Virus record (IMG/VR): IMGVR_UViG_3300036820_000058
Span: 1 to 33,652 of that record
Length of the DNA: 33,652 nucleotides
DNA from: a virus
Reading direction: 5' to 3' (one strand)
A model generated the notes under the pieces. That model was not told the origin of the DNA. It saw nothing but the letters and a program-made list of their open reading frames with translations, and searched no databases. Both the position numbers and the translations under genes were made by a program. Shown one piece after another: positions 1-33,652 of the stretch. Within the stretch, counting starts at the first letter, position 1. Every line of letters begins with the position of its first letter.

Positions 1-326
1 CACTCAAGGCGATGGCTGGGACCGGACGGGTCTCCTCGGGTCGGGCGGCCGGGGCCCCTGAGGGGATCCGGCTGGAGGCCACGGCGAGCGGGCTCTTCAG
101 CTGGCGTCCCGTCCGGCGGGTCCGGGCGCTGGTCGTGCTGGGCATGGGCTGCTCCCTCGTATCAGCTCGGGGGAGCTAGACCGCTTTATAGGCGATGAGG
201 CTAGCGGTCTAGCACCGAGATGCTTGACAGGAAGCCACGCCCGGAGACGGTGCCGTGTACCTCTGAGCCGCCGGGAACCGGTACCCTAGCAGGGATTCCG
301 TGTCCCCGGCGCCCGGCCGGGAGCCG
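1..326. other. Left host chromosomal flank
   Basis: This very GC-rich stretch lies outside attL and has a composition unlike the prophage. A plus-strand frame is open from position 3 to a TAG at 177-179 and a minus-strand frame is open from about 143 to the window edge. Both have GC-rich third positions, so sequence alone does not decide between them; either could be the end of a truncated host gene. I do not recognise a product. A palindromic element lies at 175-213, and the tRNA-Val gene begins at 327. Confidence 0.5.
175..213. repeat. Palindromic host element, left copy
   Basis: GCTAGACCGC (175-184) is repeated as its exact reverse complement GCGGTCTAGC (204-213), giving a 10-bp stem. A closely related element sits in inverted orientation at 33254-33291, beyond attR. 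Read on the opposite strand, the right copy matches this one at about 33 of 38 aligned positions. Before integration the two would have flanked the tRNA-Val gene. They may be bidirectional terminators or copies of a host palindromic repeat. Confidence 0.6.
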
Positions 327-398
327 GGGCGCATAGCTCAGTGGTAGAGCACTCGCCTTACAAGCGAGGGGTCACAAGTTCGAACCTTGTTGCGCCCA
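327..398 (+). tRNA. tRNA-Val (anticodon TAC), prophage integration site
   Basis: All arms fold by eye. The acceptor stem GGGCGCA (327-333) pairs with TGCGCCC (391-397), with discriminator A398 and no encoded CCA. The anticodon stem CTCGC (352-356) pairs with GCGAG (364-368) around loop CTTACAA, putting anticodon TAC at 359-361, which reads GTA valine codons. The T-stem is ACAAG/CTTGT around TTCGAAC. The attachment core spans 355-373, so everything 3' of it comes from the phage. The T-arm left at attR is GCTGG/CCAGC, so the present tRNA is a host-phage chimera that still folds. Confidence 0.95.
355..373 (+). other. attL: attL core inside tRNA-Val
   Basis: The 19-bp sequence GCCTTACAAGCGAGGGGTC occurs here and again at 33148-33166. 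It covers the anticodon loop and the 3' side of the anticodon stem, the usual crossover place for tyrosine integrases that use tRNA genes. Sequence diverges directly after the core on both sides. Confidence 0.93.
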
Positions 399-426
399 CG
401 GACTTTCTATGAGGCTGCCGGACTGC

Positions 427-448
427 TGGAAGCCAATCAGGAAGCCAG
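427..448. promoter_or_regulatory. Candidate integrase arm-type sites, left pair
   Basis: GGAAGCCA occurs at 428-435 and 440-447, spaced 12 bp apart. The same pair with the same spacing and orientation occurs at 33033-33040 and 33045-33052. The two 22-bp blocks match at 19 of 22 positions. Paired direct repeats on both sides of the core are what arm-binding domains of tyrosine integrases recognise. Confidence 0.65.
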
Positions 449-493
449 AAGCCCTGTTTGAGGTATCTAGTCCATATCTCAAACAGGGCTTCT
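447..493. terminator. Hairpin between tRNA-Val and int
   Basis: AGAAGCCCTGTTTGAG (447-462) is the exact reverse complement of 478-493, a 16-bp stem with a 15-nt loop. It lies between the converging tRNA and integrase genes and can serve both strands. There is no clear T tract, which is common for actinobacterial terminators. Confidence 0.75.
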
Positions 494-504
494 CTGGCTG
501 CTGG

Positions 505-1632
505 CTACCTCTGCGCTGTAAACAGCTTGTCCATCGTGGCGGCGCCGCTCTGGATCACGGGGCGCAGCTCGTGACGGTAGACCGTCTCAGTGGTCTTGGT
601 CGTGTTGTGGCCTACCAGGTGGCTGATCTCTTCCACGGCCATTCCGGACTCTGAGAGCAGAGACACGAAGCTGTGGCGCAGCTCACGCGGCACCCAATCC
701 TCGCCTAGCCCGGCTGCTTTCGTTGCCCTGCGGAAGATACGCCTGACGTTGTGAGCGTCGAACGCGGTGCCTATGGAGGTCGTGAACACTAGCCCTGTCT
801 CGTGCCACATCGAGCCAGCCTTTACACGGTCACGTGCCTGCTGGATCTGCAACTCTTTGAGAGCGTCTGTAACGAGCTGGGGGAGTCCTAGGGAACGTCG
901 AGACTTCTCCGTCTTGGTGTCGCCTCCAGCGCGGACTGAGCGCCATACAGCGACATGTGAGGGGCTGCTGAGCTGCACGTGATCCCATCGCAGTTCGCGA
1001 GCTTCTTCGGTACGTACTCCTACCATCACGCTAAGCACTATGTAGGCATATAGCCGCGATGCCTTAGCCGCGTCCAGCAGCGCGACCACCTGCTCAAGCG
1101 TCATGCTCTTGCTCGGACGGCCAGCACGGCCAGTAGGTACCGCGTCGATAAGCTCAGCCACATTCCGTGTGATTAGCTCCCTGATCTGCGCGTACCGGAT
1201 GCTGTGCCGTAGCACGTGCAGGATGATCTTGAGAGTGCGCGTGCTTAGGTCTGGGGCTTTCGACCTAAGGAACTTGTGTATGTCGCCGGCGCTTAGCTTC
1301 TTGAGCTTGACAGCGCCTAGGCCGTCGATGATGTGCCGACCGCCGTTCCGGTAGTTGACGACGGTGGAGTCCGCTTTGCCAGCCAGGCAGTCAGCGAGCC
1401 ACGCTTCCACGGACTGCTTGACGGTGTAGGTGGCGTCTTGAACCAGACCTTCGTCAAGCTCTTTGTGCAGTGACTTGAGCTTGTCCTTGACTTCGGTCTT
1501 GGTCTGTCCCGTGACGGTGCGGCGTGCCCGCTTTCCGTCCGGCGTGTATCCAAGCGACACCACGCCAAGCCAACGCTGCTTAGCCTCGCTGTAGAAGAGA
1601 CCGTCTTCACCGTAAGCGCGTCGGGCAGTCAT
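505..1632 (-). CDS. int: Tyrosine site-specific integrase
   Basis: This 375-residue tyrosine recombinase inserts the phage into and, with an excisionase, removes it from tRNA-Val. An N-terminal AP2-like arm-binding region (about 10-55) precedes a SAM-like core-binding domain (about 70-160) and the catalytic domain (about 175-360). Visible catalytic residues are R207 (in VGVRTEEAREL), R319 and H320 (PRELRHS), H342 (LVGH) and nucleophile Y352. The usual first His of HxxR is Arg316, a variant I recall from actinobacterial integrases. Its ATG overlaps the stop of the upstream gene by ATGA, so it is probably translationally coupled to the operon that starts with the excisionase-like gene. The terminator at 447-493 follows it. 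Confidence 0.95.
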   Translation of the reverse strand: MTARRAYGEDGLFYSEAKQRWLGVVSLGYTPDGKRARRTVTGQTKTEVKDKLKSLHKELDEGLVQDATYTVKQSVEAWLADCLAGKADSTVVNYRNGGRHIIDGLGAVKLKKLSAGDIHKFLRSKAPDLSTRTLKIILHVLRHSIRYAQIRELITRNVAELIDAVPTGRAGRPSKSMTLEQVVALLDAAKASRLYAYIVLSVMVGVRTEEARELRWDHVQLSSPSHVAVWRSVRAGGDTKTEKSRRSLGLPQLVTDALKELQIQQARDRVKAGSMWHETGLVFTTSIGTAFDAHNVRRIFRRATKAAGLGEDWVPRELRHSFVSLLSESGMAVEEISHLVGHNTTKTTETVYRHELRPVIQSGAATMDKLFTAQR

Positions 1633-1853
1633 TCTGGCGCCTCTACATCCACGTTGTATGCGATGAATGAGCTTGAGTCGTCGGAGACGAGACTGACCCT
1701 AATCTTGAGCCTGGAGTTGGGTCGGTCGATGGTAGAGCTGCCGAAGGTAGTTGCTTCAGCCAGCACCTGACGTACTGTCTCTTCGGGTACCTCTGCCCTC
1801 AGAAGCATGACTCGCACGTCTTCGGCCTTACGACCTTCATGGTGAGCTAGCAT
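1629..1853 (-). CDS. Small protein of the integration operon, unknown function
   Basis: The 74-residue product is not recognised. It has a helical N-terminal half (MLAHHEGRKAEDVRVMLL, then EVPEETVRQVLAEA) and a likely beta-rich C-terminal half with an acidic end. The ATG at 1853 follows an A/G-rich ribosome-binding stretch (AAAAGGAACAGGAAA on the coding strand). Its stop overlaps the start of int by ATGA. This position suggests a role in, or co-expression with, integration or excision, but nothing in the protein shows an activity. Confidence 0.75.
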   Translation of the reverse strand: MLAHHEGRKAEDVRVMLLRAEVPEETVRQVLAEATTFGSSTIDRPNSRLKIRVSLVSDDSSSFIAYNVDVEAPE

Positions 1854-1877
1854 TTTCCTGTTCCTTTTCCTGGTTTT

Positions 1878-2357
1878 TCAGAGTTCGGAGATGATCTCTG
1901 CCCGCTTGGCGGCGAGTTCGGCGGTCGTGATGACACCCGCATCGTGCAGCTCGTCCAGCTTGGCGAAACGAGCCTTTGTAGAGTCTTCGGCCGGAACGCT
2001 AACGGCCACGTCATCACCTACCGGCCAACCGCGCACCGCGAACGCCGTTGCGATCTCGACAGCCGAACCCTTGTTGATTTTGTACGTACGGACTGAGCCA
2101 TCCGCCAGGTGCACGCTGACGTTCACGTGCTTGACCTTGACGAGAGCACCGATCACTCCGAAGGTAGCCGTACGACCGATTCCCGTCTTGCGGGTGCCCT
2201 CGACCGTGACAGCGAGCGCGTCTTCACGCGCTACACCACCGTGGCCCTTGACGCCAAGCATTGAGCCGAGAGTCGCGCCGGACTTAATCCCGTCCTCGGT
2301 TAGCTTCAGGGTGACCGCACCAACGGTCACCAGTTTGTACGCCTTCATGTCGGTCAT
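1878..2357 (-). CDS. SHOCT-domain protein
   Basis: The 159-residue protein ends in a SHOCT motif (about 128-159), with ARFAKLDELHDAGVITTAEL followed by a short helix. SHOCT is a short C-terminal helical oligomerisation module often attached to proteins of unknown role. The first 125 residues are beta-rich and glycine-rich, resembling small bacterial PH-like or lipid/ligand-binding SHOCT partners; that comparison is inference. No signal peptide or membrane segment is visible. The ATG overlaps the stop of the upstream 46-codon gene by ATGA, and the next gene starts 24 bp downstream. SHOCT proteins are common near actinobacterial prophage integrases, but I know of no proven function there. Confidence 0.8.
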   Translation of the reverse strand: MTDMKAYKLVTVGAVTLKLTEDGIKSGATLGSMLGVKGHGGVAREDALAVTVEGTRKTGIGRTATFGVIGALVKVKHVNVSVHLADGSVRTYKINKGSAVEIATAFAVRGWPVGDDVAVSVPAEDSTKARFAKLDELHDAGVITTAELAAKRAEIISEL

Positions 2358-2494
2358 GACTCTGCCTCCTTGGCTGCCAGGGTTTCGAGCATCGAGCGCT
2401 CAGACGCGGTTAGCGTCTTGAACATCTGTCCCCTCATGTAGTGACTAGGTGCTGCCTTGAACAGGCCCTTGATGAATGCTGTGAGTGTCTTCAT
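2354..2494 (-). CDS. 46-residue hypothetical protein
   Basis: This short ORF (MKTLTAFIKGLFKAAPSHYM onward) has a good ribosome-binding site, AAAGGAG, about 8 bases before the ATG at 2494. A longer in-frame start exists upstream but has no comparable site and overlaps the preceding gene heavily. The N-terminus is a possible amphipathic helix rich in Lys, Leu and Phe, and the C-terminus is helical and acidic. It overlaps both neighbours by ATGA, so it is a true member of the leftward operon. Function is unknown. Confidence 0.7.
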   Translation of the reverse strand: MKTLTAFIKGLFKAAPSHYMRGQMFKTLTASERSMLETLAAKEAES

Positions 2495-2655
2495 GCGGTG
2501 TTCTCCTTTGTCTGCTGGGCCAGGAACGCCTTCAGCGCCTGCCTGACCACCCATGCCTTGGACACGTCGTGAGCGTGTGCATACGCCTGCACGGCGTCGA
2601 ACAGCTCGGGTTCAACCCAAACCGTTCCTAGCTGCTTGTCCTTGATGATGTCCAC
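2491..2655 (-). CDS. Ribbon-helix-helix (CopG/Arc-like) regulator
   Basis: This 54-codon gene starts at GTG 2655. The protein has the RHH layout: a short strand (KQLGTVWVEPELFD), helix 1 (AVQAYAHAHD) and helix 2 (SKAWVVRQALKAFLAQQ). RHH proteins bind palindromic operators as dimers. A 28-bp interrupted palindrome lies directly upstream at 2666-2693, overlapping a likely -10 (TATACT on the coding strand). Autoregulation is therefore likely. The stop overlaps the next gene by ATGA. The GTG has GAGGGA almost abutting it, so the exact start is uncertain; another in-frame GTG lies 12 bases upstream. Confidence 0.7.
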   Translation of the reverse strand: MDIIKDKQLGTVWVEPELFDAVQAYAHAHDVSKAWVVRQALKAFLAQQTKENTA

Positions 2656-2665
2656 TCCCTCAGTA

Positions 2666-2693
2666 TACACCAGACCTGTACAGGTTCGGTGTA
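2666..2693. promoter_or_regulatory. 28-bp palindromic operator ahead of the RHH gene
   Basis: The core ACCTGTACAGGT (2674-2685) is a perfect 12-bp palindrome. After two unmatched bases on each side it is flanked by TACACC (2666-2671) and GGTGTA (2688-2693), which are also complementary, so 24 of 28 positions are symmetric. On the minus strand the -10-like TATACT lies at 2668-2663, so a bound repressor would cover the promoter. Confidence 0.75.
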
Positions 2694-2723
2694 GGTCAGA
2701 TGTCCTGCCTACCGACCTGCAAC

Positions 2724-2897
2724 TTAGGCGGCTTGAGGGTCTAGGAGTTGATGCAACGCCGCCGCAGGTATCAGGCGGCGGCGGCCGACCTTCACAGACG
2801 GAAGCTCAGCAGTCCTGATCAGGTCATTGATCGAGTCCCGGCTGAGTCCTAGGGCTTCTGAGGCTTCCTTGATCGAGTACGCGAGTCGCTGTGTCAT
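2724..2897 (-). CDS. xis: Excisionase-like HTH protein (recombination directionality factor)
   Basis: The 57-residue protein is almost entirely a MerR-like winged helix of the excisionase DNA-binding family: YSIKEASEALGLSRDSINDL, then a recognition region and wing ending KVGRRRLIPAAALHQLL. Proteins of this type bend attachment-site DNA and steer the integrase toward excision. The ATG at 2897 is chosen because AAGGAG lies 6 bases upstream; an ATG eleven codons earlier lacks a good site. It is first in the leftward operon that ends in int. It is separated from the RHH gene by the operator at 2666-2693. A role as a transcription regulator is a less likely alternative. Confidence 0.8.
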   Translation of the reverse strand: MTQRLAYSIKEASEALGLSRDSINDLIRTAELPSVKVGRRRLIPAAALHQLLDPQAA

Positions 2898-3140
2898 TCG
2901 AATCTCCTTAGCTAGCAGCACGCCGGGCATCTCCCAGCGCTCTCTAGCACCAGTGTGCGGCTTGCTCGCGGAGCTAAGGATTAGCTTGTCAAGCTAATTT
3001 TGGTAAAGTTTCGGTAAAGGAACCCTATAATGACTCGAAATGGCCTCTTTTCTACAATTCAACAATGGTGGCCCTGCTATACTTAAGGAATACGGTAAGG
3101 GCCACAGCAATAGAGCCCTAAAACAAGGAGCAAAAGACAG
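2898..3140. promoter_or_regulatory. Divergent control region between integration and early operons
   Basis: This 243-bp gap separates the leftward xis-int operon from the rightward early operon. It holds a palindrome, TTAGCTT-GTC-AAGCTAA (2981-2997), whose minus strand contains TTGACA (2992-2987). It also has two direct copies of GGTAAAG 11 bp apart (3002-3008 and 3013-3019), a TATAAT at 3026-3031 and a TATACT at 3078-3083, both readable as rightward -10 elements. No convincing -35 hexamer sits at standard spacing, so activator or repressor control is likely. The local base composition is A/T-rich. Confidence 0.6.
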
Positions 3141-3338
3141 ATGAACACAGCAACAATCAATTCGGATAAGCACCAGGCGGCCTGCATGCAGAGCGTCGAG
3201 CTTTTCCGCTTTCTGCATACGGAACTGCTGTCCAGCAACGACCTGACCGGTGCACAACTAGCCGCACATCTCCACAATCAGTGGCTCATGCGACTGGTGC
3301 AGAGCGTCGATAACAACAACAGCAAGGCGGCAGTGTAA
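3141..3338 (+). CDS. Early small protein, unknown function
   Basis: The 65-residue product is unrecognised and looks fully helical (ACMQSVELFRFLHTELL, then GAQLAAHLHNQWLMRLV), with many polar residues. AAGGAG lies 11 bases before the ATG. It is the first gene of the rightward early operon. A nearly identical leader, ACAAGGAGCA followed by AGACAGATGA, precedes the RHH gene at 5835. The stop and the next ATG overlap (TAATG). Confidence 0.7.
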   Translation: MNTATINSDKHQAACMQSVELFRFLHTELLSSNDLTGAQLAAHLHNQWLMRLVQSVDNNNSKAAV

Positions 3339-3601
3339 TGAGTACGGAAGCAAATGCCCTGGTGAACGAGCGTCGGGCAGAAATGAGACTCATTCCCGGT
3401 TATCAGAACGCGCTCGACCAGTACAAGAACATTGAGCAGGCACGCGGACGCACGTCAGCGAACACGTTCGGATACACGCACGAGCAGGCCGACAGTCTTC
3501 AGCGCGGCCCGGTGCTGCGGATGATTCTCGCAGTCAGCGGATATGACGAGTACCACCAGTACGCGCTTGAGTCTGAATGGAAAGAGGGAAAGTCAGTATG
3601 A
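3338..3601 (+). CDS. Early small protein, unknown function
   Basis: The 87-residue product is unrecognised. It is charged and mostly helical, with no cysteine pair, membrane segment or known motif. It is fused tightly into the operon, starting on the stop of the preceding gene and ending in an ATGA overlap with the NUMOD4/HNH-like gene. Early position and size suggest a host-takeover or accessory peptide, but this rests only on location. Confidence 0.7.
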   Translation: MSTEANALVNERRAEMRLIPGYQNALDQYKNIEQARGRTSANTFGYTHEQADSLQRGPVLRMILAVSGYDEYHQYALESEWKEGKSV

Positions 3602-4311
3602 GTACCGCCGAAGAGTACCGCGATATCCCGGAGTGGGAAGATCTTTACTCTATCTCCAACTACGGGAATGTCCGCAATGACAGGACTGGACACATACTGT
3701 CTCCAGCATCAGGCCGTACGAATCCGCTCGCGGCAAAGAAGTACGCTCGTGTAACCCTCAGCGCGAATGGGCGACAAGAGACGCGGTACCTTCATGACCT
3801 GGTCGCTGAAGCCTGGCTAGGTAAGCGTCCGAAAGGACATTGGACGGTCGCACTCGACGGAGACAGCTGTAACGCTGTTCCATCCAATCTCATGTATGTC
3901 CCCCGCGCGAAAGTCCGGCAGATTACGCAGGCGTTGCGCGCGGCACGCGGTGATGGATGGGCAACACGGCAGGCATCTGACCGATGCTGGCGCGGCCACA
4001 CCAAAGACCAGAACATTTGCCGCATCTGCCTCAGCGAAAGGCACAAGCAGCTCGTGCAAATGAGGCACTGGGCTGGGCTGAAGTCTAAGGCACACGTACC
4101 TGCGGAGACAATCACTGCATTCTATGCAGCGCATCTGGAAATCAGTGGTGCTGACCGGTATGTCCGGTTGCCGGGCTACTGCAACAAGAGCCTGCACCTG
4201 GTGACAAATGCAAACACCTATATAGCACCTGGCAGCAAGAGCGGCTTCTGCCGCGCCTGCTGCAATGCGAGCGTCAATAGTCGTATCCAGGAGGTACGCC
4301 GTGCAGGCTAA
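3598..4311 (+). CDS. NUMOD4/HNH-like protein lacking the central His
   Basis: The 237-residue protein begins with a NUMOD4 motif (about 5-35: YRDIPEWEDLYSISNYGNVR), typical of phage homing-type endonucleases. An HNH_3-like core follows (about 65-105), with the first conserved His in YLHDLVAEAW and a downstream CNAVPSNL. Family members have a His in the VNHIDG stretch; here it reads VALDGD, so the general-base His is Ala. The C-terminal half carries Cys/His pairs (CWRGHT, CRICL, later FCRACC) that may form zinc fingers. It may be a nuclease fossil or a DNA-binding protein. The start was chosen because it overlaps the preceding stop by ATGA; an earlier in-frame ATG lies inside the preceding gene. 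Confidence 0.8.
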   Translation: MSTAEEYRDIPEWEDLYSISNYGNVRNDRTGHILSPASGRTNPLAAKKYARVTLSANGRQETRYLHDLVAEAWLGKRPKGHWTVALDGDSCNAVPSNLMYVPRAKVRQITQALRAARGDGWATRQASDRCWRGHTKDQNICRICLSERHKQLVQMRHWAGLKSKAHVPAETITAFYAAHLEISGADRYVRLPGYCNKSLHLVTNANTYIAPGSKSGFCRACCNASVNSRIQEVRRAG

Positions 4312-5002
4312 ATGCATAGACTGTGGTGCTGAGATTACACTCAGCAAGACCAAGATCAGTCCACGCTGCGAGGCGTGCAGGGTCGAGCTGAAGCGCGTGC
4401 GCCGGCAGCATGACCGTGACCTAGCAAAAGCCCAGAAGCACGCTCAGACGCGCCTGACAGGCCCTATCGAGCACGATGATGGTGTCTATACGCGGTACCA
4501 GGCGCCCGTGATACCAGCCGATCTGGTGGGCTACATCGAGCTGCGGGACAAGCAGGCGGCACAGGTGCTCGACCTCATGACAGACGGCACCGTGGGAAGC
4601 TACGGCAGCGCATGGGTTCAAGAGTCAACGGATGAGCTCAGCATCGCTGACGAACGTGGTCGGCCGGTCCTGTATTCCAGCTCGTCAGGACTGCGCGTTC
4701 CCGACGTGGAGACTAAGAGTCCGCGACTACCGGGCGGATCGGCCTGCGGCGTGAGTACTACCAGCCGAGAGCTGCAAGGTGAGCTACTGGAGCGCACGCG
4801 GATGTCAAGCGCTGACCCGTGGTTCAGGGATTATCCGCTCTGGCAATACATGACCCTAAGCGAAATCAAGGCAGAAATGCAGGCCGAGCTTGAGGAAGCT
4901 CGACGAATCCCTGAACCTGGCTACCGGGATGAGATCGCGGAGCGGAGCGCTAAGGCTGGGCTGCGTCGGCATGAACTGCTAAACGGACGGGCAGCCGCAT
5001 GA
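4301..5002 (+). CDS. Zinc-ribbon early protein, unknown function
   Basis: The GTG start at 4301 is supported by a perfect AGGAGG at 4289-4294, six bases upstream. The longer upstream ATG form would have no such site. The 233-residue product opens with a four-cysteine zinc ribbon (CIDCG and CEACR, about residues 4-30) followed by a basic helix (VELKRVRRQHDRDLAKAQKH). The remainder is hydrophilic, ending in charged helices (EIKAEMQAELEEARR). The ribbon and basic helix suggest nucleic-acid binding. It overlaps its upstream neighbour by 11 bases and the next gene by ATGA. No specific family recognised. Confidence 0.75.
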   Translation: MQAKCIDCGAEITLSKTKISPRCEACRVELKRVRRQHDRDLAKAQKHAQTRLTGPIEHDDGVYTRYQAPVIPADLVGYIELRDKQAAQVLDLMTDGTVGSYGSAWVQESTDELSIADERGRPVLYSSSSGLRVPDVETKSPRLPGGSACGVSTTSRELQGELLERTRMSSADPWFRDYPLWQYMTLSEIKAEMQAELEEARRIPEPGYRDEIAERSAKAGLRRHELLNGRAAA

Positions 5003-5328
5003 ACTATGGCTACCAGGACATCGTGCAGGACTATCTCCCTCGTGCTGACGGCAGGGCCGTGATGGACCTCAAAGAAGCGCTTGAGGCGGCAGTATACGAC
5101 GAAGCGCCAGAGCTGGACGTGATAGTTCATGAGGCTCAGTGGCAAGACCATGCTGCGGTGTTCTGCAACACAGTGCTTCGTATCGGATACAGCTACGACG
5201 ACACAGAGCACTATTGGATGCAAATAGGTGTGGATCTGGAAGTACTAAATGCATGGAGTGCAACTGATTATGTCACCCGGACGTTCGTACAGCACGTGAC
5301 TGCCGCACCTAAAAAGGTACCGGCATGA
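4999..5328 (+). CDS. Early hypothetical protein
   Basis: The 109-residue acidic product is not recognised. It shows an alternating helix and strand pattern (RAVMDLKEALEAAVYDEAPE, later VLRIGYSYDDTEHYWMQIG) and no membrane segment. Both ends overlap neighbours by ATGA, placing it firmly in the early operon. Acidic small early phage proteins are often inhibitors of host enzymes or DNA mimics, but nothing here proves that. Confidence 0.7.
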   Translation: MNYGYQDIVQDYLPRADGRAVMDLKEALEAAVYDEAPELDVIVHEAQWQDHAAVFCNTVLRIGYSYDDTEHYWMQIGVDLEVLNAWSATDYVTRTFVQHVTAAPKKVPA

Positions 5329-5504
5329 TCGAGGGACACATAGTGCTAGAGAGTAGTCAGGAGCTATCAAAAGCAGTCATGTACGTGGGCTGCCAGATCC
5401 TGGCGGATGATCAAATGGTGCCGCAGAGCTTCAGCATCTCCAAGATGGATGACCTGACCCGCAACCTACTGGACGACCGTCCAGTCTGGCCGGTGATCCT
5501 ATGA
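5325..5504 (+). CDS. 59-residue early hypothetical protein
   Basis: The start ATG overlaps the upstream stop and the TGA overlaps the next ATG (both ATGA), which supports this short ORF strongly. The protein (MIEGHIVLESSQELSKAVMY onward) is acidic and probably mixed alpha/beta, with one cysteine and no clear motif. Function is unknown. Confidence 0.65.
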   Translation: MIEGHIVLESSQELSKAVMYVGCQILADDQMVPQSFSISKMDDLTRNLLDDRPVWPVIL

Positions 5505-5689
5505 TAAACCTAACGATCCTTAAGTGGATGCTAAGCATTGAGCTAAGCCGGGCTAACAGCCCTCTTGCAGAGCTAAGACGCCAACGACGAGCTATACGCA
5601 GGCGCTACGCCAGTTGGATATATGCCGCTGGGTGGGGCCTGATAGGGCTGGGAGTGGTTCTGATAATCTTTTTGAACTTTTTTCTGTGA
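5501..5689 (+). CDS. Small single-pass membrane protein
   Basis: The 62-residue protein has a basic middle (ELRRQRRAIRRRY) followed by one strongly hydrophobic C-terminal segment (GWGLIGLGVVLIIFLNFFL), so the N-terminus is expected in the cytoplasm. It closes the first early transcription block. Such early phage membrane peptides can act in superinfection exclusion or host membrane interference; that is inference. It overlaps its upstream neighbour by ATGA. About 145 bp of regulatory sequence follows. Confidence 0.7.
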   Translation: MINLTILKWMLSIELSRANSPLAELRRQRRAIRRRYASWIYAAGWGLIGLGVVLIIFLNFFL

Positions 5690-5712
5690 AACGCCAGGGA
5701 AAAGGTTTTCAT

Positions 5713-5742
5713 TTGTGCCTTAGGTACGCCAGGTCTGATACT
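5713..5742 (+). promoter_or_regulatory. Candidate early promoter upstream of the second RHH gene
   Basis: TTGTGC (5713-5718) and GATACT (5737-5742) are separated by 18 bp. TACTAT at 5739-5744 is an alternative -10. The complementary hexamers GCCTTA (5717-5722) and TAAGGC (5752-5757) bracket this promoter and could hold an operator. Confidence 0.5.
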
Positions 5743-5751
5743 ATTAGTAGG

Positions 5752-5803
5752 TAAGGCAGGAACAGGAAGAACCGCCTTTTACAGGTGGCCTGTACCTGCC
5801 TTA
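5752..5803 (+). promoter_or_regulatory. Structured leader or operator before the RHH gene
   Basis: TAAGGCAGG (5752-5760) pairs with CCTGCCTTA (5795-5803), a perfect 9-bp stem. Inside it, TACAGG-TGG-CCTGTA (5780-5794) forms a second perfect inverted repeat that abuts the outer arm. Downstream of the candidate promoter this would be a nested 5' UTR hairpin. As DNA, the inner repeat shares its half-site with the operator at 2666-2693. Confidence 0.6.
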
Positions 5804-5834
5804 TTTCATGTCTACTACACAAGGAGCAAGACAG

Positions 5835-6023
5835 ATGAGCAGGATCGGACGCCCGCCACTAGGCCAGAAAACACGGAATGTACGCCTTCAAGCGATGTTC
5901 ACATATGAGGAAGCTGTATCGCTTGAGCGGCTAGCGGATGAACGCGGTGTAAGCCTCAGCACGCTTATTCACACAGCGATGCTGGCCAGGCTCGATGAGT
6001 ACTGCGCGGAGATAGCGGCATGA
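5835..6023 (+). CDS. Ribbon-helix-helix regulator, second copy
   Basis: The 62-residue protein shows an RHH fold: basic N-terminus (MSRIGRPPLGQKTRNVRLQA), strand, helix 1 (TYEEAVSLERLADERG) and helix 2 (LSTLIHTAMLARLDEY). It resembles small Arc/MobC-type DNA binders. ATG 5835 is chosen over the ATG at 5808 because AAGGAG lies ten bases before it and the RHH domain begins there. It leads the second early transcription unit behind its own promoter and an inverted repeat, so autoregulation and control of replication genes are plausible. It is not closely similar to the RHH protein at 2491-2655. Confidence 0.75.
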   Translation: MSRIGRPPLGQKTRNVRLQAMFTYEEAVSLERLADERGVSLSTLIHTAMLARLDEYCAEIAA

Positions 6024-6307
6024 GGGACATGGAACGCAAGCGCGCCTATGACCGGGAGCGTATGGCGCAACTGCACGCGAAGGGTGAGACGTACTGGCAG
6101 CAGCATCCCATCCGCAGGGACATCTATGACTCCGCTAGGTGGACGCTGAATTGGCGCAGGCGCGCAAACCAGCGTAGGGCAACGGCCGCCGATGCCTGGG
6201 GTGTGGAAATCAAGCCACTCGCGGCCACCACAACGCCAGAAAGCTGCCGCAAAAGCTACCACCTGTATGTTGCATGCAACATAAACGCTAACCGGGGGCA
6301 AAAATGA
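6020..6307 (+). CDS. Basic early protein, unknown function
   Basis: The 95-residue protein is very basic in its first two thirds (MRDMERKRAYDRERMAQLHA and WTLNWRRRANQRRATAADAW). It probably forms long helices and may bind nucleic acid. The C-terminus is polar with two cysteines. It overlaps the RHH gene by ATGA, and its end overlaps a short leader ORF before the helicase gene. No family recognised. Confidence 0.65.
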   Translation: MRDMERKRAYDRERMAQLHAKGETYWQQHPIRRDIYDSARWTLNWRRRANQRRATAADAWGVEIKPLAATTTPESCRKSYHLYVACNINANRGQK

Positions 6308-6381
6308 AGCGCCCCGCACAGCAACGGGACGCCTCACAAGGAGCAGCAATGAACACTACAGACAACAGGATACCAGAATGA
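6304..6381 (+). CDS. Short leader ORF before the helicase gene
   Basis: A 25-codon ORF starts at 6304 on the previous stop and ends in an ATGA overlap with the helicase ATG at 6378. A better start may be the internal ATG at 6349, preceded by ACAAGGAG, giving a 10-residue peptide. The helicase ATG itself has no strong ribosome-binding site. This peptide may exist mainly to couple translation into the helicase gene. Confidence 0.4.
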   Translation: MKRPAQQRDASQGAAMNTTDNRIPE

Positions 6382-7916
6382 ACGAGAACCAAGAGCAGGC
6401 TGAAGCTAGCAACTTCAACCCGGTGACCATGGCAGTGCTGTTCCTACAGAAGTACGTGAAGGACGGCATGCCACGGCTGATGCACTGGCAAGGCGAATAC
6501 CGCAAGTGGTCCAAGGGAGCATGGCGACCAGCCGAAGAGGCTGGCCTGAAGGCATCTATCCAGCACTTCCTGATTAGCAGTGGCAAGTCATCGCGCAAGC
6601 ACGTCGAGGACGTGCTGTACGCGGTCAGGAACCTGACGCACCTGGCGGCCGACACGGCACCAGGCAGCACCATCGGCTACGACACGAAGAAGTGCGCTTT
6701 TACCGTGACCGAACCCTGCCCAACTGACCCTGACCAGATTTCGCTTACAGATGGCGTGCTGGAATGGTCAGGGTCTGGTCAGGGTCTGGTCAGGGCAGCT
6801 TCTCCGGCGCTGTTCGTGCTGAATGCCCTTCCTATAAGCTACTTTTCACTACCTGGTCAGGGTGGTCAGGGTAAGTGTCTAATAGTAGGTACTCACGAGA
6901 AAACAGTACAAGAAGAGGCTATAAAAAGAGGTGACGACTTTTCAGCACTTACCCTGACCACCCCGCAATGGGACGCCTGGCTTGCTGACCGTTTTCCAGA
7001 TGATCAGCAGTCCATCGACCTCCTACAGGAGATCTTCGGCTACGTGCTGTCCGGTCGTACAGACCTTCAGAAGGCGTTCTTCCTGTATGGCCCTTCGCGT
7101 TCCGGCAAGGGCACTATCGCGCGGATACTCACGTCACTAGTCGGTCCTGACGGCTGCACGTCGCCTGCGGTCTCAGACCTAAGCAAAGACTTCGGTCTTG
7201 AGTCGATGATCAGCAAATCGCTCAGCATTACCGGAGACGCTACATTCTCGGGTCGTGACGTTGACGTGCTGGTCGGCCGGCTCAAGCAGATCTCTGGCGA
7301 AGACACGATCAGCGTGCAGCGCAAGTTCAAAACCGCGTGGGAAGGCAAGCTGAACGTCCGGTTCATGTTCCTGACCAACGAGCTGCCCGCTCTGCCCGAC
7401 GCGTCAGGCGCTGTGTCGTCGCGTTTCGAGATCGTCAGGTTCCGTAAGCACTGGCAAGGACACGAGAACCCCACCGTCGAGGCTGCGCTGATGCAGGAGC
7501 TAGCCGGAATCCTGCTTTGGGGCCTGGCTGGCTACGACCGCCTGGTGGCCAACAACGGGCAGTTCACTCAGCCTGAGGCTGCGCGCAGCTCGAAGGAAGT
7601 CCTCGGCGATACGTCGGCACCACAGAAGACCTTCATCACGGAGTACTGCGACGTTGACTCTGAGTACACGGTCTCGAAGGACGAGTTCCGTGAGGTTTAC
7701 AACGCGTACCGCAGGTCGCAAGGGGCTAAGGAGGCGGATCAGAGCCGTCTAGGACGTGCTCTGCACGTGCTGGGCTATGAAGGTGCTCGTCTACGTGATC
7801 CTGGCTCGTCTACTGGACGGACGCAGGTCTACATGGGCCTGCGGCTCAAGCACGGCGTGGAAGTCACGTACGACGGCAAATTCCAGATCAACAGCAATGC
7901 TGCTGAAGCAGCTTAA
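6378..7916 (+). CDS. D5-type SF3 replicative helicase (phage/plasmid primase family)
   Basis: The 512-residue protein is the only clear replication enzyme. A D5_N-like region (about 20-125) precedes a flexible Gly/Gln-rich linker (about 130-195) and a superfamily-3 helicase core. Walker A is GPSRSGKGT (238-246). The sensor/motif C stretch is FMFLTNELPALP (about 329-340), followed by the likely arginine finger in SSRFEIVRF. SF3 helicases melt an origin and unwind DNA as hexamers. P4-type relatives carry an N-terminal primase-polymerase domain; none is seen, so priming probably needs host or unknown factors. The linker is encoded by the iteron array at 6728-6960, so the origin may lie inside the gene, as in lambda O. 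No DNA polymerase gene accompanies it. Confidence 0.9.
   Translation: MNENQEQAEASNFNPVTMAVLFLQKYVKDGMPRLMHWQGEYRKWSKGAWRPAEEAGLKASIQHFLISSGKSSRKHVEDVLYAVRNLTHLAADTAPGSTIGYDTKKCAFTVTEPCPTDPDQISLTDGVLEWSGSGQGLVRAASPALFVLNALPISYFSLPGQGGQGKCLIVGTHEKTVQEEAIKRGDDFSALTLTTPQWDAWLADRFPDDQQSIDLLQEIFGYVLSGRTDLQKAFFLYGPSRSGKGTIARILTSLVGPDGCTSPAVSDLSKDFGLESMISKSLSITGDATFSGRDVDVLVGRLKQISGEDTISVQRKFKTAWEGKLNVRFMFLTNELPALPDASGAVSSRFEIVRFRKHWQGHENPTVEAALMQELAGILLWGLAGYDRLVANNGQFTQPEAARSSKEVLGDTSAPQKTFITEYCDVDSEYTVSKDEFREVYNAYRRSQGAKEADQSRLGRALHVLGYEGARLRDPGSSTGRTQVYMGLRLKHGVEVTYDGKFQINSNAAEAA
6728..6960. other. Candidate replication origin: iterons and 15-bp inverted repeat
   Basis: The octamer GGTCAGGG occurs five times on the plus strand (6766-6773, 6777-6784, 6788-6795, 6855-6862, 6864-6871) and as CCCTGACC at 6728-6735 and 6952-6959. 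The first three plus-strand copies form an 11-bp tandem (TGGTCAGGGTC twice, then a variant), one turn of the helix. TGGTCAGGGTAAGTG (6863-6877) is exactly inverted at 6946-6960, enclosing about 68 bp of A/T-rich sequence. Iterons next to an A/T-rich unwinding stretch inside the initiator gene are the pattern of theta-type origins. Confidence 0.65.
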
Positions 7917-7931
7917 GCAAAGGAGCACACC

Positions 7932-8339
7932 ATGAGTAACTACACCGAATCGAAGTACAAGACAGCTATCGAGCAGGGCGTAGCTGAGGAGCTGAAGGCT
8001 AACACGCTGTATCAGCGACTGCTCAGCGACCGTGGTCATCAGGAGAATGCCGTGACCGTGAACCATAACTCCGTGATCGCACAGCGGGAAATCGCCATAG
8101 AAGCTTATGCGAACGCTGTACTAGGCGGCATGCGCGATGCTGAGCTAGCGGCGGTCGTGGACACGCTGAAGGCCAGGTTCGAACAGGTTCGGCAGTCTGC
8201 CGACAAGCATCAGCGCATCTTGGATGAGCTGAACAAGCGGATTAGTAACTTCGAGACTGACACAAGGGACAAGTACGCAGACGTGTACAGCAACGCTGAT
8301 GCTCTGTTCACCGATCCTTACTCTGAGCTGCCGTTCTGA
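7932..8339 (+). CDS. Helical early protein, unknown function
   Basis: The 135-residue acidic protein lies just after the helicase gene with a good ribosome-binding site (AAAGGAG, seven bases before ATG). It is predicted helical throughout, with a coiled-coil-like stretch (VVDTLKARFEQVRQSADKHQ, then RILDELNKRI). It has no metal or nucleotide motif. It could be a helicase partner or loader because of location, but that is inference. The stop and the next start overlap as TGATG. Confidence 0.7.
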   Translation: MSNYTESKYKTAIEQGVAEELKANTLYQRLLSDRGHQENAVTVNHNSVIAQREIAIEAYANAVLGGMRDAELAAVVDTLKARFEQVRQSADKHQRILDELNKRISNFETDTRDKYADVYSNADALFTDPYSELPF

Positions 8340-8584
8340 TGGCGACCACAGAGCTGCTGGACCGTGAGGGCGACGTGATCCAGCCAGAGACGATCCACGA
8401 CCTGATGAAGGGCCACCACGGCGTAGACCTGATCCTCTACCGGCCCTGTAAGACACACAGCGGAGGCTACGGCTGGTCCAGGTGGGTTGGCAACGGCTGG
8501 CAGCTCGTCTCACCGCTGTCCAGCAGTGAGGCTGACGCACTGCTGGGTGCCGCAATGCTGCTCGGACTCACAGATAATGGATAG
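8339..8584 (+). CDS. Small early protein, unknown function
   Basis: The 81-residue product is unrecognised. It contains a compact, aromatic and glycine-rich core (PCKTHSGGYGWSRWVGNGWQ) suggestive of a small beta fold, followed by a helix (SEADALLGAAMLLGL). It starts on the stop of the preceding gene. It overlaps the next gene by eight bases. Confidence 0.65.
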   Translation: MATTELLDREGDVIQPETIHDLMKGHHGVDLILYRPCKTHSGGYGWSRWVGNGWQLVSPLSSSEADALLGAAMLLGLTDNG

Positions 8585-8810
8585 CTGGGATCACTACCTG
8601 ATGGAGTGTGCGGACAAGATGGCCAGAGCTGAGGCTTACGGCGAAGAGATCGAGCTGCTACAGGCTCACATCCGCAAGCTTGAGGCCGTGATTGAAGCTA
8701 AGGATCGTCAGCTAGCTAAGCTCCACCGCGAAAACAACGGACTGCTAGCTGAGCTGTACAAGCACACCGCTGAGCAGTGGCAGCCGGTAGATGACGACGA
8801 CACGATATAA
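8577..8810 (+). CDS. Small coiled-coil protein ending the early operon
   Basis: The 77-residue protein is chosen to start at ATG 8577, overlapping the previous stop; a longer frame would run deep into the upstream gene. Residues 17-60 form a clear heptad coiled coil (EEIELLQAHIRKLEAVIEAK, then QLAKLHRENNGLLAELY), likely a dimer. It ends with an acidic tail (DDDDTI). It is the last early gene, immediately before the strong hairpin at 8812-8849. Function is unknown. Confidence 0.7.
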   Translation: MDSWDHYLMECADKMARAEAYGEEIELLQAHIRKLEAVIEAKDRQLAKLHRENNGLLAELYKHTAEQWQPVDDDDTI

Positions 8811-8811
8811 A

Positions 8812-8849
8812 GCGACCCCAGACCGGCCATGATTCCGGTCTGGGGTCGC
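8812..8849. terminator. Strong hairpin ending the early operon
   Basis: GCGACCCCAGACCGG (8812-8826) is perfectly repeated in inverse at 8835-8849, a 15-bp GC-rich stem with an 8-nt loop, starting one base after the last early stop codon. No T tract follows, as is usual for many high-GC actinobacterial terminators. Confidence 0.88.
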
Positions 8850-8868
8850 GCCGCACGGGAGCGGTAGG

Positions 8869-8904
8869 CCATGGCGGTTCTGTTAGCCACTGAAACCGCC
8901 ATGG
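8869..8904. terminator. Second hairpin, between converging operons
   Basis: CCATGGCGGTT (8869-8879) pairs perfectly with AACCGCCATGG (8894-8904) across a 14-nt loop. It follows the previous hairpin closely and lies 3' of the minus-strand small-ORF operon, so it probably stops leftward transcription. Nothing else was seen between 8905 and 9021. Confidence 0.7.
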
Positions 8905-9021
8905 GAGGGGGCGCGCTCGACCGTGCGGGTTAGGTCCCACGCGTCTGATCAATGACGGCCGATCAACGGGCCTGACCGGAGATCTCCTGCCGGTTCTACA
9001 TCCGCGCGGGGTCTGGGAGGC

Positions 9022-9123
9022 TTACTTAGCGGCTACCACGCCCGAACCATGGCACAACACGCAATTCGGGTAAGGTTGCCCTCCGTCTTTGACGCACTCA
9101 CACGGTTCTAGGTATGGGGGCAT
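9022..9123 (-). CDS. 33-residue zinc-finger-like protein
   Basis: The short ORF MPPYLEPCECVKDGGQPYPN continues to CVLCHGSGVV. It has a CxC and a CxxC pair, with a CxxCxGxG end like one unit of a DnaJ-type zinc finger. GGAGG ends inside the upstream stop region and lies about nine bases before the ATG. It is the last gene of a minus-strand set of small ORFs. Tiny proteins of this kind are frequent in actinomycete genomes and phages; function is unknown. Confidence 0.55.
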   Translation of the reverse strand: MPPYLEPCECVKDGGQPYPNCVLCHGSGVVAAK

Positions 9124-9128
9124 GGCGT

Positions 9129-9317
9129 TTATCCTCCGGGTTTCACTAGGCGGCGAACACTGTCCGCATGTACCCGGATGCTGCGGCCTGCCCGCGTGGC
9201 GTCTAGCGTGCCATCCCTGACCAGCCGGTAGATGGTCATGGGGCTAAGCCGCGTCACCCGCGCTACCTCTTTGACCGTTACTAGCTCGGGCCACTCGTCA
9301 TTGGTGGGCATGGGCAT
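9129..9317 (-). CDS. MerR/excisionase-type HTH protein
   Basis: The 62-residue protein is a single helix-turn-helix with wing: ELVTVKEVARVTRLSPMTIY, then RLVRDGTLDATRAGRSIRV. This is the HTH_17/excisionase DNA-binding family, related in fold to the xis-like protein at 2724-2897. Because a better xis candidate lies beside int, this copy is more likely a small transcription regulator of the island or a relic. A second in-frame Met two codons on makes the start slightly uncertain. GGAG occurs ahead of the ATG. Confidence 0.75.
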   Translation of the reverse strand: MPMPTNDEWPELVTVKEVARVTRLSPMTIYRLVRDGTLDATRAGRSIRVHADSVRRLVKPGG

Positions 9318-9320
9318 ATG

Positions 9321-9506
9321 TCAGGCTCCTATCAGTCCACGAGCGGTGATTTCGGCGACTATCTCAGCTAGCCGCGACTCGACTAGCGGGAGTGCGTAGC
9401 TGTCGGGCAGTAGCCGCGCGAGCTCTTCGATACAGTCCTCGGCGCACGCGCGTTCGTCCTCAAGATCCGCGAGCGAAGGTTCGGTGGTCAGATCAAGATC
9501 GATCAT
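9321..9506 (-). CDS. Small acidic helical protein of the island
   Basis: The 61-residue product (MIDLDLTTEPSLADLEDERA onward) is acidic and helical, with two cysteines and a hydrophobic C-terminal helix. It is not a recognised family. Its ATG overlaps the stop of the upstream small ORF as ATGA, and its stop lies three bases before the HTH gene, so it is part of one minus-strand operon. Confidence 0.65.
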   Translation of the reverse strand: MIDLDLTTEPSLADLEDERACAEDCIEELARLLPDSYALPLVESRLAEIVAEITARGLIGA

Positions 9507-9679
9507 CGTGACCTACGCCCGATCTCGCCCGCGACGGTTGCCTCATGATCGTTCAGCCACGCTGCTACCTCTGGCGGAGTGCTGTTGTCGTCGAGCCTGC
9601 TCGCCATCGCGCGGACAAGGGAAATGCCCGACTGCCAGCTATAAAGCTCGGAGGTACCTACGCCGGTAAGTTCTGGCAT
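9503..9679 (-). CDS. 58-residue hypothetical protein of the island
   Basis: Translating the minus strand from ATG 9679 gives MPELTGVGTSELYSWQSGIS followed by a helix, then PPEVAAWLNDHE and a basic end. It overlaps the upstream ORF by 22 bases and the downstream ORF by ATGA, which argues that it is real. GC-rich third positions fit an actinobacterial gene. Function is unknown. Confidence 0.5.
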   Translation of the reverse strand: MPELTGVGTSELYSWQSGISLVRAMASRLDDNSTPPEVAAWLNDHEATVAGEIGRRSR

Positions 9680-9801
9680 GGCAGCCTCACCAGTGCGTCG
9701 CGGATGCGCTGGAGTGTCTTGCGATCGAGCGCGGGGGGTTTATGCCGTGGTACGTCGATTGGTTCCGGCGTCCGGACTTGTAGCGGCTCGTCTGCGGACA
9801 T
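9658..9801 (-). CDS. 47-residue hypothetical protein, first of the island operon
   Basis: The ORF starts at ATG 9801 with GGAGGGG a few bases upstream and reads MSADEPLQVRTPEPIDVPRH onward. It is proline-rich at first, then a basic helix (LDRKTLQRIRDALVRL). It is first in the leftward small-ORF operon and faces the Scr1-like regulator gene across the inverted repeats at 9826-9960. Function is unknown. Confidence 0.5.
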   Translation of the reverse strand: MSADEPLQVRTPEPIDVPRHKPPALDRKTLQRIRDALVRLPCQNLPA

Positions 9802-9825
9802 GATCCCCTCCCCAGGGTCTTGGTT

Positions 9826-9960
9826 GGATCACGCGGCCTGCGGCGAACCGTTTGTGATGACTTACGCGGCCGACCGCGTGATCCGTATGGCTACCGTGCC
9901 AGCGGCGACATACGTTTGGGTAGATCATGGAGATGCACCCTGTACGTGTGCAGTTACAGG
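9826..9960. promoter_or_regulatory. Divergent operator region of the regulatory island
   Basis: GGATCACGCGG (9826-9836) is exactly inverted at 9874-9884. The second arm also pairs locally in ACGCGG-CCGA-CCGCGT (9864-9879). Further on, CCTGTA (9939-9944) and TACAGG (9955-9960) form an inverted repeat with 10-bp spacing. These lie between the leftward small-ORF operon (start 9801) and the rightward regulator gene (start 10000). They are good targets for the regulator itself or for other phage repressors. Confidence 0.65.
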
Positions 9961-9999
9961 CGGCAAAATGAAGAACGGGCCTAACAGAGTGGAAAATCC

Positions 10000-10812
10000 A
10001 TGTCGGAAGTAAAGACAACCTCACTCGCTACGTTCGCGCGCCAGATGAAAGCGTGGCGTACGCAGCTCAAATGGACGCAGGTTGACACTGCCGACAAGCT
10101 CGGGTACTCAGCATCACTGATCAGCGGTATAGAGACCATGGACAAGAACCCCACTGCTGACTTCGCCGCGAGCTGCGACCGCGTGTTCGGACTGCCAGGC
10201 ACGTTCGCCGACTTGCAAGCCCTGGTAGCTCGTGAGGCGTATCCAGCCTGGTTCGCTCCGGTCGTGCCCTTCGAGCAAGAAGCAACCCGTATCCACGGCT
10301 GGGAGCTAGGCGCGGTACCTGGCCTGCTCCAGACTGCCGACTACGCTCGTGCACAGATCAGGTCAGGCCGTCCGCAAGACAGCGCAGAAGCGATTGAACG
10401 GCTCGTCGCCGTCCGGATCGAGCGGCAAGCCATCCTGACCAAGGATCAGCCTCCGATGCTGTGGTACGTGATCGATGAGGGGGTTCTGCGTCACATGGTC
10501 GGCGGACCCGCTGTCATGACTGCGCAGCTAGACAAACTGATCGATTTGTCCGCAATGCCCGGTATCGTGATCCAGGTACTAGCGTTCGACGGCGACAACT
10601 ACGCGGGATCAGACGGACCGATCTCCGTATATGACTTCGCCGTTCAGCCGACAGTCTGCTACACAGAGTGCTACGCGGGCGGACGAGTTGTGGAGGCAAG
10701 AGACGAAGTGGACAACCTGGTGACCGTGCTCGGGCTCATCCGCGCGTCGGCACTGTCGCCGCTGCAATCGCTGAGCCTCATCCACCAGATACGGAGTGAG
10801 ATAGATGAGTGA
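10000..10812 (+). CDS. Scr1/WhiJ-like XRE regulator with DUF5753
   Basis: The 270-residue protein has an N-terminal XRE helix-turn-helix (about 8-66: WTQVDTADKLGYSASLISGI) and a long C-terminal DUF5753 region (about 85-262: GWELGAVPGLLQTADYARAQ, later AMPGIVIQVLAF). This is the actinobacteria-specific WhiJ-like class, annotated in databases as Scr1-family antitoxin-like regulators. In Streptomyces, relatives act with a DUF397 partner in developmental or antibiotic control. The partner gene follows directly with an eight-base overlap. As no large classical repressor is present elsewhere, it could serve as immunity regulator or as a lysogenic-conversion cargo gene. The inverted repeats upstream suggest autoregulation. 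Confidence 0.92.
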   Translation: MSEVKTTSLATFARQMKAWRTQLKWTQVDTADKLGYSASLISGIETMDKNPTADFAASCDRVFGLPGTFADLQALVAREAYPAWFAPVVPFEQEATRIHGWELGAVPGLLQTADYARAQIRSGRPQDSAEAIERLVAVRIERQAILTKDQPPMLWYVIDEGVLRHMVGGPAVMTAQLDKLIDLSAMPGIVIQVLAFDGDNYAGSDGPISVYDFAVQPTVCYTECYAGGRVVEARDEVDNLVTVLGLIRASALSPLQSLSLIHQIRSEIDE

Positions 10813-10990
10813 CGAACTGAACTGGCGTAAGGCCAGCCTGTCAGGTAGTCAGGGTGGCAACTGCGTTGAGGTTGCTGAGCTGCCAGACGGCAACCGCCTG
10901 GTGCGCGACAGCAAGCGCCCTGACGATGCTCGACTTCCGGTCAGTGCCGCTAACTGGCGTGCGTTCATCGCGGCGGTAGCAGCCAGCTAG
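10805..10990 (+). CDS. DUF397 protein, partner of the Scr1-like regulator
   Basis: The 61-residue protein matches the DUF397 pattern: WRKASLSGSQGGNCVEVAEL, a central VRDSKRPD segment and a C-terminal SAANWRAFIAAV helix. DUF397 proteins are almost always encoded beside DUF5753 regulators in actinomycetes and are thought to modulate them. The start overlaps the regulator stop by eight bases, so the two are co-translated. It is followed by the hairpins at 11001-11037 and 11086-11137. Confidence 0.92.
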   Translation: MSDELNWRKASLSGSQGGNCVEVAELPDGNRLVRDSKRPDDARLPVSAANWRAFIAAVAAS

Positions 10991-11000
10991 ACGTAGACGA

Positions 11001-11037
11001 TCCCCCGCTGGTAGGTGGAGGCGTACCAGACGGGGGA
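11001..11037 (+). terminator. Hairpin after the regulator/DUF397 operon
   Basis: TCCCCCG-C-TGGTA (11001-11013) pairs with TACCA-GA-CGGGGGA (11024-11037), a long GC-rich stem with a small internal mismatch and a 10-nt loop. It starts about ten bases after the DUF397 stop codon. Confidence 0.75.
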
Positions 11038-11085
11038 CCGTTCTCTCAAGCGGCTAGTGACCAGGCTGCCCACTTGAGAGCTTGA

Positions 11086-11137
11086 CCCGCCGTGTGGCTG
11101 CCTTCTCTTGGACGAGCCACCACACGGCGGGCGTTTT
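11086..11137 (+). terminator. Intrinsic terminator with T tract
   Basis: CCCGCCGTGTGG (11086-11097) is perfectly complementary to CCACACGGCGGG (11120-11131) and is followed by CGTTTTT, a classical plus-strand intrinsic terminator. An upstream 8-bp inverted repeat (11043-11050 and 11073-11080) may extend the structure. The minus-strand gene ends at its edge, so the stem may serve both directions. Confidence 0.88.
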
Positions 11138-11307
11138 TACATGCGATCGAGCTGTGACATCATCTCCAGATCGATCGCGCCGCTGAACGATTCCAGTTCG
11201 CTGCGAAGGTCTTCGGTGTCGTCCACGTCGCACAGCTCGTTCCGCAGTGTGTCCGTGAAGTGCTTGAGCCTGTGAAGCTCCTTGACCGACTTGATCGCCA
11301 GGTCCAT
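11137..11307 (-). CDS. 56-residue helical protein, unknown function
   Basis: A minus-strand ORF starts at ATG 11307 with an excellent AAAGGAGG five bases upstream. It encodes MDLAIKSVKELHRLKHFTDT, then an acidic middle (CDVDDTEDLRSELE) and a short helical end. It is convergent with the DUF397 operon, sharing the terminator region, and divergent from the GntR-type gene. The strong ribosome-binding site makes the gene credible; the function is unknown. Confidence 0.7.
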   Translation of the reverse strand: MDLAIKSVKELHRLKHFTDTLRNELCDVDDTEDLRSELESFSGAIDLEMMSQLDRM

Positions 11308-11398
11308 GACTACCTCCTTTTGGCCACCCGGTCACCTGGGCTGTTGCCTCCCTCAGTGACCGGGCGGTTACGAAACACTGTACCTAGCTGTATCAGGA

Positions 11399-11420
11399 GT
11401 ATCAAGGTAGAGCTTGATAC
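11399..11420. promoter_or_regulatory. Operator upstream of the GntR-type gene
   Basis: GTATCAAG (11399-11406) is exactly inverted as CTTGATAC (11413-11420) with a 6-bp spacer. A related TATCAGG lies at 11391-11397 and another TCAAGGTG at 11442-11449. This cluster ends about 15 bases before the GTG start at 11465 and suits autoregulation by a dimeric GntR-type repressor. Confidence 0.7.
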
Positions 11421-11464
11421 CGTCCGGTAGAAGTACCTGTTTCAAGGTGGGCTAGGTTCGCCGC

Positions 11465-11698
11465 GTGAGCATCAGCAGCGACTCGCCAGAAGCGCCATAC
11501 AGGCAGCTTTACGGCATCCTTCGCGGACAGATTGAGCGCGGCGAGATCAAAGGCAAGATGCCAAGCCTGACGCGGCTGATGCAGGAATACGGGCTCGCCA
11601 AGAACACAGTCCGGCGCGCAGTAGCTTTGCTAGCCGAAGACGGCTTGGTGCACGGAACGCCAGGCTGGGGAACGTTCGTGAACGAGCCCCAAAAATAG
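11465..11698 (+). CDS. GntR-type winged-helix repressor, DNA-binding domain only
   Basis: The 77-residue protein is essentially only a GntR winged helix: YRQLYGILRGQIERGEIKGK, MPSLTRLMQEYGLAKNTVRR, AVALLAEDGLV and the wing GTPGWGTFV. The usual effector-binding C-terminal domain is absent. Short GntR regulators of this type control transfer and replication in actinomycete integrative elements, for example KorSA of pSAM2. GTG 11465 is the only reasonable start and has a weak ribosome-binding site, so translation may be leaderless or low. An inverted repeat at 11399-11420 is a likely operator. It lies next to the palindrome-rich region before the terminase genes and may be a lysogeny repressor. 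Confidence 0.85.
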   Translation: MSISSDSPEAPYRQLYGILRGQIERGEIKGKMPSLTRLMQEYGLAKNTVRRAVALLAEDGLVHGTPGWGTFVNEPQK

Positions 11699-11765
11699 TT
11701 CGATGATCATCGAATGCGTTTAACTGGCCGGTTTTTTCCGCGCGCGATACATGCATATGCATATA

Positions 11766-11794
11766 TTAGCGCCGCTAACTATTAGCCTTGCTAA
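11766..11794. promoter_or_regulatory. Tandem TTAGC-N3-GCTAA palindromes
   Basis: TTAGC-GCC-GCTAA (11766-11778) and TTAGC-CTT-GCTAA (11782-11794) repeat with a 16-bp period. A relative with a longer centre lies at 2981-2997 in the divergent control region, and AATTAG-N5-CTAATT lies at 12294-12310. This looks like a set of operators for one protein. Confidence 0.55.
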
Positions 11795-12069
11795 CGACTT
11801 TCGCCTCATCTCCAGATCATTAGATCTCGAAGGCTTCGAGCACTAATTCTGCGCCTCACGCACCGCGCAAACTGCCTCATTTCTCATTTATTTGGTCACG
11901 AACGACCTGCACCGCGATGCAATCTGACCGCACATTGCCACGCCGCGACGAAACACTGTCTGCACGGCGCTGACAGCAACGCTGCTGGTCCAGCATTCCT
12001 GATCCATACAGTTGCGTCCGCCAATTCCCCAACGCCTTAGATTGCGTCTCAGCGCGTTCGTGCAATCCG

Positions 12070-12090
12070 ATAGACAACCTGGTTGTCTAT
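12070..12090. repeat. 21-bp odd palindrome
   Basis: ATAGACAACC (12070-12079) and its exact reverse complement (12081-12090) flank a single T. A protein-binding site or hairpin is likely. Confidence 0.7.
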
Positions 12091-12108
12091 TCTCCGCGAG
12101 TGCAGTCT

Positions 12109-12128
12109 TAGTTGTACATGTACAACTA
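12109..12128. repeat. 20-bp perfect palindrome
   Basis: TAGTTGTACATGTACAACTA is fully self-complementary with no spacer. Without a loop it is better suited to protein binding as DNA than to an RNA hairpin. Confidence 0.7.
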
Positions 12129-12483
12129 CTAGGCAGCCTTTAGGTCTGAGCTAAGCGCGACCTAAGCCGAGCTAAGGCGCAATGCTGGACTGTGAAGCAG
12201 TTGCAGGTGTGCCGCAATTTCCGCAACACGGAATGCTGGCCATATCGTTCGTATCCAAACGGTGCAGTATGTGCGCAACTAGTTAGCAAAACTAATTAGC
12301 GCGCCTAATTCCTTTATGGTGTAGGCCAGTTATTCGAATCTGCCGCAAGCAGCAATGCTGAACGGCTCGCAATGGCTTACTGAATGGCTTCCAACTGCTG
12401 GACAGACATTCGAAACAAGCCCTGAAACAGGCAGTTCGTGAATTGCATCACTTGCCTGCTTAGCAAGAGACAAGGTGATTGCG

Positions 12484-12699
12484 ATGCCAGAAACTGCATA
12501 TCCGTCGCGACGTGAGGTCGCACAGATGCTGAACTACGACCCTGACTACCTGCTGAGCGTTGCTGCTAGCAATGAGCTGGTAGACGATCTGCTAAGTGCT
12601 CTCACTGTTAAAGAAGGACTGCTTCAGTCCTATGCGCGTGCTGGTAATCGCGTGCAGCAGCAGATGAGTGCTGAGATCAAGCGTCTTGGCAGTGCGTGA
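12484..12699 (+). CDS. Small protein upstream of the terminase, unknown function
   Basis: ATG 12484 is preferred because AAGGTGA lies about six bases upstream; a GTG at 12475 is an alternative start. The 71-residue helical product (MPETAYPSRREVAQMLNYDP onward) starts like a small HTH unit and has a long charged C-terminal helix (NRVQQQMSAEIKRLGSA). It is the first gene of the late operon and overlaps the small terminase gene by TGATG. It could assist DNA recognition during packaging, but that is only positional inference. Confidence 0.65.
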   Translation: MPETAYPSRREVAQMLNYDPDYLLSVAASNELVDDLLSALTVKEGLLQSYARAGNRVQQQMSAEIKRLGSA

Positions 12700-13346
12700 T
12701 GCAGCAGGCTTCACGACCTGGCGAGTTTGGTCAGGCATCAGTTGATGCTGAGGTAATCAGCGAGATAGCACGACTGCACGGACTTGGTAAGTCACGGCGT
12801 GAGATCAGCGAAATGCTCGACCTCTCACTACCTACCGTAACCAAGTACGTCAAAGAACTTGGTCTGAAGTTTCCAGCACCGCAACTTGAGATAGCTAACA
12901 AAGCACGCTCGACATACCTACAGCAGAAGCGTCAGGAACTAGCTGAGAAGCTGCTAGACGATGCTGAAATGCTGCGTCGGCAGCTATTCGAGCCTTACAC
13001 GGACAGTGCGTTTGTTGGTGGCGCTAAGCCGCAGCACATCACCGAAAAGCTCGACAAGCCTAAGGCTCGCGACCAGGCCGACATCATGCGTGCGGTCAGC
13101 ACTGCGCTGACAAGCATCGACAAGCTGACTGCTGATAAGCACGACGCTAACTCGGATGCCAAGTCCGTGCTGGAAGGTCTCGGCGAAGCGCTGAAGGCTG
13201 CTGCTGGTGCAAATGAGGCAGCGTCTGACGATGCTAACGCTGCACCACACCCCCTACCCCCGGTAGCTGAGCCGCGATCAAGTGGCGCACCCGTGGAAAA
13301 TTCTGAACGTCCTAGCGGAGCGGTCGGGCAAACGGGCGATGCCTGA
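12699..13346 (+). CDS. terS: Terminase small subunit
   Basis: The 215-residue protein carries an N-terminal helix-turn-helix (about 15-55: ISEIARLHGLGKSRREISEM, then LPTVTKYVKELGL) followed by a long charged helical region. Its C-terminus is low in complexity and Pro/Ala-rich. Small terminase subunits bind the phage packaging site and present DNA to the large subunit. Identity rests on the HTH, size and position immediately before the large subunit, whose ATG overlaps this stop. A GTG codon precedes the ATG directly, so the start may be one codon earlier. The DNA target is probably in the region upstream. Confidence 0.8.
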   Translation: MQQASRPGEFGQASVDAEVISEIARLHGLGKSRREISEMLDLSLPTVTKYVKELGLKFPAPQLEIANKARSTYLQQKRQELAEKLLDDAEMLRRQLFEPYTDSAFVGGAKPQHITEKLDKPKARDQADIMRAVSTALTSIDKLTADKHDANSDAKSVLEGLGEALKAAAGANEAASDDANAAPHPLPPVAEPRSSGAPVENSERPSGAVGQTGDA

Positions 13347-14602
13347 TGCAGCTCGACGGACTGCCCCTAAGCCCTAAGCAGATCAGCTCAATCGGGCTCA
13401 GCGACGCTCGAATCAACATCTGGGATGGTGCGATCCGTTCAGGCAAGACCTTCAGCTCTCTGATGCGCTTCCTGATCTACGTTGCCACTGCTCCACCAGG
13501 CGAGATCGTCGTTGCCGGCCGCACCACCTACACGGTGAGCCGTAACGTGTTCGCGCCGCTGGGTGATCCCGCGATTTTCGGTCCGCTAGCCGGACTGTGC
13601 AGCTACACCGCTGGTGCGCCAACGGGCATGATCCTCGGCCGCCGCGTACATGTCATCGGCGCGAACGACGCACGAGCTGAAACCAAGCTTCGTGGTCTGA
13701 CGTGTGCTGGCGCGTACGTCGATGAGGTCACCCTCGCTAGCCGTGAGTTCTTCGTGCAGCTGCTGGGCCGTATGTCGGTGCCTGGCGCGCAGCTGTTCGG
13801 CACGACCAACGCTGATGCACCGTCTCACTGGCTGAAGCAAGAGTTTCTTGACCGTGCTGCCGTGCTGAACCTTAAGCGGTTTCAGTTCGAACTGTACGAC
13901 AACCCGTCTCTTAGCCCTGAATATATCGACTCGATCGAGTCTGAGTTCACAGGGATGTACTACCTGCGCTTCGTCAAGGGCGAATGGGTCGCTGCTGATG
14001 GAGCTGTCTATTCGCAGTGGAATCCCGCTGAGCATGTGGTTGATAGCTTCCCGTCGATCATTGATTGGGTGTCCGTTGGCGTTGACTACGGCACTACTAA
14101 CCCGTTCTCGGCAATCCTGATCGGTCTGGGTACAGACATGCGGCTTTATGCCGTGTCTGAGTACAGGTTTGACAGCAAGAAAGCACACCGTCAGATGACG
14201 GATGCTGAATATTCGGTCGCAATGCGCGGTTGGCTGCGAGACATCAACATCAATGGCCAGCAGGTCAATGCTGTACCTCGGCGAATCGAGCTGGACCCTT
14301 CCGCAGCGTCGTTCCGTGAGCAGCTATTCCGCGACAAGCTGACTCCGCACCGTGCGGATAACACTGTTGGCGACGGAATCCGTGTCATAAGCACGCTTCT
14401 AAGCGCGGATAAGTTGAAAATCGGCCGCTCTTGCACGGGCCTGCTCGAAGAATTCCCCGCGTATTGCTGGGATAACAAAGCTGCTGAACGCGGTGAGGAC
14501 AAAGTCCTTAAGACCGCAGACCACTCACTCGACGCACTTCGTTATGGCGTCTACTCAACGCGTCGTAGCTGGAGTAACAAGCTCGGCCTGGCAACAATCT
14601 GA
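13346..14602 (+). CDS. terL: Terminase large subunit (ATPase and nuclease)
   Basis: The 418-residue protein pumps DNA into the prohead and cuts it. The N-terminal ATPase has Walker A GAIRSGKT (28-35) and Walker B ending in D126-E127 (GAYVDEV), with a coupling stretch FGTTNADAP. The C-terminal RNase H-like nuclease shows acidic residues at D247 (VGVDYGTTNP), D317 (ELDPSAAS) and D392/D396 (DHSLDALRYG). Length and motifs fit the PBSX/Terminase_6-type group. It overlaps the small subunit gene by TGATG and lies 17 bases before the portal gene. Confidence 0.96.
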   Translation: MQLDGLPLSPKQISSIGLSDARINIWDGAIRSGKTFSSLMRFLIYVATAPPGEIVVAGRTTYTVSRNVFAPLGDPAIFGPLAGLCSYTAGAPTGMILGRRVHVIGANDARAETKLRGLTCAGAYVDEVTLASREFFVQLLGRMSVPGAQLFGTTNADAPSHWLKQEFLDRAAVLNLKRFQFELYDNPSLSPEYIDSIESEFTGMYYLRFVKGEWVAADGAVYSQWNPAEHVVDSFPSIIDWVSVGVDYGTTNPFSAILIGLGTDMRLYAVSEYRFDSKKAHRQMTDAEYSVAMRGWLRDININGQQVNAVPRRIELDPSAASFREQLFRDKLTPHRADNTVGDGIRVISTLLSADKLKIGRSCTGLLEEFPAYCWDNKAAERGEDKVLKTADHSLDALRYGVYSTRRSWSNKLGLATI

Positions 14603-14619
14603 ATGGAGCACGGCAGCAT

Positions 14620-16359
14620 ATGACGACTCCAGACAGCATTATCAGTCCAGAGCTTAGCTATGGTCTCGGCTTTATCACTGATGACCGCCAGATGGCGCAG
14701 TTGCCTACCGCTGGTAGTTCGTGGCCGCCTTCGCAGTTCAGTCCCGTTCAGCACACGCAGGCAATTTGGAATGCGTGGTGGAACGGCGACCCGCACATGC
14801 TGTCGTGGGTCTATTTCAACCTTGGCGAGAACAGTCCTGTTGGGCGTTCGTTCTTCGCGACAACGGGTGAGAAGAACGCAACCACGCCCCGTGCTGGACA
14901 GTACACAGGTGGCCTTATTGGCGGCGTTGATTACACCTTCTGGGGTAATCCCGTTCCGCCTGGTGAGAAGCGTAACAAGACTCACGTGCCGCTGGCTAAG
15001 ACCATTGCGCGTACCTCGGCGAACCTGCTTTTCCGTAAGCCACCAGCGTTCAAGTCGCAGATCGACAACGCGGCGAACGAAGAGTACTTCAAGCAGCTCG
15101 TAGACACGAGCCTGCACATGACGCTGCTGTCTGCGGCTGAGACTGGTTCTGCTCTTGGCGGAGTGTTCCTGCGTATCCAGTGGAACACTGCCATTGCTGA
15201 CCGTCCATGGATTGAAGTTATTGCCGGCGACATGGGCTTTCCGGAGTTCACGAGCGGCAAGCTTACCGCTGTCACGTTCATGAATGAAGTGTTCCGCGAC
15301 GATGACAAGGTCATCCGTCACGTTGAGAAGCACGTACCAGCTCAGAACGCGATCCTGCACGGCCTTTACGAAGGCAATGAGACGAGCCTTGGTGAGCGTA
15401 TACCGCTGACTGACTTCCCGGAAACAGAACCGTTCGCATCTGCTTGCGCGATGACGCCTGGACCTGATGACCGGATCGTGTTTCCTGATCTTCCGCTTGA
15501 GGCAACGACAGTTGTCTACGTGCCGAACATGCTGCCTAACCAGCTATGGCGCGACCTCGGTCCGAATCAGCGAAGCCTTGGCGTTAGTGACTTCTCTGGT
15601 GCAGAGATTCTGATGGACCAGATGGACGAAGCCTATTCGGAGCTGCGTACCGAATTGCAGCTCACGCGTACCCGCCTGATGGTGCCTGAAGAGTTCTTGG
15701 ACAACCTCGGCAAGGGTAAGGGCGCTGTTTTCGAGCCTGCTCGTCAGGTGTATGTCCCCATGAACGGACTGCACGGTGACGACGGAGGCAGTCCTATGCA
15801 GCCGTTCCAGCCGACGATTCGCGTTCAGCAGTACCTGGACACGATTCAGGACCTGTACAACCAGGCTGTTCGCGCTGCTGGCTACTCGACGCAGACCTTT
15901 GGTGACTACCAGGGCAATGCGCCAACGGCCACGGAGATTATGGCTCGCGAGAAAACGTCGATGATGACGCGCGATACCAAGATCGGTCTGTGGAGTGCGC
16001 CTCTGTCCAACATTATTTACGGACTGATGGAAGTTGAAGTTAATTACTTCGGCAACACGGCTATCACGCCTGAACGTCCAGAGGTCGAGTTCGGTGCTGT
16101 TGCTGAGTCCGATGAATTCCAGCTCGCGGCTACCGCTGTAGCGCTTGCATCGTCTGGTGGTGCGTCTATGGAGACGATCATCAGCACGATTCATCCTGAT
16201 TGGACTCAAGATCAGATCGACGCTGAGCGCCAGAAGATCCTAGATGACCGTACATCGGGCATTGTCGCACCTGCTGCGCCGCCTGCACCCGCTAAGCCCC
16301 TCGCACTTAAGGCCGCTGTGTCTGAAGCACAGACCATCGGAGGTACTGATGTCAGCTAA
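14620..16359 (+). CDS. Portal protein
   Basis: The 579-residue protein fits the SPP1 gp6-like portal family in size, position after the large terminase gene and internal features. These are an N-terminal region around WGNPVPPGEKRNKTHVPLAK, a helical stem region with EILMDQMDEAYSELRTELQL, and VRAAGYSTQTFGDYQGNAPT followed by ATEIMAREKT, a stretch typical of actinophage portals. It forms the dodecameric DNA channel at the capsid vertex. GGAG lies about a dozen bases before the ATG. The C-terminal end is Pro/Ala-rich and probably disordered. It overlaps the next small gene by 11 bases. Confidence 0.92.
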   Translation: MTTPDSIISPELSYGLGFITDDRQMAQLPTAGSSWPPSQFSPVQHTQAIWNAWWNGDPHMLSWVYFNLGENSPVGRSFFATTGEKNATTPRAGQYTGGLIGGVDYTFWGNPVPPGEKRNKTHVPLAKTIARTSANLLFRKPPAFKSQIDNAANEEYFKQLVDTSLHMTLLSAAETGSALGGVFLRIQWNTAIADRPWIEVIAGDMGFPEFTSGKLTAVTFMNEVFRDDDKVIRHVEKHVPAQNAILHGLYEGNETSLGERIPLTDFPETEPFASACAMTPGPDDRIVFPDLPLEATTVVYVPNMLPNQLWRDLGPNQRSLGVSDFSGAEILMDQMDEAYSELRTELQLTRTRLMVPEEFLDNLGKGKGAVFEPARQVYVPMNGLHGDDGGSPMQPFQPTIRVQQYLDTIQDLYNQAVRAAGYSTQTFGDYQGNAPTATEIMAREKTSMMTRDTKIGLWSAPLSNIIYGLMEVEVNYFGNTAITPERPEVEFGAVAESDEFQLAATAVALASSGGASMETIISTIHPDWTQDQIDAERQKILDDRTSGIVAPAAPPAPAKPLALKAAVSEAQTIGGTDVS

Positions 16360-16615
16360 GAAGCCTGCGCCTAATACAAATGCACCTAAGGGCAGCTATG
16401 CAGCGCCAGGTGCTGGTCCTGGCGGGTCTGATGCGTACCCGATCAACACGCAGAAGCGTGCTGTAAGTGCGCTGGGGCGTGTCGCTACTAACGGCACTCC
16501 GCAGGAAAAGGCACGCGTTCGCGCTGCCGTCAAGAAGGCTTATCCGGATCTGCCGTCCAGTAAGGGCAAGGGCGACTCGCAGGCCGCTGCACACAACCGA
16601 CGTAAGGGCCGCTAA
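16349..16615 (+). CDS. Small basic structural-operon protein
   Basis: The 88-residue protein starts at ATG 16349 behind a perfect GGAGG (about 16339-16343). It is basic, with a disordered N-terminus and a motif YPINTQKRAVSALGRV followed by GTPQEKARVRAAVKKAYPDL. I recall this pattern from small proteins or domain tails encoded by actinobacterial phages and chromosomes (DUF6582-like). Its place between portal and scaffold suggests a head-assembly accessory. The stop overlaps the next ATG (TAATG). Confidence 0.75.
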   Translation: MSAKKPAPNTNAPKGSYAAPGAGPGGSDAYPINTQKRAVSALGRVATNGTPQEKARVRAAVKKAYPDLPSSKGKGDSQAAAHNRRKGR

Positions 16616-16779
16616 TGAGCCGCATGGAAAACCCTGGACCAGCAGTCCGCGTGGATGGCATGGCCAATTCCACCGTCAAGGCCGCTGGAATCAAGAGCCA
16701 GTTCGTGCATCGCATTCCTCCGACCACTAAGCCGGATGAGCCGATGCCCGAGGTCGTTTCCGATGGAGACGACAGCTAA
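16615..16779 (+). CDS. 54-residue hypothetical protein in the head operon
   Basis: This short ORF starts on the previous stop (TAATG) and encodes MSRMENPGPAVRVDGMANST, KAAGIKSQFVHRIPP and an acidic Pro-rich tail. A predicted hairpin cluster follows before the scaffold gene. The tight overlap and phage-like codon use support a real gene; function is unknown. Confidence 0.6.
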   Translation: MSRMENPGPAVRVDGMANSTVKAAGIKSQFVHRIPPTTKPDEPMPEVVSDGDDS

Positions 16780-16787
16780 CAAAGCTT

Positions 16788-16855
16788 CCGTGCTGAATAG
16801 CACGGGATTCAGACCTGAATAGGTCTCCGTAGCAACACCCATTACCCGAAACGGG
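16788..16855 (+). repeat. Three consecutive RNA hairpins before the scaffold gene
   Basis: CCGTGCT-GAAT-AGCACGG (16788-16805) and AGACCT-GAAT-AGGTCT (16811-16826) are perfect stems with the same tetraloop. CCCG-AAA-CGGG (16845-16855) is a third, with GGGAG acting as ribosome-binding site for the scaffold ATG at 16867. They could tune translation, processing or partial termination between portal and capsid genes. Confidence 0.6.
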
Positions 16856-16866
16856 AGTACGACAGC

Positions 16867-17550
16867 ATGTCTGAAAATGACAACGTTCAGTCCGAAGAAG
16901 TTACCGACACCACTACTGAAACCAGCCAGGTTGAAGCCTCCGCAACGGATGCTAACGCTGAAGCTGATAAGTGGAAGGCGCTTTCACGGAAGAACGAAGA
17001 CCGCATGCGTGCCAATGCCGAAGAGGCGAAGGTACTGCGTGACAAGCTCGCGAAGCAGGACGCGGTTCTTAAGCAGCTAGCCGAAAAGGCAGGCGTAACG
17101 CTTGAGCCGGAAACTGCCGACGAGTCCAATGCCAAGCTGGCTCAGGCTCAGGCGAAGATGAAGACACAGGCGATTGAGAACGCCGTAATCCGCAAGGCGC
17201 AGTCTGCCGGCGTGGATGCGGATGCACTTCTTGACTCTCGTGCTTTCGTTCAGTCGCTTGCGAACCTGGACCCCGATGCGTCGGATTTCAGTGAGCGTGT
17301 TTCAGATGCGCTGAAGGATGCGGCTTCTAACCCGCGTTACAAGACCAAGAAGACTCAGCCATCCGTTCAGAACGGCGGCGGTGACTTTGGTGGTTCCCCA
17401 ACTGTCGCGCGTCAGTGGACCAAGCAGGACGCCATCAATGCGTCACCTGCCGATCTGGACGCCGCGATTCAGAAGGGCTTGCTGAAGAACATCGGCATTG
17501 GTCCTCGCACAGTCAAGCCGCGAACAAACCTGTTCGCGAAGAAAAAGTAA
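16867..17550 (+). CDS. Capsid scaffolding protein
   Basis: The 227-residue protein has the make-up of a phage scaffold. It has an acidic disordered N-terminus (MSENDNVQSEEVTDTTTETS), a long coiled-coil middle (about 38-105: NAEEAKVLRDKLAKQDAVLK) and a basic C-terminal end (RTVKPRTNLFAKKK) suited to bind coat protein. It lies directly before the major capsid gene. Scaffold proteins guide procapsid assembly and then leave or are degraded; no protease gene is seen. The AGAGCT/AGCTCT hairpin straddles its stop codon. Confidence 0.88.
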   Translation: MSENDNVQSEEVTDTTTETSQVEASATDANAEADKWKALSRKNEDRMRANAEEAKVLRDKLAKQDAVLKQLAEKAGVTLEPETADESNAKLAQAQAKMKTQAIENAVIRKAQSAGVDADALLDSRAFVQSLANLDPDASDFSERVSDALKDAASNPRYKTKKTQPSVQNGGGDFGGSPTVARQWTKQDAINASPADLDAAIQKGLLKNIGIGPRTVKPRTNLFAKKK

Positions 17551-17566
17551 GAGCTTACAAAGCTCT
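17550..17566 (+). repeat. Stop-codon hairpin after the scaffold gene
   Basis: AGAGCT (17550-17555, beginning with the last base of the TAA stop) pairs with AGCTCT (17561-17566) around TACAA. A near relative, GAAGCT-AACAA-AGCTTC, lies at 21149-21165. Confidence 0.5.
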
Positions 17567-17587
17567 ACCAACCACGGAGATCTACAA

Positions 17588-18499
17588 ATGGCTTCTCTTA
17601 ACTTTGTCCCAGAAATCTGGGCGAAGGTCATCCTTGCCGCGCTCAAGAAGGAACTTGTGTACGGCGGACCTGGCGTGTCCAACGGGGACTACGAAGGCGA
17701 GATCAGCGGGCCTGGCGCGAGCGTCAGCATCACCAGCTTCTCTGATCCTTCGGTCTCGTCCTACACGCAGGGCAGCTCCATCAGTTGGACTCGCCCAAGC
17801 GACTCCGGCCAGGTGCTGAACATCTCCCAGCAGGAGTATGCGCAGTTCACGGTTGAAGACATCGACCGGCGTCAGGCCGCTGGGGACTTTCAGGACTACC
17901 TGGAAGACCGTATGTCGTACGTTCTCGCGCAGTCCGCTGATGTCTACATCGCGACCGCCATGGCCGCTGGCGTGTCTGGCAGCAACGTGCTGCTCGGTGC
18001 TGACGCGGCTACCGCGTCGAACATCGCCGGCAACGGCCTGGTGATCGCTGGCGCTACTACCAGCACTTCCGCCGCGTTCTACAACGAGGTCGTTCTGCCT
18101 CTGGCTACCAAGCTGGATGACTCCCTGGTTCCCGACGACGGCAACCGCTTCCTGGTCGTGGCTCCTTACCAGCACGCCCTTCTGAAGCAGTCCCCAGCGT
18201 TTGTCAGCTTCGGCTACGACGATGTGCTGCTGACCGGGCAGCTCGGGACCATCGACAACTTCAACGTGTACAAGTCGCAGAACGCTCCAGCCGTTGCGAC
18301 CGACACCAACGGCAACCACGTCGTGATCGCTGGTCACCCTATGGCCACCACCTTCGCGGAGCAGATCGTGTCCGTGGAGTCGCTGCGCCTTCAGGACCAG
18401 TTCGCCGATGGAGTTCGTGCCCTGCACGTCTACGGCGCGAAGGTCACCCGTCCGACTGCTCTGGCGGTCGCTGGCGTTAACCGTCCGGCTGGCATGTGA
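17588..18499 (+). CDS. Major capsid protein (HK97 fold, P22 coat-like)
   Basis: The 303-residue protein begins MASLNFVPEIWAKVILAALK, followed by the beta-rich arm SGPGASVSITSFSDPSVSSY and a helix with QQEYAQFTVEDIDRRQAAGD. These are typical of coat proteins of the P22/gp5-like capsid family in actinophages. Later VVAPYQHALLKQ and a C-terminal strand region fit the HK97 A-domain. The ATG at 17588 follows GGAG; an upstream in-frame start runs into the scaffold gene and is not used. It forms the icosahedral shell with the scaffold made upstream. Confidence is high from size, order and sequence character. Confidence 0.93.
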   Translation: MASLNFVPEIWAKVILAALKKELVYGGPGVSNGDYEGEISGPGASVSITSFSDPSVSSYTQGSSISWTRPSDSGQVLNISQQEYAQFTVEDIDRRQAAGDFQDYLEDRMSYVLAQSADVYIATAMAAGVSGSNVLLGADAATASNIAGNGLVIAGATTSTSAAFYNEVVLPLATKLDDSLVPDDGNRFLVVAPYQHALLKQSPAFVSFGYDDVLLTGQLGTIDNFNVYKSQNAPAVATDTNGNHVVIAGHPMATTFAEQIVSVESLRLQDQFADGVRALHVYGAKVTRPTALAVAGVNRPAGM

Positions 18500-18592
18500 G
18501 CTTAGGAATTCTGCTTAACCGGGCGTTTCCCCGCAAGGGCCGTCCGGTTAGGCGCTTCCTATTCCTCACATCCCCTTGGAAAGGCCGTCGTA

Positions 18593-18946
18593 ATGACCGC
18601 ACCAACCGCACTTACCCCTGTCCAGCTCACCCGCAATGGGTCTATCACACTCGCTGCTGGCGCTGCTGGCGATGCCACTAATGGCAACACTGCCGCACTG
18701 GCTGGTGCTTCGTCTCGGCATTGCATGATCCTGGTGACGAATGCCGACAGCGGCGCTGCACACGTCTTCACGCTCAAGGCTGGCCCGAACCTCGGCACCA
18801 ATGGCGCGGATCTGGCTGTCAGTGTGCCCCTGTCTTCTCAGAAGCTTGTCGGGCCTGTTGATTCTTCGCAGTACTGCCAGGCTGACGGCTCGATGCTGAT
18901 GACCGTGGCCAGTACTCAGTTGAAGATCAATATCTTTCACGAGTAA
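18593..18946 (+). CDS. Putative head decoration protein
   Basis: The 117-residue protein is beta-rich, almost free of charge clusters and Ala/Thr/Gly-rich (MTAPTALTPVQLTRNGSITL, HCMILVTNADSGAAHVFTLK). It lies after the capsid gene where decoration or fibre proteins are encoded. It resembles the protein at 21767-22126, which follows the major tail protein. Both open with ALTPxQL and share the same order of strands, and both end in a hydrophobic strand. I infer a common origin, one copy coating heads and one coating tails. It could instead be a head-completion protein. Confidence 0.7.
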   Translation: MTAPTALTPVQLTRNGSITLAAGAAGDATNGNTAALAGASSRHCMILVTNADSGAAHVFTLKAGPNLGTNGADLAVSVPLSSQKLVGPVDSSQYCQADGSMLMTVASTQLKINIFHE

Positions 18947-18964
18947 GGCCCTGAGACGGATTCT

Positions 18965-18983
18965 AAGCCCTTCTAAAGGGCTT
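18965..18983 (+). repeat. Hairpin after the head decoration gene
   Basis: AAGCCCTT-CTA-AAGGGCTT is a perfect 8-bp stem 18 bases after the stop codon. No T tract follows, so it is probably an mRNA-stabilising or processing element rather than a full terminator. Confidence 0.55.
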
Positions 18984-19056
18984 GGAGCCCAGTACTACCT
19001 TTTCGCGCTGAAAGGCGCTCCAGCTTCCGCACAACTCCATTCAGGGGGTATTCAGG

Positions 19057-19815
19057 GTGCCAACGATACTCCCTAACGCCAATACGCTAAACGATGCGTG
19101 GCCTGGCGGTCAGATTCAGCTTCAGGTGCAATTCGAGACTTACGAAAACTCGGGCCTGGCTGACGCTGCTACCGGCATCACGGTCAGCATTGTTGCCTCT
19201 GGCACCAGTATGGGCGGGACAGGTACGCCTGTCGCCACCACGTCTACCGGCATTGTCGCGCTCGACCAGGGTCTATTTCAGTACCTCTGGAATGTCGCTC
19301 CTACGGTTGCGCCTGGCGACTACACCGTTACGTGGACTGGTGTGCGTAACAGCGATTCCGTCACCGTTACCTACGTCCAGAACGTCACTATCGCGGCGGT
19401 GCCTGCTGGCAGCCCAGCGAGTGGCATGTACGCCACCGTGGCGCAGTACCAGGCACGGACCGGAGACACGCTGACCCCCGCAGCTACCGTACTGGCTCGG
19501 CTCCAGCTCGCGTCTGAGCAGATTGATTACGCCATCATCGGCGCTGTCTACGCGACTGATGCCAACGGAACGCCTCTTAACCCGCTGCTGGCCGACGTGC
19601 TGATGCGTGCTTGCATCGAACAGGTTCGCTACCTCAATGCCAACGACGACGACGCGCACATCAAGCGCGATTACACCAGCATGAATGTCGCTGGCGTCTC
19701 CTACACCCGTTCGGCGAACACGCAAGGCTCAGCATTCCCGCCTATCGCTCCGCAGGCCTTGATAATCCTCAAGACCAATGGCGTACTGCAAAAAGCAGTA
19801 CTCATCAACTGGTGA
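19057..19815 (+). CDS. Head-tail connector (adaptor) with N-terminal Ig-like domain
   Basis: The 252-residue protein starts at GTG 19057 behind GGGGG (19043-19047). Residues 1-115 form a beta-sandwich-like domain (LADAATGITVSIVASG, then LFQYLWNVAPTVAPGDYTVT). Residues 125-252 resemble the helical head-to-tail adaptor family (YATVAQYQARTG, LQLASEQIDYAIIGAVY, ACIEQVRYLNAND). Adaptors bind below the portal as a ring. The Ig-like part is unusual there and closely resembles the N-terminus of the distal tail protein at 25890. It may project from the neck and help carbohydrate or cell-surface binding; that is inference. Confidence 0.8.
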   Translation: MPTILPNANTLNDAWPGGQIQLQVQFETYENSGLADAATGITVSIVASGTSMGGTGTPVATTSTGIVALDQGLFQYLWNVAPTVAPGDYTVTWTGVRNSDSVTVTYVQNVTIAAVPAGSPASGMYATVAQYQARTGDTLTPAATVLARLQLASEQIDYAIIGAVYATDANGTPLNPLLADVLMRACIEQVRYLNANDDDAHIKRDYTSMNVAGVSYTRSANTQGSAFPPIAPQALIILKTNGVLQKAVLINW

Positions 19816-19819
19816 CCTG

Positions 19820-20167
19820 ATGCTAGCTGCCACTCAGAACGCCAGGATCAGCGTGCTTCGCGGAACCACGGTCAACGCTTACGGCGACAAGATCGACGCG
19901 AACACCGCTGTCTACGAGCACGTGCCTGCGACATTGCTGGAGACCAGCAAGGCTGTTCAGGACCCGTCTACTCAGACTCCCCGGACTATCCGCCAGATTC
20001 AGTGCTGGGTTCCGAATTACCTCGGTGTCACAACTGATGACCGGATCTTGGATGAAGCCTCCGGCGACACATTCATCATCTACGGGATTCTGATTCCGCC
20101 TTCGCTAATCAGCCTCAGCCTGCCTGTCCGCCTGGACCTTAAGCGCGTGACCGCAAATGCAGGATGA
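19820..20167 (+). CDS. Head closure (stopper) protein
   Basis: The 115-residue beta-rich protein follows the pattern of SPP1 gp16-like head closure proteins: ISVLRGTTVNAYGDKIDANT, VPATLLETSKA, then a barrel ending DDRILDEASGDTFIIYG. These proteins form the ring that seals the packaged head and receives the tail. ATG 19820 is preferred because the longer in-frame start overlaps the adaptor gene. It overlaps the next gene by 11 bases. Assigned by position and sequence character. Confidence 0.8.
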   Translation: MLAATQNARISVLRGTTVNAYGDKIDANTAVYEHVPATLLETSKAVQDPSTQTPRTIRQIQCWVPNYLGVTTDDRILDEASGDTFIIYGILIPPSLISLSLPVRLDLKRVTANAG

Positions 20168-20486
20168 CATAAATACTGACGAGCTTGCAGCGCAGATCAA
20201 GGCTCGTTTTGCTGAGATCTTTGAGACTCGGCTAGGTCCGGACATTGTCGCTGACATGAAACGGATGTGTCCTAAGGACACTGGTGACCTCGCGGACAGT
20301 TGCGGCTATGTCGTTGAAGACGGACGGCTAATTGTCTTTGCCTCTGGATCTGACAAGCGTGCTTATGCCGCTTACGTCGAAATGGGCCACGAAGTCAGTC
20401 ACGGTGCCGGTAATCCGCCTGGTCCTGAAAAGGTCCAGCCTCAGCCATTCATGCGTCCAGCGGTATACCGCGAACGCGAAATCTAA
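20157..20486 (+). CDS. HK97 gp10-like neck/tail completion protein
   Basis: The 109-residue protein shows the hallmark of the HK97 gp10 family: an N-terminal helix, PKDTGDLADSCGYVVEDGRL, then YAAYVEMGHEV and, near the end, QPQPFMRPAV. Members complete the head-tail joint. It starts inside the previous gene and is followed by the tail terminator gene. Confidence is high. Confidence 0.85.
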   Translation: MQDDINTDELAAQIKARFAEIFETRLGPDIVADMKRMCPKDTGDLADSCGYVVEDGRLIVFASGSDKRAYAAYVEMGHEVSHGAGNPPGPEKVQPQPFMRPAVYREREI

Positions 20487-20517
20487 TTCGCGTTGAATTC
20501 CTTTATAGGGAGGGCGC

Positions 20518-20979
20518 ATGACTGTTCCGCTAATCGCGAGTAATGAGCTTGTGGCCGCTGCCTGGATTGCATCCATTCCCGGAATTGTGATTGACGGCGT
20601 AGCGCCTGAACTGCCCGACGATGAATCCACGTGGGCAACCAACGGATTCATCACGGTAAAGGTCGTTGGCGGAAGCCCCAACATCTACTTCAACGTTCGC
20701 AAGCCTGTCATTCAGGTGGACTGCTGGGCCGACATTATGGGCTCGAACAAGCTCCCTTGGAATGCCGCTACGGCTATTGCTGAGCAGGTTCGTACTGGCT
20801 GCCTTGATGACGAGCAGCTTGAGCGCAGTCTTCACGTTGTGCAGAACGGCATTGATTACGGAATTTGCTGGGTTCAGGCCGCGAATGTGATCTCTGAGCC
20901 GCGCCGTGTCTATTCAGACCAGGGCGATTATGCCGGATCTTCATTCGACGTTCAGTTCGTCTGGACTCGCAGCTCCTAA
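20518..20979 (+). CDS. Tail terminator protein
   Basis: The 153-residue protein has the mixed alpha/beta layout of gp17/gpU-type tail terminators: IASIPGIVIDGVAPELPDDE, TNGFITVKVVGGSPNIYFNV, VIQVDCWADIMGSNKLPWNA, then strands ending in FDVQFVWTRSS. It caps the tail tube and joins it to the neck. GGAGGG precedes the ATG. Position between the completion gene and the major tail protein gene agrees with this assignment. Confidence 0.85.
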   Translation: MTVPLIASNELVAAAWIASIPGIVIDGVAPELPDDESTWATNGFITVKVVGGSPNIYFNVRKPVIQVDCWADIMGSNKLPWNAATAIAEQVRTGCLDDEQLERSLHVVQNGIDYGICWVQAANVISEPRRVYSDQGDYAGSSFDVQFVWTRSS

Positions 20980-20992
20980 GGACGTTCCACCA

Positions 20993-21169
20993 ATGAAAAA
21001 GATCAAAGTCCTAGTGACGATGTTCGAAGCGCCTATTGAGGTCTTTGAGCACGAACTAGCGCAACTCAAGTCTTCCGGAATCTTCAAAGAGATTGTGCCG
21101 GAAAAGCAGGACTCGGGCGACAAAAAGGCCCCTTCGTCCGAATCCAAAGAAGCTAACAAAGCTTCCTGA
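20993..21169 (+). CDS. 58-residue protein between tail terminator and tail tube genes
   Basis: ATG 20993 is preferred, with AAGGA upstream; the longer frame overlaps the tail terminator gene. The product starts with a strand (MKKIKVLVTMFEAPIEVFEH), then a helix (LAQLKSSGIF), then a charged, disordered end. I do not recognise it, though many actinophages have a small gene here. Its last codons encode the GAAGCT-AACAA-AGCTTC hairpin. Confidence 0.65.
   Translation: MKKIKVLVTMFEAPIEVFEHELAQLKSSGIFKEIVPEKQDSGDKKAPSSESKEANKAS
21149..21165 (+). repeat. Hairpin at the end of the 58-codon gene
   Basis: GAAGCT (21149-21154) and AGCTTC (21160-21165) flank AACAA. The 16 bases AGCTAACAAAGCTTCC at 21151-21166 are identical to 16774-16789, where they overlap another stop codon. 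Confidence 0.5.
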
Positions 21170-21188
21170 TTTAAAGGCTACACAAAAC

Positions 21189-21764
21189 ATGTCTGTTACT
21201 GAAGCTAACTTCGTCCTGGGGCCGGCACAGCTTTATGTGGCCGTCTTCGGGAGCACTGAGCCTACCGATTCCACATCGTCTTACAGCGGTGCATGGGTTA
21301 ACGTCGGGGCTACTGACGGTGGGGTCAAGGTCGAGATTGATGAGACCATTACCGATCTCACTGCTGACCAGGTGCTGCTGTCGGTTGGAGGCCGGGTTAC
21401 CGGTCAGACCATCACCGTTACGGTGAACCTGGCTGAGATCACGCTGGCGAACATCGTTGCGTCGATGGCCAGCAACGCCACCATCACCGCTGGTTCCGGT
21501 CAGTCCACTCTGGACCCGGTTACCACGACTTCCGCGACTCAGCCTGCGTACGTCGCGCTGGGTATCGACGGCTGGGCGCCGCGAGGCACTTCTACCGGCT
21601 CGCTGAACGTGCGCCGGATGATCGTGCGCAAGTGCCTGCCGGACACGAAGGACTCGTTCACGTTCGACAAGAAGACTCAGCAGGCCCTGGCGGTCACCTT
21701 CAAGGCTTACTACGTCTCCAGCTCGATCGCTCCGTGGCACTTCATTGACGGGCAGACGGCCTGA
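21189..21764 (+). CDS. Major tail (tube) protein
   Basis: The 191-residue beta-rich protein (MSVTEANFVLGPAQLYVAVF, then GAWVNVGATDGGVKVEIDET, and GGRVTGQTITVTVNLAE) has the look and position of siphovirus tail tube proteins. Its hexameric rings stack around the tape measure. The ATG at 21189 is the only sensible start; a longer frame overlaps the preceding gene. It is followed two bases after its stop by a decoration-like gene, an arrangement that would allow equal expression of the two. Confidence 0.88.
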   Translation: MSVTEANFVLGPAQLYVAVFGSTEPTDSTSSYSGAWVNVGATDGGVKVEIDETITDLTADQVLLSVGGRVTGQTITVTVNLAEITLANIVASMASNATITAGSGQSTLDPVTTTSATQPAYVALGIDGWAPRGTSTGSLNVRRMIVRKCLPDTKDSFTFDKKTQQALAVTFKAYYVSSSIAPWHFIDGQTA

Positions 21765-21766
21765 TC

Positions 21767-22126
21767 ATGACTGCGCTCACACCTACTCAGCTCGTCCCCG
21801 ACGCGGCTGCTACTGACCTGACCTCCGTACTGGCTACGCCTGGTTCTACCACGCTGACCTTCCAGAACACGGGACAGGAAATGCTGGTCTTCACCAATGG
21901 CGCCACTTCCTGCACTGTGACGCTGGACGTTGGCGCGACTGTTCTCGGACAGCCTGTTACCGCCTTCACGGCTGTGACCATTGCCGCTAACGCGTCGTGC
22001 ATCCTGATGGGCCCTTTCCACGCTGCCGTCAACTCCGTTGTGGCTGGCGTAAATACCGTCACGGTCGTTCTGTCGAACGTCACCACGGTTAAGACTGCTC
22101 TCGTTAGGCACGCGGGCGTGAACTGA
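21767..22126 (+). CDS. Putative tail decoration protein
   Basis: The 119-residue beta-rich protein (MTALTPTQLVPDAAATDLTS, TLTFQNTGQEMLVFTNGATS, CTVTLDVGATVLGQPVTAFT) directly follows the tail tube gene. It resembles the head protein at 18593-18946 in its opening ALTPxQL, length, strand pattern and composition. A role in decorating the tail tube is therefore plausible. It could also act at the tail-neck joint. No charged active site or metal motif is seen. Confidence 0.7.
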   Translation: MTALTPTQLVPDAAATDLTSVLATPGSTTLTFQNTGQEMLVFTNGATSCTVTLDVGATVLGQPVTAFTAVTIAANASCILMGPFHAAVNSVVAGVNTVTVVLSNVTTVKTALVRHAGVN

Positions 22127-22173
22127 CCCGTTCATAACCTCCACAACTACAAAAGGCTAAGGACAGCAAACCC

Positions 22174-22524
22174 ATGCCAGCTACAAATAAGCCCGCGCGT
22201 GCTTCCAAGCCTGCGGAGAAGCCTAAGCTCATCGAGCTTAACGCTCCCACAGCGGAAGTCGCGCGGGTTGAACTTTTTTCTATCAACGGCAAGGCGTACA
22301 CCGTGCCTACGAGCATGCCGCAGAACAAGGGTCTGCGTTATGTGAACATCGCGCGTAAGCAGGGTCCTGAAGCATCTGCTGACTACCTGCTTGAGACGCT
22401 GCTCGGCGAAGAGGCGTATGACGCGCTGATGGATTATGACGCGCTGACTGAAGAGGATATGACGAACATCCTTGAAGCAGTAACGGCTATCGCGATTGCG
22501 TCGGCTCAAAACCCAAAAGTGTAA
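22174..22524 (+). CDS. Tail assembly chaperone (gpG-like)
   Basis: The 116-residue protein begins with a Lys/Ala/Pro-rich tail, continues with a strand region (VARVELFSINGKAYTVPTSM) and ends in helices (YLLETLLGEEAYDALMDYDA). It lies between the tail tube and tape measure genes, as in nearly all siphoviruses. Its 3' end holds a CCCAAAA slippery heptamer for a -1 frameshift into the next frame. Such chaperones hold the tape measure protein during tail assembly and are not kept in the virion. Confidence 0.9.
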   Translation: MPATNKPARASKPAEKPKLIELNAPTAEVARVELFSINGKAYTVPTSMPQNKGLRYVNIARKQGPEASADYLLETLLGEEAYDALMDYDALTEEDMTNILEAVTAIAIASAQNPKV

Positions 22525-22877
22525 CTGACCGTCTTAGTGAGGTCATTTGGGTGCTCGACTACGAGCAGGACATTGAATCTGACCTGTCAGCATTTCACAG
22601 GATCGATGATCCATCGCAGATGACATCAGCTCGTTACTTCATGCTGGCCGAACGGCTAGCAGCTTACAAGGGCGCGCTACGGGCGCGAATCGAGTTGGAA
22701 GCACACGAGCGTGAATCTTCCAACGACATAGACGACGAAGACAACTTGCGCGCGGCGAATGCCATTGCCGCGAAGCTCCAAACCCCCAACCAGGCGCAGC
22801 AGCCGCAAACAGGACTGCTGGCTCAAATGCAAGACCCCGCGTTCCTAGCTAAAGCTCGCGAGCGTGCCACTATCTGA
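22174..22877 (+). CDS. Frameshifted tail assembly chaperone (gpGT-like)
   Basis: The second frame (last 119 codons from 22518) is open from the slippery site to TGA 22875-22877 and has no convincing start of its own; the only nearby candidate is a GTG at 22551 with no ribosome-binding site. A -1 slip on AAC-CCA-AAA makes a fusion of 115 + 119 residues (234 total). The added part includes ESDLSAFHRIDD and MLAERLAAYKGALRARIELE, a helical T-like domain that would bind the tape measure. Downstream, TGACC (22526-22530) can pair with GGTCA (22541-22545), eight bases past the heptamer, a possible stimulatory stem. The sequence supports the frameshift strongly but gives no efficiency. Confidence 0.88.
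22512..22518 (+). other. -1 ribosomal frameshift slippery site
   Basis: The heptamer CCCAAAA is in the required frame (C CCA AAA, form X XXY YYZ) six codons upstream-equivalent of the gene end, four bases before the TAA at 22522. Both tRNAs can re-pair after a one-base backward slip. Confidence 0.88.
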
Positions 22878-22893
22878 AAACCGGAGGTAAGTC

Positions 22894-25893
22894 ATGAGTG
22901 ACGCTACCTCCGGATTTCACATTGGCTCAGCATGGATGGACGTTCTTCCGAACACTGAGGGTCTTAGCGAAAAGCTTAAGGCAGCGGTTGAGGAAGCTAA
23001 GACTGTATTGACTGTTCCGGTCCGTGCTGATGCATCTGGGCTGAAGGAAGAAGTCGATGCGGCGGCGGCTGAATCCAAGGCTGAGATCAATGTACCTGTC
23101 AAGGGTGACACGACCGGTCTAGGCAATCAGATCGCTAAGGACGGCGAAGCAGATGCTGAGTCGGGCGGTAAGAGCCTAGGCAGCAAGTTCGGTAGTGGAT
23201 TCTCGTCGGTCATTAACAAGGTTGGGCCTGCGGCTCTGGGCGGCCTGGCGGCCGGTCTAGGTCTTGCTGTAGATGAGGGACTTAAGCTCGATGACTCTAC
23301 ACGTCAGCTTAACCTCACGATTCAGAACACGGGCGAGTCTGTTAAGGGCACTGCGCCGCTGATTGCCGCCGCGCAAGCGCAGATGGAAAAGTACGGCTAT
23401 ACCAACGTCGAGACCAATCAGTCTCTGACATCACTGATCCGTATTACCGGCAGTGTTAAGGAAGCCACTGAGCTTGAGGGCGATGCGGCGAACCTAGCCG
23501 CAGCTAAGCACATCAGTCTTGCCGCCGCTACGCAGCAGGTGCAGATGACCGCTGTTGGCGGAGCTAAGGCGCTTAAGCAGCTCGGCGACACCACGATTAC
23601 GGGCGCGACGACTGCTAAGACGCTGACCACTGCTAGCGCCACGCTTAAGGACCAGATTCAAGCCGCCGGTGGTATGGCCGCATGGTCTGCCAACAACCAC
23701 ATGTCGCTTCAGAAGGCGCAGACGCTAGCCTCTGAAGCCGCTAGCGGCTCGATCCCGGCTTACAACGCGCTGGGCTTTGACATCCTGCCTAAGAGCGCCA
23801 CGTCTGCTGAAAAGGCCGCTGAGGCTCACAACCTGCTGGCCAAGTATCAGGGATTCGCCGCCGACAAGGCGGAAACGCTTGAAGGCAAGATGGAAGTTGC
23901 TAAGGCAACTTTCACCGATGCAGCTGCCAAAATCGGAGTAACTATTGTCCCGATCATGACGAAGCTGCTGGGTATCTTTGATGCGCACATTCAGACCATC
24001 ATCCGAATCGCTGAAGTAATTGTTCCGCTAGTCGCGGGTATCTTCCTGCTGACTAAGGCCGTCACGTTCGCGCGCGATGCTTGGGCAGCGCTTCAGGTGA
24101 TAATGGACGCTAACCCGTTCGTGGCTATTGGCCTTGCTGTCGTCGTGCTAGCTGCTGTGGTCATCAAATATCACAAGCAGATTCTTACAGCTGTCATCGA
24201 CACCTGGCACACGATCACGACCGACATTACAAACATCTGGAATGACTTCCTGTCTTTCGCGAAGGCTTGGTGGCCGCTGCTGCTGGGTCCTGGTGGGCTC
24301 ATCCTTAAGTACCACACGCAGATCTACCAGGCCATAGAGAACATTTGGCACAACATCACTTCTGGCGTCTCGGCGATATGGAATGACTTCTTGTCATTCG
24401 CTGAGCAGTGGTGGCCGCTGCTGCTCGGGCCGGCTGGTCTGATCGTCAAATTCCATAACCAGATCTTCGCGTTCATTCAGGATATCTGGAATCGTATTCT
24501 CGGCTGGTTCAAGGGAATTTGGTCCAGCATCTTTCAGGTATTCCAGAGCGCCACGCAGAATATCACAAACTGGTTGCGCAATGGCTGGCTGACGGTCGAA
24601 AGCGACATTCGCAACGTCTTCACGCGCGTCCTCGGCTGGGTTGAGAATAGTTTCCTGTCGCCGCTGGAAAATGCATTCCGCACTTCGGTTAATGCTATCG
24701 GCACAATCTTCGACGGCATTAAGAACGCAACGGAATCACCCGTCAAGTTCGTGATCAACAGTGTCTATGACCCGATCGCTTCCACGATCGACAAGGTTAC
24801 GAGCTTCCTGCATCTGGGTTCACCACTGCCTCAGGTTCACATGGCTGATGGTGGAGTCGTGCCCGGTCCGAAGGGTGTCAAGAAGGACATCATTCCGGCG
24901 ATGCTGATGCCTGACGAGATCGTGCTGTCACACGCGCAGATTGCGCGCATGGGTGGTCACGCTGCTGTTGCGTCGATGGCTGGAGGCGCACCTAAGGGTC
25001 AGTTCAACAACGGCGTGCTTCACGCTGGCTTCGGATGGAACCCGATCAGTGATGTTGAGCAGGTAGGTAGTGATGCTCTTAGCTTCGGTAAGAAGCTAGC
25101 CGCAGGCGCGCTGAGTGCCACCGTTAAGCCTGTCCTTGAACACATCATTAACGCAATGCCGAACCTCGGCAGTGGCCAGTGGGGGACTGCTGTCAAGCAG
25201 GTTCCGGTCACGATGGTCAACGACTTTGTCAACTGGCTTAAGGGCGAAGACGCGAAGTCCAGCGCTAGCGGCAGTGGTAGCAGCGGTGGCGGAGGCAGTG
25301 GCCAGTACACAGGTAAATATGGTGCTGGTGTCTCGCAGTGGACCTCCGATGTTGATGCTGCACTGAAGCAGCTCGGGCTATCGACCAGTCTCGCCGGTCA
25401 GGTGCTATACCAGATGCAGACTGAGTCTGGCGGTAACCCGAACGCGATTAACAACTACGACATCAACGCGCAGAACGGCGACCCGTCTAGGGGCTTGCTC
25501 CAGACCATCATGAGTACGTTCAAGGCATATGCCGGGCCGTACGCTAACCGCTCGATCTACGACCCGATGGCCAACATTTACGCCGCTATCAACTATGCCA
25601 TGCACACGTATGGCCCGACACTGCTTCGTGGCGGCATGGGTATGGGCTCCGGACACGGTTACGCGTCTGGCACTAACTCCACTGCACCAGGCTTTGCGAT
25701 GGTCGGCGAGAACGGACCAGAGCTGGTCCAGTTCAGCGGCGGGCAGCGTGTCTACAACGCGCAGCAGACTCAGCAGATGACAGGTGGGCGACCACCAGTC
25801 AACGTCAACTTCTATGGCACGCAGTACCCGAACGCTGAGCAGATCGCAAACCTGAAAATCGAAATAGGCATGGCGTTGGAGGTCAGCGGATGA
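22894..25893 (+). CDS. Tape measure protein with lytic transglycosylase domain
   Basis: This 999-residue protein sets tail length and is ejected with DNA. The N-terminus holds helical repeats and SGGKSLGSKFGSGFSSVINK. Hydrophobic segments lie about 375-390 and 409-424 (FVAIGLAVVVLAAVVI). A tandem repeat of roughly 50 residues begins near 445 and 495 (IWNDFLSFAKAWWPLLLGP and IWNDFLSFAEQWWPLLLGP). After a Gly/Ser linker, residues about 825-925 form an SLT-type domain with the likely catalytic E844 (QMQTESGGNPNAIN) and DPSRGLLQTIM. The C-terminus has GFAMVGENGPELVQFSGGQR, common in actinophage tape measures. The SLT domain should open peptidoglycan for DNA entry. It overlaps the next gene by ATGA. 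Confidence 0.95.
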   Translation: MSDATSGFHIGSAWMDVLPNTEGLSEKLKAAVEEAKTVLTVPVRADASGLKEEVDAAAAESKAEINVPVKGDTTGLGNQIAKDGEADAESGGKSLGSKFGSGFSSVINKVGPAALGGLAAGLGLAVDEGLKLDDSTRQLNLTIQNTGESVKGTAPLIAAAQAQMEKYGYTNVETNQSLTSLIRITGSVKEATELEGDAANLAAAKHISLAAATQQVQMTAVGGAKALKQLGDTTITGATTAKTLTTASATLKDQIQAAGGMAAWSANNHMSLQKAQTLASEAASGSIPAYNALGFDILPKSATSAEKAAEAHNLLAKYQGFAADKAETLEGKMEVAKATFTDAAAKIGVTIVPIMTKLLGIFDAHIQTIIRIAEVIVPLVAGIFLLTKAVTFARDAWAALQVIMDANPFVAIGLAVVVLAAVVIKYHKQILTAVIDTWHTITTDITNIWNDFLSFAKAWWPLLLGPGGLILKYHTQIYQAIENIWHNITSGVSAIWNDFLSFAEQWWPLLLGPAGLIVKFHNQIFAFIQDIWNRILGWFKGIWSSIFQVFQSATQNITNWLRNGWLTVESDIRNVFTRVLGWVENSFLSPLENAFRTSVNAIGTIFDGIKNATESPVKFVINSVYDPIASTIDKVTSFLHLGSPLPQVHMADGGVVPGPKGVKKDIIPAMLMPDEIVLSHAQIARMGGHAAVASMAGGAPKGQFNNGVLHAGFGWNPISDVEQVGSDALSFGKKLAAGALSATVKPVLEHIINAMPNLGSGQWGTAVKQVPVTMVNDFVNWLKGEDAKSSASGSGSSGGGGSGQYTGKYGAGVSQWTSDVDAALKQLGLSTSLAGQVLYQMQTESGGNPNAINNYDINAQNGDPSRGLLQTIMSTFKAYAGPYANRSIYDPMANIYAAINYAMHTYGPTLLRGGMGMGSGHGYASGTNSTAPGFAMVGENGPELVQFSGGQRVYNAQQTQQMTGGRPPVNVNFYGTQYPNAEQIANLKIEIGMALEVSG

Positions 25894-27110
25894 GCACTCC
25901 AACGCCAGGCAATGTGTGGACTCTTAGCCTCGACTTCTACAACGAACAGTCAGGCACGCTTACCGATCCTTCAGCAGTTCAGCTCGACATCACTTACGGC
26001 GGTCAGGTCGGCCTGGTCCCAGACTATGCTGGCCCGTTCACTTACCTCGGAAGTGCTGGCCCGTCTTCGACAGTGGTGTACCGCACAGCTACAGGACAGT
26101 TCTCATTCGACTGGAACATTCCTGGCAACGCTGCACCGGGCGTGTATGTCGCCAACTGGACCGTCACGTTCAACGGTGATGCCTTCCTGATCATCGAGAA
26201 CTTCTATGTGACAGGTGGCGGACCTGGACCGCTGGTTGTCGGGGGTGACCTCGGGTTCTGGACAGGCAGCCTGGCTTACCAGCCTGCTTACCTCCAGAGT
26301 CCGCTTGGTATCAGCTTTGGTACAGGCCCTGATACCAACGGCATCAGTTGGTTGTGGCAGAAGATCGACGGTTGGGATTCGCCGCCTGTCTCGGGTCAGG
26401 TGACGCAGCGAGCCGATGATCAGGGTGGCTGGCCGACAGCGCAGTATTACGCGCCGCGCACGATGACCGTGACGGTCACCGCGTCAGCGCCGACGCAGGC
26501 GCTTCGCGACCTCGCACGCGCGCAGCTCCAGCAGATCATTCCGGTTAACGACCTGGCGCTGATGACCTACAACGAACCGCAAGCGAAGCAGGCTTACGTC
26601 CGTCGTTCCGGTCAGATCGTGGAGACTCCACCGACGCTAGCCGATGTGACGTTCGCATGCGTGATCGTCGCACCTGACCCGCGCAAGTACTCGACGCAGC
26701 AGAAGACTGCGACTGGTTACTTCCAGAGTTCTAACTACGGCATCACTGTTCCGTTCACTGTTCCGTTCACACTGCCTGCTCAGCCTCTCGCGGGAAGCGT
26801 GCAGTGCACGAACAACGGGACCTTCGAGACGCGGCCTGTCATCACTATCAACGGTCCTGTATCGAGCCCAGCGATTACCAACACGGCTACGGGTCAAACC
26901 GTTTCGTGGAACGGCCTGGTGCTGAACGCGGGGGATCAGCTTGTGGTCGATATGGATGCTAAGCAGCCGCTACTAAACGGTGCTTTGCGTCAAGCCGATT
27001 TTACTTCGGCATGGTGGGTGCTCAATCCCGGCAGCTCCACTATCCAGCTCAGCGGCGTAACACCAGGCGGAGCTTCCGTAAATGTCGCATGGCGCGATGC
27101 GTGGATCTAA
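25890..27110 (+). CDS. Distal tail protein with N-terminal Ig-like domain
   Basis: The 406-residue protein follows the tape measure gene as distal tail proteins do. Residues about 1-110 form a beta-sandwich (LSLDFYNEQSGTLTDPSAVQ, then QFSFDWNIPGNAAPGVYVAN), nearly the same pattern as the N-terminus of the head-tail adaptor at 19057. The rest resembles a siphovirus Dit: RTMTVTVTASAPTQALRDLA, an RARAQL-like region, VIVAPDPRKYSTQQKTATGY and a C-terminal beta domain (ITNTATGQTVSWNGLVLNAG). It would form a hexameric hub linking tube and baseplate. A 12-bp tandem duplication at 26745-26768 encodes a repeated TVPF. Confidence 0.85.
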   Translation: MSTPTPGNVWTLSLDFYNEQSGTLTDPSAVQLDITYGGQVGLVPDYAGPFTYLGSAGPSSTVVYRTATGQFSFDWNIPGNAAPGVYVANWTVTFNGDAFLIIENFYVTGGGPGPLVVGGDLGFWTGSLAYQPAYLQSPLGISFGTGPDTNGISWLWQKIDGWDSPPVSGQVTQRADDQGGWPTAQYYAPRTMTVTVTASAPTQALRDLARAQLQQIIPVNDLALMTYNEPQAKQAYVRRSGQIVETPPTLADVTFACVIVAPDPRKYSTQQKTATGYFQSSNYGITVPFTVPFTLPAQPLAGSVQCTNNGTFETRPVITINGPVSSPAITNTATGQTVSWNGLVLNAGDQLVVDMDAKQPLLNGALRQADFTSAWWVLNPGSSTIQLSGVTPGGASVNVAWRDAWI

Positions 27111-27123
27111 GGACTGAAAACTT

Positions 27124-28194
27124 ATGGCTCTAACAGCTAATCTTGGCTACCCGCTGTGGCTTGATGGCGAGACCTTCAACGGTCAGCTCGGCCGACAGAT
27201 TGACAGTGGTGCTGGCTTCGCCGGTAGCGGCGGCAGCTCGGCCGCGCAAGTAATGGGCGGCGTCGTGCAGGGTCCGAGTCAGATGGGTGTTACTCCGTCC
27301 TCGGGCATGATCATCACGATTGCTGCTGGCTTCTCAATCATCCCTAACAGCTCGTCAGCACTTCAGGGTGCTTACCGACTGGCCAACATGACGAGCCAGA
27401 ACGTCACCGTTGCGACCTCGGACCCGACTAACCCGCGTATCGACCTGGTGGTTGCGGCGGTTGTAGACAACGGAGACTCCACCAGCTACTGCTACGTCGG
27501 TCTGGTCACGGGCACGCCTGCTGGTTCGCCAGTGGCGCCTACAGCCCCAGCTAACAGCATCACGCTGGCGCAGGTCACCGTTGGTGCAGGCGTCACGTCC
27601 ATCGTGTCCGGAAACATTGCGGACAAGCGCACGTACACCGCTGCGCCTGGTGGCGTTATCCCGTGGTCGAGCACTGGCGCCGCTGTCGGTGGTGTCAAGG
27701 GATTGCTGGCCTATGACGTTGCGAACGACCGGTTCTTTCACAACGGAACTACGGGTGCTTATCAGGCGAAGGTTCTGCCGTGGGCACCAGTTGTCGTGCA
27801 GGGCACTTCTAGCCCTGGTATTCAGGGCAGCAACGTAACGCTGGCCAGTACCTCAATCACGACCAACGGCACCACTGACATAGAGATCGAATTCGACGTT
27901 CCGTCGTGGCACCACAGTGGCTCCAATCCGGGCAACCCATCGATCATAGCTATTGCCTTCAGTCTGGATAGCACGACACTGATCAACTTCGCATCGCCTT
28001 ATCTGCCAGCAAGCACCATGGATAGGCAAGGCGGTGGAGTCTACAGGTACACCACATCGTCAGTTGCCGGCGATACTCCGTCGAACGGCTCGCACACTGT
28101 CTCCATCACGTGTGTGCAGATTCTGTCCACGGGCGGTTACTCAGTCTTCAACGCGACTCCCGTCTATCTGCGCGTTAAGCCAGCCGGACTGTAA
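27124..28194 (+). CDS. Baseplate or upper tail fibre protein
   Basis: The 356-residue protein starts MALTANLGYPLWLDGETFNG. It contains a stretch common in actinophage baseplate proteins (NPRIDLVVAAVVDNGDSTSY, VTGTPAGSPVAPTAPANSIT, LAQVTVGAGVTSI). Its C-terminal half is a beta-rich, Thr/Ser/Gly-rich domain that may bind receptors. It lies between the distal tail protein and tail-associated protein genes. Assignment to a baseplate upper protein (BppU-like) is by position and sequence style; a receptor-binding role is inference. Confidence 0.75.
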   Translation: MALTANLGYPLWLDGETFNGQLGRQIDSGAGFAGSGGSSAAQVMGGVVQGPSQMGVTPSSGMIITIAAGFSIIPNSSSALQGAYRLANMTSQNVTVATSDPTNPRIDLVVAAVVDNGDSTSYCYVGLVTGTPAGSPVAPTAPANSITLAQVTVGAGVTSIVSGNIADKRTYTAAPGGVIPWSSTGAAVGGVKGLLAYDVANDRFFHNGTTGAYQAKVLPWAPVVVQGTSSPGIQGSNVTLASTSITTNGTTDIEIEFDVPSWHHSGSNPGNPSIIAIAFSLDSTTLINFASPYLPASTMDRQGGGVYRYTTSSVAGDTPSNGSHTVSITCVQILSTGGYSVFNATPVYLRVKPAGL

Positions 28195-28202
28195 GTTTTC
28201 CG

Positions 28203-29342
28203 ATGTCTAACTACCGGTACCTTACGACTAACATCCTCACGGGTGAGTTGCAGATGGATAATCTGCCTCTCACCGTGAGCAATGTCAGCGTGCAGATCAA
28301 CGGTATCGGGTCGTGCATGGCATCGCTCAACCTCCAGCCGCAGCTTTCACTTTCTGTCCAGCGGGACATGATTGCAGCGGTCGAGCCGTGGAAGAGTGTT
28401 CTCTGGATTCTTCAGGACAACTTTCCGGTCTGGTGCGGACCGATCACTAGCTGGGTTCCAACGAACGGACTCGACGGCACACTGCCGTTTCAGGCCGCGA
28501 CATTTGAAACGATGGCGCAGTACCGCCAGATCTCTACAAACCTGACGTTCACGGGCATGGATGTCTTCGATATCTTCCGCGCACTCGGGACGTATGCGAC
28601 CAGCAAGCCCAACGGTCAGATCGCTAGCTTCCAGACCGCATCTAACGAGAGCGGTATCACGGACACGCTCGCGTTCGATGGCAGCCAGTACCAGACCATT
28701 TACGATGTCTGGAACGCGATGGTCACCGCGTACAACATCGAGTACACGTTCAGGGCAGGCTTCACGGATGCCGGTAACCTCGGCGTGTTCCTGACATTGG
28801 GCTATCCGCAGCTCGGGCGGCCGTACTCCAGCACGAACCTGAACCTTACATTTCCATCTCAAGGAATCATTGACTACCAGTACCAGCGGCAGGCATCGAG
28901 TCCAGCTAACACAATCGTTATAACTGGAGCAACCGCTAACGGCACCACGACCTTTACGTCACAGTCTCCGCATGGCGTCGAGACTGACGAATTGAGCCAG
29001 GGCTATCCGTTGCTTGAAGGTTCGGCGACTATGCCTGTACCTGTTACCACGCAAGCGCAGGTCAATGCTTACGCTGACGGTTACATAACCAGCACGTCGA
29101 TTCTTAGCCAGGTCACTCCGGTCATAGTGATGGGACCTGATTTCTTCCCGCGCGTCCGTGAATTCCAGCTAGGCGATGAATGCTACTTCGTCGCTACGTC
29201 TCCGCTGCATCCTGCTGATGAGAACACTGGTGCGCCGGGCCTTCAGATGAAGGCACGCATCATCGGATGGACTCTGTACCCGCCTTCAGCCGGCAACCCG
29301 GAAAAGACGTGGATAAACCTTGGAGCGCTGACGCAGTTGTGA
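28203..29342 (+). CDS. Tail-associated (Tal-like) baseplate protein
   Basis: The 379-residue protein has an N-terminal beta region (MSNYRYLTTNILTGELQMDN, VSNVSVQINGIGSCMASLNL), a helical middle (FDIFRALGTYATSKPNGQIA) and a C-terminal part with VREFQLGDECYFVATSPLHP. Proteins of this layout form the trimeric hub that closes the tail tube, related to gp27-like/minor tail proteins (gp37-like in some actinophages). No lytic domain is fused at its C-terminus. The next gene starts on its stop codon (GTGA). Confidence 0.78.
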   Translation: MSNYRYLTTNILTGELQMDNLPLTVSNVSVQINGIGSCMASLNLQPQLSLSVQRDMIAAVEPWKSVLWILQDNFPVWCGPITSWVPTNGLDGTLPFQAATFETMAQYRQISTNLTFTGMDVFDIFRALGTYATSKPNGQIASFQTASNESGITDTLAFDGSQYQTIYDVWNAMVTAYNIEYTFRAGFTDAGNLGVFLTLGYPQLGRPYSSTNLNLTFPSQGIIDYQYQRQASSPANTIVITGATANGTTTFTSQSPHGVETDELSQGYPLLEGSATMPVPVTTQAQVNAYADGYITSTSILSQVTPVIVMGPDFFPRVREFQLGDECYFVATSPLHPADENTGAPGLQMKARIIGWTLYPPSAGNPEKTWINLGALTQL

Positions 29343-29623
29343 CACGTTTTCAAGTTCCACGTGAGAAGCAGTTGCCTACACAGCTGAACCAGCTCGTTCG
29401 CCGGATGACCATGGCTGAACACAAGATCAGCAACTCCGCGACAACCGTAACGGGTGTCATTGATCCCGGCTACACGTCGGGTGATCCCAACGTAACTGTC
29501 GGGACAGACACCACGCTAAGCGGTCCGTATCAGCATCTCAGCAGCTACACACCAGTGGCGTCTGACTCAGTAATTCTCATCAGCCTGGGCACCACCTGGG
29601 TAATTCTCGGGAGGCCAGCATGA
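29339..29623 (+). CDS. Small baseplate-region protein, unknown function
   Basis: GTG 29339 is preferred because it overlaps the Tal-like stop and has GGAG about 14 bases upstream. The 94-residue product has a basic N-terminal helix (PTQLNQLVRRMTMAEHK), then a small beta domain (TTVTGVIDPGYTSGDPNVTV, later VILISLGTTWVILG). Genes like this often sit between hub and fibre genes in actinophages. It overlaps the tailspike gene by ATGA. Function is unknown. Confidence 0.7.
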   Translation: MTRFQVPREKQLPTQLNQLVRRMTMAEHKISNSATTVTGVIDPGYTSGDPNVTVGTDTTLSGPYQHLSSYTPVASDSVILISLGTTWVILGRPA

Positions 29624-31869
29624 CAGCATCAGGCTACGGCGCAGTTGACAAGGTCAGTAAGACCGGCGACACGTCAACGGGTCCGCAGGTATTCGACGGT
29701 AATCCGCCAATACAGATTCCATCAGGTGCCGCTAATGGCAAGGTGCTGACTTCGGACAGCTCGGGTAATGCAACCTGGCAGTCTGCATCAGCTACTGCCG
29801 GACTAGCCTGGTATAACGTCAAGTCATATGGAGCTGTTGGCAACGGCACCCACGATGACACGTCGGCTGTTCAGTCGGCTGTTACGGCGGCGACAGCATC
29901 TAACGGTGGTGTCGTGTACCTGCCGTACGGCTCTTACCTGATCTCAACTCCGCTTGCTGTCACGAGTGCGCTGGGTGTCACGCTGCGCGGTGATGGAACA
30001 GGCGCGAGCTACATTACGATGAGTGCGAGCTTCAGCGGCGCGGCGGCGGTCATAATCACGGGTGGTAACTCGTGCCGCGTTGAGAGCTTGACCGTTCAGG
30101 GGCACTCAACCACTTACAGCTCTAACCCGTCTGCGGCCGGTATCCAGATGCTGCACACCAACACGCCGCGTCTCGATGACCTGCTAGTTGCCTACACGAA
30201 CGGGTGGGGTGTCGTCGTTCAGTCCGACGCGACTGGAGACACTACCTATCCCCAGCTCTCGGACGTGCACACGTACAACTGCGCGATGGGTATTCAGCTC
30301 GTAGGCACCAACAGCAGTGATCACCAGATGGGCGCGTTCCTGTCTGACATCATGATCGACGGCTGCCAGGCTGGCGATGGTCTGCAAATCCTCGACGTGT
30401 ATGACGTGCAGCTCGGAGACTTCGATAGCTCCCTTAACACAGGGTCAGTCATCCACATCAAGGGTACTGGCGGAGACCACACGCTCAACAACCTGGACCT
30501 AGGCACGGTCTCCACGACTGTGCCGGCGCTGCTGATTGAGTCAGGCGGTCTCGGTAGTCCGTCTAACATCGCTATCAGCAACTCCATTCTTCAGTATGGC
30601 AAAGCTGCTGTGCAGATCACTGCTGGCACACGGATCATGCTTTCAAGCTGCGCAATTCAGCAGGGAAACACCTATGGACTTAATATCTCTGGTTCGGTCG
30701 ATGGTCTAACGGTTACTGGCTGCGTGTTCAGTCAGAACGGTGTCACTGCCGGGGCAGCTAACTACGACCTGAACTGGTCCGCTACTGGCAATGTCGTTAT
30801 TACCAGTAGCGTCTTCGAGAGTAACATTGGCACGAGTGCCAATGAGGTTGCGGCAGGAATGAACTTCACTGCCGGCACTTCGGCCGTGGTCGCATGCATG
30901 TTCCCTCAAGGTACTGCGTACAACAACGACCCGACGTTCCCAGCGGCGAACGTAGGCGACACGTTCACCAACCTTCAGCATGTATTCGCAACACAGATGC
31001 AGACCTACCCCAGCTCTAATGGTATCGGTGTTGGTCAGGCCGCGCCTGGGTCGGACGGGCTCGCTGTCGCTGGTCCCGCGTCACTTAACGACGGACTGGC
31101 TATGAACGCCACCAAGATCACGGGCCTGGCTAACGGGTCTGCTGCATCTGATGGTGCGGCGTTCGGGCAGATTCCTACTACGGGCAATGTCACAGCTCAG
31201 ACTAGCTTTGGTGCGTCTAGCGGTAACGGCTCAGCGTCTACGGTCTCACACTCAGACCACACGCACGGAACACCAGCGCTCGACACGACGGCTACAGACA
31301 TTAAGCCTGACGGCACGCAGTCAGCTGGGTCTACGCTTAAGGCCGCTGATGCTGGTCACGTACACCCGTTCAACTCGGTTTCCGTGTTTAACCCTGCCAC
31401 CATTTCGACAGCGGAAACGCTGATCGTGGCGCTGCCAGTGAAGTCCGCGAACGCCAAGGCAGGCTCGACTTACGTTGCTCGTGTTGTCGGAATGTGGACT
31501 AACACATCCGCTACCGGTAGCATTGTCTGGAATATTCGTGCAGGCACTACCGGAACTACAGCTTCAGATCAGCTCGTAGCAACGTGGGCACATACATCCG
31601 GCGCCGCTAACACAGGCAACCTGGTTCAGTTTGACATTACGTTCACACTGACCGGAACTGGCGCTACGGCGCAGATTACAGGCACCATCACGTCTATTCT
31701 GGCCGTAGGATCGGTGGGTTATGCCGGGAACGCTGTGACTATTCAGGCTTTCGGAGGCTCTACCGGATGGAACACGAGCACTGCTACATTCCTTGACCTT
31801 AGCTTTGGTACAGGCGTAGCTACTAGCACGCTCGCTATCCAGTCGGCTTATATGCAGCAGGTTGCTTGA
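29620..31869 (+). CDS. Tailspike with pectate-lyase-like beta-helix
   Basis: The 749-residue protein has an N-terminal anchor with VDKVSKTGDTSTGPQVF, then from about residue 64 a pectate-lyase-3 opening (WYNVKSYGAVGNGTHDDTSA, VYLPYGSYLISTPLAVTS) and a long right-handed beta-helix to about 450 (repeats such as RLDDLLVAYTNGWGVVVQSD). Two histidine motifs (HTHGT near 547, GHVHPF near 580), as in trimeric fibres that bind metal, precede a C-terminal beta-sandwich (about 590-749). It likely binds and may cut a host surface polysaccharide. Catalytic residues cannot be assigned by eye. It is the largest receptor-binding candidate and directly follows the baseplate genes. Confidence 0.88.
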   Translation: MTASGYGAVDKVSKTGDTSTGPQVFDGNPPIQIPSGAANGKVLTSDSSGNATWQSASATAGLAWYNVKSYGAVGNGTHDDTSAVQSAVTAATASNGGVVYLPYGSYLISTPLAVTSALGVTLRGDGTGASYITMSASFSGAAAVIITGGNSCRVESLTVQGHSTTYSSNPSAAGIQMLHTNTPRLDDLLVAYTNGWGVVVQSDATGDTTYPQLSDVHTYNCAMGIQLVGTNSSDHQMGAFLSDIMIDGCQAGDGLQILDVYDVQLGDFDSSLNTGSVIHIKGTGGDHTLNNLDLGTVSTTVPALLIESGGLGSPSNIAISNSILQYGKAAVQITAGTRIMLSSCAIQQGNTYGLNISGSVDGLTVTGCVFSQNGVTAGAANYDLNWSATGNVVITSSVFESNIGTSANEVAAGMNFTAGTSAVVACMFPQGTAYNNDPTFPAANVGDTFTNLQHVFATQMQTYPSSNGIGVGQAAPGSDGLAVAGPASLNDGLAMNATKITGLANGSAASDGAAFGQIPTTGNVTAQTSFGASSGNGSASTVSHSDHTHGTPALDTTATDIKPDGTQSAGSTLKAADAGHVHPFNSVSVFNPATISTAETLIVALPVKSANAKAGSTYVARVVGMWTNTSATGSIVWNIRAGTTGTTASDQLVATWAHTSGAANTGNLVQFDITFTLTGTGATAQITGTITSILAVGSVGYAGNAVTIQAFGGSTGWNTSTATFLDLSFGTGVATSTLAIQSAYMQQVA

Positions 31870-32132
31870 TGAATGCGACTGAGCTTGTGCAAGTACTGAC
31901 TAGCAGCCTGAACTTCGGCGTACTGGGCATTGTCTTCTGGCTCTTTGTCGGAGGCAAACTCCACAGCGAAGACGAGATGCGTAACACACGCGCTGACCTT
32001 AGCGCAGAACGTCGTGCCAACGACATGCTGCACCAAGCTGTTGATACAGCTAACGCTCGTGCAGACACTGGCGCGATGGTGGCACAGATCGTCATGCAAG
32101 CGCTGGGCAAGAATAAGGCGGTAGAAGAATGA
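31869..32132 (+). CDS. Small single-pass membrane protein, holin-like candidate
   Basis: The 87-residue protein has one hydrophobic segment near the N-terminus (LNFGVLGIVFWLFVGG) followed by a charged helix (MRNTRADLSAERRANDMLHQ). ATG 31869 overlaps the tailspike stop; a TTG three bases upstream is less likely. The position after the tail genes and topology fit a holin accessory or a type III-like holin. No lysin gene is adjacent, so the lysis role stays uncertain. Confidence 0.65.
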   Translation: MNATELVQVLTSSLNFGVLGIVFWLFVGGKLHSEDEMRNTRADLSAERRANDMLHQAVDTANARADTGAMVAQIVMQALGKNKAVEE

Positions 32133-32326
32133 AACTCTGCCGCAAGCGTCCGGCCACCATGCCAAGCGCGCGTTCACAGGACAGCCTGAAGCGTGCAGCT
32201 GAAGATCTGGTTGACCAGACCATCAAACACCACAACGAAACAGCTATCCGCCAGAGTCTTGTTGAGGCACTGGAGCGGAATCACCTGGCAGAGCTGATGT
32301 ATCAGGCTCTGTCCGCAAGGCGGTAA
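32129..32326 (+). CDS. Small basic helical protein in the putative lysis cassette
   Basis: The 65-residue protein starts with a basic, disordered stretch (MKLCRKRPATMPSARSQDSL) and continues with two helices (RAAEDLVDQTIKHHNETAIR, LVEALERNHLAELMYQALSA). It overlaps the upstream gene by ATGA and ends three bases before the next. There is no membrane segment or enzyme motif. Similar small proteins occur near the holin genes of actinophages; function is unknown. Confidence 0.65.
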   Translation: MKLCRKRPATMPSARSQDSLKRAAEDLVDQTIKHHNETAIRQSLVEALERNHLAELMYQALSARR

Positions 32327-32329
32327 ACA

Positions 32330-32692
32330 ATGACATGGCAGCAACTCACCCTTAATCTGGCGAAGATCGAAGTTCCCGCCATATTCTGGGCCGGTATCGC
32401 ATTCGTGCTCCTGTACACGATCCTTGCGCCATGGTGGAAGAATTCATTCGGACGCGCACTCGTAGCTATGGATCTCGCTGTGTCAGCGGCGCTGTTCCCA
32501 GCAGTGCTGTCTACTGAGTTCGGCGTGCAGATGTTCTCGGCTGAGTTCATTGCATGGCTTGAGGTAGCTGCGTTCAGCGTGGTGTTCGTCGTGATCATGT
32601 CCCGGATGTACCTGCTGGCTAAGGTCAACAAGGATCGCCTGAAGGTGCTCGGCAAGCGTCTGCTGAAGGCGGTGCGCTATGCCCAGAGCTAA
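32330..32692 (+). CDS. Membrane protein, main holin candidate
   Basis: The 120-residue protein has about three hydrophobic segments: VPAIFWAGIAFVLLYTILAP, LVAMDLAVSAALFPAVL and EVAAFSVVFVVIMSRMYLLA. It ends in a basic cytoplasmic tail (KVNKDRLKVLGKRLLKAVRY). Size, topology and charge pattern suit a holin. The absence of an adjacent endolysin gene weakens the call, so a different membrane role is possible. It overlaps the next gene by 14 bases. Confidence 0.7.
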   Translation: MTWQQLTLNLAKIEVPAIFWAGIAFVLLYTILAPWWKNSFGRALVAMDLAVSAALFPAVLSTEFGVQMFSAEFIAWLEVAAFSVVFVVIMSRMYLLAKVNKDRLKVLGKRLLKAVRYAQS

Positions 32693-32942
32693 GAACACTG
32701 ACGACGAACCTACGGTCGAGCACGAGCGCATAGAACTAGCTATGCCTCCGCTGTTGCCGGTGGATCGCTGTGACCGCTGTGGAGCGCAGGCTTACGTCCG
32801 GATCATGGTGGGCTACCTCGATGTGCTGCTCTGCGGCCACGACTACAAGAAGCACGCTGAGCACGTCGTGATGGCTGGCTACGGCGTCCACGACGAACGA
32901 GAAAACCTGCTCAACCGCTACAAGGGCGAGTTAAGCTCTTAG
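32679..32942 (+). CDS. DUF7455-like zinc-ribbon protein
   Basis: The 87-residue protein has an acidic start, then a zinc ribbon with CDRCGAQAYVRIMVGYLDVL followed by LCGHDYKKHAEHV. The CxxC and CxH spacing matches the small DUF7455 family that is widespread in actinobacteria and often found in their phages. A DNA or RNA polymerase interaction has been guessed for such proteins, but I know of no proof. It is the last gene of the late operon and is followed by the terminator at 32984-33016. Confidence 0.8.
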   Translation: MPRAKNTDDEPTVEHERIELAMPPLLPVDRCDRCGAQAYVRIMVGYLDVLLCGHDYKKHAEHVVMAGYGVHDERENLLNRYKGELSS

Positions 32943-32983
32943 CCCTTCCTAAGCTCCCTGGTCCCGCTGTCGCCAGGGTACGA

Positions 32984-33016
32984 ACGCCCGTCTTAGCCTC
33001 AAGCTAAGGCGGGCGT
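32984..33016 (+). terminator. Late operon terminator
   Basis: ACGCCCG (32984-32990), a wobble T, and CTTAGC (32992-32997) pair with GCTAAG (33003-33008), G and CGGGCGT (33010-33016), a 14-bp stem around CTCAA, followed by TTTCG. It lies about 40 bases after the last late gene. Confidence 0.9.
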
Positions 33017-33031
33017 TTCGTCACGTCTGGG

Positions 33032-33053
33032 TGGAAGCCAGATAGGAAGCCAG
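33032..33053. promoter_or_regulatory. Candidate integrase arm-type sites, right pair
   Basis: GGAAGCCA at 33033-33040 and 33045-33052 repeats the left pair with the same 12-bp spacing and orientation. This supports the view that these are integrase arm sites of the attP arms. About 95 bp separates them from the attR core. Confidence 0.65.
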
Positions 33054-33147
33054 CACCCACCGCACTCAGGCATCACCAGCCGGTATCTCTCCGGAGTCTT
33101 TGCAGGTCAAAGGCACATTAGGCCCTACCCGGCGGCACGTTTCGTAT

Positions 33148-33166
33148 GCCTTACAAGCGAGGGGTC
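33148..33166 (+). other. attR: attR core
   Basis: This is an exact copy of the 19-bp attL core. Downstream lies GCTGG-TTCGAAC-CCAGC-TGTGCCCA (33167-33191), the displaced 3' end of the host tRNA-Val, with an intact T-arm but no 5' half. Confidence 0.93.
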
Positions 33167-33253
33167 GCTGGTTCGAACCCAGCTGTGCCCACAAACATTG
33201 GTTATACAGGCACTTGTCGCCGGTCTGGCGTTCGTCCCGCCAAGCATCTCGGC

Positions 33254-33291
33254 GCTAGACCGCTAGCCTTATCGCTAGAAAAGCGTCTAGC
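33254..33291. repeat. Palindromic host element, right copy
   Basis: GCTAGAC (33254-33260) pairs with GTCTAGC (33285-33291). As a reverse complement the 38-bp element matches 175-213 at about 33 of 38 aligned positions. See that entry. Confidence 0.6.
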
Positions 33292-33652
33292 TTCCCATCG
33301 CCTGACGGGAGCTGTCATGCCAATCAACGCAGCTCGGAACCGGAACCGGAACGCCGCCTTGCGGCCCCTCAGGAGCCCGCTCGCCGTGCCAGTTCTCGTG
33401 CTCGAAGCCGACCTCCGTGACCGGCTGCCATCGCTGGGCCTGCTGTCCCAGGACCGGCCCCGGGCCGCGCATCATGGCAACCTGCCGTAATCGGGCTCAT
33501 CCGCCAGGTCGGCTACACGAAGATCGCCGCCACCATCCGCCGAATCAAGTACGACACCGCCACGATAGAGGGGCTGGGTTGCCCCGGCGACGTTCAGCTC
33601 ACGGTTTGCATCCGCTGCAAGGCTAGCTCGAACGCTTGGGAGCCGATCCTGG
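33292..33652. other. Right host chromosomal flank
   Basis: The stretch returns to very GC-rich sequence with a short GGAACC tandem near 33340. A plus-strand frame open from 33421 to the window end encodes a protein-like stretch (IGLIRQVGYTKIAATIRRIK, later VCIRCKASSNAW) with no clear start codon inside the window. It may be a gene remnant displaced next to the tRNA site or a gene with an unusual start. I do not recognise a product. Confidence 0.45.

Follow-up and report, generated by a model that had tools for sequence, protein, structure and literature searches.

A candidate replication origin within the reading frame of a phage D5/SF3 helicase gene

Octamer array and stem-loop in the helicase gene

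A D5/SF3 helicase gene in the window (the whole 33,652-base stretch analyzed here) contains an array of short repeats, or iterons, that partly overlaps a long stem-loop. The features, by position in the window, are as follows.

6378-7916, plus strand: D5/SF3 helicase gene, 512 aa, with a D5_N-like N-terminal part, a DUF5906 AAA+ core and a C-terminal RFX-like winged helix
6713-6722, minus strand: probable degenerate iteron (TGGGCAGGGT), one mismatch
6728-6735, minus strand: iteron 1 (CCCTGACC), exact octamer
6766-6795, plus strand: iterons 2-4, three copies of GGTCAGGG in an 11-bp tandem; same triple and spacing in L008 and L062
6849-6947, plus strand: 33-codon in-frame insert, residues 158-190, absent at this site from the relatives; predicted to be disordered, with low codon adaptation
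6855-6871, plus strand: iterons 5-6, two copies of GGTCAGGG in a 9-bp tandem, in the left stem-loop arm; codes for GQGGQG
6860-6963, no strand assigned: stem-loop of ~104 bp, putative origin core, with an 18-bp perfect stem and 27-nt arms
6873-6945, no strand assigned: AT-rich loop, putative unwinding region, 61.6% AT
6952-6959, minus strand: iteron 7, in the right stem-loop arm
7620-7853, plus strand: C-terminal winged helix (residues 415-492; predicted fold), proposed iteron-binding domain

The next gene begins ~16 bp past the helicase stop codon, and the other genes of the record encode an integrase, an HNH/NUMOD4 protein, a terminase, a portal protein and an HTH-DUF5753 protein, a content that fits a temperate actinophage. 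A Pfam scan of the helicase returned DUF5906 at 1e-15 and a weak D5_N match under Pfam's cut-off but nothing else, and so found no primase domain in the 512 residues; the protein also matches phage DNA primase/helicase families. When the family profile was compared with solved structures, the SaPI5 primase-helicase ranked first (7ola, E 2.6e-34), with further matches to RFX5 (3.2e-05), poxvirus D5 and, weakly, NrS-1. The predicted model is of moderate confidence (pLDDT 71.5); it aligns with SaPI5 structure 7om0 at Z 19.2, and its residues 415-492 align with the DNA-binding winged helix of RFX1 (1dp7; Z 9.1, rmsd 2.1, 74 residues aligned). A single-protein search for close relatives of the helicase found none in the viral or genome contig collections, and a draw of 398 genomes across the phylum gave no match at a threshold of 1e-50, an uninformative negative.

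Counting over the whole record, we found seven exact copies of GGTCAGGG/CCCTGACC within 232 bp (6728-6959), starting at 6728(-), 6766(+), 6777(+), 6788(+), 6855(+), 6864(+) and 6952(-), which bears out the initial annotation in its count of seven octamers in 233 bp and in its 11-bp tandem of three, seen at 6766, 6777 and 6788. The array thus comprises three octamers in an 11-bp tandem, two in a 9-bp tandem and one inverted copy at either end, and all six perfect 10-mers of the record fall within it. Eight octamers occur in the 33,652 bases, compared with 1.08 expected, and none of 100 shuffles reached eight; the concern that the octamer might be equally frequent elsewhere is therefore set aside, since the rest of the 33.6 kb holds one further copy (9215-9222, minus strand), where about one is expected. 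A degenerate copy lies near this lone octamer, at 9233. Searching the literature for the octamer in connection with phages returned nothing relevant, and megablast of positions 1-25000 of the record against phages gave no match at the DNA level.

The inverted repeat had been described as 15 bp (6863-6877 and 6946-6960); it is real, but its full extent is 18 perfect base pairs (6860-6877/6946-6963), set within 27-nt arms that are 85% complementary and separated by 50 nt. Folded as single-stranded DNA, the stem-loop has an energy of -22.8 kcal/mol (z = -4.5). That the repeat encloses an A/T-rich stretch was likewise correct: the AT content between the arms is 61.6%, and 6873-6945 is the AT peak of the gene (gene mean 41.6%) and lies in the top 0.2% of the record. 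Two strong short hairpins, seen by eye, lie past the replication genes at 8812-8850 and 8871-8904, the first of them terminator-like in appearance.

Coding sequence overlaid by the array

Relatives of the helicase run without break from a ...SVPFDYDP motif into the AAA+ core, whereas the window protein carries 33 additional residues there, and the predicted model is disordered over this segment (157-191). The coding frame of the insert is free of stops, compared with 2-5 stops in each of the other five frames, and its codon adaptation index of 0.41 is lower than that of any of the 843 reference windows; the remainder of the gene scores 0.74. The seven octamers occupy all three codon phases and code for DPDQ, WSGS, GQGL, LVRA, GQGG, GQGK and TLTT; octamers read in three phases into different peptides cannot have been made by selection on the peptide. 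In two archaeal loci (L142 and L212) the array lies within the 3' end of the gene and GQGGQG is encoded near the C-terminus instead, so that the peptide follows the DNA. The proposal of the initial annotation that DNA function shaped the protein is thus supported, by the three codon phases, the absence of the insert from relatives and its poor codon adaptation; a relative with the linker but without the repeats, which would have counted against it, was looked for and none was found.

Arrays and stem-loops at other helicase genes

Other genomes were searched with a pattern consisting of three octamers and their spacing only, with no gene information, and 28 viral and 115 genomic stretches matched. 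We sorted the clusters by repeat spacing into two classes, tandem GGTCAGG heptamers and origin-like arrays, the latter also taking in loci from an earlier two-octamer search likewise made without gene information. Among 64 non-redundant origin-like arrays, a D5-family helicase gene lay within 300 bp or overlapped the array at 32, with the array 3' of the gene in 26 and overlapping its 3'-terminal part in 6; at 3 kb the number was 34 of 64. None of the 75 heptamer arrays, which served as a control, had a D5-family helicase nearby. About half of the origin-like loci were without a recognised helicase in the stretch examined. Loci of this kind with GGTCAGGG arrays (L047, L067, L097, L101, L122, L168, L172 and L199) possibly use other initiators, and the matches in Streptomyces antnestii and some other GC-rich genomes, with no helicase near, may be chance matches. 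The GGTCAGG heptamer arrays (L104, L114, L121, L163, L194, L205 and others), often present in both orientations and with no helicase nearby, come from Thiobacillus, Gemmatimonadetes, Wenzhouxiangella and Acidobacteria MAGs; although caught by the same pattern, they were set apart as an unrelated class.

Phages and prophages carrying the array come from many phyla and also from archaea, with hosts including Gemmata, Lysobacteraceae, Roseobacter, Litoreibacter, the actinobacterium Enemella, Haloglomus, Methanoculleus and another methanogen. Several loci share with the window a layout of an 11-bp triple, a gap of ~55-65 bp, a 9-bp pair, a gap of ~80-100 bp and inverted copies, and the window iterons flanking the insert also keep this canonical spacing. 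In ten loci (L008, L014, L019, L045, L053, L062, L065, L072, L091 and L152) purines and pyrimidines alternate in a GCATGCGCGCGC-like tract of the loop between inverted iteron pairs, a feature that might promote Z-DNA and that is missing from the window. The array is carried by two named replicons, Microcystis phage MJing1 and E. coli plasmid pEC224_4. On the latter (L221, NZ_CP018944.1, 14681-17800), a CTX-M-14 plasmid, a GGTCAGGG array follows a CHC2 primase-helicase gene; because the plasmid also has a RepB initiator, it gives no clean proof that the array defines the replicon.

Examined from the side of the helicase, the 80 nearest IMG/VR homologues included a GGTCAGGG array only in L233 (same contig as L088), and most of the others had a repeat or stem-loop of their own at the same place. 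A 450-bp stretch at the 3' end of each gene was taken from 63 non-redundant homologues and compared with 934 control windows. An 8-mer repeated at least five times was present in 16 of 63 3' windows versus 4 of 934 controls, and for a long stem-loop the counts were 27 of 63 and 9 of 934. Mann-Whitney tests of the two features gave p 4e-27 and 2e-14. Stem-loops with differing iterons stand 3' of the gene in most helicase loci of Streptomyces and related prophages, and a CHC2-primase clade (42-72% identity to the query) has CCCTGACC, CCCGGACC, CCTGTGCC, CCTTGACC or CCTGGACG arrays. Iteron turnover within one clade is seen 3' of the helicase genes of L337-L376, where the motifs are mostly GGnCnnGG-like. 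Mapping of the GGTCAGGG label onto a 105-helicase tree took 5 changes compared with 27 when shuffled, a difference to be read with the uneven sampling, quick tree construction and long branches in mind. Inspection by eye of the Sashavirus and Yara stretches 3' of the helicase revealed no octamer array. Given this turnover, the pairing of the window helicase with GGTCAGGG is one we infer from adjacency only.

The window array (6728-6959) lies inside the gene (6378-7916), and an array 3' of this gene was looked for and not found. From its sequence, the array overlays the D5_N domain of its gene, unlike the arrays of relatives. Among 119 helicases screened, inserts with a stem-loop were present only in the window and in L270, whose helicase gene (3329-4951) has an insert in the D5_N region with an array at ~3707-3850. 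The L270 iteron, TGGCACGCG, forms a 10-bp tandem plus an inverted copy, and its three occurrences in the 37-kb record all lie there; a search for relatives of the L270 helicase found none but L270 itself. Since both arrays are intragenic and their iterons differ, the move into the gene seems to have happened at least twice. As no close relative of the window helicase turned up in these searches, the intragenic position is represented by one contig and by the L270 analogue with its other iteron; such a position may be commoner in unsampled lineages.

Origin interpretation, alternatives and known systems

Our reading is that 6713-6963 is a phage replication origin whose iterons would be bound by the winged helix of the D5/SF3 helicase that the surrounding gene encodes, a reading to which we give a probability of about 0.85 on the basis of comparative sequence data, the predicted structure and analogy. 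The initial annotation had proposed an origin here, and the proposal gains from two sides: numerous phages and prophages that are unrelated to one another show the identical array architecture beside D5/SF3 helicases, and the helicases of this class that have been studied by experiment work with iteron or stem-loop origins linked to the genes encoding them. Because the site is inside the gene here and just after it in almost all relatives, the same stretch of DNA is probably both protein code and origin.

Alternatively, the array could be an operator through which the helicase or a phage repressor regulates the replication operon, with replication starting elsewhere. The record does encode an HTH protein (10000-10812), iteron-binding proteins often autoregulate, and iterons placed within a gene or at its end might serve as roadblocks. 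However, the array in relatives is 3' of the helicase gene rather than at a promoter, it associates with helicases, and its layout, with iterons in direct and inverted orientation flanking a long loop, resembles that of tested origins, so we regard an operator as improbable, though it is the likeliest of the alternatives. A mobile REP- or MITE-like repeat that landed in the gene by chance could account for the in-frame insertion of ~99 bp and for similar arrays in many genomes, but it is very unlikely given that the six perfect 10-mers are confined to one array, that arrays track the helicase gene in other genomes and that the iterons on either side of the insert keep their spacing.

Equally hard to sustain is a role of the stem-loops in transcription termination or packaging. 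A stem-loop at the 3' end of a gene is often a terminator, but an intrinsic terminator would not be expected to have a loop of at least ~50 nt, nor iterons in both strands, and a terminator within the open reading frame would cut the helicase message; moreover, the terminator hairpin of the crenarchaeal plasmid pRN1 is separate and dispensable (PMC4234260). Finally, GQGGQG makes up part of the insert, as would be expected if the repeats were a by-product of a Gly/Gln-rich linker, but an origin of the repeats in the peptide is ruled out by the codon phases and the seven different peptides, and the position of the array outside genes in most relatives and the poor codon adaptation of the insert leave this explanation with practically no weight.

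If the locus is an origin, the winged-helix C-terminus of the helicase would bind the direct and inverted GGTCAGGG iterons around the AT-rich loop, and helicase hexamers would form on each arm, melt the loop and move outwards. Since the window helicase is without a primase domain, priming would be left to another enzyme of host or phage. Helicase binding, loop melting, priming and origin activity are each inferred from analogous systems. With the whole putative origin (~235-250 bp) doubling as coding sequence for the D5_N domain of the initiator, it is conceivable, though we consider it rather doubtful, that synthesis and occupancy interfere, bound helicase blocking its own transcription and transcription opening or clearing the origin, as a built-in copy-number switch.

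These results suggest a sequence rule for origins in a large and poorly studied group of phages and prophages, namely to look for an iteron or stem-loop array where the D5/SF3 helicase gene ends and exceptionally inside it, and they supply candidate recognition motifs for such helicases. One motif class, GGTCAGGG, spans actinophages to halophilic and methanogenic archaea. Helicases that share 54-72% protein identity have different iterons, so that the code by which the winged helix recognises its sites is open to testing, and in the intragenic cases the same bases would share DNA and protein functions.

Lambda has iterons and an AT-rich region inside its initiator gene O, as the window does within its own putative initiator gene; O is not an SF3 helicase and recruits DnaB through P, whereas the window gene codes for an SF3 helicase. 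In satellite phage P4 a second origin lies inside the alpha gene; a search of the open literature for a published account of it found none. The C-terminal region of the NrS-1 primase-polymerase is similar in fold to the window helicase (Z 14.0, rmsd 5.6, 283 residues aligned), but the 8-nt NrS-1 site (TTTGGTTA), present as two copies on opposite strands in mid-genome, is a primase recognition sequence, and the window protein is without the primase part. P4 alpha is an SF3 helicase initiator whose C-terminal winged helix binds origin repeats (PMC4234260); it has a fused bacterial-type (TOPRIM) primase, unlike the window helicase.

Plasmid pRN1 depends on a stem-loop of 100 bp, located 3' of its SF3 gene and still functional when moved; phages with pRN1-like proteins carry similar stem-loops, and the recognition motifs of that system were described by its authors as not yet identified (PMC4234260). 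Both pRN1 and the window tie a long-loop stem-loop of ~100 bp to an SF3 replication protein with a C-terminal winged helix, with a 21-nt stem and 58-nt loop in pRN1 and 27-nt arms with 50 nt between them in the window. They differ in that pRN1 has a fused prim-pol, no recognised iterons and a stem-loop 3' of the gene, whereas the window has iterons, no prim-pol and an intragenic position. In SaPI Rep and SCCmec Cch2, proteins of D5_N/Primase_Cterm type, a C-terminal domain recognises iterons directly downstream of the gene itself; in Cch2, a D5_N protein that unwinds 3'-5', residues 400-538 bind the direct repeats (PMC7581432). The window resembles these systems in its D5-type self-loading helicase, its C-terminal DNA-binding domain (a predicted fold) and an array tied to the helicase gene, and departs from them in its iteron (GGTCAGGG rather than the AAGTG of Cch2) and in an array inside the gene rather than directly downstream. 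Judged by sequence, the window origin would therefore be of the SaPI/Cch2/pRN1 kind and new in being embedded in the reading frame of its initiator.
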